Below are positions 1-64,000 of a DNA stretch of 64,000 nucleotides, in pieces; within the stretch, counting starts at the first letter, position 1, and each line of letters begins with the position of its first letter. A model generated the notes under the pieces. It did no database searches and was not told the origin of the DNA. It was given only the letters and a program-made list of their open reading frames with translations. The position numbers were made by a program, and so were the translations under genes. The DNA is from Corallococcus sp. AS-1-6 (GTDB lineage Bacteria; Myxococcota; Myxococcia; Myxococcales; Myxococcaceae), in the NCBI RefSeq assembly GCF_020037015.1, contig NZ_JAIQDE010000001.1, positions 372,001-436,000 on the forward strand, in the 5' to 3' direction.

Positions 1-1
1 C

Positions 2-886
2 ATGAAGATCGTCCGCGAGCCGGGCGTGCTCGCGCAGGCGTTCTCCACCGCGCAGGCGGAGGCGCTGGCCTCCTTCAACAACGGCGACCTCTACATCGAG
101 CGGTACGTGGAGAAGCCGCGCCACATCGAGATTCAGATCGTCGCGGACGAGCACGGGAACATCATCCACCTCAACGAGCGTGAGTGCTCCGTGCAGCGGC
201 GGCACCAGAAGCTCATCGAGGAGAGCCCGTCGCCCGCGCTCACGCCGGAGCTGCGCCAGCGCATGGGCGAGGTGTCCGTCGCGGCGATGAAGAAGCTCCG
301 TTACAACAACGTGGGCACCATCGAGTACCTGCTCGACGAGCGCGGCGAGTTCTACTTCATGGAGATGAACACGCGCATCCAGGTGGAGCACCCCGTGACG
401 GAGCTGGTCATGGGCGTGGACCTGGTCCGTGAGCAGATCCGCATGGCCTACGGGCACCCCCTGCGCTTCAAGCAGGAGGACGTGCAGATCCGCGGGCACG
501 CCATCGAGTGCCGCGTGAACGCGGAGGACCCCGTCACCTTCGCGCCGTGGCCGGGGAAGATCACCGGCTACAGCGTGCCGGGCGGCTACGGCGTGCGCGT
601 GGACTCCGCCGCGTACGAGAACTACACGGTGCTGCCGCACTACGACAGCCTGCTGTCCAAGCTCATCGTCCACGCGGAGGACCGCGAGACGGCCATCCGC
701 CGCATGCAGCGCGCGCTCTCCGAGTACGTCGTGGAGGGCATCCGCACCAACATCCCGTTCCACCGGGCCGCACTGGCGGAGGAGTCCTTCCAGGAGGGCA
801 ACTACGACACCCGGTTCGTGGAGCGCCTGCTGGCGAGCGAGACGGGTTCGCGCCGGCTGAAGAAGGCCGTGGAAGAGACGCCGTAG
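2..886 (+). CDS. accC: Biotin carboxylase subunit of acetyl-CoA carboxylase, 3' part
   Basis: ATP-dependent carboxylation of biotin on the AccB carrier, the first half-reaction of fatty acid synthesis in the cytoplasm. The 294 visible residues correspond to roughly the last two thirds of the family (E. coli AccC is about 450 residues). The ATG at position 2 is an internal methionine, not the start; the gene enters from the left edge. Seen: the CSVQRRHQKLIEE segment of the ATP-grasp fold, the FMEMNTRIQVEHPVTE active-site stretch (metal-binding Glu/Asn and catalytic Arg), and the biotin carboxylase C-terminal domain from about residue 165 (GHAIECRVNAEDP). Family and fold are clear. Pyruvate or propionyl carboxylase would be longer; here the protein ends right after the carboxylase domain, fitting a stand-alone AccC. 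Confidence 0.95.
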   Translation: MKIVREPGVLAQAFSTAQAEALASFNNGDLYIERYVEKPRHIEIQIVADEHGNIIHLNERECSVQRRHQKLIEESPSPALTPELRQRMGEVSVAAMKKLRYNNVGTIEYLLDERGEFYFMEMNTRIQVEHPVTELVMGVDLVREQIRMAYGHPLRFKQEDVQIRGHAIECRVNAEDPVTFAPWPGKITGYSVPGGYGVRVDSAAYENYTVLPHYDSLLSKLIVHAEDRETAIRRMQRALSEYVVEGIRTNIPFHRAALAEESFQEGNYDTRFVERLLASETGSRRLKKAVEETP

Positions 887-910
887 CGCCTGGCCGTGAA
901 GGCGTGGAAA

Positions 911-941
911 ACCCGCCGGGCGTGCGAGCGTCCAGGCGGGT
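911..941 (+). terminator. Possible hairpin after accC
   Basis: ACCCGCC (911-917) can pair with GGCGGGT (935-941) about 25 bases after the accC stop. There is no T-run, so this is only a weak terminator candidate. Confidence 0.3.
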
Positions 942-972
942 GATCCATCCCTGGGGGAGGGCAGGCTGTTTC

Positions 973-1001
973 TTGACCCGCATCGGAGGATTCCGTTAGC
1001 C
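973..1001 (+). promoter_or_regulatory. Candidate housekeeping promoter before the SgmX-like gene
   Basis: TTGACC (973-978), a 17-base spacer, and TTAGCC (996-1001). The spacing is ideal for a sigma-70-type promoter. The expected start near 1008 would leave a leader of about 70 bases before the ATG at 1079. It suggests the TPR gene is transcribed separately from accC. Confidence 0.5.
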
Positions 1002-1078
1002 TCCGATGCTCCCCCCCAGAGAAGGACTGAAACCCGCGAAGTTCCTCGGGGTTTCTGCCTGCCGGAAGCGCACGCTCG

Positions 1079-4000
1079 ATGGACAAGAACAAGATCATCG
1101 AAGCCGCCGCGAAGCTGGTCGCGAAGGGCGCGTACGACAAAGCCATCAAGGAGTATCAGAAGGTCCTGGAGGTCGACCCGAAGGACATCCGGGTCCTCCA
1201 GAAGATGGGGGAGCTGTACCAGAAGAAGAACGACAACGCGCAGGCGGCGCACTTCTTCACCAAGGTCGCGGAGAGCTACTCCTCGGATGGCTTCTTCCTC
1301 AAGGCCGTCGCCCTCTACAAGCAGGTCCTCAAGCTCAACCCGAACCTGCTGGAGGTGAACCTCAAGCTGGCGGAGCTGCACCAGCAGCTCGGGTTGATGT
1401 CGGAGGCGATGGCGTACTTCCAGATCGTCGCCAACCACTACGACAAGGCGGGCGACACCAAGTCGAGCCTCGACACGCTGAAGAAGATGGTGGATCTCGA
1501 CCCCGAGAACGTGGCGTCGAAGATCAAGCTCGCGGAGCTGTACGCGCGCGAGAACATGACGAAGGAAGCGGCGCAGGAGTTCAAGCGCGCCGCGGAGTAC
1601 CTCAAGCGCAACGCCCGCGCGGACGACTGGCTCCGCGTCGCGGAGCGCCTCTCCGCGCTGGAGCCGGACAACCTCCCGCTCGCGAAGGAGCTGGCCTCGT
1701 CGTACCTGCAGCGCGGCGACCAGAAGCGCGCGCTCGCCAAGCTCCAGGTGTGCTTCAAGGCGGATGGCCGCGACGTGGAGACGCTGACGCTCCTGGCCCA
1801 GGCGTTCCAGGGGCTGGGCCAGGTCTCCAAGACGGTGTCCGTCTACAAGGAACTCGCGAAGATCCACCAGGAGCGCGGCCGCACCGCCGAGTCCGATGGC
1901 GTGTGGACGCAGATCGAGCTGCTGGATCCGCAGGATCCGGATCTGCTCGCGCGCCGGGGACCCGTCGCCGAACCGGAGCCGGAGCCCGCGCCCGCCGCCG
2001 TGCATCACCACGAGGAGCCGGCCGCGCCCGCGTGGAGCGCGCCCGCCCCCTCGGCGCCCCCGTCCCGTCCCGCGCCCGCCGCGCCGCCCGCAGCCGTGGC
2101 ACCGCCCGCGCCGGCGGGGATGAGCCGCGAGCAGCTCGCCAAGCTGCTGACGGAGACGGACGTCTACGTGAAGTACGGGCTCCACGACAAAGCGCTGGAG
2201 CACCTGCGCAAGGTCTTCTCCGTGGATCCGGAGAACCTGGACGCGCACGAAAAGGCGTACCACATCTACGTGGCGGCCAATAACGGCGCGCAGGCGTCCG
2301 AGCAGTTGCTCAACGTGCTGCGCCTGTGCACGCGCCGCGCGGACGTGCAGCGCGCGCAGCCGTACCTGGCGACCATCCTCCAGGAGAACCCGGCGCATCC
2401 CGAGGTGCCCGCCTTCCTGTCCGTGCTCCGCGCGGAAGGGGGCGTCGTGGCGCCGGCGATGACGCCGGGCGTGGAGTCGCTGGAGGAGGACGCCATCCTG
2501 GTGGACTCCAACGAGGACGAGATCCTCGTCGCGGATCCGCCGGAGGACGCGCTCGCGCAGCCCTCGGGTGACGAGCTGGCGCTCGCGGCGCTGAGCCACG
2601 GGTCGGACTCGGACGAAATCGTCGACGACGAGGTCGCGGAGACCACGTTGAGCGGCGAGGAAGCGGTGATGGGCGAGCCCATCAGCTCCGCCGAGAACAC
2701 CGTCTACGACCTGCCGCCGCAGGACGACCTGGTGATGGGGTCCGACGAGGACTCGCTGGTGCTCGCGGACGAGCCGGGCCTGGGTGGCCTGGATGCGTCG
2801 GACGACGAGCCCCTGGTCGCCCAGGACGACGCGCTGGCGTACGCGGCGGACGCGGGCGGCGACGAGCCCATGGTGCTCGCGGACGAGCCCGGCGGCATGT
2901 CGCTGGGTGACGAGGAGGAGGCGCCGCCCACGCGCATCCTGTCCCCGTCCCGCGCGCTCCTGGAAGAGGCCGCGCCGGACACGCGCCAACTGCCGACGCT
3001 GGACGACAGCGGCGACGACGAGGCCCTGGTCGAACCCGGCATGTCGCTGGGCGAGGACGACGACGCGCCCACGCGCGTGGGGCTCGCGCCCCTGGATGCC
3101 TCCGCGCTGGACGACGCGGGCCTGGACGAAAGCTTCGCCGCGCCGGCGGAAGAGCCCGCCTACGCGGAGGGCATGTCGCTGGGCGACGAAGAGGAAGACG
3201 AGCCCACGGCCGCGCACATGGTGCTCCCGTCGGTGGAGGGGCTGTCCTACGACGAGCCCCAGGCCGACGCGTTCGAGGAGGCGCCGGAGCCGGAGCCCGA
3301 GGCCCTGGCGGACGCTCCGGAGCCCGAGCCGGAAGCGGAGCCCGAGGAGGAGCCTGCCTCCGAGGAGTGCGACGAGGCGTCGTTCTTCCTCGACCAGGGG
3401 CTGCTGGAAGAGGCGCGCGAAATCCTGGAGACGGTGGCCATCGCGTTCCCGGGCCACGTGCGCGCCGGCGAGCTGATGGCGCGGCTGGAGGAGCTGGAGG
3501 CCGGCGGTGGCGCGGCCCCCGAGGACGACGCTCCCGCCGAGCCCGTGCACGTGCCCTCCGTGCAGCCGGTGACGGAGGCCTCGCTCGACGACGGCGCCGG
3601 TGGCGGCGACGCGTTCGACCTGGCGGCGCAGTTGGCCGGCGAGCTGGACGACCTGGGCGGCGAGTCGCTGGCGGCGGTGCCCCCGGCGGACGAGGACTTC
3701 CAGTACTCGGTGGACGAGGTCTTCGCCGAGTTCAAGAAGGGCCTGGCCAAGGTGGTGAAGCCCGAGGACGTGGACACGCACTACGACCTGGGCATCGCCT
3801 ACAAGGAAATGGGCTTGCTGGACGACGCCGTCCACGAGTTCGACGTGGCCCGCCAGGGCTGCGTGGGCACCCCGCGCGAGCTGGACTGCCTGACGATGAT
3901 TGGCATGCTGCACACGCTGCGCGGCAAGCCGGAAGAGTCCGTGGCGGTGTTCAAGGAAGGGCTTTCCAACGTGCTCGCGACGGGCGAGGTGGCGAAGGCG

Positions 4001-4237
4001 CTGGGCTTCGAGCTGGCGAGCGCCTACGACGCGCTCAACGAGCAGGGCAAGGCGCTCTTCCACTTCCAGCGTGTGGCCGCCATGGACGCGAAGTACCGCG
4101 ACGTGGGGTCGCAGGTGACGCGGCTGTCCGCGCTGACCGCACCGGAGGAGGACCCGCTGCCTCGCGCCGGAAAGGGCCCGGCGACGCCGGTTCCCGCCGC
4201 GGGCGCGCAGAAGGCTCGTAAAGTAGGGTACGTGTAG
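1079..4237 (+). CDS. sgmX: Large TPR protein, SgmX-like
   Basis: 1052 residues, no signal peptide, so cytoplasmic. Order of parts: TPR array at about residues 1-290; Pro/Ala-rich linker at about 295-350; a second helical repeat block at about 350-455; a very acidic low-complexity region at about 460-760 carrying three copies of a GMSLG(D/E)(E/D)(E/D) motif near residues 605, 654 and 698; one helical repeat near 765-805; a C-terminal TPR block at about 875-1020. In Myxococcus xanthus SgmX is a TPR protein that binds MglA-GTP through its C-terminal TPRs and stimulates type IV pili at the leading pole. I recall it next to accC and close to the pil genes, so architecture, length and neighbour all fit. 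The name rests on this recollection, not an alignment; another large TPR protein is possible. Confidence 0.62.
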   Translation: MDKNKIIEAAAKLVAKGAYDKAIKEYQKVLEVDPKDIRVLQKMGELYQKKNDNAQAAHFFTKVAESYSSDGFFLKAVALYKQVLKLNPNLLEVNLKLAELHQQLGLMSEAMAYFQIVANHYDKAGDTKSSLDTLKKMVDLDPENVASKIKLAELYARENMTKEAAQEFKRAAEYLKRNARADDWLRVAERLSALEPDNLPLAKELASSYLQRGDQKRALAKLQVCFKADGRDVETLTLLAQAFQGLGQVSKTVSVYKELAKIHQERGRTAESDGVWTQIELLDPQDPDLLARRGPVAEPEPEPAPAAVHHHEEPAAPAWSAPAPSAPPSRPAPAAPPAAVAPPAPAGMSREQLAKLLTETDVYVKYGLHDKALEHLRKVFSVDPENLDAHEKAYHIYVAANNGAQASEQLLNVLRLCTRRADVQRAQPYLATILQENPAHPEVPAFLSVLRAEGGVVAPAMTPGVESLEEDAILVDSNEDEILVADPPEDALAQPSGDELALAALSHGSDSDEIVDDEVAETTLSGEEAVMGEPISSAENTVYDLPPQDDLVMGSDEDSLVLADEPGLGGLDASDDEPLVAQDDALAYAADAGGDEPMVLADEPGGMSLGDEEEAPPTRILSPSRALLEEAAPDTRQLPTLDDSGDDEALVEPGMSLGEDDDAPTRVGLAPLDASALDDAGLDESFAAPAEEPAYAEGMSLGDEEEDEPTAAHMVLPSVEGLSYDEPQADAFEEAPEPEPEALADAPEPEPEAEPEEEPASEECDEASFFLDQGLLEEAREILETVAIAFPGHVRAGELMARLEELEAGGGAAPEDDAPAEPVHVPSVQPVTEASLDDGAGGGDAFDLAAQLAGELDDLGGESLAAVPPADEDFQYSVDEVFAEFKKGLAKVVKPEDVDTHYDLGIAYKEMGLLDDAVHEFDVARQGCVGTPRELDCLTMIGMLHTLRGKPEESVAVFKEGLSNVLATGEVAKALGFELASAYDALNEQGKALFHFQRVAAMDAKYRDVGSQVTRLSALTAPEEDPLPRAGKGPATPVPAAGAQKARKVGYV

Positions 4238-4263
4238 CGCGTCCCCACGAGGCCCGGCGAGCG

Positions 4264-5205
4264 ATGACGACCTACCTCGATTTCTTCGAACTCACCCAGG
4301 AGCCGTTCTCCAACGCTCCGGTGAGCCGCTTCTATTACAACTCCGCGCAGCACTCGCAGGCCCTCACGCGGCTGATGCACGCCGTGGGCTACATGAAGGG
4401 CCTGTCCATCCTCATTGGCGACATCGGCGCGGGCAAGACGACGCTCGCCCGGCGCATGCTCGACTCGCTTCCGGAGTCCGAGTACGAGGCCGCGCTGCTC
4501 GTCATCATCCACTCGGGCATCACCGCCCAGTGGCTCCTGCGCCGCATCGCGCTCCAACTGGGCGTGGAGAACCCCGCGCAGGAGAAGCTGGCGCTCCTGT
4601 CGCAGCTCTACCAGCGCCTGCTGCAAATCTACGAGTCCGGCAAGAAGGCCGTCGTCCTCATCGACGAGGCGCAGATGCTGGAGACGCGCGAGCTCATGGA
4701 GGAGTTCCGGGGGCTGCTCAACCTGGAAGTGCCGGAGCGCAAGCTCATCTCCTTCGTCTTCTTCGGCCTGCCGGAGATCGAGAAGAACCTGAAGCTGGAT
4801 CCGCCGCTCGCCCAGCGCGTGGCGCTCCGCTACAAGCTGGAGCCCTTCACGGCGGAGTCCACGGAGGCGTACGTGAAGCACCGGCTGCGGCTCGCCGGCT
4901 GCCCGCGGATGCCCTTCACGCCGGAGGCGCTGCTCGCCGTGCACGAGCACTCCGGCGGCACCCCGCGCGTCATCAACACCCTGTGCGACAACGCCCTCTT
5001 CGAGGCGTTCCTCGCGCGCTCGGAGACCATCGGCGCGGAGCTGGTGCACCGCATCGGCCAGAACCTGGGGCTCCAGGGGGGCTCGGCTGCCTCCCAGGCG
5101 AGCGAGCGGGCGAGCGCTCCCGCCACGTCGCTGCCCCGGACGGCGAACACCAAAATCGACCTGGCGGAGATCGACCGCTACCTCGAGGGACTCGGTAAGC
5201 TCTAG
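4264..5205 (+). CDS. ExeA-like AAA ATPase
   Basis: 313 residues. Walker A (GDIGAGKTT, about residues 53-61) and Walker B (VVLIDEAQ, about 130-137), plus the N-terminal TYLDFFELTQEPFSNAP segment typical of ExeA/GspA-type ATPases. These proteins use ATP to help place secretion or pilus secretins across peptidoglycan, or act as general AAA regulators. It lies 26 bases after the TPR gene and 4 bases before tamB, so the three are probably co-transcribed. No peptidoglycan-binding domain is present, unlike ExeA itself, so the protein looks purely cytosolic. The target is unknown; a role linked to the polar pilus machinery is inferred from the SgmX-like neighbour. Confidence 0.85.
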   Translation: MTTYLDFFELTQEPFSNAPVSRFYYNSAQHSQALTRLMHAVGYMKGLSILIGDIGAGKTTLARRMLDSLPESEYEAALLVIIHSGITAQWLLRRIALQLGVENPAQEKLALLSQLYQRLLQIYESGKKAVVLIDEAQMLETRELMEEFRGLLNLEVPERKLISFVFFGLPEIEKNLKLDPPLAQRVALRYKLEPFTAESTEAYVKHRLRLAGCPRMPFTPEALLAVHEHSGGTPRVINTLCDNALFEAFLARSETIGAELVHRIGQNLGLQGGSAASQASERASAPATSLPRTANTKIDLAEIDRYLEGLGKL

Positions 5206-5209
5206 CGGC

Positions 5210-8200
5210 TTGTCCCTCCCCAGCCGCAACAGTGCAGCGCGCAAGGCGCTCTTGTTGGTGCTCCTCGTGGTGTCGGGGAGCATCCTGCTGTTGCGTCAGC
5301 CGTTCACCTGGGACGCCGCCTGCACCGTGGCGCGCAGGCACCTGCCGGACCTGCTGGGCGTGGACGTGGGCATCGGCCGGTGCGAGCTGGATCCGCTGGG
5401 CTCGCGCGTGGTGCTGCACGGCGTGTCGGTGTTCGCGCCGGGCAGTGACACGCCGCTGTTCGCCGCGGACGAGGCGGAGGTGGCGCTGGGCTTCCTGTCG
5501 CCCCTGTCCCGCCGCTTCATGCTGGGCCACGTGCGCGTGCGCCATCCGCGCGTGGCGTTGGACCTGTCCCGGCCCTCCACGGCCCCGCCTTCCTCCGACG
5601 GAACGTGTCCGCTCACGCCGCTGACCCGCGTGGGCGTGGGGCGCGTGGACATCACCGGCGCGGAGGTGCGGCTCGCGCTGCCGGACGGGCGGGGCGTGGA
5701 GGTGGAGAACCTGGACGTGGGGTGGGTGGAGCACTGGGGCGTGATGGAGCTGGAGGTGGGCGCGCGGCGGGGCCTGGTGCGCCTGGGCGCGGGCGGCGGC
5801 GAGCTGACGCTGGGGAAGCTGGGCTTCACCGGCGCGCTGGACCCCGACGAGGGCCTGCTGGACGTGGAGCGCGCGGAGGTGACGCTCGACGACGTCACCG
5901 CCACGGTGTCCGGCCGCGTGGAGACGCTGTGCCACCCGGTGCTCGCGCTGGACGCGCAGGTGTTCCTGCCGCTGCGCACGCTGTCGCAGGCGAAGCTGCT
6001 GCCGCGTCCGGCCACCGGGCACCTGTGGACGCGCCTGTCCGTCACGGGGAAGCCGTCCTCGCTCGCGGTGGGCGCGGACCTGTCCGCGAGCAACCTGGCC
6101 TATGAGCAGTACGGCCCGGTGAGCCTCAACGCGCGCCTGTCGTACGCGGGGGACAGCGTGCGCGTGGAGTCGCTGGAGGCCCCGCTGGGAAGCGGCAAGG
6201 TGAAGCTGTCGGGCGCGTTGAAGCTCACGCCGGAATTGCCCGTGGACGTGACACTCCAGACGGAGGACGCGTCCTTCGGGCGCATCCTGGAGCGCGCGGG
6301 CGTGGCGGGCTCGTGGGTGGACTTCCCCGCGACGGCGAACGCGCACCTCACCGGGACGCTGCTGCCCCGGCCGTCCCTGTCCGGGCCGCTGGACCTGCGC
6401 AGCGGCCGCTTCGTGCTGGCCACGCGCGCGTTCGACGCGCCGGTCAGCGCCGGCAAGACGCTGCTCACCTTCGAGCGGGGCCGCGCGCAGACGGCCGTGA
6501 AGCTGACGGGGGACCGCGTGTCCTTCAGCCGCCTCACGGTGGAGTCCGGGCGCTCGCGCGTGCACGGCGACGTGACGCTCTACTTCGACACCGTGCGCGG
6601 CCTGGACATCCAGGGCAACGGCGAGCTGGAGCTGTCGGACTTCGGCCACATCGCGGAGCTGCCGTGGTCCGGGAGGGGCTCGGCGAACTACTCCATCGTG
6701 GGGCCGTACTCGGACGTGAAGGTGGACGCGAGCCTGTCCCTGCGCGACTTCACCTTCTGGGGCTTCGGCCTGGGCGTGACGCAGGCGAAGCTGTCGTACT
6801 CGAATGGCCTGCTGTCCTTCCCGTCGCTCACCGGCCAGAAGGGGCGCACGCAGTACTTCGGCAACGCGAAGCTCACCTTCGCGCGTCTGTTGCACCTGCA
6901 CCTGGACGTGACCGTGCCGCAGGGGCGCACCGAGGACCTGGTGGACCTGGTGGCGGGCCTGAGCCCGTCCATCGCCGTGGTGCAGGGCCAGTTCGCGGGC
7001 GCGGCCTCGGGCCGCGTCGAAATCGACAGTCCCCTGGAGAAGCTGGAGGGGCTGGTGGCATTCGACCTGCGCGACACCACGTACCTGGGCCGCCGGCTGG
7101 GCGCGGGCTCCGCGCGGCTGCGCTTCGTGGACGGCAAGGAGATGGTGCTGGAGCGCACCGTGCTGGACGGCAGGCTGGGGCGCACCTGGGTGGAGGGCTC
7201 CTTCGGCTTCACCGGGGGCGCGCTGGACTACCGCTTCGGCGGAGAGAACCTGTCGCTCGCGGAGGCCGTGGGGCAGGACACCGCGGAGGAGATGGGCATC
7301 CAGGGCACGCTCGCGCTCGCGGGCACCGTGGCGGGCTCGGCGGACAAGCCCGACATCCAGGCCACGCTGAAGGGCCCGCGCATCACCTTCGCGTCGCGCG
7401 ACCTGGGCGCCATGGACCTCGCGCTGCACCAGGAGGGCAAGCAACTGCGCATCACCGGGCGCCCCTTCCGCGACGCGCAGGGCTACCTGAACATGACGGT
7501 GAAGGAGCCCTACCTCTTCGACTCCACCGTCGACCTGCTGCTGCCTGAAATCAGACCGCTGCTGCCGCAGACGCCGGCGCTGGCGGGCGTCACCGGCATG
7601 CTCGCGGGGCGCGTGACGGTGCAGGGCCCGCTGTTGCAGCCGGAGGGCTACTCGGTGGGGGCCACGGTGCGGGAGCTGTCGCTCGCGCGGGGCGACCTGC
7701 GCGGCCGCAACCAGGGGCCCATCGTGCTGACGTACCTCAACGGCCGGCTGGACGTGCAGCCCTTCCGCTTCAGCGGCGCGTCGGTGGACGTCACGCTGGG
7801 CGGCTGGATGAGCCGGCGCGCCATGAACATGAGCCTGCGCGAGGGGCGCATGGACGTGCGGCTGCTGGAGCCGCTGCTGCCCGGCATGGAGCGCGTGGGC
7901 GGCCAGCTCCGCGTGGACGCGGAGGCCACGGGGCCCCTGGACGCGCCGTCGGTGGTGGGCACCGCGGAGCTGTCCGACGTGCGGCTGTCCATGCGCGACC
8001 TGCCGCTCACCGTGCGCGGCATGTCCGGCCGCCTGGAGATGACGGGCCAGCGCGTGCTGCTGGAGCACCTGCAGGCCCAGGTCAACGAAGGTCAGGTGTC
8101 CGCGCGCGGCGACATCCGGCTGGAGCGCTTCGTGCCCAAGCGGCTGGCGCTGACGCTGCAACTGGACGCCGTGCCGTACCGGATGACGGAGGACCTGCCG

Positions 8201-9136
8201 CTCACCGTGTCCGGCCTGCTGCAGGTGGTGGGGCCGCCCACGGGGCCCACCGTCACGGGCGGGCTGGACATCATCAAGCTGCGCTACCAGAAGCCGCTCG
8301 ACATCGAAGCGCTGCTCAAGACGATGCAGAAGAAGCCGAACCTCGCCGTGGGCGGCGGGGGCGAGCGCGCGAGGGACCCCTTCTTCACCTGGGACGTCAA
8401 CGTGCACTTCGGCGACGTGCGCGTGGACAACAACCTGGCGAAGGCGCGGCTGTTGGGTGACGTGCGGCTCACCGGCACGGACGTGAAGCCGGGGCTCCTG
8501 GGCCGCGTGGAGGCGGCGGAGGGCAGCCAGGCGTTCTTCCGCAACAACCTCTTCACCATCGACCAGGGGCAGTTGGAGTTCCGCGACGCGTCCGGCATCG
8601 ACCCGGTGTTCGAGGTGCAGGCGCAGACGTCCGTGCGCGAGTTCGTGGTGAAGCTGCACGCGTTCGGCCGGCCGGCCAACCCGCTGGTCGTGCTGTCCTC
8701 GGAGCCGGTGCTCACGGAGGGGGACATCCTGTCGCTGCTGACACTGGGGGTGACGAGCGCGGACAAGGACACGGCCGCGTCGGCGAGCTACGGTCTGGCG
8801 GCGGAGGCCCTCTTCAACGTGTCGGGACTGGACCGGCAGGTGCGCCGGTTCCTGCCCAGCAACCCCGTTCTCCGGGATTTGTCCCTGCAGATCTCCACCA
8901 CCTACAACGACGCCACCCGGCAGGCGGAGCCCACCGCACAACTGGAGTCGAAGTTCCTTTCCGAGCAGCTTAAAATCGGGATGACCCAGCCAGTGAGTGG
9001 GCGAGGCACCCGGGCACGCGCTGAGTACCGCTTCGACGACCGTCTTTCCGCACAGGCCCAGTGGGACAACGAGAACAGCCAGGCGTCGTTCGGAAACCTC
9101 GGGCTCGAGCTGAAGCTGGGCTGGGAGGTCGAGTAG
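5210..9136 (+). CDS. tamB: Translocation and assembly module protein TamB
   Basis: 1308 residues with one N-terminal membrane anchor (about residues 12-28, LLLVLLVVSGSILLL), a very long beta-rich repetitive middle and a C-terminal TamB/DUF490 domain. The domain is recognised from the DVNVHFGDVRVDNNLAKARL and SSEPVLTEGDILSLLTLG segments. TamB is an inner-membrane-anchored AsmA/Vps13-like bridge protein implicated in phospholipid transport and outer membrane protein assembly together with TamA. Start is a TTG at 5210, only 4 bases after the ATPase stop; no better in-frame start precedes the membrane anchor. The next gene encodes the TamA/Omp85 partner and overlaps this one, so the pair is translationally coupled. 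The order tamB then tamA is the reverse of E. coli. Confidence 0.92.
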   Translation: MSLPSRNSAARKALLLVLLVVSGSILLLRQPFTWDAACTVARRHLPDLLGVDVGIGRCELDPLGSRVVLHGVSVFAPGSDTPLFAADEAEVALGFLSPLSRRFMLGHVRVRHPRVALDLSRPSTAPPSSDGTCPLTPLTRVGVGRVDITGAEVRLALPDGRGVEVENLDVGWVEHWGVMELEVGARRGLVRLGAGGGELTLGKLGFTGALDPDEGLLDVERAEVTLDDVTATVSGRVETLCHPVLALDAQVFLPLRTLSQAKLLPRPATGHLWTRLSVTGKPSSLAVGADLSASNLAYEQYGPVSLNARLSYAGDSVRVESLEAPLGSGKVKLSGALKLTPELPVDVTLQTEDASFGRILERAGVAGSWVDFPATANAHLTGTLLPRPSLSGPLDLRSGRFVLATRAFDAPVSAGKTLLTFERGRAQTAVKLTGDRVSFSRLTVESGRSRVHGDVTLYFDTVRGLDIQGNGELELSDFGHIAELPWSGRGSANYSIVGPYSDVKVDASLSLRDFTFWGFGLGVTQAKLSYSNGLLSFPSLTGQKGRTQYFGNAKLTFARLLHLHLDVTVPQGRTEDLVDLVAGLSPSIAVVQGQFAGAASGRVEIDSPLEKLEGLVAFDLRDTTYLGRRLGAGSARLRFVDGKEMVLERTVLDGRLGRTWVEGSFGFTGGALDYRFGGENLSLAEAVGQDTAEEMGIQGTLALAGTVAGSADKPDIQATLKGPRITFASRDLGAMDLALHQEGKQLRITGRPFRDAQGYLNMTVKEPYLFDSTVDLLLPEIRPLLPQTPALAGVTGMLAGRVTVQGPLLQPEGYSVGATVRELSLARGDLRGRNQGPIVLTYLNGRLDVQPFRFSGASVDVTLGGWMSRRAMNMSLREGRMDVRLLEPLLPGMERVGGQLRVDAEATGPLDAPSVVGTAELSDVRLSMRDLPLTVRGMSGRLEMTGQRVLLEHLQAQVNEGQVSARGDIRLERFVPKRLALTLQLDAVPYRMTEDLPLTVSGLLQVVGPPTGPTVTGGLDIIKLRYQKPLDIEALLKTMQKKPNLAVGGGGERARDPFFTWDVNVHFGDVRVDNNLAKARLLGDVRLTGTDVKPGLLGRVEAAEGSQAFFRNNLFTIDQGQLEFRDASGIDPVFEVQAQTSVREFVVKLHAFGRPANPLVVLSSEPVLTEGDILSLLTLGVTSADKDTAASASYGLAAEALFNVSGLDRQVRRFLPSNPVLRDLSLQISTTYNDATRQAEPTAQLESKFLSEQLKIGMTQPVSGRGTRARAEYRFDDRLSAQAQWDNENSQASFGNLGLELKLGWEVE

Positions 9137-12100
9137 CCGCGCTGGCCGCGGTGCTGCTCCTCGTGTGCGCGCGGCCCGCCTTCGCCGCGCCCCCGGGCCA
9201 CGACGATGACGCGCCGGAAGTCGTGGCCGTGGAGCTGCACCTCCCGGAGGGCATGGCCCCGGACGGGCTCTCGGGGCTCGTCACCGTGCGCAAGGGACAG
9301 GCGCTGACGCCGGGGGCGGTGCGCAGGTCGGTGGAGCAGTTGTTCGCCACGGGGCGCTTCGCGGACGTGGTGGCGCTCACGCAGGACGTGCCGGGTGGTG
9401 TACGGCTGGTGTTCCAGCTCTCGCCCCTGCCGCGGCTGTCGCACGTGGCGGTGCGGGGCAACCAGGTCCTCACGTCCGGAGAGCTGCTGGAGGCGAGCGG
9501 GCTGCTCCAGGGCGGGCCGTTGGACCCGGAGGAGCTGGACACCGCGGCGGACGCCGTGCGCGAGGCCTACCAGCGCAAGGGCTACGACGCCGTCGACATC
9601 CAGGTGGAGGAGCGGCCGGTGCCCGCGGGCGGCGTGGCGGTGACGCTGGTGGTGTCGGAGGGCAAGCCCACCCGCGTGCGGCAGGTGACCTTCTCCGGCA
9701 GCCCCGCGCTGCCGCTGCCGCGCCTGGTGGAGGCGCTGGGGATGAAGCCCGGAGAGGTCTTCGACCGGGCGAAGCTGGACGGCGGCCTGGAGCGGCTGCG
9801 CGTGCTGCTGCGCGAGGGCCAGCACTGGCGGGCCTGGGTGGGCACGCCCGCCGTCGTCGTGGAGGACAGCGAGGCCTCCGTGGCGGTGCCGGTGTCCGCG
9901 GGCCCCGCGTTCCACCTGCGCTTCGCGGGCAACCGCCGCTTCCCGGACTCGCTGCTGGCGCGCGTGGTGGCCTACGACGGCGAGGAGGCGATGGACGAGT
10001 CCGTGGCGGCGCGGCTCGCGCGGCGGCTGGAGGCGTTCTACCGGCGGCGCGGCTTCCACGACGCGCGCGTGCGGGCGCTGGAGGTCCTCCGGCCGGACGG
10101 GGAGGCGGCGGTGCTGGGCTTCCAGGTGGAAGAGGGCGCCCCGCTGCGCGTGACGGACGTGCGCTTCCGCGGCAACGCGGCGCTGTCCTCCGCCGTGCTG
10201 CGCTCCATGCTCACCAACCAGGTGGCGGCGCTGGAGACGTGGCCGGAGCTGGACCTGCCCATGCGCGAGGACCCGCTGGAGACGGAGGGGCGCGAGCGGC
10301 GCCAGGACCCGCGCGGGATGTCTCCGCCCGACCCGTCCACCGTCTACGTGGAGGACGCGTGGCTGGAGGCCGCGGACGCGATGACGATGGCCTACCGCGA
10401 GCAGGGCTTCGCGTCCGCGCAGGTGACCTTCCGGGGGCTCACCCTGGACGTGGCCCGTCACACGGCGGAGGCGGACTTCGACGTGGAGGAGGGGCCCCAG
10501 GCGTTGATCCGCGCGCCCATCTTCCTGGGCATCCCGCTGGAGGTGGACCCGGTCTGGGTGAACCTGCTGCTGCCCGTGGGCACGCCGCTGAGCTTCGAGA
10601 AGGTGGAGCAGGCGCAGGTCGCGCTGGAGCGGGGGCTGGGCCGCGAGGGCTACCTCTTCGCGCACGTGAGCAACTCCGTGTCGGTGGAGGAGAACGGCAC
10701 CTCCGCGCAGGTGACCTTCCGCACGGACCCGGGGCCGCGCGTGCGCGTGGGGCAGGTGCTGCTCCAGGGGCTGACGCGCTCGGACCCCGACGTGGTGCTG
10801 GCGCAGTTGGATTTGAAGCCCGGACAGCCGCTGTCCGTGGAGGCCCTGGCGGAGGCGCAGCGCCGGCTGTCGCGGCTGGGGCTGTTCCGTCAGGCGGAGG
10901 TGTCGCTGGCGGACCCCAACCGCCGCGAGGCCTCCAAGGACGTGCTGGTGACGGTGCAGGAGCGCCCGCGCATCGACGGCGAGGTGTCCGGCGGCTACTT
11001 CCTGGTGGACGGTCCGCGCATCACGCTGGACACGGCGTGGCGCAACCTGGACGGCCGGGGGCTGAACCTGCTGGCGCGCGGCAAGGTGAACTACGCGGGC
11101 GCGAGCGCGGAGGCGCTGTCGTCCTCGCGGCTGCCGGCCGGGTGCTCCACGGGGGAGCTGTCCGGCGAGGCGTGTGAGTCCGACCTGGACGGCTTCAGCG
11201 GCCTGGGCGGGCGCGGCAACCTGGCGCTGTCCCAGCCCCGGCTGTCCTTCCTGGCGCCGCAGGAGATTGGCGCGCGGCTGGACCTGATTGGCGAGCGCGT
11301 GCACCGGCCGTCGTACCTGTCCACGCGGTTCGCGGCGGTGATGGGCGTGGACTGGGCGCTGGCGTCGTGGGTGAACGTGTCGCTCCAGTACGAACTGGAG
11401 AACAACCGGCTGCGCTCGCGCGGGGGCGTGCTGGAGCTCATCAACCGCGCGGACCAGGAGCGCCTGCGCTACCCGTACGGCGACTTCGCGCTGCACTCGC
11501 TGCGCCCGTCCATGACGTTGGACTTCCGCGATGATCCGGCCAACCCCCGGCGCGGCATGGTGCTCAGCAGCAGCGTGGAGTTCATGCGCGGCCTCAGCGT
11601 CCACCCCACGGACGTCGCGGGCAACCGGGTGCCGGAGTTCCCCATCGACGGCGTGAAGCTGTCCGGCAGCGTGAGCGCGTACGCGCCGCTGGGCCGCCGC
11701 GCGAGCGTGGCGGTGAGCGCGCGCGCGGGCACCATCGTGCCGCTGACGCAGGGGGCGCAGAACATCGGGTCCAAGCTGTTCTACCTGGGCGGCTCCTCCA
11801 GCCTCCGGGGCTTCCGCGAGGACGGCGTGCTGCCGCAGGACGTGCGCGAGGTGCTGCACCAGCGGCTGGCCGCGTGCCGCGCCGTCATCTCCCCCGCGGG
11901 CTGCCCGGATGACTTGAAGGCGGTGCTCGCGGGGCAGGTGCCCGCGAGCCAGGGCGGCGAGCTCTTCACCCTGGCCAAGGCGGAGCTGCGCGTGCCGGCC
12001 ATCGCCGCGGTGGACCTGGGGCTCTTCTTCGAGGCGGGCAACCTGTGGCAGGACCGCACGCTGTTCGACCCGGGCGTGCTGCGCTACGCGGCGGGCGTGG

Positions 12101-12219
12101 GCCTGCGCTACGTGACGCCCGTGGGCCCGCTGGCCTTCGACGTGGGCTTCAACCTGGACCGGGACGAAGCGCTCAACGAAGCGCCCACGCAGTTCCACTT
12201 CAGCATCGGGACGTTCTGA
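9061..12219 (+). CDS. tamA: Omp85-family outer membrane protein TamA/BamA-like with multiple POTRA domains
   Basis: 1052 residues, much longer than E. coli TamA (about 577). Several POTRA-like repeats (about residues 50-640; e.g. LSHVAVRGNQVLTSGELLE, VRQVTFSGSP, RVGQVLLQGLTRSDPDVVL) precede a C-terminal Omp85 barrel with the signature SLRGFRED near residue 915 and an aromatic C-terminus (HFSIGTF). A hydrophobic signal segment (AALAAVLLLVCARPAFA) is at about residues 26-42. The start is uncertain: GTG at 9061 lies 76 bases inside tamB and is the only good start upstream of the signal segment; it gives an Arg-rich n-region of about 25 residues. Adjacent tamB makes TamA the likely role, although the high POTRA number also resembles BamA. 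Confidence 0.88.
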   Translation: MGQREQPGVVRKPRARAEAGLGGRVAALAAVLLLVCARPAFAAPPGHDDDAPEVVAVELHLPEGMAPDGLSGLVTVRKGQALTPGAVRRSVEQLFATGRFADVVALTQDVPGGVRLVFQLSPLPRLSHVAVRGNQVLTSGELLEASGLLQGGPLDPEELDTAADAVREAYQRKGYDAVDIQVEERPVPAGGVAVTLVVSEGKPTRVRQVTFSGSPALPLPRLVEALGMKPGEVFDRAKLDGGLERLRVLLREGQHWRAWVGTPAVVVEDSEASVAVPVSAGPAFHLRFAGNRRFPDSLLARVVAYDGEEAMDESVAARLARRLEAFYRRRGFHDARVRALEVLRPDGEAAVLGFQVEEGAPLRVTDVRFRGNAALSSAVLRSMLTNQVAALETWPELDLPMREDPLETEGRERRQDPRGMSPPDPSTVYVEDAWLEAADAMTMAYREQGFASAQVTFRGLTLDVARHTAEADFDVEEGPQALIRAPIFLGIPLEVDPVWVNLLLPVGTPLSFEKVEQAQVALERGLGREGYLFAHVSNSVSVEENGTSAQVTFRTDPGPRVRVGQVLLQGLTRSDPDVVLAQLDLKPGQPLSVEALAEAQRRLSRLGLFRQAEVSLADPNRREASKDVLVTVQERPRIDGEVSGGYFLVDGPRITLDTAWRNLDGRGLNLLARGKVNYAGASAEALSSSRLPAGCSTGELSGEACESDLDGFSGLGGRGNLALSQPRLSFLAPQEIGARLDLIGERVHRPSYLSTRFAAVMGVDWALASWVNVSLQYELENNRLRSRGGVLELINRADQERLRYPYGDFALHSLRPSMTLDFRDDPANPRRGMVLSSSVEFMRGLSVHPTDVAGNRVPEFPIDGVKLSGSVSAYAPLGRRASVAVSARAGTIVPLTQGAQNIGSKLFYLGGSSSLRGFREDGVLPQDVREVLHQRLAACRAVISPAGCPDDLKAVLAGQVPASQGGELFTLAKAELRVPAIAAVDLGLFFEAGNLWQDRTLFDPGVLRYAAGVGLRYVTPVGPLAFDVGFNLDRDEALNEAPTQFHFSIGTF

Positions 12220-12235
12220 CCGGAGGCCTTCGTCC

Positions 12236-12766
12236 ATGCGGACCCACCGTGCGCGGCGTGGAGTGATGGGAGGCCTGGCCCTGTGGGGCCTGTTCGCGCT
12301 CGCGTGTCAGCACGGGCCGGACGCGGCCCAGAAGGCGCCGCGGCCCGCGTGGATGCCGCCGGAGGGCAGTTGTCCTCGCGGCGCGCAGCTCCAGATGGAG
12401 CGGCTGGGGCTGAAGGTGGGCGACCGCATCCCCGTCATCGTGGACAGCATCCAGGACCACCCGGGGCCGGCCCGGTACAACTACAGCTTCGTCATCGCGC
12501 TGCCGCAGGCGGAAGGGGAGGCGAAGCTGCCAGGGGCGCGCATCGGCGGGCGGCTGTACGTGACGAAGCACCGCGTGTTCGGCCGGTACGACCGCATCTT
12601 CACCCCGGAGAGCGGCGCCACGTCCGTGCCCTTCTGCGGCGTGCTGCTGGACACGCGCTGGGACCGGGACGGCGAGGGGCTCATCGCGTACCCCAGCCCC
12701 ATGAAGGGCTTCTCCGTGGTGCAGGACAACACGGGCGTCATCCAGGTGGTGGACCGCTACCCGTGA
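12236..12766 (+). CDS. Putative lipoprotein, unknown function
   Basis: 176 residues with an N-terminal hydrophobic stretch ending in a lipobox-like LFALAC, followed by a Gln/His/Gly/Pro segment with no recognised domain. The body contains IPVIVDSIQDHPG and YNYSFVIALPQAEG segments and looks beta-rich. A second in-frame ATG at 12266 (MGGLALWG) gives a more compact signal peptide. It starts 16 bases after tamA, so it probably belongs to the tamB-tamA transcript and sits in the same envelope compartment. I do not recognise the family. It converges with the next gene 10 bases away. Confidence 0.7.
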   Translation: MRTHRARRGVMGGLALWGLFALACQHGPDAAQKAPRPAWMPPEGSCPRGAQLQMERLGLKVGDRIPVIVDSIQDHPGPARYNYSFVIALPQAEGEAKLPGARIGGRLYVTKHRVFGRYDRIFTPESGATSVPFCGVLLDTRWDRDGEGLIAYPSPMKGFSVVQDNTGVIQVVDRYP

Positions 12767-12776
12767 GGCCCGCGCG

Positions 12777-13910
12777 TCAGTCGACGTGCAGGGTGTAGAA
12801 GCGCTCGTCGGAGAAGAGCAGGTCCGCGACGCCGAGCAGGAAGGTGAAGTCGCCCGGGCTCGTGGGCTTGCCGGAGAGGATGCCGTCCTTCGTGTCCAGG
12901 AGGATGCCCGGCGGCAGCGCTCCGCTCTTCACGCTCCAGTTGCCCGTGCCGCTGGCGCGCACGTCGTAGATGTAGTCAGAGCCCACGCGGCCCTTGGGCA
13001 CGGCCTTCGACATCAGCGTGACGGTGCCGGGAGCGCTCGTGAGGGTGATGGAGAGCGAGCCGGTGGCGGACTGGGGCGGCGTGTCGCTGTCCGTCACGAC
13101 CACCGTGAACGTCGTCTTCCCGGCCTGGGTCGTGGTGCCGGTGATGAGGCCGTCCGCCGCGAGCGTCAGCCCCGCCGGCAGTGACTGCCCCTGCGCGAGC
13201 GCGAAGGTGTACGGCCGCTTGCCGCCGGTGGCGGAGACGCGCTCGGTGTAGTCGCGCTTGTTGATGGCGTCCGCCAGCGGCTCCGGCCCCGCGACCCGCA
13301 GCAGCGGACGCACGTGCAGGGTGAGGCTGCCGCTGGCGCGCTTCGTCGGGGTGCTCAGGTCGGTCACCTCCACCGGGAGGACCTGGTCCCCCGCCTGCTT
13401 GGGCGCGCCGGTGAGGCGGCCTTCGGTGTCGAGCAGGATGCCCGCGGGGAGCGGGCCGGTGGCGTTGAACGTGTACGGCGGGGTGCCGCCCCGGGCCTGG
13501 AGCTGGCCTGAATAGGGCATGGACTCGACCGCCTCAGGCAGGAGGGACTCCAGCGCGAGCGCGGAAGGGCCCGCGTCCGTCGCGCCGGCATCCACGTCCG
13601 TGCCCGCGTCCGTCGCGCCGGCATCCACGTCCGTGCCCGCGTCCGTCGCGCCGGCATCCGCGTCCGTGCCCGTGCCCGCGTCCACGTCCGTGCCCGCGTC
13701 CGGCGGGTCCACGGGCTCGGGGTCGTCGTCACAGGGGCCTCCCTCGCCACAGGCCGGCAGACAGCGGTTCTCCGACGGGAGGCACGACGTGCCGGAGGGG
13801 CAGCCTCCCGGCGCATCGCACGCGGCGAAGCGCGACAGGTCCGGCGCGAACGTGCACGCCCCCACCGTGAGGACGACAGCACCGGTCAGCGCGGCGAGCA
13901 GGTTCCTCAT
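12777..13910 (-). CDS. Ig-like-repeat lipoprotein
   Basis: 377 residues. Signal peptide with lipobox VLTVGAC; a Cys-rich segment (CDAPGGCPSG, CLPSENRCLPACGEGGPC) like other myxobacterial lipoproteins; an Asp-Ala-Gly linker (about residues 70-115) encoded by a 33-base tandem repeat; then three He_PIG/cadherin-like Ig repeats, each with a G(K/T)xPYTF..LPAGxxL...G.ITGT pattern (starting near residues 130, 220 and 310). Predicted outer-membrane-anchored, surface or periplasmic. The ATG overlaps the stop of the upstream gene by 4 bases (ATGA), so it is the last gene of the caspase-like operon. The substrate or partner is unknown; such repeats usually bind carbohydrate or protein. Confidence 0.82.
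   Translation of the reverse strand: MRNLLAALTGAVVLTVGACTFAPDLSRFAACDAPGGCPSGTSCLPSENRCLPACGEGGPCDDDPEPVDPPDAGTDVDAGTGTDADAGATDAGTDVDAGATDAGTDVDAGATDAGPSALALESLLPEAVESMPYSGQLQARGGTPPYTFNATGPLPAGILLDTEGRLTGAPKQAGDQVLPVEVTDLSTPTKRASGSLTLHVRPLLRVAGPEPLADAINKRDYTERVSATGGKRPYTFALAQGQSLPAGLTLAADGLITGTTTQAGKTTFTVVVTDSDTPPQSATGSLSITLTSAPGTVTLMSKAVPKGRVGSDYIYDVRASGTGNWSVKSGALPPGILLDTKDGILSGKPTSPGDFTFLLGVADLLFSDERFYTLHVD
13573..13671 (-). repeat. 33-base tandem repeat, three copies
   Basis: Copies at 13573-13605, 13606-13638 and 13639-13671, the third with one visible substitution, followed by a 6-base duplication and a degenerate half copy. It encodes the ATDAGTDVDAG linker of the Ig-repeat lipoprotein. 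In-frame unit length means copy number can change without breaking the gene. Confidence 0.9.
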
Positions 13911-14659
13911 GGCAGCTCCCAGATGAAGGACACCGCGCCGCCCACGCCGAGCAGCGCGCCCACGCCCAGCAGTACATTGGAGGTCCGCGCCTGGCGGCGG
14001 CCCGCTTCGAGCCGGGACTCGAAGCAGTCCGCGAAGGACTGGCCGGCCGTGGCGCACTCGCCGCCGTTCCTCGACACCTTGGACTCCGTGCTCCGCGCGG
14101 CAAGTCCGAAGCCCACGCCCGCGAGGAGCGCCGCGCCGCCCGCGCCCCACAACACCCTGGGCAGCACGCGCGAGCGCTGGGGCTCCCGCGTCGCCTGCGC
14201 CGTCACCAGCGGCGACCACACCTGGTGGAGCGCCTGCCTCGCGCGCGCGTCCGCTTCGCCCGGCGTCGTGGCGGGGGCTTCGAACTGCGCTCGCGTCTCC
14301 GGGCCTCGCGCGTCCGTCACCGTGAGCGCCACGCTGCGCTTGCCCCCCACGCCCAGCGCCACGCCCCGCACCAGCCTGCGCACGCCCAGCGCCGACGCCT
14401 GCGCGCTCCGGCACTCCGCGTCGCCACACGCCGTCAGCGCCGCGCCCGAGCCGCGCAGCCGCGCCAGCGTGTCCTCGCGCGACTCCAGGCACGCGTCCGG
14501 CAACGCGGCCACCGCGCGCCGCGTGGCGTCCTCCAGCTCGCGCGCGTCCTCGGACGGCAGGGCCAGCCTCTCAAAGGGCATGAGCACCACGCGCGTGTTC
14601 GCGTCGCAGGGCGCGGACATGCGCAGCAGCATCAACAGCAGGGATGCGGGCAGGCTCAT
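13907..14659 (-). CDS. Membrane protein with PEGA-like/TPR-associated layout, unknown function
   Basis: 250 residues. An N-terminal signal-like segment (MSLPASLLLMLLRMSAP), a soluble alpha/beta-looking part with NTRVVLMPFERLALP and VRRLVRGVALGVGGKRSVALTV (resembling the N-terminal part of other myxobacterial envelope proteins that scan for ARELEDATRRAVAAL-type segments), and two C-terminal membrane helices (about residues 165-185 and 222-242) joined by a Cys-containing loop. The start overlaps the upstream caspase-like gene by 4 bases and the stop overlaps the lipoprotein gene by 4 bases, so all three must be made together. No enzyme motif seen; the family is not recognised. Confidence 0.78.
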   Translation of the reverse strand: MSLPASLLLMLLRMSAPCDANTRVVLMPFERLALPSEDARELEDATRRAVAALPDACLESREDTLARLRGSGAALTACGDAECRSAQASALGVRRLVRGVALGVGGKRSVALTVTDARGPETRAQFEAPATTPGEADARARQALHQVWSPLVTAQATREPQRSRVLPRVLWGAGGAALLAGVGFGLAARSTESKVSRNGGECATAGQSFADCFESRLEAGRRQARTSNVLLGVGALLGVGGAVSFIWELP

Positions 14660-15918
14660 GGCACCAGCGCGGCGTCCGCTTCGTCCGGCGACGGCGTGAT
14701 GCCGAGGCTCGCCATGTAGCCCCGGTAGAAGCGCGGTCCGAAGGGCACGGAGAAGAGCTTGTCGCGCATCGCGTCCTGCACCGCGCCCCGGGCCGCCACG
14801 CTGGCGTCGTGCCAGGGCAGGCCCCCCGCGTCCACCACCTCCGACGCGCGGGTGATGGCGAACGGCGCCTCCCGGCCGCTGCCGCGCAGGTAGTAGCCGC
14901 GCCCCACGGGCAGGGCCACCACCAGCGGACGCTCGCGCTCCTTGTGCAGCTCCACCACGCGGATGCCGCGCGCGTCCTCCACCCACAGCCGGCCCGCCAG
15001 GCCCGTGGGCACCATCAGGTAGCCCAGCGACGCGGCGTCCCCCAGGTCCGTCAGCGCGAACGCGCGGTTGAGCGCGGGCGGCTGGATGAACACGTTGGGC
15101 TGGCCCCGCACGTCGTTCGTGCCCTGGCTCGCGGCGGCCACGAAGGCCCGCAGCTCCGCGTAGTCCACCTTGCCGTCCCCGTTGACGTCGCCCGCGCCCG
15201 ACAGCGCCGAGCGCACCATGTGGCTGAAGACGCCGGAGCGGATGGCGCTCCACTCCTGGCTCTCCTGCTCCGAGGCCGTGGACAGCACCACGCCCACCTG
15301 CGGGAATCGCGCCAGCTCGCGGTTTCCCAGGAGCCCCTTCACCGCGTCCACGTACGCGGGGCCCACCGGCAGCGCGCCGCGCGAGTGGACGAAGAAGTAG
15401 GAGTCACACGCGTCCACGATGAGCTGGAGGAAGGAGGCCTTGCTCGGCGAAATCACGCGCTCGTACAGCTCCGTGCGCGTCAGCGGCCCGTCCAGCAGGC
15501 TGACGGCGCCTTCGCCCGCGGCGCCGCGCTTGCCGTGGCCCACGAACACGAAGGTCAGCACCGGCACGGCGCCCTTCGCCCGGTCCTCCGCCATGCGGGC
15601 GTTCAGGCGGGAGAGCGCAGCGGACAGCGCGGGGTGCGTGGGCGGGCGCGTCTTCGCGGCGAGCCCCGGGTGCAGGGCCTGGGTCTCCGCGTCCAGCACG
15701 CTCAGCAGCACCACCTCCCGCGAGCGGGGCGCGAACAGCTCGTAGTACCGGGCGCCGTCATCGTCCGCGTAGCGCAGGGGCGCCTGGGACCGCTCCGTGC
15801 CCGTGTTGCTGGCCACGATGAGGGCGTAGTGCACCTGCTCCGGCGCGGCGCCCGTGGCGGTTCCGGCCAGCAAGAGGAGCACCCCCAGGACCAGGGGCCT
15901 GTGAGAGGGCATGGACAT
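14656..15918 (-). CDS. Caspase-fold (C14) peptidase with EF-hand
   Basis: 420 residues. Signal peptide (MPSHRPLVLGVLLLLAGTATG), so exported. The caspase fold is supported by the catalytic pair in its classical setting: His128 in FVFVGHGKRG and Cys171 in LIVDACDSYF, with an early beta strand YALIVASNTG. At about residues 244-256 a DVNGDGKVDYAEL loop matches an EF-hand calcium site, so calcium control of activity is plausible, as in plant metacaspases. Start ATG at 15918; an alternative ATG 6 bases downstream is equally good. First gene of a leftward three-gene operon; 123 bases separate it from the divergent sigma factor gene. Targets and biological role are unknown. Confidence 0.88.
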   Translation of the reverse strand: MSMPSHRPLVLGVLLLLAGTATGAAPEQVHYALIVASNTGTERSQAPLRYADDDGARYYELFAPRSREVVLLSVLDAETQALHPGLAAKTRPPTHPALSAALSRLNARMAEDRAKGAVPVLTFVFVGHGKRGAAGEGAVSLLDGPLTRTELYERVISPSKASFLQLIVDACDSYFFVHSRGALPVGPAYVDAVKGLLGNRELARFPQVGVVLSTASEQESQEWSAIRSGVFSHMVRSALSGAGDVNGDGKVDYAELRAFVAAASQGTNDVRGQPNVFIQPPALNRAFALTDLGDAASLGYLMVPTGLAGRLWVEDARGIRVVELHKERERPLVVALPVGRGYYLRGSGREAPFAITRASEVVDAGGLPWHDASVAARGAVQDAMRDKLFSVPFGPRFYRGYMASLGITPSPDEADAALVP

Positions 15919-16041
15919 CAAGGGTTTGCGCGATGCGCTGTGCGAAAGAATGCCACGGGGCGCAACCGACAATCCACCGGTGGCCGCTCGCGACAACATG
16001 CGGATGACGGGACCGCGACGGACGCGGTAAGCCCTTGAGGG

Positions 16042-16671
16042 ATGGAGTGGGATGACGACACGTTGCGCCGTTTTCGCGAAGGCACCCCGGAGGTGTTGGC
16101 GGAGGTGTATCGCGCGCACGCGGAGCCGCTCGCCCGACTGCTCAAGGCGGCCGCATGGCGGGGAGCCTTCACCCGTCTGAGGAACGCGATGGAGCTGGAG
16201 AACACGCTGCTGGAGACCTTCGCCCGCGCCTTCGAGCCGCGCACGCGCGCGGCCTACAACGGCACGCGTCCCTATGCCCACTTCCTGATGGGCATCGCGC
16301 GCAACGTGCTGCTGGAGCAGTCGCGCGAGCGCGAGCTGGTGGGGCGCGACGAGGCCTTCGAGGGGCTCACCGAGGCCTCCTCCGACGAAGGTGGGCTGGA
16401 CGAGCTGCTGGAGGACCGCGAGGTGGAGGCGCTGCTCGCGGCGTTCAAGGGCGGCCTGTCACGTGAAGAACACCGGCTGTTCGAGCTGCGCTTCGGCGAG
16501 GGCCTGCCCCAGGAGGAGGCCGCCACGGCGCTGGGGCTCACGCGCATCCAGGTGCGGCGGCGCGAGTTCGGGTTGAAGTCCCGGTTGCTGGGGTTCCTCC
16601 AGTCGAAGGGGTACCTCGAGGACCTGGAGACGCAGGGCTGGAGCTTCTTCAAGCGGCGGGGTGCGCGATGA
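16042..16671 (+). CDS. ECF-type RNA polymerase sigma factor
   Basis: 209 residues with sigma region 2 (about residues 15-95; AYNGTRPYAHFLMGIARNVLLEQSRERE) and a region 4 helix-turn-helix (about 140-190; LSREEHRLFELRFGEGLPQEEAATALGL). It would direct RNA polymerase to a small regulon. The next gene, overlapping by 4 bases, encodes a membrane protein with an anti-sigma-type zinc finger, the usual arrangement for release of the sigma factor on an envelope signal. The divergent caspase operon lies 123 bases away and is the obvious candidate target, but I could not find a convincing ECF-type -35/-10 pair in that gap. Confidence 0.88.
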   Translation: MEWDDDTLRRFREGTPEVLAEVYRAHAEPLARLLKAAAWRGAFTRLRNAMELENTLLETFARAFEPRTRAAYNGTRPYAHFLMGIARNVLLEQSRERELVGRDEAFEGLTEASSDEGGLDELLEDREVEALLAAFKGGLSREEHRLFELRFGEGLPQEEAATALGLTRIQVRRREFGLKSRLLGFLQSKGYLEDLETQGWSFFKRRGAR

Positions 16672-17441
16672 GTGGATGTGACGACCGCCGGGCGAAGCAG
16701 GCCATGGCCGCGCTCTTCGAGAAGGGCCGGGACGGGCTGGACGCGGAGGGCTTCCAGCGCCTGCGCGCGCACCTGGCCACCTGCCCGGACTGTCAGGAGA
16801 CGTACACGCGGCTGTCGCGCGTGGAGTCGGTGCTGGAGCGGCGGGCGCTGCCCCAGTCCCGGAGCGCGCACCTGGAGCAGGCGCTGTTCGCCAGACTTCA
16901 ACCCGCCCCCGCGCGCGCGGTGGTGACGTCCGAGCGCAGGCGGTGGTTCTCATCCCCGCTCTTCATGCCCCTGGCGCTGGGCGCCGCCGCCGCGACGGTG
17001 GCGCTGGTCGTCGTAGCGCCAACCCTGGAGCGCCAGGCACCGCGGGACGCGCCGGAGTGGCAGGCGCGCTCGTCCGCCCCGGGCGAAGGGGCCTGGGGCG
17101 TGCGCGCCTTCTGCGTCTCGCCCGAAGGCACGGTGCTGGCGGAGGCCCGGCCCGGTGGGACGCTGACGTGCGCGGAGGGCAACGCGGTGCAGTTCAGCTA
17201 CACCGCGCCGGAGCGCGCGCGCCTGTCGCTGGAGGGTTTGCCCGCCGGTGGCGAGCCGCTGCGCTTCTTCCCGAGCGAGGGCCCGGCCCCGGAGGTCGCC
17301 GCGGGCGTGGACGTCACGCTGCCCTTCAGCACGCCCGTGCAGGGCGGATGGCTGACGGGCCCGGTGCCCGTGCGCGCGCGCTTCACGGACGCGCAGGGCC
17401 GCACCGTCGCGGACACGCAGGTGACGCTCCAGCCTCGCTGA
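16668..17441 (+). CDS. Membrane anti-sigma factor with zinc finger
   Basis: 257 residues. N-terminal cytoplasmic zf-HC2-like motif (HLATCPDC, His-x3-Cys-x2-Cys, about residues 36-43) as in ZAS-domain anti-sigma factors; a single membrane helix (about residues 99-118, FMPLALGAAAATVALVVVAP); then a periplasmic beta-rich domain of about 130 residues with one Cys pair (CVSPEG and CAEGN). It overlaps the sigma gene by 4 bases. Expected role: hold the sigma factor at the inner membrane until a periplasmic cue. The sensing domain is not recognised. Confidence 0.83.
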   Translation: MSGCDDRRAKQAMAALFEKGRDGLDAEGFQRLRAHLATCPDCQETYTRLSRVESVLERRALPQSRSAHLEQALFARLQPAPARAVVTSERRRWFSSPLFMPLALGAAAATVALVVVAPTLERQAPRDAPEWQARSSAPGEGAWGVRAFCVSPEGTVLAEARPGGTLTCAEGNAVQFSYTAPERARLSLEGLPAGGEPLRFFPSEGPAPEVAAGVDVTLPFSTPVQGGWLTGPVPVRARFTDAQGRTVADTQVTLQPR

Positions 17442-17462
17442 GCCGCCCCCGCGAGCGAACAA

Positions 17463-17492
17463 CCCCCCTCCCGTGCGAGCACAGGAGGGGGG
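17463..17492 (+). terminator. Hairpin after the anti-sigma gene
   Basis: CCCCCCTCC (17463-17471) pairs perfectly with GGAGGGGGG (17484-17492) across a 12-base loop, 21 bases after the stop codon. No T-run follows, as is common in this GC-rich DNA. Confidence 0.55.
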
Positions 17493-17726
17493 CGGGGACT
17501 GCCGTGTCTTGTGGGGACCGTGAGTGACTCACGGACGCTGGACGCGGCGGTCCACTTTCCATGTCCGCGCACTTCCCAGGTGTGTCGCGAGCGCCGCCGC
17601 GTGGATCGCCGCCCGCCGGACTGTTCTGTACTGGCCGAAGCCGGAGCGCTGGCGGGGCAGGGGGTCCATGCCGCCCCTGGCGGTGACAGTGTCCGGAGCG
17701 TGGACGGGCCCGGGGTGGGGGGCCGG

Positions 17727-17732
17727 TATACA
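17727..17732 (+). promoter_or_regulatory. Candidate -10 box for a leaderless transcript
   Basis: TATACA at 17727-17732, with 9 bases between it and the GTG start at 17742. Transcription would then begin about 2 bases before the start codon. No clear -35 element is visible. Confidence 0.4.
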
Positions 17733-17741
17733 GTCCACGAC

Positions 17742-19061
17742 GTGTTCTACGCGTGTGTGCGGGCGGTGGTGGCGCTGGCGCTGCGGCTCTTCTACCGGGT
17801 GAAGGTGAACGCCCCGGGCGAAGCGCCGTCCGGGCCGGTGCTCTTCGTGGGCAACCATCCGAACGGGCTCATCGACCCGGCGCTGGTGTTCATCCTCACG
17901 CGGCGCCAGGTGACGTTCATGGCCAAGGCGCCGTTGTTCAAGCTGCCCGTCATCGGCTGGCTGTTGAAGGGGCTGGACGCGCTGCCGGTGTACCGCAAGC
18001 AGGACGACCCGGCGCAGATGGGGCGCAACGAGGGCACGCTGGAGGCGGCGAAGGGCGCGCTCGTGCAGGGGCGGGCCATCACCATCTTCCCGGAGGGGAA
18101 GAGCCACTCGGAGCCGGAGCTGGCGGAGCTGAAGACGGGGGCGGCGCGCATCGCGCTCAACGCCGCGCGCGAGGGCGCCCCGGTGCGCATCGTCCCGGTG
18201 GGGCTCACCTACGCGGAGAAGAACGTCTTCCGCAGCGAGGTGCTCATCGACCAGGGCGCCCCCATCGACGTGACGGCCTTCCTGCCGGAGGACGCGGCGT
18301 CGGAGCAGGACGCGGTGCGCGCGCTGACGGAGCGGGTGGCGGAGGGCCTGCGCGCGGTGACGCTGAACCTGGAGCAGTGGGCGGACCTGCCGGTGGTGCG
18401 GGTGGCGGAGCAGCTCTACGCCTTCCGCCAGGGCGGCGCGCTGGACGCGGAGCGGCTGCGGCTGTGGGCGCGAGGGGTGCGGCTGTTCCGGACGCAGGAG
18501 CCGGAGCGCTACGCGCGCCTGCATCAGCACCTGTCCTCGTTCGGCCACCGGATGTCGCTGGTGCAGGCGTCGCGGCCGGAGGAGCTGTCCGTGGAGTACC
18601 GCCCGGGCAACGTGGTGCCGTTCGCGGTGAGGACGCTGGCGCGCCTGCTGTTCGGGCTGCCGCTGTTCGCGCTGGGGCTGGCGGTGTTCGCGCTGCCCTA
18701 TCCGCTGCCCCGGATGGCGGCGCGCAGCGCGGAGCTGGACGTCCAGGCCACGGTGAAGTTCCTCACCGCGGCGGTGGTGTCCGTCGTGTGGTGGTGGGGC
18801 CTGACGGCGGTCGCGGCGGTGTGGGGCGGGTGGGCGTGGGGGTTGGGGACCTTCGTGGCCATCCCGCCGCTGGCGCTGTTCACGCTGTCGTTCGCGGAGC
18901 GCTGGGACGCCACCCGCCATGACCTGGAGCTGTTCTTCACGCTGGGCAACCGGAAGCGGCTGAAGGCCCGGCTGCTCGCGGAAGGGGAGCGGCTGGCGGT
19001 CGAGGTGGAGCGGCTGGCGGAGGAGTACCGGCCGAAGCTCGACGGCACCGTCGCGCGGTAG
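17742..19061 (+). CDS. 1-acyl-glycerol-3-phosphate acyltransferase-like membrane protein (PlsC family)
   Basis: 439 residues from a GTG at 17742. It has the acyltransferase signature NHPNGLIDP (the NHx4D catalytic motif, about residues 36-44) and the FPEGKSH block that binds the phosphate. It is therefore expected to transfer a fatty acyl group from acyl-ACP or acyl-CoA to a lysophospholipid or related acceptor. After the catalytic domain (about residues 20-230) comes a helical region and a hydrophobic section with about three to four membrane segments (about 300-400), longer than simple PlsC. The GTG was chosen because the hydrophobic amphipathic start (VFYACVRAVVALALRLFYRV) begins there and a TATACA box lies 9 bases upstream; residues encoded before it have no family character. 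Confidence 0.82.
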   Translation: MFYACVRAVVALALRLFYRVKVNAPGEAPSGPVLFVGNHPNGLIDPALVFILTRRQVTFMAKAPLFKLPVIGWLLKGLDALPVYRKQDDPAQMGRNEGTLEAAKGALVQGRAITIFPEGKSHSEPELAELKTGAARIALNAAREGAPVRIVPVGLTYAEKNVFRSEVLIDQGAPIDVTAFLPEDAASEQDAVRALTERVAEGLRAVTLNLEQWADLPVVRVAEQLYAFRQGGALDAERLRLWARGVRLFRTQEPERYARLHQHLSSFGHRMSLVQASRPEELSVEYRPGNVVPFAVRTLARLLFGLPLFALGLAVFALPYPLPRMAARSAELDVQATVKFLTAAVVSVVWWWGLTAVAAVWGGWAWGLGTFVAIPPLALFTLSFAERWDATRHDLELFFTLGNRKRLKARLLAEGERLAVEVERLAEEYRPKLDGTVAR

Positions 19062-19179
19062 CAGGCGGCGTGGGCGGACCGGAAGATCCGCCGATGCCGT
19101 CGAAAGCCCCGCCCTCCTGTGGGCCCGGGTCCGGTCGTTAGGTTCCTCCTCCAAGGGAATCAACACCAGGAGCAGGGCA

Positions 19180-20133
19180 ATGGCGGCATACGACGTGGTC
19201 ATCGTGGGAGGCGGCCCGGGTGGGCTCAACGCCGCGCTGTATCTGGGGCGCGGGCGCAAGAAGGTGCTGCTCTGCGACGCGGGCCCGCCGCGCAACGCGG
19301 CGGCGGCGCACATGCACGGCTTCGGTTCGCGGGACGGCATCCCGCCCCCGGAGTTCCGGCGCATCAGCCGCGAGCAGTTGAAGGCCTACCCCAACGTGGA
19401 GGCGCTCGACACGCGCGTGGGCTCCGTGGAGAAGCACGAGGGCGGCTTCCGCGTGGCGCTGGGAGACGGCACGTCGGTGGACGCGCGGCGCCTGCTGCTG
19501 GCGATGGGCGTGGTGGACGTCATGCTGGACATCCCCGGCTACAAGGAGCTGTGGGGGCCCAGCATCTTCCAGTGTCCCTACTGTCACGGCTGGGAGGTCC
19601 AGGACCAACCGTTCGCCATGCTGGCGAAGAACCCGCAGTACCTGGACGGCGCCCCCATCATCCAGAACTGGTCGAAGGACCTCATCGTCTTCACCCACGG
19701 CGCCTTCGAGGTACCGCCGGAGCAGCGTGAAAGACTCCAGGCCCTGGGCATCCCGCTGGAGGAGCGGAGGATCCGCGCGCTGCACGGGAAGGACGGGCGC
19801 CTGGCGGAGGTGGAGCTGGAGGACGGGACGCGCATCGCCCGGAGCGTGATGTTCTCCGCGCCGCCGCAGCAGCAGCACGAGTTGGTGACGCGGCTGGGGC
19901 TCGCGCTGGATGACCTGGGCTACGTGAAGGTGGGCCCCACGGGAGAGACGTCCGTGCCCGGCGTCGTCGCGGTGGGCGACATGACGACGCCGATGCAGGC
20001 GGCCATCGCGGCGGCCAGCGCGGGCACCATCGCCGCGGCGATGATGAACCACGCCCTCATCCTGGAGGACGCGGACCGCCGCTACACGGAGGTGACGGGG
20101 AAGCCCGCACCGTCACGGCAGAAGGGGCACTGA
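19180..20133 (+). CDS. Thioredoxin-reductase-like FAD/NAD(P) disulfide oxidoreductase
   Basis: 317 residues. N-terminal FAD-binding GGGPGGLNAALYLGR (about residues 10-24), redox-active CPYCHGWE (about residues 131-138), a C-terminal FAD motif VVAVGDMTTPMQAAIAAASAG. This is the low-molecular-weight TrxR fold. The central NADPH site is poorly conserved: the usual GGGDSA is not seen after the CxxC, so it may be a thiol oxidase rather than a true thioredoxin reductase. CPYCHGW-type active sites also occur in dithiol oxidases of natural-product pathways, though no such cluster is next to it. A GGAGCAGGG sequence just before the ATG is a good ribosome site. The AraC regulator follows convergently after 12 bases. 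Confidence 0.85.
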   Translation: MAAYDVVIVGGGPGGLNAALYLGRGRKKVLLCDAGPPRNAAAAHMHGFGSRDGIPPPEFRRISREQLKAYPNVEALDTRVGSVEKHEGGFRVALGDGTSVDARRLLLAMGVVDVMLDIPGYKELWGPSIFQCPYCHGWEVQDQPFAMLAKNPQYLDGAPIIQNWSKDLIVFTHGAFEVPPEQRERLQALGIPLEERRIRALHGKDGRLAEVELEDGTRIARSVMFSAPPQQQHELVTRLGLALDDLGYVKVGPTGETSVPGVVAVGDMTTPMQAAIAAASAGTIAAAMMNHALILEDADRRYTEVTGKPAPSRQKGH

Positions 20134-20145
20134 GACGACGGGCCG

Positions 20146-20997
20146 TCAGTGCGCGGACGGCGCGCGGTGCTGCTTGCGCCACGCGGCGGGCGTGAGCCCC
20201 TCCGCGCGCCGGAACAGGCGGATGAAGTGCGTGGGGTCGGCGTAGCCCACGCGCTCCGCGATGATGTCCACGCGCTCGTCCGTGGACATCAGCCGCCGCC
20301 GCGCCTCCGCCATCCGCCCGGAGATGATCCACTCCACCACGCTGCGGCCCGTGGCCTGCTTCAGCGCGGTGGTGACGTGCGCGGGCGAGCGGCCCACGGC
20401 GGCGGCCACCTCGCGCAGCGAGATGGGCTCCAGGCAGTGCCGTTCGATGTACGAGAGCGCTTCCCCCGCGAGCGTCGGACGCGACTCCACGGGCGCCCAC
20501 GTGCTGGAGCGGGCCACCTCCGCGAGCACCAGGGAGAAGAGGCTGCGCGTCACCTGCTCCCCCAGCGCGCGGTGCGGTGCGCGCGTCTCCGCGCGAAGCT
20601 CCGACAGCAGCCGCACCAGGTGCTCCTGCCGCCCGGACGGAATCGGCACCACGGCGGAGGCGCCCTGGCGCACGCGCTCGAAGGGCTCCAGCAGCGGCCC
20701 CACCTCCGTGTGCGTGAAGGCGGACGGATGGAACCCGAGCCCCCAGACCTCCGCCCGCTCGGACACCACCGTGCGGTGTTTCTCCCCCGCGGGGATGAGC
20801 ATCACGTCGCCCGCGGACACCGTCAGCCGGGTGCGCTGGTCGATGACGGCCCGCCCGCCCGTGTAGAGCGCGAGCACGGCCTGCGGGTGAGAGGCGGCAT
20901 GGGGGGAGGGCGCCTGCTGGGCATGGCCGCATGCGACGACCAGGGTGGTCGACGGCACCTCCCAGACGTGCACCGGCTGCGAATGCACGACCGCCAC
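20146..20997 (-). CDS. AraC-family transcriptional regulator
   Basis: 283 residues. N-terminal cupin-like sensor (about residues 15-110; GDVMLIPAGEKHRTV) and two C-terminal helix-turn-helix motifs: SLREVAAAVGRSPAHVTTAL (about 194-213) and DIIAERVGYADPTHFIRLFR (about 244-263). Such proteins bind a small ligand and regulate nearby genes. Its target is unclear: the MFS transporter operon ends upstream of it and the flavoprotein gene converges with it. Confidence 0.92.
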   Translation of the reverse strand: MAVVHSQPVHVWEVPSTTLVVACGHAQQAPSPHAASHPQAVLALYTGGRAVIDQRTRLTVSAGDVMLIPAGEKHRTVVSERAEVWGLGFHPSAFTHTEVGPLLEPFERVRQGASAVVPIPSGRQEHLVRLLSELRAETRAPHRALGEQVTRSLFSLVLAEVARSSTWAPVESRPTLAGEALSYIERHCLEPISLREVAAAVGRSPAHVTTALKQATGRSVVEWIISGRMAEARRRLMSTDERVDIIAERVGYADPTHFIRLFRRAEGLTPAAWRKQHRAPSAH

Positions 20998-21086
20998 GAG
21001 CGCCTCGCTTCCTTCCCTGGCGGGCAGGGAACCTGCCCACGCCGTTGCCCCGGGCTCGGATGCGCTCCGGGCCCGGGCGTTTCAAC

Positions 21087-22367
21087 TCAAACCTGCTGCG
21101 CGCGGGGCACGGCGTCCCGGAACAGCCTCGCGCCCACGAGCAGCGCCAGGCCGCCCAGCAGCACCGGCACCGCGTTGATGGCGATGGCGGTGTGGAGGCT
21201 GGACATGTCGGCGATCTGCCCGATGAGCGTGGGCGAGATGGCGTCGCCCAGCATGTGGATGCACAGCACGTTGAGGCCCATGGCGAAGGCGCGGAACGCG
21301 GGCGGCACGCAGTTGACGATGGCCGCGTTGATGGGGCCGCTGTTGAGGAAGATGAGGAACTGCGCCACGCCGATGGCCGCGAACGTCAGCGTCGTGTCCT
21401 TCAGGTTCACCGCCAGGTACATGCACGGCGCCGCGAGCATCAGGCCAATGCCGGACAGCCACAGCCCGCCGCCCGCGCGCTTGCGGTCCATCTTGTCGCC
21501 CAGCAAGCCGCCGGCCACGGTGCCGGTGAGGCCCGCCACCGCCGTGATGGCGCCGAACACCAGGCCCACGCGGCCCGGGTGCTCCAGCCACAGTTGCCGC
21601 TCACGCACCAGGTACGTGGGCATCCAGAACGCCAGGCCGCCAATGGAGAACGTCATCAGCGTGTAGCCCGCCGTCGTGGCCCAGAAGGCCATGTTGCGGC
21701 CCAGCCCCTTGAGGCCCTCCATGAAGGGCAGCTTCACCGCCGCGTCCGGCCCGTCCATGGCGCCGCGCTGGGGCTCCGGCATGAAGAAGGCCATGGCGCC
21801 CAGCACGAGCCCCGGCACGCCGCCCGCGAAGAACGCCGCGTGCCACGAATACGTCTGCGTCAGCCACCCGCCCAGGCCGTAGCCCATGGCGGAGCCCACC
21901 GGGATGGCGATGTAGAAGTACGACAGCATCCGCGTGCGCTGCTCGCGCGGATACAGGTCGGAGATGATGGACGGCGCCACCGCGCCATAGCCCGCCTCTC
22001 CAATGCCAATCACCGCGCGCGCCAGCAGGAGCGCCGTGAAGCTGGACGCCAGGCCGCTGGCCCCCGTGGCCAGGCTCCACAGGATGACGCCGCCCGCGAC
22101 CAGGAGCCGGCGGGGGATGCGGTCCCCCAGGAAGCCGCCCAGGGGCGACGCCAGCATGAACACGATGATGAAGACGGTGCCCAGCAGGCCGGACTGCGCG
22201 TCGTTGATGCCGAAGTCCTTCTGAATCTCCGGCAGCGCGACGGCGATGATGTACCGGTCGAGGTAGTTGACCAGGTTGATCAGCGTGAGGATGAACAGCG
22301 CGTAGCCCGCGCGCACGGACTGCGTGGCGTGCGAGCGGGACGGAGCGACGGGGGAGGAGGCGTTCAT
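21087..22367 (-). CDS. MFS transporter, Spinster-like
   Basis: 426 residues with 12 predicted membrane helices. The first loop contains LVNYLDRYIIAVALPEIQKDF and the second loop GGFLGDRIPRR, the layout of the Spinster (Spns) branch of the major facilitator superfamily. Eukaryotic Spns proteins export sphingosine-1-phosphate or lysolipids; bacterial members have mostly unassigned substrates. ATG at 22367 overlaps the stop of the upstream ppx gene by 4 bases, so it is the last gene of the tol transcription unit. Substrate cannot be told from sequence. Confidence 0.88.
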   Translation of the reverse strand: MNASSPVAPSRSHATQSVRAGYALFILTLINLVNYLDRYIIAVALPEIQKDFGINDAQSGLLGTVFIIVFMLASPLGGFLGDRIPRRLLVAGGVILWSLATGASGLASSFTALLLARAVIGIGEAGYGAVAPSIISDLYPREQRTRMLSYFYIAIPVGSAMGYGLGGWLTQTYSWHAAFFAGGVPGLVLGAMAFFMPEPQRGAMDGPDAAVKLPFMEGLKGLGRNMAFWATTAGYTLMTFSIGGLAFWMPTYLVRERQLWLEHPGRVGLVFGAITAVAGLTGTVAGGLLGDKMDRKRAGGGLWLSGIGLMLAAPCMYLAVNLKDTTLTFAAIGVAQFLIFLNSGPINAAIVNCVPPAFRAFAMGLNVLCIHMLGDAISPTLIGQIADMSSLHTAIAINAVPVLLGGLALLVGARLFRDAVPRAQQV

Positions 22368-23305
22368 GAGCGGGGGGCGCCGGAGCTGGAGCCGAAGCGG
22401 TACGCCAGCAGGCCCCAGCGCAGGCCGCGGTCGCTCACGCGGCACGCATCCAGGCCCAGCGCCTTCACCGCTTCGCGCAGGATGAGGGCCCCCGCGGGGA
22501 TGACGTCCGCGCGCTTGGGCTGGAGGCCGGGCAGCGTCCGCCGCGCGTCCAGGGGCATGGCGCACAGTTGGTCCGTGAGCGCGTCCAGTTCGCCCCGGGA
22601 CAGCGTGCCGCCGTGGACCGCCTCCGCGTCGTAGGTCGCCATCTGGTGCCGCACGGCGTACAGCGTCGTCACCGTGCCGGCCACGCCCACCAGCAACGCG
22701 CCCGGGGGCGGCGGGGGCAGGGCGGAGAAGGTGTCGCGCAGGTGCGCCTCGATGCCGCCGCGCTCATCCGGGGACAGCGGGTCGGTGCGCACGTAGCGCT
22801 CCGTGAGCCGCACGGCGCCCACGTCGAAGCTGTGGCGGAAGGCGACCGTGCCCGCGTCGCTGCCGTAGATGAACTCCGTGGACCCGCCGCCGATGTCCAC
22901 CACCAGCAGCGGCCCCGCGGCCTCGGTGGCGAAGTCCTGGGCCACCGCCGCGAAGGACAACTGCGCCTCCATCTCCCCGGGGATGATCTCCACCGTCACG
23001 TCCGCGCGGGCCTTGGCCTGCGCGATGAAGTCCGCGCCGTTCTTCGCGTCGCGCGCGGCGCTGGTGGCGGACACGGCGATGGCTTCCGCGCCCAGCTCGC
23101 GGGCCTCGTTGGCGAAGGCCACCAGCACGGAGAGCGTGGCCTCCATGCCTTCGGAGGACAGCACGCGGCTCGTGTCCACGCCCCGGCCCAGGCGGGTGAT
23201 CTCCGCGCGCTCCACCACGGCCTGGAAGCGCCCGTCCGGCTGGCGGTCCGCCACCAGCAGCAGCACGGAGTTGGTCCCGATATCGATGGATGCGAAGCGA
23301 GGCAT
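22364..23305 (-). CDS. ppx: Ppx/GppA exopolyphosphatase family protein
   Basis: 313 residues, the short (one-core) form of the family. Actin-like ATPase fold: phosphate 1 motif SIDIGTNSVLLLV (about residues 5-17) and phosphate 2 motif VVDIGGGSTEFI (about residues 137-148). It hydrolyses terminal phosphates of polyphosphate or the 5' phosphate of pppGpp; the short form without the C-terminal HD domain resembles GppA-like/Ppx1-type proteins of actinobacteria. Begins 14 bases after the aminotransferase stop. Which of the two substrates is preferred is unknown. Confidence 0.88.
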   Translation of the reverse strand: MPRFASIDIGTNSVLLLVADRQPDGRFQAVVERAEITRLGRGVDTSRVLSSEGMEATLSVLVAFANEARELGAEAIAVSATSAARDAKNGADFIAQAKARADVTVEIIPGEMEAQLSFAAVAQDFATEAAGPLLVVDIGGGSTEFIYGSDAGTVAFRHSFDVGAVRLTERYVRTDPLSPDERGGIEAHLRDTFSALPPPPPGALLVGVAGTVTTLYAVRHQMATYDAEAVHGGTLSRGELDALTDQLCAMPLDARRTLPGLQPKRADVIPAGALILREAVKALGLDACRVSDRGLRWGLLAYRFGSSSGAPRS

Positions 23306-23319
23306 GCCGCGAACACTAC

Positions 23320-24516
23320 TCAACGCAGCAGCGCTTCCAAAGCGCGCGCCAGGGCCTCGTAGTCCGCCGGGGTGTTGTAGAGCTGCGCGGACAGCCGCAG
23401 GTGCCGCCGGGGCGCCCGGGGCCAGGCGGTGACGGGGATCTCGATGTGGTGCTCCTCGAACAGGCGCACGTGGAGGGGGTCCACGTAGAGCGGCGGCTCG
23501 GGGCGCTCCGGGAAGCCGTCCGGCAGGGCCACGCACGCCATGCTGCCCACCATGGACTCCGGGCACAGCGGCGCCGCGTTGCCCAGCTTCGCGTCCAGCC
23601 GCCGCCGGGCCGCCAGCACCTTCTCCCGGTTGGACTCCATCACCTCCGGCCACCCGCCCGGGACCAGCCCGCCCACGACGCGCAGGGCGGTGGGGATGCA
23701 CAGGAAGGGCGTGGGGTCGAGCGTGCCCACCCAGTCGAACTCCAGCCGGAAGCGCGAGCGGTCCGTGCGCGGCGAGTTGTGCCCGTGGCTCACCACCAGC
23801 GGCTTGAAGCCCGGCTGCAGGTCGCGGCGCACGTACAGGAACGCGGCGCCCTTGGGCGCGCACAGCCACTTGTGGCAGTTGCCCGTGTAGTACGCCGCGC
23901 CCAGCGCCTGGAGCGCCAGCGGCACCATGCCCGGGCCGTGCGCGCCGTCCACCAGCGTCTCCACGCCCCGCTCGCGCATGCGGCGCACCAGCTCCGCCAG
24001 CGGCATGACCAGCGCCGTCTGGCTGGTGATGTGGTCCACGAGCAACAGCCGCGTGCGCGGCGTCACCTGAGCCATCACCGCGTCCACCACGGACTCCGGC
24101 GAAGTCACCGGCCAGGGCAGCTTCGCCACCACCACCTTCACGCCCTGCTCCGCGGCGGCCACGTCCAGCGCGTTCCTGGACGCGTTGTATTCGTTGTCGG
24201 TGGTGAGCAGCTCGTCGCCGGGCTGGAAGCGCAGGTTGCGCAGCACGGTGTTCACGCCCGTGGTGGCGTTGGACACGAACGCCAGGTCCTCCGCGTCCGC
24301 GCCCACGAAGGCCGCGAGCACCGCGCGCGCCTCGTCCAGGAGCGGCTCCGCCTCGCGGGCCAGGAAGCGCACGGGCTCCGCCTCCAGCCGCGCCCGCAGC
24401 TCCGACTGGTGCTGGAGCACCGCCGTGGGGCAGGCGCCGAACGAGCCGTGGTTGAGGAAGACGACCTGGGGGTCCAACCCCCAGTGGGCCTTGTGGGCGG
24501 GGAGGGGAGCGCTCAT
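23320..24516 (-). CDS. Class V PLP-dependent aminotransferase (isopenicillin-N epimerase-like)
   Basis: 398 residues. FLNHGSFGACP near the N-terminus (substrate carboxylate site), LVDGAHGPG (PLP-pyridine Asp and His) and TGNCHKWLCAPKG, whose lysine is the Schiff-base residue. This is the CefD/isopenicillin epimerase branch, which also includes cysteine desulfurase-like and lyase enzymes. The reaction cannot be assigned; no beta-lactam genes are nearby. It is within the tol transcription unit, 58 bases after tolB. Confidence 0.88.
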   Translation of the reverse strand: MSAPLPAHKAHWGLDPQVVFLNHGSFGACPTAVLQHQSELRARLEAEPVRFLAREAEPLLDEARAVLAAFVGADAEDLAFVSNATTGVNTVLRNLRFQPGDELLTTDNEYNASRNALDVAAAEQGVKVVVAKLPWPVTSPESVVDAVMAQVTPRTRLLLVDHITSQTALVMPLAELVRRMRERGVETLVDGAHGPGMVPLALQALGAAYYTGNCHKWLCAPKGAAFLYVRRDLQPGFKPLVVSHGHNSPRTDRSRFRLEFDWVGTLDPTPFLCIPTALRVVGGLVPGGWPEVMESNREKVLAARRRLDAKLGNAAPLCPESMVGSMACVALPDGFPERPEPPLYVDPLHVRLFEEHHIEIPVTAWPRAPRRHLRLSAQLYNTPADYEALARALEALLR

Positions 24517-24574
24517 GGAGCGCGCAATGCACTCCGGCGCGTCCCCCCTGTCAACGGACGCCCGCCGTGGCGGA

Positions 24575-25864
24575 CTACTTCGAAGCCGGGGCGGTGCCCC
24601 AGTCCGGGGTCAGCCAGTAGCCCTTCTCCATGGGCAGCGGCACCTGGTTGTTGCCGTCGGAGGTCATCACCCACAGGTGCGCGCCGCCGTTGCGGTTGGT
24701 GCTGAACATGATGAGCCGGCCGTTGGCGGAGAACGTGGGCTCCTCGTTGTTGCCCTGGTCCTGCGTGAGGCGCGTCACCTTGCCCGTGTCCACGTTGACG
24801 GTGAAGAGGTCGAAGGCGTTGCGCTCGTCGCGCGCGGTGAAGGCGATGAGGTCCCCGCGCGGCGACCAGTCCGGCGTCTGGTTGTAGTTGCCCTGGAAGG
24901 TGAGCCGCTTCACGCCGGAGCCGTCCGCGTTCATCACGTACACCTGCGGGCTGCCGCCCCGGTTGGACACGAATGCGATGCGCTTGCCGTCCGGCGACCA
25001 GGTGGGGCTGGTGTTGAGGCCGTAGGGCGTGTCCGTGACGGCCTTCGCGCCGGAGCCGTCCGCCGAGGCGACGTAGATCTGCGCGCTCTCACCCTCCGCC
25101 AGCGCGTAGGCGATGCGCTTGCCGTCCGGCGAGTACGCGATGCCCGTGGCCATCTGGCCTTCGGTCACCAGCGGCTTCGCCTCGCCGCCGGGGGACTGCA
25201 CGTAGATGTCCGGCCGGTTCTTCCGGTAGGACGTGTAGGCCACCTGGCCGGACGGGCTGAGCGTGGGGAGGATGTGCGTGCCGCCCCTGGTGAGCGCCTG
25301 CGCGTTCATGCCGTCCCAGTCCGCCACGTACACGTCGCGGTTGGCGCCCGCCTTGCGCACGTAGGTGATGCGCGACAGGAAGGGGCTCGCCTCGCGGGTG
25401 AAGTGCCGGTAGAGCGCGTCCGCCAGCGCGTGCGCCAACTGCCGGGGCTCACCGGCCGGCGCGTCCTTGGCCACCTTCAGCTCCTCCTTGCCCGTGGCCA
25501 CGCTGAACAGGCGCAACTCGCCGCGCAGCGCGCCGCCGTCCTGCGCGAGCGACACCTTCACCAGCGACTCCGCGCCCACGTCCGCCCAGCGGCTGAAGTT
25601 GATGCTGCCCGCCGTCATGCCCTCCTTGGCGTCCGCGGTGAAGCCCGCGCGGTCCAGCACCTGGAAGATGCCGGAGGCGGTGAGGTCGTACGTGAAGGCG
25701 GAGTCGAAGGTCTGCGCGGACTTCCTGTCCGCGCCCTCCTGCACCACGGGCGCGGGGGCCGCGAGCGGCAGCGGGCGGAAGTTCGCGCCGGAGATTTCGA
25801 TGACGGGCGCCTGCGCCAGCACCAGCGCGGGGACGAGGAGGAGCGACAGCAGGAGGGCTTTCAT
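24575..25864 (-). CDS. tolB: Tol-Pal system protein TolB
   Basis: 429 residues. Signal peptide (MKALLLSLLLVPALVLAQ), an N-terminal alpha/beta domain (about 20-165) and a six-bladed beta-propeller with repeated SPDGKRIAY/SPRGDLIAF-type WD40-like (PD40) motifs (about residues 215-425). TolB is periplasmic and links the inner-membrane TolQRA motor to the outer-membrane lipoprotein Pal, needed for envelope constriction. Its ATG overlaps the upstream tolA/tonB-like stop by 4 bases. Pal and CpoB are not found in this window. Confidence 0.95.
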   Translation of the reverse strand: MKALLLSLLLVPALVLAQAPVIEISGANFRPLPLAAPAPVVQEGADRKSAQTFDSAFTYDLTASGIFQVLDRAGFTADAKEGMTAGSINFSRWADVGAESLVKVSLAQDGGALRGELRLFSVATGKEELKVAKDAPAGEPRQLAHALADALYRHFTREASPFLSRITYVRKAGANRDVYVADWDGMNAQALTRGGTHILPTLSPSGQVAYTSYRKNRPDIYVQSPGGEAKPLVTEGQMATGIAYSPDGKRIAYALAEGESAQIYVASADGSGAKAVTDTPYGLNTSPTWSPDGKRIAFVSNRGGSPQVYVMNADGSGVKRLTFQGNYNQTPDWSPRGDLIAFTARDERNAFDLFTVNVDTGKVTRLTQDQGNNEEPTFSANGRLIMFSTNRNGGAHLWVMTSDGNNQVPLPMEKGYWLTPDWGTAPASK

Positions 25865-26631
25865 GGGCTGAACACCAGGACGACGCCGTTCTTCTGGAGC
25901 GCGTCGCGAAGCGCGTCGGGGGGAGGAGAGAAGGGAGATGCCTTGCGCACGGCGGCCACCACCGCCGCGTCGAACAGCTCGTTGCCGCTGGCCTTGGCCA
26001 GGCTCACGTCCAGCACTTCGCCCGCGCGGCCCAGCCTCATGGCCACCTGCGCCTTGAGGTACAGGCGCTCCGCGTCGGGGATGGTGTCCGCCACGTTGTA
26101 GTGACGGCGCACCTGGGACTTCAGGAGGCCGTAGTACCGCTCGCCCTCCGCCACCGCGGAGTCACCGTCCGGGTCGCCGTCCTCGGCGCCCTCCAGCTCC
26201 TCCGGCTCCGTGGGCTTCGCGGACTTGTCGAACGCGCCGAAGAGCTTCTTGCGCCGGTCCTCCGCGCTCGCCTCCCCCTTCTGGGGCGCGGGCGCCGGGG
26301 CGGGCTTCACGCCGGGCACCGCCACGGCGGCGGGGGAGGGCGCGGGAGTCTCCGCGGGAGGCGTGGGCGTGGGCTTGGCCACGACCTCCTTGGGCGGCGG
26401 CTGCGCCACCTCCTTGCGCGGCAGGAGCTTGGGGTCGCGCGGCTTGCCCAGCCGCACCAGCGACGCGTTGATGGGCTTCTGGTCCAGGTTCACCTTCGGC
26501 GCGGACGTGAAGTTCGCGTAGAGGAGCGCCGCCGCGACCACCGCCACGTGCCCGACCACGGAGACGACGAGGAAGCGCGACAGCCGCGTGGGCCGTGAAA
26601 CCAGCAGGCTGTGGGAGACCGCGGAACTCAT
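25861..26631 (-). CDS. TolA/TonB-type energy transducer
   Basis: 256 residues. One N-terminal membrane helix (about residues 20-42, FLVVSVVGHVAVVAAALLYA), a Pro/Ala/Lys-rich periplasmic spacer (about 60-125) and a C-terminal TonB/TolA-like domain (YLKAQVAMRLGRAGEVLDVS... to the end). Couples the TolQR proton channel to TolB/Pal; by position it takes the place of TolA, though the C-terminal domain is TonB-like. It starts 3 bases after the tolR stop. The spacer is much shorter than E. coli TolA. Confidence 0.9.
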   Translation of the reverse strand: MSSAVSHSLLVSRPTRLSRFLVVSVVGHVAVVAAALLYANFTSAPKVNLDQKPINASLVRLGKPRDPKLLPRKEVAQPPPKEVVAKPTPTPPAETPAPSPAAVAVPGVKPAPAPAPQKGEASAEDRRKKLFGAFDKSAKPTEPEELEGAEDGDPDGDSAVAEGERYYGLLKSQVRRHYNVADTIPDAERLYLKAQVAMRLGRAGEVLDVSLAKASGNELFDAAVVAAVRKASPFSPPPDALRDALQKNGVVLVFSP

Positions 26632-26634
26632 GGG

Positions 26635-27114
26635 CTAGCGCTTCGCCTCCTTGGGCTTGCCCTTGGCGGGGGCCTTGCCGGAGTTGGACGCCTTGGAGCC
26701 CGTGGCGGGTTCCGTGATCATCCCCACGTTGGAGATGCCCGCGCGCTGGGCCGCGGCCATCACCTCCACCACCACGCCGTACGGCACGTCCCGGTCCGCG
26801 TGCAGATACACTTCCTTGTCCGCCTGCGCCTTGGCGTTGGCGGCGAGCTTCGTCTCCAGCTCCTCCAGCGCGACCTCCGCGTCCCCGATGTAGACCTTGC
26901 GCCCCGCGTCGATGGAGAGGACGACCTTCTTCTCCGTCGCCTCCACCGGGGCCGCCTTCGTCTCAGGGAGGTTCACCTTCACGCCCTGCTGGATGAGGGG
27001 CGCCGTCACCATGAAGATGATGAGCAGCACCAGCATCACGTCCACCATGGGCGTGACGTTGATCTCGCTCATGGTGGTGCGGCCACCGCCGCCCTTGCCT
27101 CCGCCCATGCCCAT
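26635..27114 (-). CDS. tolR: TolR/ExbD-family proton-channel subunit
   Basis: 159 residues. A Gly-rich N-terminus (MGMGGGKGGGG), one membrane helix starting INVTPMVDVMLVLLIIFMV (about residues 18-37) with the conserved Asp of the proton path (PMVDVML), then a periplasmic ExbD domain ending in a basic tail. Works with TolQ in the inner membrane. 12 bases separate it from tolQ. Confidence 0.94.
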   Translation of the reverse strand: MGMGGGKGGGGRTTMSEINVTPMVDVMLVLLIIFMVTAPLIQQGVKVNLPETKAAPVEATEKKVVLSIDAGRKVYIGDAEVALEELETKLAANAKAQADKEVYLHADRDVPYGVVVEVMAAAQRAGISNVGMITEPATGSKASNSGKAPAKGKPKEAKR

Positions 27115-27126
27115 GTGACGGGTCCC

Positions 27127-27843
27127 CTAGCGGAAGAAGTGCCGCTTGATGATGTTGAGGAAGTCCGCGGAGAAGTTGGACATCTCCGTGTCGAAGACCT
27201 TGATGCGGCTGACGAACGAGTTGTACGCGACCACCGCCGGGATGGCCGCGAACAGCCCCGCCGCCGTGGCGAACAGCGCGTTGCCCACCGGCGCGGCCAC
27301 CGTGGCCAGCGTCGCGTTGCCCTGCTCCGCGATGTTGTTGAACGCGCCCAGGATGCCAATCACCGTGCCGAACAGCCCCACGAATGGCGACGCGGCGCCC
27401 ACCGTGCCCAGGAAGGACACGCGGTTCTCCAGCTCCGTGATCTGCGCCGTGGCCGCGCGGTTGAGCGCGCGCTCCACGTTCTCGATGCCGCCCAGCTTGG
27501 CGCTCATCGCGGCCTCGGCGCCGCCGTCCTGGGTCCCCGTCTGCGCCAGCTTGCTCAGCTCCTCGTAGCCCGCGCAGAACACCTTCGACAGCGGCGAGCC
27601 CTCCAGCTTCTGGGCGGACTGGTAGATGGCCTCCAACCGGGACGCCTTCCAGAACGTGTCTAGAAAGGTGAGCGACTGGGCGCGAGCACGCGACAACTGG
27701 GTGGCCTTCATGGCGATGAGGGCCCAGGAGGCGACCGACACGCCCATGAGGAGGAGGAGCACCGCGAGCTCGATGAACGACGCGTCGCGGATGATCTCCA
27801 CGTAGTTCATGGCGCCAAAGGCCAGGGGCAGGTGGGGTATCAT
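27127..27843 (-). CDS. tolQ: TolQ/ExbB-family proton-channel subunit
   Basis: 238 residues from the ATG at 27843 (an ATG at 27810 would give 227). MotA/TolQ/ExbB fold: membrane helix at about residues 24-46, a cytoplasmic loop, then two helices (FLGTVGAASPFVGLFGTVIG and LFATAAGLFAAIPAVVAYN) with the conserved proton-path residues. First gene of the leftward tol unit, which runs on through the aminotransferase, ppx and MFS genes. The upstream start is favoured because a good promoter places transcription about 4 bases before it. Confidence 0.93.
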   Translation of the reverse strand: MIPHLPLAFGAMNYVEIIRDASFIELAVLLLLMGVSVASWALIAMKATQLSRARAQSLTFLDTFWKASRLEAIYQSAQKLEGSPLSKVFCAGYEELSKLAQTGTQDGGAEAAMSAKLGGIENVERALNRAATAQITELENRVSFLGTVGAASPFVGLFGTVIGILGAFNNIAEQGNATLATVAAPVGNALFATAAGLFAAIPAVVAYNSFVSRIKVFDTEMSNFSADFLNIIKRHFFR

Positions 27844-27853
27844 GGGGTCCAGC

Positions 27854-27882
27854 GCGTAACATTCCGTCCTCGGGTGGGTCAA
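27854..27882 (-). promoter_or_regulatory. Promoter of the tol operon
   Basis: On the minus strand TTGACC (27882-27877), a 17-base spacer, then TTACGC (27859-27854). Start of transcription is expected near 27847, about 4 bases before the tolQ ATG. The -35 hexamer and spacing are identical to those of the promoter before the SgmX-like gene. Confidence 0.55.
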
Positions 27883-27988
27883 ACCCGCTTACGACGCCCG
27901 GTTGCTTTGGACGGCACTGAATAATTCCCGGGGTTGGTCGTCTGGAGGGTTGTTCCGGGCCGACGACCTCAACCATCCCGAACCACGG

Positions 27989-29014
27989 ATGCCCATCATG
28001 AACGCGAGAACGCTCGCCGCATTCCTCTGTCTCTCCTCTGGCCTCACCGGCTGCATCGTTGAAAGCAACCACCCGCGCTACCCCGGTGACGTGCGGATGT
28101 CGTGGAGCTTCGACGGCGCCACCTGCGGCCAGATGCGGAACATCGACGGGGTGGACATCTACATCGACGGGGAGATCCTGGAGAATGGCGGCCAGTATCC
28201 CTGCTCGGCGAACGGCTTCGACGGCATCGTCCTGCACGACTTCGCGCCCGGCACGTACTCGTTCAGCGCGGAGGCGGTGGACTACGACGGCGTGGCCGTC
28301 TACTCGTACCGCGGGACCTTCACGGTGGACGGCAACGTGGCCGTGCCCATCAACTTCAACACGGGCCGCACCGGCGCCACCTCCTACGCCTATGTGAACT
28401 GGCTGTTCCCCACGGAGGCGGGCACGTCCTACCCCACCTGCGGCCAGGCCGGCGTGGCCTATGTGGATGCCCGCGTGGATGACGGCCCGTGGGGGCGCTT
28501 CAACTGCAACGAGGGCAGCCAGGGCCGCTACGTGGAGACGCCGGAGCTCGCCCCCGGGCAGCACTACCTGGAGGTCGTCGGCGTCGACGCGTACGAGCGG
28601 CCGCTCTACTACTACGGCGGCGGCTTCACCTCGCAGGCCGGCATCCCGGCGTCCATCACGGCGAACACCTGGGTCATTGGCGGCGCCGCGGTGGGCTGGC
28701 AGCTCTATGAAGGCGCCACGCGGCTGAGCTGCGGGCAGGCCGGCGTGGCGGAGGTGGGCATCAACTTCCAGGACGTGCACACCAACGAGTGGGTCTACGG
28801 CGAGGCGGGCCAGTGGTTCTCCTGCAACGAGTCCCCGGCCATCTTCGAGTTCCTGCGCCCCGGTGAGTACTTCGTGTCGCTGCAGGCGAACGGCACGGGC
28901 GGCCGGCGCTACATCTCGCCCCGGGGTGCGGACATGCTGAGCCTGCGCGTCTACGCCCACGACTTCCCCAGCGCGTCGGAGGCCGCCATCGCTCCGCTCG
29001 ACCGCGTGCAGTAG
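27989..29014 (+). CDS. Triple-repeat lipoprotein, unknown function
   Basis: 341 residues from ATG 27989 (a second ATG at 27998 gives MNARTLAAF). Signal peptide with lipobox LTGC. The mature protein has three related segments of about 100 residues, each opening with a CGQ motif: TCGQMRNIDGVDIYIDG, TCGQAGVAYVDARVDD and SCGQAGVAEVGINF, each followed by a second Cys (PCSANG, NCNEGS, SCNESP) and an aromatic strand ending in a Gly-Thr-Phe or similar turn. The spacing suggests one disulfide per repeat and a beta-sandwich fold. Outer-membrane-anchored, probably surface-facing. Divergent from tolQ. The family is not one I can name. Confidence 0.8.
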   Translation: MPIMNARTLAAFLCLSSGLTGCIVESNHPRYPGDVRMSWSFDGATCGQMRNIDGVDIYIDGEILENGGQYPCSANGFDGIVLHDFAPGTYSFSAEAVDYDGVAVYSYRGTFTVDGNVAVPINFNTGRTGATSYAYVNWLFPTEAGTSYPTCGQAGVAYVDARVDDGPWGRFNCNEGSQGRYVETPELAPGQHYLEVVGVDAYERPLYYYGGGFTSQAGIPASITANTWVIGGAAVGWQLYEGATRLSCGQAGVAEVGINFQDVHTNEWVYGEAGQWFSCNESPAIFEFLRPGEYFVSLQANGTGGRRYISPRGADMLSLRVYAHDFPSASEAAIAPLDRVQ

Positions 29015-29040
29015 TCGCTGGGGCCCACCCGGAACGGGCC

Positions 29041-29084
29041 GCACGAAAGGGTCGGAGGCCTTCCAGGCTTCCGGCCCTTCGTGC
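29041..29084 (+). terminator. Imperfect long hairpin between lipoprotein gene and murI
   Basis: GCACGAAAGGG (29041-29051) pairs with CCCTTCGTGC near 29075-29084, with further pairing inside (CGGAGGCC against GGCTTCCG). It begins 27 bases after the lipoprotein stop; no T-run. Confidence 0.55.
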
Positions 29085-29127
29085 GTTCCAGGGGGCGTTG
29101 GCATCAAACGTGATAGGGACTCACCCC

Positions 29128-29943
29128 ATGCGGCAAGACAGCCACGGTCCCATCGGCGTGTTCGACTCCGGCATCGGAGGCCTCACGGTCCTCAAGGCGC
29201 TCATGGCGCGGCTCCCCCACGAGCGCACGCTGTACCTGGGGGACACGGCGCGCGTGCCCTACGGCACCAAGTCCGGCGAGGTGGTGACGCGCTACTCGCT
29301 GAAGAACGCGGAGTTCCTCCTGGAGCGCGGCATCAAGCTGCTGGTGGTGGCGTGCAACACGGCCTCCGCCGCGGCGCTGCCCGCCCTCCAGGCCGCGCTG
29401 CCGGTGCCGGTGCTGGGCGTGATTGAGCCCGGGGCCCGCACGGCGCTCCAGCGCACCCGGGGCGGCGGGGTGGGCGTCATCGGGACGCCGGGCACCGTGC
29501 GCTCCGGCGCGTACCAGCGCGCGCTGGAGGCGGGAGACCCGAAGGTCTCGGTGAAGGCGAAGGCGTGCCCGCTCTTCGTGCCCCTGGCGGAAGAGGGGTG
29601 GACCCACGGCGACGTGCCGCTGCTGGTGGCCCGCGAGTACCTGGCCGGCTTCGCGCGCGACGGGGTGGACACGCTGGTGCTGGGCTGCACCCACTACCCG
29701 CTGCTCAAGGGCGTCATCGCGGAGGTCGTGGGGCCGCACGTGTCGCTGGTGGACTCGGCGGAGGCCACGGCGGAGGCGGTGGCGCGGCTCCTGGGGGAGA
29801 AGGACCTCCTGGCGCCAGCGTCCGTGGGCGCGCCCGAGCACGCCTTCTTCGTCACCGACGTGCCGGAGCGCTTCGTGGAGGTGGGGGCCCGCTTCCTGGG
29901 GCGCCCCATCCCTTCCGCGGAGCAGGTGGACCTGCGCTTCTAG
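29128..29943 (+). CDS. murI: Glutamate racemase
   Basis: 271 residues. Converts L-glutamate to D-glutamate for peptidoglycan. The two catalytic cysteines are in place: Cys76 in VVACNTASA and Cys187 in LGCTHYP; FDSGIGGLTV (residues 12-21) carries the Asp-Ser pair and LGDTARVPYG is the second signature. ATG at 29128 fits the family N-terminus (GPIGVFDSGIGG); an upstream TTG would add ten unrelated residues. Stands alone between two hairpins or convergent genes; the other wall-precursor gene in the window, ddl, is at 39435. Confidence 0.96.
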   Translation: MRQDSHGPIGVFDSGIGGLTVLKALMARLPHERTLYLGDTARVPYGTKSGEVVTRYSLKNAEFLLERGIKLLVVACNTASAAALPALQAALPVPVLGVIEPGARTALQRTRGGGVGVIGTPGTVRSGAYQRALEAGDPKVSVKAKACPLFVPLAEEGWTHGDVPLLVAREYLAGFARDGVDTLVLGCTHYPLLKGVIAEVVGPHVSLVDSAEATAEAVARLLGEKDLLAPASVGAPEHAFFVTDVPERFVEVGARFLGRPIPSAEQVDLRF

Positions 29944-29970
29944 GCGGCCTGGCCGCCCCTGGCCCGGCCC

Positions 29971-30828
29971 TCAGCGCACGGGGGGCGTGGAGACGCTCGC
30001 CGTGGGCTCCTCCGCGGAGGACTTGAGCAGCTCCTTGGCGGCCTGGAGGACGGGCAGCTCCTGGGCGCCGTCCACGGCGACGAGCGCCTGGGCGGCCTCC
30101 GTGCCGATGTCGTCCTGGCGCGGAAGCTGGCCGGTGGCCCAGGTGATGAGCCGCTCCATCAGCGGGAAGAAGTGGATCACCTTCAGCGGCCGGTTCATCC
30201 AGCCCACGGTGATGCAGTAGTACTGGTTGAAGGGCTTGGTGTGGTGGATGCGGTGGTGGTCCGGCGGCAGGATGAGGTGCACGCGCTGCAGGAAGCCGAT
30301 GATCGCGGGCGGCTCATCCAGGTGCGACCACTTGTGGAACTGGTTGGTCGCCATCACCCAGAAGATCATCGCGCCCAGGAACGCGGCCAGGAACACCCAG
30401 CCCGGGCCGGCGAGCGGGATGGCCACCGCCAGCGCCGCCACCGGCAGCGACACCAGGCAGTTGTTGCCGTTGGTCTCCACGAAGTCGTGGCGGGTGATGG
30501 CCTTCTCGTCCACGTGGTGCTCGCGGAAGGGGCGGATGAACGCCTTGCCCAGGATGGGCATCTCCGTGGAGCCCCACGTGTCGCCCATCCAGTGGACCAC
30601 GCCGGACACGAAGTCCGCGGCCAGGTAGCCCAGCACCACCGCCAGGGTCAGCATCCACGGCCCGGTGTGGTGGGTGCTCCAGAGCTTGTAGACGAGCGCG
30701 CTCTCCAGGCCCACGAACGCGATGATGGAGGCGATCTCCATGGCGCGGATGGCGGGCGAGTAGCCCTGCGCGAGCGCCTGGGCATCCTGCAGGCGGACCT
30801 TGTCCGCGATGGTGTCCGGCTTCTTCAT
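29971..30828 (-). CDS. carF: Plasmanylethanolamine desaturase CarF
   Basis: 285 residues. Membrane protein with about four hydrophobic segments and the His-rich metal-binding motifs of the CarF/TMEM189(PEDS1)/FAD4 family: DFVSGVVHWMGDTWGS, FREHHVDEKAITRHDF followed by ETNGNNC, ATNQFHKWSH, and PPDHHRIHHTKPFNQYYC. In Myxococcus xanthus CarF makes the vinyl-ether bond of plasmalogens and is needed for singlet-oxygen signalling to carotenoid synthesis; human TMEM189 is the same enzyme. M. xanthus CarF is of similar length. It stands alone here, convergent with murI, with no carotenoid genes in the window. All motif histidines appear present. Confidence 0.95.
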   Translation of the reverse strand: MKKPDTIADKVRLQDAQALAQGYSPAIRAMEIASIIAFVGLESALVYKLWSTHHTGPWMLTLAVVLGYLAADFVSGVVHWMGDTWGSTEMPILGKAFIRPFREHHVDEKAITRHDFVETNGNNCLVSLPVAALAVAIPLAGPGWVFLAAFLGAMIFWVMATNQFHKWSHLDEPPAIIGFLQRVHLILPPDHHRIHHTKPFNQYYCITVGWMNRPLKVIHFFPLMERLITWATGQLPRQDDIGTEAAQALVAVDGAQELPVLQAAKELLKSSAEEPTASVSTPPVR

Positions 30829-31096
30829 CGGTGGTGTTCCGGTCCGCGGCAGGGAGGAAGGGACTGACGGCGCGATCGTCAGAGGGGTTTACGTACCCCA
30901 GGGCGTTTCGGCTTTTCAACAGAGGCGCCCATGCCCGCCAGGCTGGTGTCCCCGTGCGGATCCGTACACCGAGCGTCGCGGGAGGTGGCGGACGCACACC
31001 CCGGGAAGCGGGCAGGCACGCGTAAAAGAGGTGCGGGACGCGTGACGCTTACCTTGTGAAGCCTGGACCCCGCTGCTACGGTGCCCGACCTCGGCA
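30829..31096. other. Intergenic region between carF and an unknown gene
   Basis: 268 bases holding the divergent 5' regions of carF and the gene at 31097. Apart from the candidate promoter at 31054-31082 I see no gene, tRNA or riboswitch. A short run CAGAGGGGTTTACGTACCCC near 30880-30900 can form a small hairpin (GGGG/CCCC) in the carF leader. Confidence 0.4.
31054..31082 (+). promoter_or_regulatory. Candidate promoter with very short leader
   Basis: TTGTGA (31054-31059), 17-base spacer, TACGGT (31077-31082). Transcription would start near 31089, 8 bases before the ATG at 31097. Confidence 0.45.
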
Positions 31097-31669
31097 ATGG
31101 CGAAAACCTTCGAAAAAGCCGTCACCGGCTTCAATCACAACATCAAGCACAAGGGGAAGGTCTACCACGTCCAGACCGAGGACTCGGGCGTCAACAACCC
31201 CCACATCATCACCCACCTGTTCGTGGGCGGGAACATCCTCGCGTCCAAGAAGACGTCCTACGCGGACATCCTCAACGCGGAGAACCTGGCGGAGGTCGTG
31301 CGCGAGTTGATGGAGGAGCAGCACAAGGAGATGCTGCGCAACCTCATCAACGGCGTGTACGACAACTACGAGTCCACGGTCCGTTCGTACCAGCCGGGTC
31401 AGCTCGCCACGGACGCGGAGATGGCCGCGCAGCCGAAGCTGCCGCCGCAAGCGCCCGCGCAGCCGCGCCCCCCCACGCCGCCTCCGCCGCCCGCCGCGGC
31501 GACCGGCTCGCAGCTCCCTCCGGAAGTGGCCGCCGCGCGCGCCCTCAAGGAGAAGCCGCGCATCAACGAGGTGGGCGTGGAGACGCTCTTCGGAGAGGAC
31601 CTCATCTCCGAGAAGAGCCTGGACGAGGTCATCCTCAGCTACCTGGCGAGCGAGGGCGAGCCCTCCTAA
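31097..31669 (+). CDS. Conserved myxobacterial-type protein, unknown function
   Basis: 190 residues, no signal peptide or membrane helix. An N-terminal domain (about residues 1-92; FNHNIKHKGKVYHVQTEDSG, IITHLFVGGNILASKKTSY, then a helix ELMEEQHKEMLRNLI) that looks like a small folded alpha/beta unit; a Pro/Ala-rich linker (about 115-145); a C-terminal helix-rich tail (LKEKPRINEVGVETLFGEDL, then SEKSLDEVILSYLASEGE). The tail looks like a binding peptide. The same first-domain pattern occurs, to my recollection, in other deltaproteobacterial proteins, but I cannot give it a function. It lies about 100 bases before ftsE and could be transcribed with the ftsEX operon. Confidence 0.8.
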   Translation: MAKTFEKAVTGFNHNIKHKGKVYHVQTEDSGVNNPHIITHLFVGGNILASKKTSYADILNAENLAEVVRELMEEQHKEMLRNLINGVYDNYESTVRSYQPGQLATDAEMAAQPKLPPQAPAQPRPPTPPPPPAAATGSQLPPEVAAARALKEKPRINEVGVETLFGEDLISEKSLDEVILSYLASEGEPS

Positions 31670-31769
31670 GGCCGCACCCGCGGTGCCACCCCCTGGCCAC
31701 GCCCGGCCCGTTCCTGGGCGGGCTCCGGGGGCGTGGTACGCTGCCCGGAGGGCTCGCGCTTCTCCGGTC

Positions 31770-32462
31770 ATGATCCAGTTCTTCCACGTCTACAAGGCGT
31801 ATCCCGGCGATCCGCCGGTGTTGCAGGACATCAACCTGAACGTGGAGAAGGGCGAGTTCGTCTTCCTCACCGGCCCGTCCGGCGCCGGGAAGACGACGCT
31901 GCTCAAGCTCATCTTCTGCGGGGAGAAGGCCACCAAGGGGCAGATATTGGTGGGCGGCAAGAACATCGCGCGCATCCGCGAGTCGGCGGTGCCGTACCTG
32001 CGGCGCAACATCGGCGTGGTGTTCCAGGACTTCAAGCTCCTGCCCCACCGCAGCGTCGCGGACAACGTGGGCTTCACGCTGGACGTGCTGGGCGTGCCCC
32101 GCCCGGAGGCGCGGGAGAAGGTGCTCCGGATGCTCAAGCGGGTGGGGCTGGAGCACAAGGCGAACTCGCTGCCCCTGCGGCTGTCCGGTGGAGAGCAGCA
32201 GCGCGTGGTCATCGCGCGCGCGCTGGTGAACGACCCCACCATCCTCCTGGCGGACGAGCCCACGGGCAACCTGGACCCGGCGCTCACCGTTGAAATCATG
32301 GACCTGCTCACGGACATCAACATCCGGGGCACCACGGTGATGGTGGCCACGCACGACGCCACGCTCCTGTCGCGCTACCAGAAGCGCACGGTGCGCCTGG
32401 AGCGCGGGCTCATCGTCTCCGACGAGGACGGCGTCAAGGCGGCGCGGCGGATGCTGGTATGA
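31770..32462 (+). CDS. ftsE: Cell division ATP-binding protein FtsE
   Basis: 230 residues, a stand-alone ABC ATPase. Walker A GPSGAGKTTLLK (about residues 36-47), Q-loop VVFQDFKLL, signature LSGGEQQRV, Walker B ILLADEPTGNLD, switch His (ATHD). FtsEX uses ATP hydrolysis to control periplasmic wall hydrolases at the septum. The order ftsE-ftsX-envC-like, with 4-base overlaps, fits that role. Confidence 0.96.
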   Translation: MIQFFHVYKAYPGDPPVLQDINLNVEKGEFVFLTGPSGAGKTTLLKLIFCGEKATKGQILVGGKNIARIRESAVPYLRRNIGVVFQDFKLLPHRSVADNVGFTLDVLGVPRPEAREKVLRMLKRVGLEHKANSLPLRLSGGEQQRVVIARALVNDPTILLADEPTGNLDPALTVEIMDLLTDINIRGTTVMVATHDATLLSRYQKRTVRLERGLIVSDEDGVKAARRMLV

Positions 32463-33361
32463 GCGTGCTGTCGAAGGCGGCCTACTTCTGGCGCTCGGCG
32501 GCCGGGGGGCTGAAGCACTCGCCCTTCGTGCACTTCATCGCCGTGTCCACCATCGCCATCGCGCTGTTCGCGGCGGGGCTGGCGCGGGGCGCGTCGCACG
32601 TGGTGGACAACCTGCTCGCGTCGCTGGGCGGCGAGGTGGAGGTGACGCTCTACCTGGCGCCGCAACTGGGCGAGGACGAGGTGCACGGCGTCCACACGCG
32701 CGTGGTGGAGCTGAGCCACGGCGAGGTGACGGTGGTGCCGCCGGAGGCGGCGCTCAAGCGGCTCAGGAGCGAGCTGGGCGACCTGGGCGAGGCGCTGTCG
32801 GAGCTGCCGGAGAACCCGCTGCCCGCGACGCTGGAGCTGCGCGTGCCGGAGGCTCGCCGCTCCCCCGCGGCGCTGGCGGCGCTGGCGAAGGAGCTGCGCG
32901 CGCTGCCCGGCGTCACCGGCGTGGACTACGGCGAGGCCGCGGTGGAGCGGCTGTCCGCCATCGCCCGCGCGCTGAGCTTCGGGGCGCTGGTGGCGCTGGT
33001 GGTGGTGCTGGGGACGACCATCGTCATCGTCGCGGCCACGCTCCAACTGGCCATCTATTCGCGGCGCGAGGAGATTGAAATCCAGAAGCTGGTGGGCGCC
33101 ACGGACCGCTTCGTGAAGGCGCCGTTCCTCCTGGAGGGGCTGCTGCAGGGGCTGCTGGGCGCGCTGCTGGCGGTGGGCGGGCTGTGGCTCTTCGGGCGGC
33201 TTCTGGGGCCCACGCTGGGCTCGCTCTTCGCGTTCCTCCTGGGGCCGGGCGTGGCCGCGCCGTGGGTGGAGACGCGCACCGCGCTGGAGCTGCTCGCGGC
33301 CGGCTGCGCGCTGGGGCTGGGCGGCAGCTTCGTCGCGGTGGGGCGCTTCCTGCGCGTATGA
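32459..33361 (+). CDS. ftsX: Cell division protein FtsX
   Basis: 300 residues with four membrane helices: one near residues 25-45, then a periplasmic extracellular loop of about 120 residues (the part that binds the hydrolase activator), then three helices from about 175 (ALVALVVVLGTTIVIVAATL) to the end. The cytoplasmic segment EIEIQKLVGATDRFVKAPFL is the FtsX coupling helix typical of the family. Overlaps ftsE by 4 bases (ATGA) and the next gene by 4 bases. Confidence 0.95.
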   Translation: MSVLSKAAYFWRSAAGGLKHSPFVHFIAVSTIAIALFAAGLARGASHVVDNLLASLGGEVEVTLYLAPQLGEDEVHGVHTRVVELSHGEVTVVPPEAALKRLRSELGDLGEALSELPENPLPATLELRVPEARRSPAALAALAKELRALPGVTGVDYGEAAVERLSAIARALSFGALVALVVVLGTTIVIVAATLQLAIYSRREEIEIQKLVGATDRFVKAPFLLEGLLQGLLGALLAVGGLWLFGRLLGPTLGSLFAFLLGPGVAAPWVETRTALELLAAGCALGLGGSFVAVGRFLRV

Positions 33362-34587
33362 GACCGGGCGCGGAGGGCACCGCGGCAGGGCTGTGGTCGC
33401 GTCTCGGGGCGGCGCATCCCTGGCGTCGCGGCGGAGCGCTGTCCTCGCGCATGCGGCGCTTCACGTGGCTCTGGGCGCTGCTGTGCGCGAGCGCCGCGTT
33501 CGCCCAGCATGACGAGGAGTCGGAGCGCGCGGCCATCCGAGAGAAGCTGGCCGCGCAGCGCGCGACGCTGGCCCTGGTGGAGGCGAAGAAGCTCTCCGTG
33601 CTGGAGGGCATGGAGCTGATGGAGGACATGGCCGCCTTCTCCCGCCGCCGCGTGCGCGCGCTGGAGGGCGACCTGAACCTCTTCCGCCGCCGCGTCGCGC
33701 TCGCGGAGCGCGAGGAGGCCGTGCTGCGCGAGGCCCTGCGCGCCCAGTTGCGCCGGCTGTCCCCGCGCCTGCGCACCCTGTACCGGCTCCAGCGCCGCCG
33801 CCCGCTGGAGGTGCTCCTGTCCGCGGACGACTTCGCCGCGCTCATGTGGCGCGCCCGCGCGCTGGAGGCCAGCATGGCGGGCGACCTGGAGCTCCTGCGC
33901 ACCGTGCAGCACGTGGCCACCCTCCAGCGGCAGGCGACGCTGGAGCTGAAGCGGCTGCACACGTCCCTGGCGCAGCGCGTGGCCTTCCTCCAGCAGCAGT
34001 CCAAGCAGGCCCAGGCGCAGCAGGAGGCGCTGGAGGAGGTGGTGGGGAGGCTGGCCGGCGAGGCGGAGCTGGCGAAGCGCGCCGTGCGCGAGCTGGAGGG
34101 CGCGGACGCGGAGCTCGCCCGCATGCTGGCGGACCTGCACGAGGCCCCCGCGACGAGCGGCTTCGGCGCGCTGAAGGGCAAGCTGCCCCGGCCCGTGGCC
34201 GGCATCGTGGAGGTGGGCTTCGGCCGCGTGGTGAACCCGCGCTTCAACACCGTCACCGTGCAGAAGGGCGTGGACATCCGCGCCCCGGCGGGCACCCCCG
34301 TGCACGCGGTGGCGGAAGGGACCGTCGTCTACGCGGGCTGGCTGCGCGGCTACGGCAACCTGCTCATCGTCGACCACGGCGACGACTTCCACACCCTGGT
34401 CGCCCACCTCTCCACCATCGCCGTCGCCGTGGGCGCTCGCGTGGCCCCGGGGGACGTGGTGGGGGAGGTGGGGGACACCGGCTCCCTCAAGGGCGCCTAC
34501 CTGTACTTCGAGGTCCGCCGCGCCGGGCAGGCTGTCGACCCCGCCCCCTGGCTGGCCCCAGCCACCGCGGCTGCCGGGGCGCCGTGA
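33358..34587 (+). CDS. EnvC-like murein hydrolase activator with degenerate LytM domain
   Basis: 409 residues from the ATG that overlaps the ftsX stop; an ATG at 33451 begins exactly at a clean signal peptide (MRRFTWLWALLCASAAFAQ) and may be the true start. After the signal peptide come a long coiled coil (about residues 55-255, rich in Arg/Leu/Glu) and a C-terminal LytM/peptidase M23 fold (about 285-395). Metal ligands are missing: the usual HxGxD is QKGVD and the usual HLHFE is YLYFE, while AHLS is kept. A coiled coil plus a dead LytM domain is the layout of EnvC, which activates amidases rather than cutting the wall itself. FtsX controls EnvC in E. coli, and the gene order here supports the same chain. 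Confidence 0.88.
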   Translation: MRPGAEGTAAGLWSRLGAAHPWRRGGALSSRMRRFTWLWALLCASAAFAQHDEESERAAIREKLAAQRATLALVEAKKLSVLEGMELMEDMAAFSRRRVRALEGDLNLFRRRVALAEREEAVLREALRAQLRRLSPRLRTLYRLQRRRPLEVLLSADDFAALMWRARALEASMAGDLELLRTVQHVATLQRQATLELKRLHTSLAQRVAFLQQQSKQAQAQQEALEEVVGRLAGEAELAKRAVRELEGADAELARMLADLHEAPATSGFGALKGKLPRPVAGIVEVGFGRVVNPRFNTVTVQKGVDIRAPAGTPVHAVAEGTVVYAGWLRGYGNLLIVDHGDDFHTLVAHLSTIAVAVGARVAPGDVVGEVGDTGSLKGAYLYFEVRRAGQAVDPAPWLAPATAAAGAP

Positions 34588-34655
34588 CACTGTCCGCTCT
34601 GATGCGCTGCGTCCAAGGGGCGGGCGCGTTAGAAGTGGGTGGTCATTGGTGGACG

Positions 34656-34662
34656 AAGGAGG
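34656..34662 (+). promoter_or_regulatory. Strong ribosome binding site fixing a GTG start
   Basis: AAGGAGG, 7 bases before the GTG at 34670; decides that start over the upstream TTG at 34646. Confidence 0.75.
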
Positions 34663-34669
34663 CCCTCGC

Positions 34670-35530
34670 GTGGACCTGATGGGTGGGATGCAGGAAGCGA
34701 TGCGCCGCGTGCTGGTGGCGCGGGGCGTGGCGTCGGAGATGGTGAGCGTGGGTGGGCAGGCGGTGCACCACTACGCGCTGGAGGGGCAGGGCAAGGGGCC
34801 TCCGGTGGTGCTGGTGCACGGGCTGGGCGGATCCGCCAACGGCTTCGGCCGCACGTTCTTCGGGCTGGCGAAGCGCTTCTCCCGCGTGCTCGCGCCGGAC
34901 CTGCCGGGCCACGGCTTCTCCGGCGAGTACTGCGGCGGCCCCACCTGCGTGCGCAGCCAGTTCGACGTGCTGCGCGCCTACTTCGAGGACGTGGTGAAGA
35001 CGCCCGCCCTCGTGGTGGGCAACTCGCTGGGCGGGGCCATGGCCGTCAACCTAGCCTCCGAGCATGCGGCCTGGGTGAAGGCGCTGGCGCTGGTGGCCCC
35101 CGCGGGCGCGGAGCTGACGCCGCAGGCGCTGTCGGCGCTGCTGGGGCACTTCGCGGTGAAGTCGAGCGCGGACGTCCGCGCCCTGACGCGCAAGCTCTTC
35201 CACCAGCCGCCCCTGGGCGCGCTGCTGCTCGCGCCGGCGCTGCGCAAGCTCTACACGACGCCCACGGTGCAGGCGCTCGCGGCGGACGCGCTCGCGACGC
35301 AGGCGAGCATCGCGCCCCAGGCGGTGCGGGACCTGAAGATGCCGGTGCTCTTCCTGTGGGGCGGCAGCGAGCGGCTCCTGCCGCCGGAGATCCTCGCCTG
35401 GTACCGGCAGCACCTGCCCGCCCAGGCGGAGGTGCACGTGGTGGAGGGCTTCGGCCACGTGCCGCAGATGGAGCGGCCGGACGCGTTCGTGTCCCACCTG
35501 GTGGGCTTCGCGGACCGGACCCGCCTCTAA
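34670..35530 (+). CDS. Alpha/beta hydrolase
   Basis: 286 residues. Oxyanion-hole segment VLVHGLGGSANGFG, nucleophile elbow GNSLGG (serine), acid FLWGGSERLLPP region, and catalytic His in GFGHVPQMERP. A serine hydrolase of the lipase/esterase/haloperoxidase group, with a cap region in the middle. Start chosen at GTG 34670 because AAGGAGG (34656-34662) lies 7 bases upstream; a TTG at 34646 has no such site. No signal peptide. Substrate unknown. It lies about 80 bases after the envC-like gene. Confidence 0.88.
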   Translation: MDLMGGMQEAMRRVLVARGVASEMVSVGGQAVHHYALEGQGKGPPVVLVHGLGGSANGFGRTFFGLAKRFSRVLAPDLPGHGFSGEYCGGPTCVRSQFDVLRAYFEDVVKTPALVVGNSLGGAMAVNLASEHAAWVKALALVAPAGAELTPQALSALLGHFAVKSSADVRALTRKLFHQPPLGALLLAPALRKLYTTPTVQALAADALATQASIAPQAVRDLKMPVLFLWGGSERLLPPEILAWYRQHLPAQAEVHVVEGFGHVPQMERPDAFVSHLVGFADRTRL

Positions 35531-35614
35531 GGGCGGGAATCGTCCGGCGGGCCGGGTGTAGACTCGGGGGCCTTGCGACGGCCCCTTCCACCCGACCCCC
35601 GAGGACGCGCTCCC

Positions 35615-36961
35615 GTGACCCGTTTCCCGAAGCCGTGGCGCGTGGGATTCGCCGCGCTCCTGTTGTGGGGCGCGCCCGTGCTCGCGCAGAAGCCGGGGGA
35701 CGCGGCCGACCGGGAGGAGTCCGCGTACCGCCAACTGGAGCTGTTCGCGCGGGTGCTCTCCTACGTGGAGAACAACTACGTGGAGAGCGTGGACCGCAAG
35801 ACGCTCATCCAGGGCGCCATCCAGGGGATGCTCGACACGTTGGATCCGCACACCGTCTTCATGCCTCCGGAGGTCTTCCGGGAGATGAAGATCGACACGT
35901 CCGGCGAGTTCGGCGGCCTGGGCATTGAAATCGCGCGCAAGGGCGACCGGCTGGTGGTGGTGGCGCCCATCGACGACACGCCCGCGGCGCGCGCGGGCAT
36001 CAAGGCCGGGGACGAGCTGCTCGCCATCGACGGGGAGAGCACCCAGGGCATGGACCTGGGCCGCGCGCTCCAGAAGATGCGCGGGCCGGCGGGGGGCCGC
36101 GTGCTGCTCACGCTCATGCGCGCGGGCTTCAACGCGCCCCGGGAGCTGGCCATCCTGCGCGACCACATCCGCATCGTGTCCGTGGAGAGCGCGCTCTACG
36201 ACGGCATCGGTCACGTGAAGGTGAAGAACTTCCAGGACCGCACGGACCAGTCACTGAAGAAGGAGCTGGACCGGCTGCGCGCGCTCAACGGCGGCAGGGA
36301 GCTGGACGGGCTGGTGCTGGACCTGCGCAACAACCCCGGTGGCCTGTTGGATCAGGCCGTGGCCATGAGCGACCGCTTCCTGCCGGGCAACCTGCCCATC
36401 GTGTCCACGCGCGGGCGGGACGGCCGCAACGCCTCCGAGGAGAGGAGCCGCGACCGCGACACGGAGAAGGACTACCCGCTGGTGGTGCTGGTCAACGCGG
36501 GCAGCGCCTCCGCGTCGGAGATCGTCGCGGGCGCGCTCCAGGACCACGGCCGCGCGGTCATCATGGGCACGCAGACCTTCGGCAAGGGCAGCGTGCAGAC
36601 CATCATCGAACTGGAGGACGGCTCCGGCCTGAAGCTCACCATCGCGCGCTACTACACGCCCAAGGGCCGCAGCATCCAGGAGAAGGGCATCACCCCGGAC
36701 TTCCTGGTGCCGGAGGACGCCTCCGGGAAGGCGGCGAGCGAGGCGCCCCGGGAGAAGGACCTGCGCCGCCACTTCAAGGCGGAGCCGTCCCAGACGACGT
36801 CGGAGGTCGCCACCCAGCCCCGGACCCTGCCCGCGAACCTGAAGGACTGGGCGGTGACGGCGAAGCTCGCGGATCCACAACTGAAGGTGGCGCTCAACTA
36901 CCTCCATGGGTTGGCGCCAGGGCCCGCGTCCCGGGCCACCGGGAGCACCGCGGGTCGCTGA
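35615..36961 (+). CDS. C-terminal processing serine protease (S41, CtpA/Prc type)
   Basis: 448 residues from a GTG at 35615; a TTG at 35573 is possible and would be almost leaderless behind a TAGACT box (35559-35564). Signal peptide (VGFAALLLWGAPVLAQ), an N-terminal helical part, PDZ domain (about residues 95-175; FGGLGIEIARKGDRLVVVAP), then the S41 domain with GSASASEIVAG (about 296-306; Ser299 expected nucleophile) and TFGKGS (Lys324, expected base), giving the Ser-Lys dyad. These periplasmic proteases trim C-termini of envelope proteins and often act on wall hydrolases. A Lys/Glu-rich tail follows the protease domain. Paired in the same direction with wall-hydrolysis genes upstream, which suggests but does not prove a shared role. 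Confidence 0.92.
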   Translation: MTRFPKPWRVGFAALLLWGAPVLAQKPGDAADREESAYRQLELFARVLSYVENNYVESVDRKTLIQGAIQGMLDTLDPHTVFMPPEVFREMKIDTSGEFGGLGIEIARKGDRLVVVAPIDDTPAARAGIKAGDELLAIDGESTQGMDLGRALQKMRGPAGGRVLLTLMRAGFNAPRELAILRDHIRIVSVESALYDGIGHVKVKNFQDRTDQSLKKELDRLRALNGGRELDGLVLDLRNNPGGLLDQAVAMSDRFLPGNLPIVSTRGRDGRNASEERSRDRDTEKDYPLVVLVNAGSASASEIVAGALQDHGRAVIMGTQTFGKGSVQTIIELEDGSGLKLTIARYYTPKGRSIQEKGITPDFLVPEDASGKAASEAPREKDLRRHFKAEPSQTTSEVATQPRTLPANLKDWAVTAKLADPQLKVALNYLHGLAPGPASRATGSTAGR

Positions 36962-37028
36962 AACCCCCTTTCGAGGTGGCGTTCCGCCTCGCAGTGCGTG
37001 TAATGCGCACAGCAACGAGGGAGACCGG

Positions 37029-38906
37029 ATGCGACGTCCTTTCAATCGCGCGCTGCACGCGACGCTCAGTGGCTGGCTGGTGGGAGTGCTGGCCGTGGGC
37101 CCCGCCGCCGCGCAGCAGCAACACGTACCGCTGCGGCTGATGCCGCGAACGCTGCCGACGGCGGCGGGCCCCCGCGTGGCGGTGGTGGCCATTCCCGTGG
37201 ATGCCTCGCTGGAGGGTGAGGCGCTGGCGCTGGCGCACTGGGCGGAGCAGGCCGTGGCCCGCTCCGGCCGGCTGGAGCTGGTGCGGCTGACGGACGCGCT
37301 GGACCCCCAGGGCGCGAGCGCGCGTCAGGCGAAGGCCGTGGAGGGCAACGCCGCGTTCAAGGACGGCGCGAAGGCCTACGACGAACTGGACACCGTGAAG
37401 GCGCTCCAGAGCTTCGACAAGGCGGTGAAGGCCTACGAGCAGTCGGACCTGTCGCGCGCGTTCCCGCTGCTCAGCCGCGCGCGGGTGATGAAGGCCGCGA
37501 CGCAGGTGGCCAACGGGGAGAACAAGGCCGCGGAGCTGGAGATGCGCGGCGTGCTCGCGGTGGATCCGCGCGCCACGTTCAATCCCAACTTCTTCCCGCC
37601 CGAAGAGGTCGCCTTCGTGGAGAAGGAGCGCAAGGCGCAGGTGGAGGGCGCGCAGGCCACGCTGAACGTGAGCACGCAGCCCGCCGCCGCGCAGGTGTTC
37701 GTGGACGGCACCTACCGGGGCGTGTCCCCGCTGGCGCTCACGGGCCTGACGCGCGCGGACCACTACGTGACGCTGGTGGCGCCGGGCTACACCGTGACGG
37801 AGGGCCGGGCGCGCGAGGGCGAGTCCTCCTTCTCCCTCACGAAGCTGCCGGTGCAGCAGCGCTATGCCGCGCTCGTGGAGCGCATCGCGAAGAACGCCGA
37901 CGACGAGGAGCGGGACAAGGCGCTGCAGGAGCTGGGCGCGCTCGCGGACGTGCCGCAGGTGCTGGCGCTGCTGGTGCGCGGCGGTCCGGGCAACGCGCCG
38001 CTGACCGTCACCGGCCTGCGCATGGACGTGGCGGACGGCCACAACCTGTCCTACGCGCTGGGCCAGGTGCCGCGCGGCGAGGCGATGGCCACGGGCTCGG
38101 AGGCGCTGCTGACGGGGCTGGTCGGCCAGGACGCGGCGCGCGTGGACGGCAAGCCGGTGAAGCACTTCGCCAGCGGCGGAGGCGTGAGCCGCCGCACCGC
38201 GGGCTACGTGCTGCTCGCCACGGGCGTGGCGCTGCTGGCGGGCGGCATCTACTTCGGCCTGGAGGCCTCCTCCAAGGCGGACGCGTTCAAGACCGCGCCG
38301 CAGGGCAGCACGCGCGCGGAGGACCTGAAGAGCACCGGCAAGACGTACGCGCTGGTGGCGGACATCGGCGTGCTGGCGGGCCTGGTGTCCGCGGGCGCCG
38401 GCAGCTACCTGGCGTTCTACAAGAAGGGTGGGGGCTCGTCGTCCAGCGCCCCCGCGAGCCCTCCGGCCAAGGCCGCCGCGCCGGTCCGCGAGGAGAAGCC
38501 CCTGGAGCAGGCGCTGCCCATGCCGCCCCCGCCCGCCACCAAGGCGGAGCCGGCCCCCAAGGCGAACGCCACGCCCACGCCCGCCGCCGAGCCGGCTCCG
38601 GCGAACAATCCCCCGCCCCCTGTCTTCGAGCCGCCCCCGACGCCGCCGCCCGCGCCGCCCGCGAAGAAGATGACGCGCAAGGAGCGCGAGGCCGAGGCGA
38701 AGCGCCAGCGCGCGGAGGAGGCCCGCCTCAAGCGCGAGGAGGAGCAGCGCCAGAAGGAGGAGGAGGCCCGCCGCAAGCAGGAGGAAGAGGCGAAGCGCAA
38801 GGCGGACGAGGAGGCGAAGCGCAAGGCGGAGGAAGAGGCCCGGCGCAAGCGCGAGGAAGAGAAGAAGCGCCCCAAGCTCGACGAAGACGATCTCCGGAAC
38901 TACTAG
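37029..38906 (+). CDS. PEGA-domain membrane protein with charged coiled-coil tail
   Basis: 625 residues. Signal peptide (GWLVGVLAVGPAAAQQ), an alpha-helical part (about 40-210), a PEGA domain (about 215-265; AQVFVDGTYRGVSPL), two membrane helices (about 395-412 and 440-460), a Pro/Ala-rich spacer (about 475-540) and a strongly charged Lys/Glu/Arg coiled coil (about 543-620). GAGGGAG-type ribosome site (GAGGGAG, 37015-37022 area) before the ATG. The topology puts the PEGA part on the periplasmic side and the coiled coil on the other. PEGA proteins are common in myxobacterial envelopes, often beside protein kinases, but their function is unknown. A small lipoprotein gene starts 2 bases after the stop. 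Confidence 0.8.
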   Translation: MRRPFNRALHATLSGWLVGVLAVGPAAAQQQHVPLRLMPRTLPTAAGPRVAVVAIPVDASLEGEALALAHWAEQAVARSGRLELVRLTDALDPQGASARQAKAVEGNAAFKDGAKAYDELDTVKALQSFDKAVKAYEQSDLSRAFPLLSRARVMKAATQVANGENKAAELEMRGVLAVDPRATFNPNFFPPEEVAFVEKERKAQVEGAQATLNVSTQPAAAQVFVDGTYRGVSPLALTGLTRADHYVTLVAPGYTVTEGRAREGESSFSLTKLPVQQRYAALVERIAKNADDEERDKALQELGALADVPQVLALLVRGGPGNAPLTVTGLRMDVADGHNLSYALGQVPRGEAMATGSEALLTGLVGQDAARVDGKPVKHFASGGGVSRRTAGYVLLATGVALLAGGIYFGLEASSKADAFKTAPQGSTRAEDLKSTGKTYALVADIGVLAGLVSAGAGSYLAFYKKGGGSSSSAPASPPAKAAAPVREEKPLEQALPMPPPPATKAEPAPKANATPTPAAEPAPANNPPPPVFEPPPTPPPAPPAKKMTRKEREAEAKRQRAEEARLKREEEQRQKEEEARRKQEEEAKRKADEEAKRKAEEEARRKREEEKKRPKLDEDDLRNY

Positions 38907-38908
38907 CC

Positions 38909-39187
38909 ATGCGCCGCCTTTCATCGCTCATCGTTCCCTCGGCCCTCGTCCTGGGCCTGTCCGCCTGCAGCCTGCTCGTCAGCTTCGACCCCGAAGGGCA
39001 GCCCTGCGACCGCGGCCAGTGCCTGGAGGGCTACGTCTGCCGCGACCAGGTCTGCACCGCCGAGGACGCCACCCCCTCCGACGCTGGCACGTCCGACGCC
39101 GGCACCACCGACGCCGGTGGTGACCCGGACGCCGGCCTCGAGGATGGCGGGCTGCTGTCCGACGGCGGCGCCGGCGACGGGGGCTGA
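38909..39187 (+). CDS. Small Cys-rich lipoprotein with Asp-Ala-Gly tail
   Basis: 92 residues. Lipobox LSACS, then a short Cys-rich domain (CDRGQC, YVCRDQVCT) and a tail of DAG/DGG repeats (about residues 60-92). It begins 2 bases after the PEGA gene stop and is surely co-transcribed with it. The domain resembles the N-terminal portion of the Ig-repeat lipoprotein at 12777, without the Ig repeats; possibly a shortened relative. No function known. Confidence 0.7.
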   Translation: MRRLSSLIVPSALVLGLSACSLLVSFDPEGQPCDRGQCLEGYVCRDQVCTAEDATPSDAGTSDAGTTDAGGDPDAGLEDGGLLSDGGAGDGG

Positions 39188-39434
39188 AGTCCCTCTTGCC
39201 GGACCCGGCCTCGCGTCCCCTGCCTCCAGGGGCGCGGGGCGCGGCGCCCTGTCAGCACTCCCGCACGTGGCCCGGGGGCCGCGCCGTGTCCCCCCGGACA
39301 CGGCCGCCTGCCGCCCCGGGCCCCGGGAAACCCCCGTCATTCCAGTCACTTGAACGCGACGTCCGCGCCGGGGAGCACTTCCGGTGCGTGGCATCATCCG
39401 TGCTCTGACGCGGGCCCAAGGAGGCATCATCGAC

Positions 39435-40412
39435 ATGGGCAAGCGCGTGGGAGTGCTGATGGGCGGGTGGGGCGAGGAGCGGGAGATTTCGCTCAAGACG
39501 GGGGAGGCCGTGGTGGCGGCCCTGGAGACCCTGGGGCACACCGTCACCCGCGTCTTCGCGGGCCCGGGCCTGGACCGGGCGCTGCGCGCGGCGGACATCG
39601 ACGTGGCCTTCCTCGCGCTGCACGGCCGCATGGGCGAGGACGGCCGCGTGCAGGGCCTCCTGGAGCTGCTGGAGATTCCGTACACCGGCTCCGGCGTGCT
39701 GGCCTCCGCGCTGGCCATGGACAAGCCCATGGCGAAGAAGCTCTTCCAACTGCACAACCTGGCCTCGCCGCGGGGCTACCGGGTGGCCCGCGAGGACGCG
39801 GAGCGCGCGCTGGCGCTGCACGGCGACAGCGGCTTCCCCTGCGTGGTGAAGCCCGCGAAGGGCGGCTCGTCCGTGGGCCTGTCCGTGGTGCATGACGCCG
39901 GGGCGCTGGTGCCCGCGGTGGTCCAGGCGTGCCGCTTCGGCGGCGAGGCCCTGGTGGAGCGCTTCGTCCAGGGGCAGGAGGTGACGGTGGGCATCCTCGG
40001 CGACAGCGTGCTGGGGAGCTGCGAGGTGTCCTACCCGCGCGAGGGCTTCGACTACGAGGCCAAGTACAAGGGCGGCGGCGCCCAGTACTTCCTGCCGCCC
40101 CGCCTGTCCGACACCCGCCGCGTCAACGTGGAGACCCTGGCCCTCGCCGCGTACCGCGCCCTGGGCTGCCGGGGCTACGGCCGCGTGGACCTGATGTGCT
40201 CCGACACGGAGAACGACGTGGTGCTGGAGGTGAACACCCTGCCGGGCTTCACCCCCACCAGCCTCCTGCCGAAGATCGCCGCCCGCGCGGGCCTGGACTT
40301 CCCCGCGCTGGTGCAGGGCGTGCTGGACCGCGCCACCCGCGACGAGTCCCACGTCGCGGAAGGCTTCGCTGTCGCGCCCGCCGCTCCCGTGCCCCTGCGC
40401 GCCGCGCGCTAG
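39435..40412 (+). CDS. ddl: D-alanine--D-alanine ligase
   Basis: 325 residues. Joins two D-Ala for peptidoglycan. ATP-grasp enzyme with LMGGWGEEREISLKTG (N-terminal substrate site), LALHGRMGEDG, VVKPAKGGSSVGLSVV (ATP site lysine), the omega loop DYEAKYKGGG, and RVDLMCSD plus LEVNTLPGFTPTSLLP (metal and substrate residues). ATG at 39435 has an AAGGAGG ribosome site 10 bases upstream and fits the family N-terminus; an upstream GTG at 39384 is less likely. Stands alone. Confidence 0.95.
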   Translation: MGKRVGVLMGGWGEEREISLKTGEAVVAALETLGHTVTRVFAGPGLDRALRAADIDVAFLALHGRMGEDGRVQGLLELLEIPYTGSGVLASALAMDKPMAKKLFQLHNLASPRGYRVAREDAERALALHGDSGFPCVVKPAKGGSSVGLSVVHDAGALVPAVVQACRFGGEALVERFVQGQEVTVGILGDSVLGSCEVSYPREGFDYEAKYKGGGAQYFLPPRLSDTRRVNVETLALAAYRALGCRGYGRVDLMCSDTENDVVLEVNTLPGFTPTSLLPKIAARAGLDFPALVQGVLDRATRDESHVAEGFAVAPAAPVPLRAAR

Positions 40413-40531
40413 GTCCTCTGGCGCTCGGAGCACCTGGGACGTCGTCCCGGCATCGCCCCGACGCAGGGAAGAAGGGGGTGACAACCTGCGTCAAAACCGC
40501 CGCTGAAGGCCTCTCGAATCCGGGGAATAGT

Positions 40532-40560
40532 TTGACACGACCCGGGTGGCTCCCTATTGT
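40532..40560 (+). promoter_or_regulatory. Strong sigma-70-type promoter
   Basis: TTGACA (40532-40537), 17-base spacer, TATTGT (40555-40560). The best housekeeping promoter in the window. Expected transcription start near 40567. Confidence 0.7.
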
Positions 40561-40689
40561 CCGCCGGCGATCAGTAGCCGGAAGGTCAAAGCCCTGTCTT
40601 TTCGGGCACATACGGGGCGGGGCTCAGCAGACCCACAGGCGGCGGTCAGCGTGAGCGGTCGGTCGGCATGCCGCCACGTCTGGTAGGAC

Positions 40690-40709
40690 CGCTGGCGCCA
40701 GTGCCAGCG
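40690..40709 (+). promoter_or_regulatory. Leader hairpin next to the ribosome site
   Basis: CGCTGGC (40690-40696) pairs with GCCAGCG (40703-40709) over a 6-base loop. A GAGGGG-type ribosome site starts just after it, so the hairpin could limit ribosome access. Confidence 0.45.
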
Positions 40710-40729
40710 GGAGGGGCTGAGCGTCACCG

Positions 40730-42253
40730 ATGACCACCGTCGAGATCATCTTCCTGGCAGTCTACTTCAGCTTGCTGAGCGTGCTGGGAGTCTACGGCTC
40801 CCACCGCTACCGCATGGCGTTTTTGTACTACCGCCACAAGTTCAAGCTGCCGACGCCCAACGGCACGCTGAAGGCGCTGCCACGCGTCACCATCCAGTTG
40901 CCCATCTTCAATGAGATGTACGTGGTGGAGCGCCTGGTGGAGTCGGTGTGCCGCATCGACTACCCGCGCGAGCTGCTGGAGATCCAGGTGCTGGACGACT
41001 CCACGGATGAGACGTGCGCCATCGCGCGCGCCTGCGTGGAGCGCCACCGGCAGAAGGGCCACGACATCGTCTACATCCACCGCGTCAACCGCCAGGGCTT
41101 CAAGGCGGGCGCGCTGGAGAACGGCCTCAAGCTGGCCACGGGCGAGTACGTGGCGGTGTTCGACGCGGACTTCGTCCCCAGCCCGGACTTCCTGATGCGC
41201 ACGGTGCCCTTCTTCGCGGACGCGAAGGTGGGCATGGTGCAGGTGCGCTGGGGCCACCTGAACCGTGAGTTCTCCATCCTCACGCAGGCGCAGAGCATCT
41301 TCCTGGACGGGCACTTCATCATCGAGCACACCGCGCGCAACCGCGCCGGCTGCTTCTTCAACTTCAACGGCACCGCGGGCATCTGGCGCCGCAGCACCAT
41401 CTCCGACGCGGGCGGCTGGCAGCACGACACGCTCACGGAGGACCTGGACCTGTCCTACCGCGCCCAGCTCAAGGGCTGGCAGTTCATCTTCCTGCCGGAG
41501 GTCATCTCCCCCGCGGAGGTGCCGGTGGACATGAACGCCTTCAAGAGCCAGCAGCACCGCTGGGCCAAGGGCTCCATCCAGACGGCGAAGAAGCTGCTCC
41601 CCACCATCCTCAAGAGCGACCTGCCGCTGCTGGTGAAGCGCGAGGCCTTCTTCCACCTCACCAACAACATGGCCTACCTGTTGATGGTGCTCCTGTCCGT
41701 GCTGATGCCCATCAGCATGGTGGTGCGCTTCCAGCACGGCCTGTACGGCACGCTGTTCCTGGACCTGCCGTTCTTCATCACCGCGACGGCCAGCGTCTGC
41801 GTCTTCTACGTGGCCGCCCAGCGCGAGCGCGGCGTGAAGGGCTGGGAGCGCTTCAAGTACCTGCCCTTCCTGATGAGCCTGGGCATCGGCCTGGCCATCA
41901 ACAACGCGAAGGCCGTGGGCGAGGCGCTGCTCAACCAGCAGTCGGGCTTCGCGCGCACGCCGAAGACGGGCGCCGAGGGCAAGAGCGTCAAGGCCGTGAA
42001 GAAGAGCTACCGGGGCAGCAAGACGCTGATGCCGGTGGTGGAGCTGCTCTTCGCCGCCTACTTCACCGGGGCGCTGTGGTTCGCCATCGACTCGCGCATC
42101 TACACGTCGGTGCCCTTCATCATCCTGTTCCTGGCGGGCTTCCTCTACGTGGGCGTGTCCAGCCTGCTGCAGGGCCTGGCGGGCCGGGCGAAGGCGCCGG
42201 ACGCCGCCCCCGCCGTGGCGTCCTCGGAGGAGCAGCCGCGCCAGGCTGCCTGA
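40730..42253 (+). CDS. Processive family 2 glycosyltransferase, cellulose-synthase-like
   Basis: 507 residues. One N-terminal membrane helix, a cytosolic GT2 domain and three or four C-terminal helices (from about residue 305). Catalytic motifs: VLDDSTDET, FDADF (DxD, metal and UDP-sugar), TEDLD and QQHRW (QxxRW, the mark of processive enzymes). These proteins polymerise or transfer sugars from nucleotide donors across the inner membrane; relatives make cellulose-like glucans, mannan or glucosylceramide. No PilZ domain is visible. The exact polymer is unknown; an extracellular or storage glycan is likely given the strong promoter. It is not next to other export genes. Confidence 0.9.
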   Translation: MTTVEIIFLAVYFSLLSVLGVYGSHRYRMAFLYYRHKFKLPTPNGTLKALPRVTIQLPIFNEMYVVERLVESVCRIDYPRELLEIQVLDDSTDETCAIARACVERHRQKGHDIVYIHRVNRQGFKAGALENGLKLATGEYVAVFDADFVPSPDFLMRTVPFFADAKVGMVQVRWGHLNREFSILTQAQSIFLDGHFIIEHTARNRAGCFFNFNGTAGIWRRSTISDAGGWQHDTLTEDLDLSYRAQLKGWQFIFLPEVISPAEVPVDMNAFKSQQHRWAKGSIQTAKKLLPTILKSDLPLLVKREAFFHLTNNMAYLLMVLLSVLMPISMVVRFQHGLYGTLFLDLPFFITATASVCVFYVAAQRERGVKGWERFKYLPFLMSLGIGLAINNAKAVGEALLNQQSGFARTPKTGAEGKSVKAVKKSYRGSKTLMPVVELLFAAYFTGALWFAIDSRIYTSVPFIILFLAGFLYVGVSSLLQGLAGRAKAPDAAPAVASSEEQPRQAA

Positions 42254-42346
42254 GCCGTCCGCGCCTCGCTTCCCGCCGTCCCCCTCGCGCCGCCGCTTCC
42301 CTCCTGGAACTCCAGGGCGGGGAGGGCGGCGCGGTGCTTTTTCCCG

Positions 42347-42874
42347 CTACAGGCCCGCGTCGGGCGCGCCGCGCAGCAGCACCTGCTCCTGGCGCACCGG
42401 CGCGGGGCCGGAGGTCGCGGGGCGGCAGCCCTCGTCGATGGCGGTGCTGGAGGCGGCCCTCAGCGTGAGGCCGGCGTCCGTGCAGGCCACCGCCTCCGTG
42501 GGGAAGGCGACGGGGCAGGGCGTCCCGGAGACGCTGAAGCCGGTGGCGCGCGTCTCGCCCACGAAGCCCTCCGGCGTGCGTGTGAGGACGATGCCCACCG
42601 AGCCCGCGTCCGGGGACTCCATCCCGCCGTCCGCCCACGCGCGCACCACCGCGAGGGACAGGGTGCGGCCGTCGTCCTGGCCCAGGTAGCGGAAGGCCGG
42701 GTTCTGCGCGTGGTGGTAGTCCCCGGACAGGTCCTTCTCACAGCCGGGCGGCACGTGGATGGGCGGCGGCACGGAGGCCGTGGAGGTCTCCACCCGGGGT
42801 GGGGCCTTGCCCGGACAGGCCGCGAGCGAGAGGACACAGAGGCCAAGGGGGAGGGTGACGAGGGCGCGGTGCAT
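42347..42874 (-). CDS. Putative lipoprotein, unknown function
   Basis: 175 residues. Signal peptide with lipobox LSLAAC, a Pro-rich linker, then a beta-rich domain of about 130 residues with four cysteines (CEKDLSG, CPVAF, CTDAG, CRPAT). The start ATG at 42874 gives the cleanest signal peptide. It converges with the glycosyltransferase gene and is divergent from the PEGA gene. I do not recognise the family. Confidence 0.7.
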   Translation of the reverse strand: MHRALVTLPLGLCVLSLAACPGKAPPRVETSTASVPPPIHVPPGCEKDLSGDYHHAQNPAFRYLGQDDGRTLSLAVVRAWADGGMESPDAGSVGIVLTRTPEGFVGETRATGFSVSGTPCPVAFPTEAVACTDAGLTLRAASSTAIDEGCRPATSGPAPVRQEQVLLRGAPDAGL

Positions 42875-42918
42875 GGGGGTCGGATATTCTCCCAACGCAC
42901 GGCCCGGTGGGACGGTGT

Positions 42919-42947
42919 TTGCTTCCCCTGGGATGACTCTCTAACCT
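42919..42947 (+). promoter_or_regulatory. Promoter of the second PEGA gene, leaderless
   Basis: TTGCTT (42919-42924), 17-base spacer, TAACCT (42942-42947), then 9 bases to the ATG at 42957. The transcript would begin within about 3 bases of the start codon. Confidence 0.55.
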
Positions 42948-42956
42948 TCGGCCGAC

Positions 42957-43979
42957 ATGAGTCTTCGCCGCTTCGCCATCCTGTCGCTCGTCGCCACCCT
43001 GGCGCTGCCGTCCGCGGCGTTCGCCCAGGACATTGATGACCTCCTGGGCCCCTCGGAGACGAAGCCCACGACGCCCAAGGGCACCAGGCCCAAGACCGCG
43101 AAGCCGCCGAAGCCGACGGCCAAGCGCAAGACGCCGCCCAAGAAGGAGAAGCTGGGCACGCGCAAGGGCAAGACGGGCAAGAACGCCGCCACGGCCACCG
43201 TCGAGGACGCGGCCCCCGCGAAGGCCACGCTCGCGCTCAAGCTGGGCAGCAACGCGCGCGGCGCGAAGGTGACGGTGGACGGCCAGGAGGTGAACCCGCA
43301 GACGCCGCTGGAGCTGACGCCGGGGGAGCACACCGTCATCGCCCGCCGTCAGAACTACTCGGAGTTCAACCAGCAGGTGACGCTGTCGCCGGGCCTGACG
43401 ACGGAGCTGGTCATCTCTCTGGACGCGGCCACGGGCTTCGCCACCCTGCGCGCGGACGTGCCCCGCGTGGTGGTGTTCGTGGACGGGACGCGCGTGGGCA
43501 CCACCCCCATCGAGAACCACCCCCTGGCGCAGGGGCCGCACGAGATCGAGTTCCGCGGGCCGGGGCTCAAGGACGTGAAGAACATCAGCGTGCGCGCCGG
43601 CCAGCTCTACGTCGTGGAGGGGCGGCTGCGTCCGTCCTCGGACACCCCGGCGGCGGCGGTGGCGCAGGCGGAGGACGTGCCGCGCTCGACGGTGCTGGAG
43701 CCCTCGAAGCCCGCGTCGCCGGTGGAGCAGCCGGGCCTGGCGCTGGGCACCGAGCAGCCGCCGGAGGTGAAGGAGAGCACCAGCAAGGCCTGGTACCAGA
43801 AGTGGTACGTCTGGGTGGGCGTGGGCGTGGTGGCCGCCGCCGCGGGCGCTGGCGCCTACGCGGCGACCCGGGGCCCCGCGGCGCTCACCCCGAACGAGGT
43901 GTGCGGCGGGACGTGTGACGGCGACATCGGGTTCTCCGGCCTGCGCCCGGCGATGCCCGCGAACGGCGTGCGCTTCTGA
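42957..43979 (+). CDS. PEGA-domain protein with C-terminal membrane helix
   Basis: 340 residues. Signal peptide (AILSLVATLALPSAAFAQ), a basic Lys/Pro/Thr-rich stretch (about 30-80), two PEGA-like beta units (about residues 88-150, AKVTVDGQEVNP; and about 160-220, VVVFVDGTRVGTTPIE), a linker and one membrane helix (about 285-303) followed by a short Cys-containing end (CGGTCDGDIG). Like the PEGA protein at 37029 it lacks any enzymatic motif. The basic stretch may contact peptidoglycan or nucleic acid, or simply be a linker. Confidence 0.8.
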   Translation: MSLRRFAILSLVATLALPSAAFAQDIDDLLGPSETKPTTPKGTRPKTAKPPKPTAKRKTPPKKEKLGTRKGKTGKNAATATVEDAAPAKATLALKLGSNARGAKVTVDGQEVNPQTPLELTPGEHTVIARRQNYSEFNQQVTLSPGLTTELVISLDAATGFATLRADVPRVVVFVDGTRVGTTPIENHPLAQGPHEIEFRGPGLKDVKNISVRAGQLYVVEGRLRPSSDTPAAAVAQAEDVPRSTVLEPSKPASPVEQPGLALGTEQPPEVKESTSKAWYQKWYVWVGVGVVAAAAGAGAYAATRGPAALTPNEVCGGTCDGDIGFSGLRPAMPANGVRF

Positions 43980-43987
43980 CGACGGGC

Positions 43988-44011
43988 GGGGCGGACGTGC
44001 TCGTCCGCCCC
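43988..44011. terminator. Bidirectional terminator hairpin
   Basis: GGGGCGGAC (43988-43996) pairs perfectly with GTCCGCCCC (44003-44011) across a 6-base loop, between two converging genes (stops at 43979 and 44036). Confidence 0.6.
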
Positions 44012-44035
44012 GGCTCTGGAAGTCCCGGGGCCGCT

Positions 44036-44632
44036 TCAGTGGCCCCGCAGGTCGTCCTCGGCGCGGCCGGCGCCGGGCTCCAGCCGCAGGAAGACGTTCG
44101 TCACTCGGCCCACGCCCCAGTAGTCCAGCGCGGTGGCGCGGAGGCGGAAGGGCTCGGACTCCGGCAGCAGGGCGGACAGGTCCACCTCGTTGGGCTCGAA
44201 GCTGAAGGCTCGCCGGCCCACGTTGTCCACCTGCTCGTTGCCAATGAAGACGCTGTCCGCGAAGCCCACGGCGGCGCGGCGCGACACCTTCCCCTTCGTG
44301 TCCAGCACCTCCAGCAGCAGGAAGTTGTCCACGGCGAAGCCCTGCGTGCAGGCCGCGTCCCCGCAGAGGCTCGCCTTGGCGCCGTCCAGCAGCAGTTGAG
44401 GCGACTCGCCGGTGGCGACGACGCGCGGCGTGCGCTCGCCCTCGCGGGTGTCCACCTCCACGTCCTCGCGCCGCTGCTCCAGGCGGGCCGTCTCACGCTC
44501 CGGCGTGGCGCTCAGCAACTGGACCGAGCGCGGTGCGGGCGGCGCGGCGGCGGTGGACGAGGGGACCTGCTTCGCGCAGGCCAGGAGGCTCAGCGCGGCG
44601 GCGGAGAGGGTCAACGTTCGCGAGTGGCGCAC
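44036..44632 (-). CDS. Putative lipoprotein, unknown function
   Basis: 198 residues. Lipobox LSLLAC, an Ala/Pro linker, a basic/acidic helical stretch (about 40-65) and a beta-rich domain of about 110 residues with one Cys pair (LCGDAACTQG). Divergent from the M1-type peptidase with only 50 bases between the starts. Not a family I can name. Confidence 0.7.
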   Translation of the reverse strand: MRHSRTLTLSAAALSLLACAKQVPSSTAAAPPAPRSVQLLSATPERETARLEQRREDVEVDTREGERTPRVVATGESPQLLLDGAKASLCGDAACTQGFAVDNFLLLEVLDTKGKVSRRAAVGFADSVFIGNEQVDNVGRRAFSFEPNEVDLSALLPESEPFRLRATALDYWGVGRVTNVFLRLEPGAGRAEDDLRGH

Positions 44633-44682
44633 CCGGAGGCTTGTAGCGAGCGGCCCTGGACGGGGTCAATTAGCATGCCCCC

Positions 44683-46521
44683 ATGCGGACCTTCCCCGGA
44701 TGGTGGCTGCTGTGCGCGTTGGCCGCGGGCCCCGTGGCCGTGGCGGCACCTCCCGCCCCCGCCGCCCCCGCCGTTCCGGGGGTGGGCAGCGTGGCGCCGG
44801 AGGTGCAGTTGTGCCTCCAGCACCTGAAGCCGGAGGAGCGGGACCGGGCCGCGCGGGCGCTGGGGCCGCTGGAGTCCGTGCCGCTCTACCGCGTGCAACT
44901 GGAGGTGGAGCCGAAGGAGCGGCGCGTCTGGGGCAAGGTGCAGGTGGAGCTGGTGGCCAGGGGCCCCAGGCCGGTGACGGAGCTGTACCTGCGGCTGACG
45001 CCCAACACCCGCTCCCGCCAGGTGACGCTCTCCGGCGCGAAGCTCAACGGCAAGGCCGTGGCGCTGGAGCTGGGGCCGGAGCCCACGCTGCAGCGCGTCC
45101 CGGTCGAGCCGCCGGTGCCCCCGGGCGGCACGGTGTCGCTGGAGGTGTCGTTGAAGGGCACGGTGCCCCGGGCGGCGCCGGGCGCGGAGTCGCTGATGGG
45201 CGCGGGCGGGCTCCTGGGCGGCGGCGCGAAGGGGGGACCGGATGACCACGGGGCCTTCTCCGCCACGGCGGACGTGGTGAGCCTGGTGGGCGTGGTGCCG
45301 CAGGTGCCGCCGGTGGATGAGCAGGGGCAGCCGTGGGCCGGCCCGCAGGGCACGGGGGACCTGGCGCTGTACGAGCCCGCGCACGTGCTGGCCACGCTCA
45401 CGGTGCCGTCGGGCTGGGCGGCGCACGCCACCGGGACCCCCATGGGCGCGGTGCCCGAGCGCGACGGCCGGGTGCGCTACAGCTTCGCGGCGGCGGCGGT
45501 GCGCGACTTCCCGGTGCTGGTGACGCGCGGCTACCAGTCCGCCACCGCCACGGTGAACGGCGTCACGGTGGAGAGCCACTTCGCGGCGCGGGACGAGGCG
45601 GTGGGCAAGCGCGTGCTCAAGTACGCGTCGCAGGCCCTGACGGAGTTCGAGAAGCGGCTGGGCCCGCTGCCCTACACCCACTTCCGCGTGGTGCAGGCGC
45701 CCCTGAGCGGCGGCGCGGGCGGCATGGAGTTCCCGGGGCTGGTGACGGTGGGCACGTCCCTCTACCGCGCGAAGCAGGACCCGCTGTCCCTGCTGGTGGG
45801 CATGCCCGGCATGGAGGCCTTCCAGGAGCTGCTGGACGCGCAGGGCGGCGCGGGGATGCTGGCGCAGGTGGGCTCGCAGGTGGGCGCGTCCCTGGAGCGC
45901 ACGCTGGAGTTCACCGTGGCGCACGAGGTGGCGCACCAGTACTTCGCGGGGCTCGTGGGCTCGGACCCCATCCACGACCCGGTGGTGGACGAGTCCCTGG
46001 CGCAGTACGCGGCGCTCCTCTACATGGAGTGGGCCCACGGCCCGGAGGCCGCCGAGTCCCTGCGCAACGAGGCCCTGGTGATGCCCTACCAGTTCTTCCG
46101 CATGACGGGAGGCCGCGACGGCCGCGCGGACCGGCCCACGGGCGACTTCGACGGCGGCGAGCTGGAGTACGGCGCGCTCGTGTACGGCAAGGCGCCGCTG
46201 CTGCACCACGCGTCGCGCAAGCTGGTGGGGGACAGCGCCTTCTTCAAGGCCCTGCGCGCGTACGTGGACACGTACCGCTTCAAGTGGGCGTGCAAGGCGT
46301 GCTTCACGCAGGAGCTGGCGAAGGCGAGCCCCGCGAACGCGAAGGCGCTGACGCGGCTGCGCACCCGCTGGTGGGAGGAGGCCCACGGCGACGAGGACCT
46401 GGGGGCGGCGGACCTCCAGGGGCTGATGGAGGCCATGGGCGGCGGCATGGGCGGCGTGAAGCTGGACGCCCAGACACAGGAGCTGCTGGAACAGCTCCTG
46501 CCCCAGTTGATGGGGCAGTAG
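44683..46521 (+). CDS. M1-family metallopeptidase
   Basis: 612 residues. Signal peptide (WWLLCALAAGPVAVAAP), an N-terminal beta-rich domain (about 55-250) and a thermolysin-like catalytic domain. Zinc ligands and base: HEVAH (His414, Glu415, His418) and Glu437, 18 residues later, the M1 gluzincin spacing. The GAMEN substrate motif is replaced by GGMEF (AGGMEFPGLV), so exopeptidase specificity may differ from classical aminopeptidase N. Likely periplasmic or secreted. A TAGCAT box 6 bases before the ATG (44671-44676) suggests a leaderless transcript. Converges with ftsY 6 bases away. Confidence 0.88.
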   Translation: MRTFPGWWLLCALAAGPVAVAAPPAPAAPAVPGVGSVAPEVQLCLQHLKPEERDRAARALGPLESVPLYRVQLEVEPKERRVWGKVQVELVARGPRPVTELYLRLTPNTRSRQVTLSGAKLNGKAVALELGPEPTLQRVPVEPPVPPGGTVSLEVSLKGTVPRAAPGAESLMGAGGLLGGGAKGGPDDHGAFSATADVVSLVGVVPQVPPVDEQGQPWAGPQGTGDLALYEPAHVLATLTVPSGWAAHATGTPMGAVPERDGRVRYSFAAAAVRDFPVLVTRGYQSATATVNGVTVESHFAARDEAVGKRVLKYASQALTEFEKRLGPLPYTHFRVVQAPLSGGAGGMEFPGLVTVGTSLYRAKQDPLSLLVGMPGMEAFQELLDAQGGAGMLAQVGSQVGASLERTLEFTVAHEVAHQYFAGLVGSDPIHDPVVDESLAQYAALLYMEWAHGPEAAESLRNEALVMPYQFFRMTGGRDGRADRPTGDFDGGELEYGALVYGKAPLLHHASRKLVGDSAFFKALRAYVDTYRFKWACKACFTQELAKASPANAKALTRLRTRWWEEAHGDEDLGAADLQGLMEAMGGGMGGVKLDAQTQELLEQLLPQLMGQ

Positions 46522-46527
46522 GACGCT

Positions 46528-48084
46528 TCAGTCGAACAGCGCCTGCACGAACTCGCGCGGCTCGAAGCGGCGCAGGTCGGCGATCTTCTCGCCCACGCCC
46601 ACCCAGACCACGGGCAGCTTCAATTCGTCGCAGATGCCGATGATGACGCCGCCCTTGGCGGTGCCGTCCAGCTTGGTGAGCGCGATGGCGCTGACGCCCA
46701 CGGCCTCGTGGAACTGCTTGGCCTGCTGGATGGCGTTCTGCCCGTTGGTGGAGTCCAGCACGAGCAGCACCTCATGGGGCGCGCCGGGCAGCGCCTTGTC
46801 CATCACGCGCTTGACCTTCTTGAGCTCCTCCATGAGCGGGGCCTTGGTGTGCAGCCGGCCCGCGGTGTCCGCGATGATGACGTCCGCGCCCTCCGCCTGG
46901 GCCTTCTTCACCGCCTCGAAGATGACGGCGCTCGGGTCGCCGTTCTCCGGGCCCTTCACCAGTTGGGCGCCCGCGCGCTCGGCCCACACGTCCAGTTGCT
47001 CCGTGGCGGCGGCGCGGAAGGTGTCACCCGCGGCGAGCACCACCTTCTTGCCCTGGCCGGTGAGCTGCGCGGCCAGCTTGCCGATGGTCGTCGTCTTCCC
47101 GGCGCCATTCACGCCCACCACCATCACCACGTGCGGCGGGCCACCGCCCTCCAGCGAGCGCGGCACGGGCAGGTCCACCATGCGTGCCACCTCGTCGCGG
47201 ATGGCGCCCTTGATGCGCTCCGGGTCCTTCAGCTCCGCGCGCTTGAGCTTGTCGCGCGCCACCTCCACCAGGTGGTCCGCGGTGCGCACGCCGATGTCGG
47301 CGGTGAACAGAATCTCCTCCAGCTCCGACAGGACGGACTCGTCCATGGCGCGCTGGCCGCCGAACAGGCCGTTGAGGCGCGCCATGAAGCCCTGGTTCTT
47401 CGTGCGGTCCAGCCCCTGCGCCAGCGTGCGGCCGCCCTCGGCCTCCACCTTCGCGCGCGCGGCGGCCTCTTCGGCCTGACGGGCGGCCTCCGCCCGGGCG
47501 GCCTCCTGGGCGATGGCCTCGTCGCGCAGGCGCACCGCTTCGACCTGCTCCCGCTTGCGGCGCTCGCGCGTCTCGTCGTCGAGCGCCTTCTTGGCGCGGT
47601 ACTCGACGCGCTTGGCCTCCTCCTCGCGCTCCTTGAGGGCGCGGACCTGCGCCTCCAGCCGGGCCTTCTCCGCCGGGTCCTTCGCGGCGTGGGCGGCGAA
47701 CGAGGCCGTCTCGCGCTCCCGGCGCAGCTCGTCCATGCGCGCGTGGGCGTCATCCAGGTCGCGGCGCCGGGCGAGCTCCGCCTCGTTGGGCGGCAGCTCC
47801 ACGCGCAGCTCGGGGCGCTCCGCGGGAAGCTGGGGCGCCTCCGCCTCGGGCTTCCTGGGGGCCTCCGGCACGCGCTTCCGGCCGAAGAGCTTGCGCGCCG
47901 CGACGAGCGCCAGGACGACGAAGACGGCCGCGCCGCCAATGCCGACAATCTCCCCGCCGGTGAGCCCGGTGTCCGGCGGGGTGCCCGTGCCCGGCTGCGT
48001 CGTCCCGCCGCCGGGAGTGGGGGCGGGGGAGGGGGCGGGGGGCACCTGCGCCAGGAGTGCGTCGAGGGGGCTAAGGGTCTTCAT
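46528..48084 (-). CDS. ftsY: Signal recognition particle receptor FtsY
   Basis: 518 residues. GTPase that docks SRP-ribosome complexes at the membrane. N-terminal membrane helix (about residues 45-62, IVGIGGAAVFVVLALVAAR), a long charged linker (about 70-215, Arg/Glu/Ala-rich coiled coil) and the NG domain (about 225-515) with G1 GVNGAGKTTTIGKLA, G3 DTAGR and G4 TKLDG. E. coli FtsY has no true membrane helix; anchored forms are known in other phyla. Single gene on its strand. Confidence 0.95.
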   Translation of the reverse strand: MKTLSPLDALLAQVPPAPSPAPTPGGGTTQPGTGTPPDTGLTGGEIVGIGGAAVFVVLALVAARKLFGRKRVPEAPRKPEAEAPQLPAERPELRVELPPNEAELARRRDLDDAHARMDELRRERETASFAAHAAKDPAEKARLEAQVRALKEREEEAKRVEYRAKKALDDETRERRKREQVEAVRLRDEAIAQEAARAEAARQAEEAAARAKVEAEGGRTLAQGLDRTKNQGFMARLNGLFGGQRAMDESVLSELEEILFTADIGVRTADHLVEVARDKLKRAELKDPERIKGAIRDEVARMVDLPVPRSLEGGGPPHVVMVVGVNGAGKTTTIGKLAAQLTGQGKKVVLAAGDTFRAAATEQLDVWAERAGAQLVKGPENGDPSAVIFEAVKKAQAEGADVIIADTAGRLHTKAPLMEELKKVKRVMDKALPGAPHEVLLVLDSTNGQNAIQQAKQFHEAVGVSAIALTKLDGTAKGGVIIGICDELKLPVVWVGVGEKIADLRRFEPREFVQALFD

Positions 48085-48111
48085 CGCCGCTCCGCATACA
48101 CCAACACGCAG

Positions 48112-48141
48112 TTGGATGCAGCGCCCGTGGCCGGGTAGAAC
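48112..48141 (+). promoter_or_regulatory. Candidate promoter with very short leader
   Basis: TTGGAT (48112-48117), 18-base spacer, TAGAAC (48136-48141), 11 bases before the ATG at 48153. Confidence 0.45.
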
Positions 48142-48152
48142 GGCCCTCCGTC

Positions 48153-48716
48153 ATGCGCCTTCCGCCCCTGAACGTCCTGTTGACCGCCTCCGTCCTCCTG
48201 GGGACTTCCAGCGCCTGCATCGTGGAGGCCCCTGGCGGGGCCAGCGACCAGGAGCGCCGCGCGGCCACCGTCGCCCAGGTGCCCCCGCTGTCCATCCGCA
48301 GCGGCGCCAACCTGGGCGGCAAGGTGGAGGTGGTGGGCGCGTCCGTGCAGCCGGGCCGCATCCCCGCGGGGGACCAGGCCCGCGTCACCGTCTTCTTCAA
48401 GGTGCTTCAGCCGCTGGAGGAGGACTACCTCGTCTTCGTGCACGTGGAGGACGCGGACGGGCGCATGGAGCGCCTCAACGTGGACCACAAGCCCGCGGGC
48501 GGCCTGTACCCCACCACGCAGTGGAAGGTGGGGGAGACGGTGAAGGACGAGTTCGTCATCGCGCTGCCGCAAGGGGCGACGCCGCGCGCGCTGAACGTGT
48601 GGATGGGGTTCTGGGAGCCGCGCAACGACAGCCGGCTGCCCATCACCAACCCGCAGGCGGTGCGCAACGACGGCAAGGGGCGCCTGCTGCTGGCGCAGGT
48701 CCCCGTGGGCGGGTGA
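48153..48716 (+). CDS. Putative lipoprotein, unknown function
   Basis: 187 residues. N-terminal hydrophobic stretch ending TSSACI (weak lipobox), a disordered segment (about 25-50) and a beta-sandwich-like domain (about 55-185; ARVTVFFKVLQPLEEDYLVF, then VHVEDADGRMERLN, then GATPRALNVWMGFWEPRND). The domain looks like the ligand-free immunoglobulin-like domains attached to membrane glycosyltransferase/PMT-type proteins, but here it is alone. Its stop is 13 bases from the end of rnpB, converging with it. Confidence 0.72.
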   Translation: MRLPPLNVLLTASVLLGTSSACIVEAPGGASDQERRAATVAQVPPLSIRSGANLGGKVEVVGASVQPGRIPAGDQARVTVFFKVLQPLEEDYLVFVHVEDADGRMERLNVDHKPAGGLYPTTQWKVGETVKDEFVIALPQGATPRALNVWMGFWEPRNDSRLPITNPQAVRNDGKGRLLLAQVPVGG

Positions 48717-48728
48717 CAGGGAAAAAAA

Positions 48729-49122
<394 letters not shown>

Positions 49123-49133
49123 CACTCCGGGGG

Positions 49134-49161
49134 ATACAACAGCCAGCCCGGGCGGGTCCAC
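49134..49161 (-). promoter_or_regulatory. Candidate rnpB promoter
   Basis: On the minus strand GTGGAC (49161-49156), 16-base spacer, TTGTAT (49139-49134). Start expected near 49127, close to the RNA 5' end. The same gap carries the 5' region of the kinase gene. Confidence 0.5.
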
Positions 49162-49212
49162 CTTCAGGATGAGGCGGTGTCGTGCGTCCGCCTTCGCGAG
49201 AGGGGGGGCGGC

Positions 49213-49662
49213 ATGGAAGCGGTCATCTTCACGGGCATCCAGGGGGCGGGGAAGAGCAGCTTCTACCGGGAGCGCTTCTTCGCCACGCACGTCCGCCTGA
49301 GCCTGGACATGCTCAAGACGCGGCACCGGGAGAAGGTGCTGCTGCGCGCGTGCCTGGAGGCGAAGCAGCCCTTCGTGGTGGACAACACCAACCCCACGGT
49401 GGCGGAGCGCTCCCGCTACATCGCCGCCGCGAAGCAGTTCGGCTTCCGCGTGGTGGGGCTCTACTTCCAGTCGAAGGTCGCGGACGCGCTCCTGCGGAAT
49501 GATCAGCGCCCGGAGGCGCAGCGCGTGCCGCTGGTGGGCGTGCTCGGGACGTACAAGCGATTGCAGGTCCCCAATCCCGAGGAGGGCTTCGACGCGCTGT
49601 TCTTCGTCCGGCTGGGGCCGGACGGTTTCACCGTGGAGGAGTGGCAACGTGAAGTTCGATGA
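49213..49662 (+). CDS. P-loop kinase, polynucleotide-kinase-like
   Basis: 149 residues. Walker A GIQGAGKSS (about residues 8-16), followed by RLSLDMLKTR (Asp for the acceptor) and VVDNTNPTVAERSRYI, the pattern of T4 polynucleotide kinase and its AAA-type relatives. It probably phosphorylates a nucleic-acid 5' end or a small molecule. The start fits the family length; a GAGAGGGGGG ribosome site lies just before the ATG. It overlaps the next gene, a Thg1-like polymerase, by 14 bases, and this pairing hints at RNA end repair, where 5' phosphate status matters. Substrate not known. Confidence 0.85.
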   Translation: MEAVIFTGIQGAGKSSFYRERFFATHVRLSLDMLKTRHREKVLLRACLEAKQPFVVDNTNPTVAERSRYIAAAKQFGFRVVGLYFQSKVADALLRNDQRPEAQRVPLVGVLGTYKRLQVPNPEEGFDALFFVRLGPDGFTVEEWQREVR

Positions 49663-50416
49663 ACTGGACGCGAAGATGCGCGTGTTCGAGACCGCGCACG
49701 ACCTGTGCGTGCTGCCCGGCGTGTTCATGGTGGCGCGCATCGATGGACGCGGCTTCACGCGGCTGACGAAGGAGGTGCACGCCTTCGAGAGCCCCTTCGA
49801 CGTGCGCTTCCGGGACCTGATGGTCGCGACGACCGGGCACCTGATGGACTGCGGCTTCCGGGTCGTCTACGGCTACACGCAGAGCGACGAGATCTCGCTG
49901 CTCTTCCACCCGGACGAGGACACCTTCGGGCGCAAGACGCGCAAGCTCAACTCCCTGCTCGCGGGCGAGGCGAGCGCGAAGTTCTCGCTGCTCCTGGGGG
50001 ACCTGGGCGTGTTCGACTGCCGCATCTGCGAGCTGCCGAACGCGGCGCTCGTGCGCGACTACTTCCGCTGGCGCAGCGAGGACGCGGTGAGGAACGCGCT
50101 GAACGCGCACTGCTACTGGAGCCTGCGCCGCGAAGGGAAGAACGTGGCGGAGGCCACGGGCATGCTCAAGCGCCTGTCGGTGGCGGAGAAGAACGAGCTG
50201 CTCTTCCAGCGGGGCGTGAACTTCAACGACGTGCCGAGCTGGCAGAAGCGCGGGACGGGGCTCTACCGGGAGACGTACACGAAGGAGGCCCGCGACCCGA
50301 GGACGGGCGAGACGGTCCTCGCGGAGCGCCGCCGCCTCAAGGTGGACTACGAGCTGCCGATGAAGGATGCGTACGACGCCTTCATCCTGTCCCTGCTGGA
50401 GGGCGCGGGGCGATAA
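49649..50416 (+). CDS. Thg1-like 3'-5' polymerase (tRNA-His guanylyltransferase family)
   Basis: 255 residues from GTG 49649. Thg1 adds G to the 5' end of tRNA-His in eukaryotes; bacterial and archaeal Thg1-like proteins (TLPs) repair 5'-truncated tRNAs in the 3'-5' direction using a template strand. Catalytic metal residues are present: Asp32 in ARIDGRGFTRLT and Asp80-Glu81 in YTQSDEISLLF; also KFSLLL and WRSEDAVRNALNAHCYW of the family core. Bacterial TLPs are rare but, as I recall, one from Myxococcus xanthus has been tested biochemically. Translationally coupled to the kinase gene and 0.5 kb from rnpB. Confidence 0.93.
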   Translation: MKFDELDAKMRVFETAHDLCVLPGVFMVARIDGRGFTRLTKEVHAFESPFDVRFRDLMVATTGHLMDCGFRVVYGYTQSDEISLLFHPDEDTFGRKTRKLNSLLAGEASAKFSLLLGDLGVFDCRICELPNAALVRDYFRWRSEDAVRNALNAHCYWSLRREGKNVAEATGMLKRLSVAEKNELLFQRGVNFNDVPSWQKRGTGLYRETYTKEARDPRTGETVLAERRRLKVDYELPMKDAYDAFILSLLEGAGR

Positions 50417-50424
50417 TCCTCCGG

Positions 50425-51261
50425 ATGACTTCGATCTCCTTCCGGGTCTGTTCGGGTGTCGTCCTCTTCGTGCTCATGGTGGGCTGTCGGAGCGCGAAAG
50501 AGGGCGGCATCCGTGTGGAGCCCGTGCCCCCGCCTGAGTCGGTGTGGCTGCCGGCCGGGCGCTTCGAGATGGGCTCACCGGCGGGCGAGCCGGACCGCGA
50601 TGTGGACGAAGGGCCCCGGACGGAGATCGCGTTCGAGCGCTTCCGGATGGACGTGACGCCCGTGACGGCGCGGGCCTTCGCGGCGCGACGTGAGCAGGTG
50701 CGCGCGAAGGATCCGCAAGCGCGTTGGTGGACCGACGCGGAGACGCCGAACGGGTGGCTTGGCCGCTGCAACCTGGACTCCGCGCGCACGGAGCATCCCG
50801 TGAACTGCGTGGACTGGCGCGCCGCGCGGGCCTACTGCGAGCTCGTGGGGGGAGCGCTGCCCACGGAGGCGGAGTGGGAATACGCCGTGCGTGCCTCGAC
50901 GACCTCCACCTTCTGGTGGGGAGCGTCGTTCGACGCGCAGCACGTGGTCGGCTCGGTGTCGTGCGGGGCGCGGGGTTGCCTCGGCGGCACGGCCCCGGTG
51001 GTCCAGTCCGGGCCGCGATGCAATGGCTGGGGGCTCTGCGACATGGCCGGGAACGTGTGGCAATGGACCTCCACCGGCTACCAGGAGCGGCTGGGCGAGG
51101 ACGCGCCTCCGGATGCCTCTGGCATGCCGGAGAAGCCTGTCCACCGGGGAGGCGCCTGGCTCAATCACATCCCATCCCTGTTCCGGTCCGCCCACCGGGG
51201 CCTCGCCTATCCAAAGAATGGATTGACGGGAGTGGGGTTCCGCTGCGTGCACCGGCCCTGA
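50425..51261 (+). CDS. Lipoprotein with formylglycine-generating-enzyme-like domain
   Basis: 278 residues. Lipobox LMVGC, then a full FGE/SUMF1 (C-type-lectin-like) domain: WLPAGRFEMGSPAGEPDRD, HPVNCVDWRAARAYCEL, LPTEAEWEYAVR, CDMAGNVWQW, and the end GLTGVGFRCV. Such domains are often non-catalytic binding modules rather than sulfatase-activating enzymes. The catalytic cysteine pair of true FGE is not evident: the end carries a single RC. It starts 8 bases after the Thg1-like gene stop, so co-transcription is possible, but a role in RNA repair is unlikely given its export. Confidence 0.85.
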   Translation: MTSISFRVCSGVVLFVLMVGCRSAKEGGIRVEPVPPPESVWLPAGRFEMGSPAGEPDRDVDEGPRTEIAFERFRMDVTPVTARAFAARREQVRAKDPQARWWTDAETPNGWLGRCNLDSARTEHPVNCVDWRAARAYCELVGGALPTEAEWEYAVRASTTSTFWWGASFDAQHVVGSVSCGARGCLGGTAPVVQSGPRCNGWGLCDMAGNVWQWTSTGYQERLGEDAPPDASGMPEKPVHRGGAWLNHIPSLFRSAHRGLAYPKNGLTGVGFRCVHRP

Positions 51262-51478
51262 GCGACTTGGCGTCGGTGTGCGGGGACACTCGGGGTGTCG
51301 CGGAGCCAATCATTGCCGTTGGGGCCGTATGTCCTGGATGGCAGTGGCCCCCGGGGTCGTGAGGCGCTGTCCTACCCGGGGCGGGGGATTGCGCGCGTTC
51401 GCCCGGGTGCCGCAGGATTCGCGCCCACGCGCCCGGGTGCCTTCGCGGCACGGCGCGGCGGTTTCGAGGGGGACGCAC

Positions 51479-51976
51479 ATGGTCATTTTCGGTTCGAGGC
51501 TCTACGGCAAGGTCGATGAGATTCCGGGCGTCGGCTACGTGGCGACGAAGTTCGGTCACATCAACTTCGTGCCGCTCATCCCGCTGGAGGGATGGCTCGT
51601 CGTCGCCGAGGAGGGCAATGGCTGGCGGGGAACGGCCATCTCCATGAGCGGCAAGTCCGTGCTCACGGCGTGGGCGCGCCTGCTGTTCCTGGTCGTGGGG
51701 ATCATCTCGCTGCTCACCGGCATCTTCACCTTCGCCGGGAGTCATTCGGCGGATTCTGTCTTCAGCGGTCTGCTCGGCCTGGCCTGCATCGGCGGCCTCA
51801 TCGCTTCGTACAGGTGGAGGTGGGTGACCCACGCGTCGCCGGAGCGCGCGATGGAGGTCGCCCGGGAGGCGGGGATCAGCGAGGAGGGATTGAGGCAGCT
51901 TCGCAACCTGTACGCCGCTCCGCAGGCCTCCACCGTCGCCGCGCCCGCGCAGCCGTGGACGCCGCCGGAGTCCTAG
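51479..51976 (+). CDS. Small membrane protein, FGSRLYGK family
   Basis: 165 residues. Cytosolic N-terminus (IFGSRLYGKVDEIPGVGYVA, then THFG-like KFGHINFVPLIPLEGWLV), two membrane helices (about residues 62-84 and 91-108) and a soluble C-terminus with a short helix and Pro-rich tail. The FGSRLYGKVD...FGHINFVPLIP pattern is found in many bacteria, usually as uncharacterised proteins. Start ATG at 51479 with a GAGGGGG ribosome site. It sits 46 bases before the Hsp70-like gene and may belong to the same transcript. Function unknown. Confidence 0.75.
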   Translation: MVIFGSRLYGKVDEIPGVGYVATKFGHINFVPLIPLEGWLVVAEEGNGWRGTAISMSGKSVLTAWARLLFLVVGIISLLTGIFTFAGSHSADSVFSGLLGLACIGGLIASYRWRWVTHASPERAMEVAREAGISEEGLRQLRNLYAAPQASTVAAPAQPWTPPES

Positions 51977-52022
51977 TCCGCCGCTCGCGGTCCTTCGCCG
52001 AAAGGCCTTGGGTTCTCCTCGC

Positions 52023-53786
52023 ATGAGTCATGTCGTTGGCATCGATCTGGGCACCACGCACTCCCTGGTGGCCGCGCTCGACAGCGCGGGCCGTCCCAAC
52101 CTCCTGACCAACCGGTTGGGGCAGCGCCTCACGCCGTCGGTGGTGGGGCTGGACGCGGAGGGCCGGCTCCACGTGGGCGAGTCCGCGCGAGCGCAGTTGC
52201 TCGTGCATCCGGAGCGCACCATCGCGGAGGTGAAGCGGCGCATGGGCCGCGACCTGCCGGTGACGCTCGGGGACCGGCGCTACAGCCCCACGGAGATCTC
52301 CGCGCTCATCCTGCGAGCGCTGCGCGAGGACGCCGAGCGGGCGCTGGGCGGCGCGGTGACGGAGGCCGTGGTCACGGTGCCCGCCTACTTCAGCGATGCG
52401 CAGCGACAGGCGACCAAGGACGCGGGGGAGCTGGCGGGGCTCAAGGTAGAGCGGCTGCTCAACGAGCCCACCGCCGCGGCGCTCGCGTACGGCGTGAACC
52501 ACCTGGACGCCGAGCAGTACGTGCTGGTGTACGACCTGGGCGGCGGCACGTTCGACGTGTCGGTGCTGGAGATGTTCCAGGGCGTGCTGGACGTGAAGGC
52601 CTCCGCGGGCAACAACCAACTGGGAGGCAGTGACTTCGACCAGGCGCTGGCCGCGTGGCTGGGCGCGGAGTTCGAGCGCGCCCACGGCGTGTCGCTGGCC
52701 GGGAACCTGGCGGCGCAGGTGCGGCTCAAGGCCGCGGCGGAGGCCGCGAAGATCGCGCTCACATCCGTGGAGGCCACGCCGGTCATCGTGCCGTTCCTCG
52801 CGCCGGGCCGGGGAGGCACGCCCGCGTCGCTGGAGGTGGAGGTGACGCGCGCGAGGTTCGAGGCGCTGATCACCGGCCTGGTGCGCTCCACGCTCGATCC
52901 GATGGAGAGCGCGCTGAAGGACGCGAAGCTGGCGAAGAAGTCCATCGCGGAGGTGGTGCTGGTGGGCGGCAGCTCGCGCGTGCCGCTGGTGCGCCGGCTG
53001 GTCGCCGAATACTTCGGACGCGAGCCCCGCGACGGCGTGCACCCCGACGAGGCGGTGGCGCTGGGCGCCGCGCTGCAGGCGGGGCTGAAGACGGGCGCGG
53101 TGAGCGCCGCGCACGGCATCATGATCACCGACGTGTGTCCCTTCACGTTGGGCGTGGAGGTGCAGGCGACGGTGGGGCGCGAGCGGGTGGGCGGAGTGTT
53201 CTCGCCGCTCATCCCGCGCAACACGACGGTGCCGGTGTCGCGCACGGAGACCTTCGCCACGACGGCGGACGGGCAGCGCGCGGTGGAGATCCGCGTGTTC
53301 CAGGGCGAGGCGCGGCTGGTGAAGGACAACCTGCTGCTGGACGCGTACACGGTGGAGGGCGTACCGCCCGGTCGCGCGGGGACGGAGAAGGTCGCGGTCA
53401 CGTTCACGTACGACATCAACGGCATCCTGGACGTGACGACGCGGGTGGTCTCCACGGGCAAGGAGGCCACGCTGGTGGTGGACAAGCGCTCGCAGCGCCT
53501 GGGACCGGAGCAGCGGCTGGAGGCCAAGGAGCGGCTGGCGCGTGAATGGGGCGCGGCCCCGGCGGCGCCGGTGTCCGCACCCGTGACCGCGCCTGTGTCG
53601 CCGGAGGCGGACGCGGATGCCTTGTTGAACGCGGCGACCGAACGGACCGCGACCGCGCCGGAGCATGTCCGTCCCCGGCTGGAGTCGCTGTGCAACGCCT
53701 TGCGCGAGGCCCGCGCGAAGGGCGACCGGGGTGCCGCGGCCCGTCTGGATGCCGAGCTCACGGACCTGCTGTTCGACCTGGGTTGA
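52023..53786 (+). CDS. Hsp70/DnaK-family chaperone
   Basis: 587 residues, shorter than DnaK (about 640). Nucleotide-binding domain: phosphate 1 GIDLGTTHSLVAAL (residues 6-19), phosphate 2 VYDLGGGTFDVSVLE (about 169-183), adenosine motif VLVGGSSRVPLV (about 312-323); a substrate-binding beta-sandwich (about 370-480) and a shortened helical lid ending LTDLLFDLG. The C-terminal EEVD-like tail of DnaK is absent. Myxobacteria have many DnaK paralogues; some (SglK, StkA) control motility and polysaccharide. Here it heads a tight four-gene locus with a TPR-Lon protein and a J-like protein, so a dedicated client is likely. No separate GrpE seen. Confidence 0.93.
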   Translation: MSHVVGIDLGTTHSLVAALDSAGRPNLLTNRLGQRLTPSVVGLDAEGRLHVGESARAQLLVHPERTIAEVKRRMGRDLPVTLGDRRYSPTEISALILRALREDAERALGGAVTEAVVTVPAYFSDAQRQATKDAGELAGLKVERLLNEPTAAALAYGVNHLDAEQYVLVYDLGGGTFDVSVLEMFQGVLDVKASAGNNQLGGSDFDQALAAWLGAEFERAHGVSLAGNLAAQVRLKAAAEAAKIALTSVEATPVIVPFLAPGRGGTPASLEVEVTRARFEALITGLVRSTLDPMESALKDAKLAKKSIAEVVLVGGSSRVPLVRRLVAEYFGREPRDGVHPDEAVALGAALQAGLKTGAVSAAHGIMITDVCPFTLGVEVQATVGRERVGGVFSPLIPRNTTVPVSRTETFATTADGQRAVEIRVFQGEARLVKDNLLLDAYTVEGVPPGRAGTEKVAVTFTYDINGILDVTTRVVSTGKEATLVVDKRSQRLGPEQRLEAKERLAREWGAAPAAPVSAPVTAPVSPEADADALLNAATERTATAPEHVRPRLESLCNALREARAKGDRGAAARLDAELTDLLFDLG

Positions 53787-53792
53787 GCGCGC

Positions 53793-55313
53793 GTGCTCCT
53801 GACTGAGCTCAAGCGCGCGGTGGTGCTGCGTCCGGCCGAACCCTCGGCGCGGCTGGCATTGGCCGAAGCGCTGTTCCAGGAGCGTGACTTTCGCGGGTCC
53901 GCGGAGCACGCACGCAAGGCATTGGACCTGGGCGGAGGTGGGCCCGCGCGCCGCCTCCTGTGTGGAGCCCTGGCGCGCGACGGTAAACGGACGGAGGCGA
54001 GGACGCTGCTGGAGGCGGCCGTTCGCGAAGCGCCTCGCGATGCATCCCTGCGCGTGGAGTTGGTCACCTTCCTGGAGGAGGAACGGCCGGACGACGCGCT
54101 CGTGCATGCGTTCGAGGCCACCGAAGCCGCGCCCGGTGAGCTGGAGGCCTGGCGCGCCGTCATCCGTCTGTGCGAGCGCACGAACCGGCCTACCGAAGCC
54201 ATGCCCGCGCTCAGGCGGGCCCGTCTCCTTGCACCGGAGGATCCCCGCCTCGCGGAGTCGGTGCTCGGGGCGCGAACGGCGCTCGGACTTCCGGCCAGCA
54301 CCGCCATGCTGGACGCGCCTCCCCTGGAGCAGGCCTCGCAGGCGCTCAAGCTGCCCACGGCGCGTGCCGCGCTCTCCGAGGCGAAGCTCGACGCGGCCGT
54401 TGAAGCGCTCTCCCGGGGCGCGTTCGCGGAGGTGAAGCGGCAGCTCGTCATCGCACCCGCGGCGACCCGGGCCAGCGCCGCCGCGGCCCTGCTCCGCGCG
54501 GAGTTGCTGTGGCTGGAGGGACGGCCCGCCGCCCAGGTCGAAGAGGCCCGTCGCGCCGTGCTCGACATGGCGGGGGCACCGGGGGCCGCGGCGCTGCGCC
54601 TGGGGGACCTGCGGCTCGAAGCGGGTGCGCTGGACGCGGCACAAGCGCTCTACGCCCGAGCGGGTGCGAATGGAGAGTCCCTGGCGGCGGCGGGCCGCGA
54701 CGCCGAAGTCGCCGAACGCCGCCGTCTGCTGGCGCGTGACCTGCCCGCGGTCGGGCGCGTGGGCGTGCTCGGCTGGCATCCCGGGGGCGGGCATGTCTCG
54801 CCGCTGGAGGCGGTGGCGGTCCCCGGGCGCGGCGTGCTGCGGTGCAGTGGCCGCGTGGGGCCCGAAGGTCAGGAGGCCGCGGACGTGGCCTTCAGCGTGG
54901 TGCGTGCGCGCGCTCCCGCGCTGAGCCTGGGGACGCTCACGACCCGTTACGACCTGCACCTGCACTACACGGACACGGAGGTCGGCAAGGACGGCCTGTC
55001 CTCCGGGCTCGCGCTCTCGCTGGCGGGCCTCTCCGCGTACACGCAGCGCCCGCTGCCCGCGCGGCTGGCCGTGACGGGCGAACTGACGCTGAACGGTGAA
55101 GTGCGACGGGTGGGCGGCGTGCACGAGAAGTTGGTGGCCGCGTACCTCGAAGGCATGCGCGTGGTGCTGCACCCGCGCCGCAACCTGGACGACGTGGCGG
55201 CGCTGCCGCCCGAAGTGTCCGGACGCCTGCGATTGATCGCGGTGGACAGCTTGGATGAGGCGTGGCGGCTCGTGAACGCGACCGCGAACACGCCAGGACT
55301 GGAGCGAAGGTGA
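53793..55313 (+). CDS. TPR protein fused to a Lon-type (S16) protease domain without AAA+
   Basis: 506 residues from a GTG 6 bases after the Hsp70 stop. Residues 1 to about 330 form a helical TPR-like array. Residues from about 375 to 490 match the C-terminal proteolytic domain of Lon: DLHLHYTD near 390, GKDGLSSG with Ser403, and RVGGVHEKLVAA with Lys446. Ser403-Lys446 is 43 residues, the same as Ser679-Lys722 of E. coli Lon, so the Ser-Lys dyad looks intact. No Walker A or B: there is no ATPase motor. Substrates may be delivered by the neighbouring Hsp70. Distinct from RadA/Sms, which also carries a Lon-like domain but with ATPase. The J-like gene overlaps its stop. Confidence 0.87.
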   Translation: MLLTELKRAVVLRPAEPSARLALAEALFQERDFRGSAEHARKALDLGGGGPARRLLCGALARDGKRTEARTLLEAAVREAPRDASLRVELVTFLEEERPDDALVHAFEATEAAPGELEAWRAVIRLCERTNRPTEAMPALRRARLLAPEDPRLAESVLGARTALGLPASTAMLDAPPLEQASQALKLPTARAALSEAKLDAAVEALSRGAFAEVKRQLVIAPAATRASAAAALLRAELLWLEGRPAAQVEEARRAVLDMAGAPGAAALRLGDLRLEAGALDAAQALYARAGANGESLAAAGRDAEVAERRRLLARDLPAVGRVGVLGWHPGGGHVSPLEAVAVPGRGVLRCSGRVGPEGQEAADVAFSVVRARAPALSLGTLTTRYDLHLHYTDTEVGKDGLSSGLALSLAGLSAYTQRPLPARLAVTGELTLNGEVRRVGGVHEKLVAAYLEGMRVVLHPRRNLDDVAALPPEVSGRLRLIAVDSLDEAWRLVNATANTPGLERR

Positions 55314-57595
55314 ACAACGAGCCCCGCCAGAACCCCTACGAGGTGCTGGGCGTCGAGAAGGACGCGGATGCGCGCGCCATAAAGAAGGCGTACTTCGAGC
55401 GCGTCCGGCAGAACCCGCCGGAGACGCATCCGGAGGAGTTCCGGCGCCTGCGCGAAGCGTACGAGCTGCTCTCCGACCCCGAGGCACGCCAGGCCTTCGA
55501 CGCCAGCGCCGCGCAACAGGCGGACGGCCCGGAGGCGGCGAAGAACGCCGCGCTCCAGGAAGCCATCAGCCTGTTCGAGGCCGGCGACAAGGCCGGCGGC
55601 CGGAGGCTCCTCACCGAGCTGCTCAACGAGCAGCCGGACTTCCACGACGCGCGCATCCTGCTGGGCCGCCACTTCCTCTACGAGGGTGACGCCAAGGAGG
55701 CGCTGGCGGAGTTCGACGCCCTGCTCGCGCGGGCACCGGACCACTGGCAGGGGCACCTGCAACGGGGCTGGGCGCTGCTCCGGCTGGAGCAGATGAAGGA
55801 AGCCGCGGATGCCTTCTGGCGCGCGGGCAAGCACGGTCCATCGGAAGTGGGCCCTCGGGTGGCGCTGGCGGACTGCCTGGAGGCGATGGGGCAGGTGGCG
55901 GACTCGCTCAAGGTGCTCGAGCAGGCGCAGTCGCTGCCCGGCATCTCGCGGATGGACGTGCTCGCCCTCAAGGTGCGGCGCATCGCGACGATGCTGGAGT
56001 TCGGCCAGGACGCCGACGCCGCGAAGGAGCTGGAGCGGCTGGACGCCGAGCTGCCGGAGGACGCCGACCCCGAGCTGCGCCGGTGGACCGGAGGGCAGCT
56101 CTCCTCGGCCGCCGCGCACCTCTTCGCCCAGCAGAAGTCCAAGGGCGCGAACCAGTTGCTCGCGTTCGGCCGGCGGTTCAACCCGGAGAGCGCCACGGAG
56201 GTCGCGTATCCCACGCGCGTCATCCTGGACGTGGACGCCCTGCCGCCCGTCACCCGCGAATGGCTGCACGCGGAGGCCGAGCGGACCGACGGCTGGCGCG
56301 CCGTGATGACCTGGGTGATGCCGGCCATCCTCACGTTGGGCGCCGCCGCCGCCACGGCCTTCCTCCTGGCCTTCATCTCCTTCGGCATCTCCGAGCGCGA
56401 TGTCTGGGATTGGGTCTGGTGCGCGGTCTTCGCGGCCGTCTTCTCCGGCGTCACCTGGGCCCTGGCGCGCAGGCTCCTGCGGGTGATGGCGAGCCCCTAT
56501 GGGCGCTTCAACACCATCCATCCCCTGCACCTCATCCAGGTGGCCATCGACCGCATCACCGTGTGGCCGCTCGTGCACCTGCAGGACCTGCAGTTGGTGA
56601 ACCGCCACGTCAACGGCGCCTACCAGTTCACGGCCATCGAGCTGCGCTTCAACGACAAGCGCATGACCCTGCCGGTGCACGGCCGTGAGAAGGCGGAGGC
56701 GCTGGCCCAGGAGCTGATTGCCCGGCGCCGCCGCGTCCTGGAGTTGCTGGGCCGGGGCATGCTGGACGCGGAGAGCGGGGTGGAGCACCTGCCTCCGGCG
56801 CTGCTGGCGCGCGCGGACACGAAGGGCCGCGTGCGAGCGGAGAACGCCCGCTCCGCCTGGCCCGGCGTGTTCGCCGCCGCGGGGGTGGGCGTGTTGCTGG
56901 TGGCCGGTGCCGTGTGGCCGCAGCGGCAGACCGCCTCGGCGCACGCCTGGACGCGCGTCGCGTCCCAGGGGGACCTGAGCTCCATGCTCAAGTACCTGCG
57001 CGAGCAGTCTGACTCCCGCTTCACCCCGCGGATCCAGGCCCGGGTGGACGCGGAGCTGGACAAGGCGCGCGCGCGGCTAGTGGAGCGGTTGGAGCCGGGC
57101 AGCGCCGCGGCGCCATCCCGCGAGTTCTTCGGAAGCCTGCTGGACGCCGTCCAACGCAAGCACAGCCGCCGCGTCAACGTGGAGTGGGAGGCGCCGGCCG
57201 GGACGCGGACGTCGGCTCGGGAGGACCCTTCGGACCTGCTCGTGAGCGCCTGGCAACGGACGGTGGATGAAGCGCTGGGGCAGGGCGTCCTCGTCGTGGA
57301 CCAGGGGCGGGGGCTGCCGGTGAACGGACCGCCGGTGCTCACCCTGCGCGTGCGGGAGGCGCTGAGGCCCGGAGCGGGAGGCGCGTCGTCGCAGCGGGTC
57401 TGGTCGGTGGCCCAGGAAGGGCTCGGAGCGGATGCGCCGGCTCCGCCGCTGGAGTTGGTGGCCGACGCGGCGGATCCGCGTGCCCTGGAGGTCCTCTTCC
57501 GCGCGTGGGTGGACCGCTGGCACCTGCCCGGCGCGGGAAATCGCCGTCCGCTGTTGCTGACCGCTTCGACGCTCGTGCAGGAGGCCCGGCCGTGA
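55310..57595 (+). CDS. Membrane J-domain-like protein with TPRs, HPD missing
   Basis: 761 residues from a GTG at 55310, overlapping the previous stop (GTGA), with GGAG 5 bases upstream. N-terminal J-like domain (about residues 8-65; NPYEVLGVEKDADARAIKKAY, LREAYELLSDPEARQAF); where J-domains carry the Hsp70-activating HPD, this has RQNPPETHP, so it should not stimulate ATPase in the normal way. Then TPR-like repeats (about 75-260), two membrane helices (about 345-390), a middle soluble part, a third helix (about 520-540) and a C-terminal soluble domain of about 220 residues. The HPPE-like J variant occurs in other bacteria, usually as membrane proteins near Hsp70 genes. Confidence 0.85.
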   Translation: MNNEPRQNPYEVLGVEKDADARAIKKAYFERVRQNPPETHPEEFRRLREAYELLSDPEARQAFDASAAQQADGPEAAKNAALQEAISLFEAGDKAGGRRLLTELLNEQPDFHDARILLGRHFLYEGDAKEALAEFDALLARAPDHWQGHLQRGWALLRLEQMKEAADAFWRAGKHGPSEVGPRVALADCLEAMGQVADSLKVLEQAQSLPGISRMDVLALKVRRIATMLEFGQDADAAKELERLDAELPEDADPELRRWTGGQLSSAAAHLFAQQKSKGANQLLAFGRRFNPESATEVAYPTRVILDVDALPPVTREWLHAEAERTDGWRAVMTWVMPAILTLGAAAATAFLLAFISFGISERDVWDWVWCAVFAAVFSGVTWALARRLLRVMASPYGRFNTIHPLHLIQVAIDRITVWPLVHLQDLQLVNRHVNGAYQFTAIELRFNDKRMTLPVHGREKAEALAQELIARRRRVLELLGRGMLDAESGVEHLPPALLARADTKGRVRAENARSAWPGVFAAAGVGVLLVAGAVWPQRQTASAHAWTRVASQGDLSSMLKYLREQSDSRFTPRIQARVDAELDKARARLVERLEPGSAAAPSREFFGSLLDAVQRKHSRRVNVEWEAPAGTRTSAREDPSDLLVSAWQRTVDEALGQGVLVVDQGRGLPVNGPPVLTLRVREALRPGAGGASSQRVWSVAQEGLGADAPAPPLELVADAADPRALEVLFRAWVDRWHLPGAGNRRPLLLTASTLVQEARP

Positions 57596-59376
57596 GTGCA
57601 CCTTCGACTTCTCCTCTCCGGGGCTGGTTGTTGCTGGGCGGCATCGGTGTCTGCGCGCTCGGCATCGCGGCCTCGACCCGGACTCTCAATACCGATGCGA
57701 AGGTGGTCTTCGTCAACGGGTTGGACGTGCCGGTCACGGTCACCGCGGGCCCCGCGCACTTCACGCTCGCGCCGAACGCTCACCACAGGTGGCAGTTGCC
57801 CATTGGCCCGTTGGAGGTGGACATCCAGGGGAAGCAGGGCCGGCTGGCGCAGGAGACGGTGTTCGTGACGGGCGAGGAAGGCCTCTTCGTCTACAACGTG
57901 CTGGGCGCCGCGCCGCTCTATACGACGACGGTCACCTACTCGGTGAACCAGAACTCCAAGCAGTCGGACGCCACGCCCCAGGTGCTGGCGGGCACGTCCT
58001 TCCGGCACGTGGGGCGTATCGATTACATGCTCACCGAGCCGCCAGAGCGCATCACCATGCGCAAGGAGGACGGCAGGTCCACCCTGCGCACCCATCTGGG
58101 GCGAGCGAAAGGGGGATGGAAGTCGAGCTACGGCTGGCTGATGGCCCTCCACCGCACGGCCGATGCGGCCCGCCTGGCGGAGGGGCTCTGGAAGGCCCTG
58201 CCGGAGACTCCGGAGGTGGAGTACGCGGCCAACGCCGCGAAGCTCCTGGCCGCGCGAGAGGAGGGGCTCCTCGCGTCGCTCGCCGCCGCGCGAGCCCAAC
58301 GCGACGCGCATCCCGAGGACATGGACGTGCAGCGGCTGTGGATGCACGACATGCGCAGGGCCGACCGCATCGACGATGTCCGGGCCCATTACCAGGCCGC
58401 GGTGGAGCGCGAGCCCGGCTCGTTGCTCCTGGGCATCCTGCTCGCGCGCCTGGAGCCGGAGCCCTCGGGGACGGAGCGGCTGAAGGCGCTGATGCGCGAA
58501 CATGCTGGGGAGCTGCTCCTCCGTCGGGCGCTGGCGGTGCGCCACACGCGTCAGCAGCGTTGGGCGGAGGCGCTCCCGTTGCTGGAGGCGATGGAGCAGG
58601 AGGACCCCGACTACGCGCGCTACCTGAGCACGCATGCGGAGACGCTGGTGGCCCTGGGCCGCCGCAAGGAGGCGGCGCGCAAGCTGTCGGAGCATCTGCT
58701 GCTGCAATCCCAGGACAAGGAGGACCGGCTGGACCTGGAGGACGTGCGGCTCTACGCGAGGGTGGTGGGGCACGCGTCACAGGAAGGTTCCGCGAACGAG
58801 GTGATGCGGCAGCTCGTCGAGAGCGCCCAGAAGGAGCGGCCGGAGGGAGTCGTGGCTGTGTGGCTCGAGGCTTCGCTCGGGCAGCAGGTGGACGCGGAGA
58901 AGCTGCGCGCGGTGCCTCCGGAGCATGGGCTCGCGGGCGCGGCGCGGGTGTTGATGGCGCTCGCCGAGGAGCCCGAGTTCGCGGCGAGGGCCGCCGCCAG
59001 CGTGGACTTCCTCGGCTTCCGCCAGCTCGACACGGAGACGGGCATCCTGTTGGCGGCGGAGTTCGAGAGGCTGGGGGACGCAGCGCTCGCGGTGAAGCTG
59101 CTGGACGTCTCCAACGCGGACCTGGGCTACGGCGAGCTGCAGGACGTGCTGAGCGGCAAGCTGCCGGTGGACGCCATCACGACGTTGGACTGGGGCGAGC
59201 GCGCCGCGCTGCACCTGGTGCTCGCGCGCCAGTTGGATGCCCGGGGCCAGGACTCCAAGGCGGCCTATGCGCTCGTGAAGAAGGAGGCGCTGTTGCCCGG
59301 CGCGGTGAGCATCGCGCTCCAGAACTGGGACCACCCCAAGCCGTCCCATACCGTGGCGGGGGACACGATGCCCTGA
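57592..59376 (+). CDS. Membrane-anchored TPR-like protein, fourth gene of the chaperone locus
   Basis: 594 residues from a GTG that overlaps the upstream stop by 4 bases (GTGA). One N-terminal membrane helix (about residues 10-27, WLLLGGIGVCALGIAAS), then a beta-rich domain of about 100 residues (VVFVNGLDVPVTVTAGPAHF, a possible carbohydrate- or peptide-binding fold) and a long helical TPR-like region (about 190-590). No catalytic motif found. The coupling makes it an obligate partner of the J-like protein; both have membrane anchors. I do not know the family. Confidence 0.8.
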   Translation: MSAPSTSPLRGWLLLGGIGVCALGIAASTRTLNTDAKVVFVNGLDVPVTVTAGPAHFTLAPNAHHRWQLPIGPLEVDIQGKQGRLAQETVFVTGEEGLFVYNVLGAAPLYTTTVTYSVNQNSKQSDATPQVLAGTSFRHVGRIDYMLTEPPERITMRKEDGRSTLRTHLGRAKGGWKSSYGWLMALHRTADAARLAEGLWKALPETPEVEYAANAAKLLAAREEGLLASLAAARAQRDAHPEDMDVQRLWMHDMRRADRIDDVRAHYQAAVEREPGSLLLGILLARLEPEPSGTERLKALMREHAGELLLRRALAVRHTRQQRWAEALPLLEAMEQEDPDYARYLSTHAETLVALGRRKEAARKLSEHLLLQSQDKEDRLDLEDVRLYARVVGHASQEGSANEVMRQLVESAQKERPEGVVAVWLEASLGQQVDAEKLRAVPPEHGLAGAARVLMALAEEPEFAARAAASVDFLGFRQLDTETGILLAAEFERLGDAALAVKLLDVSNADLGYGELQDVLSGKLPVDAITTLDWGERAALHLVLARQLDARGQDSKAAYALVKKEALLPGAVSIALQNWDHPKPSHTVAGDTMP

Positions 59377-59435
59377 TGCGGGCTGCATCCGCTCGTCGAA
59401 GCGTTGAGTGCTTGAACTTTTTGGGGCTACATGTG

Positions 59436-59466
59436 CTGGGCGCGCGCCAAGTTTGCGCGCGCCCAG
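59436..59466. terminator. Perfect 12-bp hairpin between converging genes
   Basis: CTGGGCGCGCGC (59436-59447) pairs fully with GCGCGCGCCCAG (59455-59466) across a 7-base loop, in the gap after the chaperone operon and before the stop of the converging gene. No T-run on either strand. Confidence 0.6.
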
Positions 59467-59482
59467 CGATCGACTTGGACGG

Positions 59483-59941
59483 CTAGTCGTCCTTGTTCAT
59501 CATGTAGTCCAGGTCGTCCTCGCACTCCTCACACCACGAGTCTTCGTGCATCACTCGACCCGAACCGCACTTCCCGCAGGGGAACAGCTCCTCTTCATCG
59601 AGCCCGCCCCTGCATCGATGGCAGTAGGTCGGAGGGCGTTCGTTGTAGGTGAGGAGCATTCCCTTCTTATCGGTCGCGTAGAGCATCGGCATGCCGCAGT
59701 CGCACCGGGCCACCTCGATGTACCTCGCATGTAACGAGGGTTGGAGATCGAGATCAGGATCAACGACGTCCGTCCAGCCGTACTTCTCCAGGAAGTCGTC
59801 GCACTCTTCGATGGACCAGCCCGTCTGTGTCGAGAGGCGAGAGAGCTGTCCAGCGTTGCGACGGAGGAGAGTGATGCACTGCTGAAAAGTCCGCTGAGTA
59901 TTCCTCTGCAGACGACGTGCTCGCGTATTCAATGAGGCCAT
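59483..59941 (-). CDS. Multi-zinc-ribbon protein in lower-GC DNA
   Basis: 152 residues from ATG 59941 (a start at 60016 would add 25). N-terminal helical half (about 1-60), then four Cys pairs in C-x-C, CxxC and CxxC settings: CDCG (about 75), CHRC (about 108), CGKCG (about 122), CEEC (about 137), suggesting two zinc ribbons. GAAAGGAA is a good ribosome site (59950-59957 on the minus strand). Base composition is clearly lower than the neighbours: sample 60-base lines have about 53-63% G+C against about 68-72% next door, so recent arrival is plausible. Function unknown; such ribbons often bind nucleic acid or a partner protein. Confidence 0.78.
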   Translation of the reverse strand: MASLNTRARRLQRNTQRTFQQCITLLRRNAGQLSRLSTQTGWSIEECDDFLEKYGWTDVVDPDLDLQPSLHARYIEVARCDCGMPMLYATDKKGMLLTYNERPPTYCHRCRGGLDEEELFPCGKCGSGRVMHEDSWCEECEDDLDYMMNKDD

Positions 59942-60300
59942 GGCCGTTTCCTTTCGGTCTCGACCGGCTGAACCCCGCACGCTCAACCGGTCACGATCGG
60001 ACACGGTTGACTTCATTCTGCACCACTAACTGCTGTCACCGCGCAGGCCACACTGGCCCGCTTCTCCTCTCCCACGGTGCGGGCGAAGAAGAGCATCGAA
60101 GGGTCGGTAACGAACCCCGCCGAAATACTAACTGGGTCAAAAGGCTTCGGCAACCCGTGTGGCAGTTCCTGCCAAGTCTGCCGAATGATCCATCACGCGG
60201 CGAATTACGGCTCAGCGATGCCGTGGAATCCGTTGTGATGCGCGGTTCTTCTCGTTCGTGCCTCTATCACCGTGACGAGGAGTGACGCCCGCGCTCCGGG
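59942..60300. other. Lower-GC intergenic region
   Basis: 359 bases before the zinc-ribbon gene (minus) and after the RNase H-like gene stop. It shares the lower G+C of the zinc-ribbon gene. I see no convincing gene, tRNA or repeat; a weak open frame on the plus strand has no family character. Confidence 0.4.
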
Positions 60301-60939
60301 CTACATGCGCTCGTCGATGGCGCGGTTGCTCATCTCGTCCGCCTCCGCGTTCTGCGCGCGGGGGACGTGGGCGAGCCTCACCTTGCCGAAGGTGGCCAGC
60401 AGCTTCTGCGCCTCCTGGAACAGGGGCTTCAGCGTGGGGCTCTTCACCTGGTACTTCCCACCCAACTGACGGATGAGCAGCTCGCTGTCCGCGAAGACCT
60501 CCACCTCGCGGGCGCCCAGGCTCTTCGCGTGCTGCAGGCCGATGAGCAGGCCCATGTACTCGGCGTAGTTGTTCGTCTGGTGCCCCAGGAACTTGCCCAG
60601 GCGCGCCACCACCGCGCCCTCGGCGTTCATCAGCACCGCTCCCGCGCCGGCGGGGCCCGGGTTGCCTCGCGCCGCGCCGTCCGAATAGACGCGCACGCGG
60701 TTCAGCGTCCCTCCCGCCGCGGGCGTCACGACCTCGATGCCGGGCGTCGTGGACTCGGGCGCGGGCTCTGAAGCGGCAGCCCCGGCCTCGCGTGGACCGC
60801 CGCCCAACTGCTCGGCGGCTTCGTCCAGCAACTGGCCCAGGTGCTCGCGGGTGAGCCCGCGAAAGGCGCGCACCGTCGCCGTCAGCGGCTCCTCACGGGC
60901 GATGTGACGGAGGACGTCGACGAGCGAAGGGGTCGGCAT
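60301..60939 (-). CDS. RNase HI-like protein with extra N-terminal region
   Basis: 212 residues. The C-terminal 135 residues are the RNase H fold with all four acidic catalytic residues in place: YSDGAARGNPGPAG (Asp), NNYAEYMGL (Glu), FADSELLIRQ (Asp) and NAEADEMSN (Asp). It cuts RNA in RNA-DNA hybrids. Residues 1 to about 75 form a helical and low-complexity region not found in E. coli RNase HI and may be a localisation or regulatory part. The basic substrate-binding loop of E. coli RNase HI is absent, as in archaeal-type short RNase HI. 31 bases from the next gene, which is on the same strand. Confidence 0.9.
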   Translation of the reverse strand: MPTPSLVDVLRHIAREEPLTATVRAFRGLTREHLGQLLDEAAEQLGGGPREAGAAASEPAPESTTPGIEVVTPAAGGTLNRVRVYSDGAARGNPGPAGAGAVLMNAEGAVVARLGKFLGHQTNNYAEYMGLLIGLQHAKSLGAREVEVFADSELLIRQLGGKYQVKSPTLKPLFQEAQKLLATFGKVRLAHVPRAQNAEADEMSNRAIDERM

Positions 60940-60970
60940 GGGGAGGGGACCGAAAGGTGACGCGCCGCCG

Positions 60971-61705
60971 CTACTTCTCGGCGGCTTCCTTCGGCTCCTG
61001 CAGCGCTTCGACGGCGAAGATGATGCGGTTGCACGAGGGGCACACGTCCGTGCCCAGCGAGGTCCGCAGCATGTTGTACATCTGCGGGGGCAGGTTCATG
61101 TTGCAGCCCTGGCAGGTGCCCGCCACCACGCCCACCATCGCGGGCAGCTTCTTCTTGCGGATGACCTCATAGCGGCGAAGCAGGGTGGCATCCACGTTCG
61201 CGGCGACTTCCGCGCGGCGCCCCTCCAGCTCCTTCACCTGGGACTCGGACTCGCCCAGCTTCCCGCGCAGCTCCGTCATCCGGCCCGACAGGCCCTGCTG
61301 CTTGGTGGCGTAGTCCGCCTCCTTGCCCTTGATGGCCTCGCGCGCCTGACCCAGCTCCTTCACCTTCTCAGTCAGCGCTTCGGACTGGGTGAGGATGCCC
61401 TTCTTCGCGATGTCGATTTCGCGAGCGAGCGCCGAGTACTCACGCGTGGAGCGCTGGTCGGACAGGCGCGCTTCCCACTTCTTCACCTTGTCCTTCTCGT
61501 CCGTGATGTTCTGCTCGAGCAGGGCCTTCTGCTTCTCAAGGTCGGCGACGCGTGTCCGCTCGGCCTCGATGCCATTGCGCGCGACCCCCAGCTCCCGCTC
61601 CAGCTCGGAAATCTGGCGGGGATGCACGTCCGCCGCCTTTCGGAGCGAGGCGACCTCGAGGTCCACCTTCTGCAGCTCCGCCAAGGCCTTCAGTTTCTCC
61701 CGCAA
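60971..61705 (-). CDS. CT398-like zinc-ribbon coiled-coil protein
   Basis: 244 residues from a TTG at 61705 with GGAGG 7 bases upstream. Residues 1 to about 175 are a long coiled coil (LKALAELQKVDLEVASLRKA) and the C-terminus is a zinc ribbon with CQGCNMNL and CPSCNRII. This is the C4-type zinc-ribbon family typified by chlamydial CT398 (structure resembles helical hairpin scaffolds). The role in most bacteria is unknown; partners in secretion and sigma-54 binding have been reported for CT398. Starts further upstream in frame add unrelated residues. Confidence 0.85.
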   Translation of the reverse strand: MREKLKALAELQKVDLEVASLRKAADVHPRQISELERELGVARNGIEAERTRVADLEKQKALLEQNITDEKDKVKKWEARLSDQRSTREYSALAREIDIAKKGILTQSEALTEKVKELGQAREAIKGKEADYATKQQGLSGRMTELRGKLGESESQVKELEGRRAEVAANVDATLLRRYEVIRKKKLPAMVGVVAGTCQGCNMNLPPQMYNMLRTSLGTDVCPSCNRIIFAVEALQEPKEAAEK

Positions 61706-61829
61706 GTTGCTGCCTCCCACACGGCCGCACCGACGCGCGGCTCGGCTCTTGTACCAACAAGGGTGCTGGGGTTCCAACGCGTAATTGGGGACGCCTCCAT
61801 CCCGTGTTCCCCACCTGCCTCTGGAGCGT

Positions 61830-61858
61830 TTGAATCCGCTTCACGCACCCGTTAGACG
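61830..61858 (+). promoter_or_regulatory. Promoter of the cupredoxin gene, leaderless
   Basis: TTGAAT (61830-61835), 17-base spacer, TAGACG (61853-61858), then 6 bases to the GTG at 61865. The transcript would start at or next to the start codon. Confidence 0.6.
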
Positions 61859-61864
61859 GGGCAC

Positions 61865-62665
61865 GTGTCCAGCCTCCGACTCCGCCCCCTCCTGGCCCCC
61901 GCGCTCCTCCTCGCCGCCACGGCCTGCCGCGAAGCCCCGCCCCCGCCGGCCCCCTCTGTCGCGCCCCCCGCCGCCGCCGCGCCGCGCCCCACCGGGCCGG
62001 TGAAGTGGGGCGAAATCGAGGGGCGGGTGGTGCTGACCGGGACCCCTCCCCAGGCCTCCAGCGCGCCGACCTCCGCCACCGTCGCCAGCGTGTGCGGCGA
62101 CCAGGCGGAGGACCGCTCGCTCGTGGTGGGGGGGGAGGGCGCCCTGGCCCACGCCGTCGTCTCGCTCCAGGACGGCGCCGGGCTCGCCGAGCCGGAGATG
62201 CCCGCGCCGCAGCCCGTGCTGGACCAGAAGCAGTGCCACTACGAACCGCCCGCGCTCGCGGCGAAGGCCGGCGGCGAGCTGCTGCTGCGCAACTCCGACC
62301 CGCTGGTGCACAACGTGCGCGCCCAGGCGGGGACGAACCGCTCCGTCTTCAACGTGGCCATGCCCCTGGAGGGGATGACCCTGCGCCGCCCCCTGCCCGC
62401 CGAGCCCGGCACCGTCCAGGTCCGCTGCGACGTGCACCCCTGGATGCGCGCGGTGGTCCGCACCTTCAACCACCCGTACTTCACCACCACCACCCCGGAC
62501 GGGCGCTTCCGGATGCGCGTCCCGGAGGGGTCCCACACGCTCGTCTTCTGGCATGAGCGGCTGCCCGAGGCGTCCCGGACCGTCACCGTCCGCGCCGGGG
62601 AGACCGTCCAGGTCGATCAGACCTGGGGCGTGGAAGCACTGCGTCAGGCCGGCTCGGGGAAATAG
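61865..62665 (+). CDS. Cupredoxin-like lipoprotein
   Basis: 266 residues. Signal peptide with lipobox ATAC, a Pro/Ala linker (about residues 22-45), then a plastocyanin/methylamine-utilisation type domain. Type-1 copper ligands are in order: His in LVHNVRAQ, and Cys-x2-His-x2-Met in CDVHPWM. Ends with a beta-sandwich carboxypeptidase-regulatory-like region (TPDGRFRMRVPEGSHTLVFW). Likely an electron carrier or copper-binding lipoprotein at the outer membrane. It starts on the plus strand with the CT398-like gene divergent on the other side. The redox partner is unknown. Confidence 0.85.
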   Translation: MSSLRLRPLLAPALLLAATACREAPPPPAPSVAPPAAAAPRPTGPVKWGEIEGRVVLTGTPPQASSAPTSATVASVCGDQAEDRSLVVGGEGALAHAVVSLQDGAGLAEPEMPAPQPVLDQKQCHYEPPALAAKAGGELLLRNSDPLVHNVRAQAGTNRSVFNVAMPLEGMTLRRPLPAEPGTVQVRCDVHPWMRAVVRTFNHPYFTTTTPDGRFRMRVPEGSHTLVFWHERLPEASRTVTVRAGETVQVDQTWGVEALRQAGSGK

Positions 62666-62771
62666 GGCGCCCCTGACACGGTTGTCGCGTCCGGTCCCGG
62701 CGCAACGAAGTCATCGGCCAGGGGTTCCGTCCAAGTGCCGGGAAGCACGCCCCTTGTTCAGACTTCTGTCT

Positions 62772-62787
62772 TGGTGGCAAAATTGCT
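62772..62787 (+). promoter_or_regulatory. Sigma-54-type promoter
   Basis: TGG at 62772-62774 (-24) and TTGCT at 62783-62787 (-12), with the GG and GC pairs exactly 10 bases apart as sigma-54 requires. Start expected near 62799, about 28 bases before the ATG. The central CAC of the -24 consensus is not kept. Confidence 0.5.
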
Positions 62788-62826
62788 TTGTCGGAAGCCA
62801 ACACTTCCGCCCGAGGGGGAGTCGTC

Positions 62827-63012
62827 ATGCATCAGACCAGGAAGCAAGCCACGGTGTCCGCCGAGGCGGAGCGCCTGCCCGTGGGGGCTCGCCGCAAGGG
62901 CGCCCGGCCGGCGGGCATGCAGGAGATGGGGCCCAACCTCTACGAGAAGATCCAGAGCGCGCTCACGGAGCTGTCGCTGATGTCGTCGCACGAGCGGCTG
63001 AACGGTACCTGA
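62827..63012 (+). CDS. Small basic protein, unknown function
   Basis: 61 residues from ATG 62827, with GAGGGGGAG as ribosome site. The first half is basic and disordered-looking (HQTRKQATVSAEAERLPVG); the second half (GPNLYEKIQSALTELSLMSS) is an amphipathic helix. No signal peptide or known motif. It follows a sigma-54-like promoter and precedes a hairpin, so it may be a short transcript of its own. Being short, its coding status rests on the promoter, ribosome site and plausible composition. Confidence 0.6.
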   Translation: MHQTRKQATVSAEAERLPVGARRKGARPAGMQEMGPNLYEKIQSALTELSLMSSHERLNGT

Positions 63013-63050
63013 GCGGTGACGTCCCGGAGCGGTGTGGCCCCTGGGGAGGG

Positions 63051-63069
63051 GCCCCCGTCTTCCGGGGGC
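63051..63069 (+). terminator. Hairpin after the small gene
   Basis: GCCCCCG (63051-63057) pairs perfectly with CGGGGGC (63063-63069) over a 5-base loop, 38 bases after the stop. Confidence 0.55.
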
Positions 63070-63172
63070 GCCGTTGTCGGGCCCGGTGACTGCCTCGGGG
63101 CGCGCAAACGGCAACGGGGCCCGCCCGAACCGCTCGGGGGACCCCGGATGATGCGAACCTCTGAGCGCGACC

Positions 63173-63466
63173 CTACAGGTCGTCGTCTTCGGCGGGCTCG
63201 GCGCCGGCCTCGGCGTCCTCGTCGTCACCGAAGGAGTCGAGGTTCTCCTCGTCCTCCTCGGCCGCGGGCGTCTCCTCGGGCTCGGGCTCGATGACCTTGG
63301 GCGCGGCGGCCAGGCGACCACGCCGGCCCTCGGCGGGCTTGGCGACCACGTTCTCCCGCTGATCCGCCCCGCACTTGGGGCAGATGGGGTCCGGCTTCTT
63401 CATGTCGTAGAACTTCGTCCCGCACTTGAAGCACGTGTGCTTGGTCCCGAGATCCTTCGCCGGCAT
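63173..63466 (-). CDS. FYDLN-acid-type zinc-ribbon protein
   Basis: 97 residues. N-terminal zinc ribbon with the signature [19 protein letters not shown], then ICPKCGA, and a C-terminal acidic tail of about 40 residues rich in Glu/Asp ([16 protein letters not shown]). This is the TIGR02300 FYDLN_acid family, small proteins seen in many proteobacteria, function unknown. Start ATG at 63466; the tail is encoded by repetitive GC-rich DNA. Confidence 0.9.
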
Positions 63467-63606
63467 GCGCCACCCTCGTAGAGCCTGGAGTGAAACAGAG
63501 GGCGGCTGAATAGTTGGGCCGAAGAAGAGAGTCAACCGTGTGTTTGCGCGGGAGATTTCTGGCGGTAGCATCCCCGCCGGTTTCCCCCGAGAGCCGGACG
63601 CCCCCT

Positions 63607-64000
63607 TTGAACTTCACCTGCGACAATTGCCAGAAGCGGTACTCCATTGCGGACGAGAAGGTCCGCGGCAAGACGGTCAAGGTCCGCTGCAAGAACTGCC
63701 AGAACGTCATCACCGTGGAAGGGCCCGCCGAGGAGGAGAGCACCCGCGTGGTGTCGCTCGCCGACGTGGAGCGCATCCGGGCCCAGGAGCGTTCGCTGGC
63801 GGGAGGCGCCGCCGCCGCGCCCGCGCCTGCCCCCGCTCCGGCACCGGTGGCCGCCGCGGCAGCTCCTGCGCCCCTGGCCAGACCTCCTGCGTCGGCTCCC
63901 CAGACCCCCTGGGACGATGAGCCCACGCGCACCGCGCCTCCCCGCCAGACGGCCGGGGCTCCGTGGTTCGTGATGGTGCGCAACAAGCAGGAGGGCCCGC
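63607..64000 (+). CDS. Zinc-ribbon/GYF-domain protein, 5' part
   Basis: At least 131 residues, cut by the right edge. Start is a TTG at 63607, giving [19 protein letters not shown], the usual MJ0042-type zinc-ribbon N-terminus (CDNC and CKNC pairs, residues 5-8 and 28-31); TTG 63544 or GTG 63538 would add unrelated residues. An Ala/Pro linker (about 68-110) leads to [12 protein letters not shown], the opening of a GYF_2 domain. In Myxococcus xanthus GltJ has an N-terminal zinc finger and GYF domain on the cytoplasmic side of the gliding motor, and several paralogues with this layout exist. The rest of the gene is needed to tell them apart. Confidence 0.75.

Follow-up and report, generated by a model that had tools for sequence, protein, structure and literature searches.

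In the well-studied ATP-dependent bacterial proteases, unfolding is done by an AAA+ ring. Eukaryotic TPR co-chaperones clamp the EEVD tail of Hsp70, and in CHIP, Hop and Tom71 a TPR solenoid is joined to a module that decides the fate of clients beside Hsp70. Motorless S16 enzymes are already known, namely LonC, YlbL and CalpL. MtaLonC of Meiothermus cuts unfolded, but not folded, proteins without ATP; its authors propose a degenerate AAA-like module, and nucleotide binding has been shown (PMC3391209). YlbL of Bacillus is built as transmembrane segment, Lon domain and PDZ domain, with a Ser-Lys dyad and no AAA+ part, and the available text describes action on YneA in cells and activity that was undetected in vitro (PMC6051672). 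CalpL, a SAVED-Lon protein of type III CRISPR, is activated by oligomerisation and cuts CalpT (PMC11417357). Additionally, Hsp70 genes with DnaJ- or TPR-fused partners have been described in GTPase-centred conflict systems, in a paper whose available text does not contain 'Lon' as a whole word (PMC7159879).

The DNA analysed here (the window) is a stretch of 64,000 nucleotides from the soil bacterium Corallococcus sp. AS-1-6. It contains a gene, referred to below as TPR-Lon, which lies in a compact row of genes on the same strand that code, in this order, for an Hsp70, TPR-Lon, a J protein and a TPR-like protein, with a small hydrophobic protein as a possible further member at the upstream end (Table 1). 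The preliminary description of TPR-Lon as a motorless Lon domain on a TPR scaffold beside an Hsp70 matches the sequence, and conservation of the neighbourhood extends far outside this genome. What seems to be new is the combination of a TPR module and a fixed Hsp70/PPE-J partnership around an S16 domain. Neither a TPR-S16 protease nor an Hsp70/TPR-Lon operon was found in a search of titles and the beginnings of abstracts in the open-access literature, which does not imply absence from print.

Table 1. Features of the TPR-Lon gene row, with positions in the window
Feature	Position	Strand	Basis or remark
Small protein with two hydrophobic segments, upstream of Hsp70	51479..51976	+	8xMP PF24838 below cut-off
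Hsp70/DnaK-type gene, 587 aa	52023..53786	+	HSP70 PF00012 E=1.5e-159
TPR-Lon gene, 506 aa, GTG start	53793..55313	+	Motorless S16 protease by sequence
TPR-type alpha solenoid, residues 1 to ~310	53793..54722	+	Pfam TPR_19/TPR_14 and AF2 model
Complete S16/Lon proteolytic domain, residues 317-494	54741..55274	+	Pfam, PDB phmmer, model
Ser403, nucleophile position (E. coli Lon S679)	54999..55001	+	Alignment; 21/21 copies
Lys446, dyad lysine position (E. coli Lon K722)	55128..55130	+	Alignment; 21/21 copies
J protein, 761 aa: J domain (PPE for HPD), TPRs, three hydrophobic segments	55310..57595	+	DnaJ PF00226 E=5.4e-13; hydropathy
TPR-like protein, 594 aa, one N-terminal hydrophobic segment	57592..59376	+	TPR_19 below cut-off; hydropathy

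The GTG start of TPR-Lon is backed by close orthologues, which read MLL(T/S)(E/D)LKRAVV at the same place, many of them with ATG. Pfam Lon_C (PF05362) matches residues 317-490 (E=1.5e-35; profile positions 24-198 of 205; 123.1 bits against a cut-off of 21.1) and the best PDB matches by phmmer are Lon proteolytic domains, with E. coli Lon matching over 319-493 (E=1.1e-28). The top NCBIfam match is TIGR00763 (lon), which at 114.3 of 608.05 bits is below the equivalog cut-off, and ChlI (PF13541) matches residues 396-464 slightly below its Pfam cut-off. A Lon domain had been placed at about residues 375-490; the assignment holds but the boundaries do not, as the complete domain runs from about 317 to 494 and starts some 58 residues earlier. 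In the first third of the protein there are matches above cut-off to TPR_19 (E=5.9e-8) and TPR_14 (E=4.7e-6). Residues 1-330 had been called TPR-like without a Walker motif. The TPR character was borne out and a pattern scan found no Walker A motif anywhere in the protein, but the solenoid ends at about residue 310. There is no Pfam match at E<=0.01 to an AAA+ family, to PDZ or to a SAVED/CARF sensor. A Lon N-domain was not found either, and no hydrophobic segment exceeds the hydropathy cut used.

The structure predictions agree with this layout. A full-length AlphaFold model built with nine close sequences (pTM 0.59) is all-helical over residues 1-310, with block pLDDT values of 79-95. The Lon part of that model was poor (pLDDT <50 for 327-444) and residues 312-506 were therefore modelled alone with 70 sequences, giving a pLDDT of 88.1 and a pTM of 0.88. 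This model upheld the proposed S16 fold: VIA-align superposed it on Yersinia Lon (6on2) with Z 27.9 and an rmsd of 1.6 A over 183 residues, and on the E. coli Lon domain (3wu6) with Z 27.4; human Lon, Thermus Lon and BrxL were also among the matches. In the model, Ser403 (residue 92) falls within the helix 91-106 and Lys446 (residue 135) within the helix 132-141. Structural matches of the solenoid include many TPR proteins, with Z up to 14.1. Because helical repeats can reach such values by shape alone, the TPR assignment is carried by Pfam. Tom71 with an Hsp70 tail (3lca) is one of these matches (Z 12.8, rmsd 6.5 over 164 residues).

Alignment with E. coli Lon, whose sequence was taken from a plasmid copy of the gene, gives 69 identical residues among 180 aligned and places Ser403 on S679 and Lys446 on K722. 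Residues E614, H665, H667, K675, D676, T704 and E721 of E. coli Lon are also identical in TPR-Lon; P678 is replaced by Leu, and TPR-Lon reads KDGLSSG where E. coli Lon has KDGPSAG. Across 20 aligned copies, the window included, Ser403, Lys399, Thr428, Glu445 and Lys446 are invariant, E339 is kept in 19 and both H389 and H391 in 19, and at position 400 D is found in 17 copies and E in the other three. This table leaves out genome G082, where the gene is split over two contigs; the Lon half of that copy was read separately and keeps the dyad. The dyad is therefore present in all 21 copies read, with a Ser-Lys spacing of 43 in every one. By predicted fold and Ser-Lys dyad, TPR-Lon belongs to the S16 peptidases. 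From its sequence we would expect it to be proteolytic and independent of ATP.

TPR-Lon thus has the predicted fold and the dyad in common with LonA, but where LonA and LonB have AAA+ with Walker motifs in the chain it has a TPR solenoid. LonC shares with it the lack of ATPase power in an S16 enzyme; however, LonC as described has an AAA-like module with Walker-like motifs in place of a TPR solenoid, and this sets TPR-Lon apart from it (PMC3391209). LonC had been given as an example of Lon without AAA+, for which its degenerate AAA-like module and nucleotide binding make it a poor choice (PMC3391209). According to the available texts YlbL (PMC6051672) and CalpL (PMC11417357) are better precedents. 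YlbL, which is likely to act outside, differs by its transmembrane segment and PDZ domain, neither of which is seen in TPR-Lon. CalpL is also a Lon protease domain fused to a non-AAA module (PMC11417357), but that module is a SAVED sensor, whereas TPR-Lon has no SAVED/CARF match and lies in a chaperone neighbourhood. The likeness to CHIP, Hop and Tom71 is one of analogy only; TPR-Lon has no ligase domain and the Hsp70 beside it has no EEVD.

The genes of the row are closely packed. Six bases separate the Hsp70 stop from the TPR-Lon start, and the TPR-Lon/J and J/TPR-like junctions are 4-base GTGA overlaps. The Hsp70 gene is the next gene upstream of TPR-Lon in all 20 loci whose contig reaches that far, and in 20 of 21 loci the J gene directly follows TPR-Lon; in the remaining one, genome G146, it lies about 6 kb downstream. 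The order Hsp70 then TPR-Lon holds even in loci L054 and L057, where TPR-Lon is 32-41% identical over most of its length. The TPR-like gene is present in every close locus whose sequence extends far enough, and L058 has a relative of it adjacent to the J gene but on the opposite strand. The small hydrophobic protein is possibly a member of the row; a homologue adjoins the cassette in genome G156 too, on the opposite strand there. Taken together, these data support the suggested coupling to Hsp70 to the extent of conserved gene order and co-occurrence, that is, as genome context rather than binding.

In the scanned frame of 592 residues, the DnaK profile covers the Hsp70 of the window no further than residue 496, and the PRK00290 match stops at profile position 498 of 625. 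The cassette Hsp70 tail is conserved in the 19 sequences read, for example as LTDLLFDLG (window 53751-53786) or LTDALFDLE. None of the 19 ends in EEVD; the ends are (F/L)(D/E)L followed by G, E, EG or DG. This set leaves out L059, because its Hsp70 match is split, and L055, because its contig begins within TPR-Lon. The last 12 residues have a mean conservation of 0.92, as against 0.70 in residues 496-550 and 0.89 in the ATPase and beta parts; the tail is therefore notable only beside the variable stretch before it, being on a level with the catalytic parts. It is possible that the tail acts as a docking tag for TPR proteins. The Hsp70 match of L041 and L059 is broken in two around residues 528-545, which points to an insertion or a frame change.

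The J protein, which is probably membrane-bound to judge from its hydrophobic segments, has PPE where canonical J proteins have HPD, as do all 20 cassette loci read (the window, L045-L062 and others). A profile made from the cassette J domains and run against 189 genomes drawn from the phylum gave 24 listed matches of at least 89 bits, the next being at 74. All 24 are in cassette genomes save one, in genome G005, and 19 of the 21 cassette genomes are represented; the other two (G072 and G156) were presumably not drawn. The 30 loci of this search comprise 20 with PPE, five with HPD and five that do not match the motif pattern. A PPE-type J domain was not met among the literature matches listed (titles and the beginnings of abstracts), which again does not imply absence from print. 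Genome G146 has five PPE-type J genes (L057, L095, L096, L097), four of which are off the contig that carries TPR-Lon.

Genome G005 belongs to another part of the phylum. Its PPE J domain is near an Hsp70 that ends in EELLFYLEGR, and no TPR-Lon was found in the 9 kb stretch around the two genes, which suggests that the Hsp70/PPE-J pair can exist without TPR-Lon. From this one case, the pair may be the older unit and TPR-Lon an output added to it.

TPR-Lon was found in at least 21 of 195 genomes of the phylum (Myxococcota) among the matches listed: 14 of the 16 of the window's own genus, two of the 27 of g19, and G069, G072, G105, G146 and G156. Copies were called at a Lon-domain identity of at least 48%; the matches next in rank do not exceed 42%, and most of them have open frames as long as a full Lon. 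The count reaches down to about E=2e-29 among the matches listed and weaker copies would be missed. The cassette is common to two families. When the J protein was used as the query, the 21 genomes that hold TPR-Lon all matched strongly (E <=3.2e-59), and a further 14 genomes matched weakly, with E values no better than 8.6e-11. A search of contigs with the window protein alone, which retrieves close relatives only, gave ten loci, nine of them named Corallococcus or Myxococcaceae. Among 64 distinct stop-free Lon domains from viral contigs (66 of 80 loci examined) no TPR-Lon was recognised: 55 of these have a frame open for at least 582 residues upstream and are LonA-like, with the upstream part judged by length alone, the frames of eight run into the contig end and one, L171, looks like a truncated Lon. 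The best 15 of 64 plasmid records are annotated as Lon or unannotated at the match.

The genome of the window has four Lon_C matches, which are two frames of full Lon size (830 and 873), TPR-Lon and a 457-residue RadA-like frame. A FastTree phylogeny of 43 domains was rooted on the genome's RadA. In it all 20 TPR-Lon domains group together (support 0.94) in a clade that excludes the sampled LonA domains, the genome's own two among them. On this tree TPR-Lon is a separate lineage and not a recent copy of a local LonA. When the window is paired with each of eight chosen close relatives, the Lon domain gives dN/dS values of 0.021-0.216 and the TPR part values of 0.137-0.296, which indicates purifying selection. 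Across 19 full-length copies 66 positions are invariant, 51 of them within the Lon domain, and conservation is 0.85 for the Lon domain against 0.74 for the TPR part. The frames are open in all 20 aligned copies, one of which is a contig-end fragment.

The reading that we favour, at about an even chance, is that TPR-Lon is an ATP-independent S16 Ser-Lys protease, docked through its TPRs to a dedicated Hsp70 and J protein from which it receives unfolded clients. The J protein, probably in the membrane, would gather clients and the Hsp70 would bind them and keep them unfolded using ATP. The solenoid would dock TPR-Lon to this team, encoded by the flanking genes, and TPR-Lon, which has no motor of its own, would cut the unfolded chains without ATP. 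A motorless enzyme needs clients that are already unfolded, so the Hsp70 next door is the obvious supplier. Binding of the TPR part to Hsp70 (or to the J protein), placement at the membrane and the oligomeric state are what we infer here. A docked protease is favoured because the S16 domain is complete, its catalytic residues are invariant and dN/dS is low; because TPR-Lon and the J gene occur in the same genomes, with Hsp70 next upstream and GTGA overlaps in the row; because the J domain and the Hsp70 tail are both specialised; and because MtaLonC, as described, is a precedent for ATP-independent cutting by an S16 enzyme (PMC3391209). Counting against it, the cassette Hsp70 does not end in EEVD, TPR domains bind many things other than chaperones, the J gene of G146 is set apart and the G005 pair appears without TPR-Lon. 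We suggest more tentatively, and think it somewhat unlikely, that the Hsp70 and the PPE J protein take over the unfoldase role of the AAA+ ring and that the solenoid docks to the LTDLLFDLG-like tail. If so, folding and destruction would be wired into one machine from one gene row. A Lon domain that has no ring, and whose gene order links it firmly to an Hsp70/J pair, offers a natural way to ask if a protease can be fed directly by Hsp70. The J protein, which lacks HPD yet keeps to an Hsp70 of its own, is relevant to the switching of Hsp70. The small size of the cassette makes it conceivable to rebuild it in vitro from three proteins.

Alternatively, TPR-Lon could be a regulatory processing protease whose TPRs recognise one or a few partners and whose S16 domain makes a specific cut upon a stress signal from Hsp70/J. 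Recognition of partners is a typical task of TPRs, the row itself encodes a TPR-like protein that has a hydrophobic segment, and two motorless S16 enzymes with a non-AAA module, CalpL and YlbL, act on particular targets according to the available texts (PMC11417357, PMC6051672). The Hsp70 genes with DnaJ- or TPR-fused partners in GTPase-centred conflict systems would fit as well (PMC7159879). However, the cassette has no known sigma/anti-sigma pair and no gene that stands out as a single substrate, and the genes to which TPR-Lon is tightly linked encode chaperones, whose clients are many; we regard a processing role as possible but doubtful. That TPR-Lon works on targets of its own, and is beside the Hsp70 gene merely as a co-regulated stress-response gene, we think quite improbable. 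DnaK and Lon are commonly co-regulated and a shared transcript alone can explain linkage, but the order is the same in distant genomes, where the Thg1-type gene found upstream of the close loci is in none of the stretches L052-L058 (those of L054 and L055 are too short upstream), and the J protein and Hsp70 are themselves of unusual types.

The Lon domain might also be a non-proteolytic, oligomerising scaffold, as in RadA, which would make the protein a TPR adaptor that organises the Hsp70/J machine. RadA has a Lon-like fold and its Lon part acts as a scaffold; by eye, this genome's RadA lacks a serine where the dyad serine would be (in the stretch SEPACD). TPR-Lon differs in that 20-21 copies retain the dyad and neighbouring catalytic residues, even at domain identities as low as about 48%, and its Lon domain is more conserved than the TPR part, so a scaffold is very unlikely. 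Finally, a patchy occurrence (among the matches listed, at least 21 of 195 genomes of the phylum, and not seen in two of the 16 of its own genus) would suit a functionless remnant of a LonA gene joined to a TPR gene by decay or chance. A remnant is hardly credible with dN/dS of 0.02-0.30 in both domains (eight pairs), open frames in the aligned copies, a cassette shared across two families and a single clade that is not a copy of a local LonA.

Two further identities were considered and rejected. PADLOC, searched for a defence system, matched BrxL and CARF-Lon in the shared Lon part, with CARF_LON weak (E=0.003) and confined to the Lon part of TPR-Lon, and gave one weak match in the Hsp70. In the M. 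xanthus stk locus, as described in the available text, StkA is followed by the SCP2-type StkB and the PhaE-like StkC and neither TPR-Lon nor a J gene is included (PMC4319316). The term TPR is absent from the available main text of two papers on M. xanthus Hsp70 (PMC8265645, PMC11019930).

Some minor features of these loci were also seen. Upstream of the cassette, positions 49499-51261 of the window hold a gene for a Thg1-type tRNA-His guanylyltransferase and then one for an FGE-sulfatase domain protein. The gap between Hsp70 and TPR-Lon is about 90-270 bases in eight close genomes (L035, L045-L051) in comparison with six in the window, and at least in L035, L048 and L050 it contains, by eye, degenerate tandem copies of the TPR-Lon 5' end. 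In L042 and L060 the TPR part of TPR-Lon has a 61-residue low-complexity insert of GTTGPGAR-like repeats. An open frame of 1203 aa on the minus strand (51876-55487) is antisense to the Hsp70 and TPR-Lon genes and is probably an artefact of high-GC codons.
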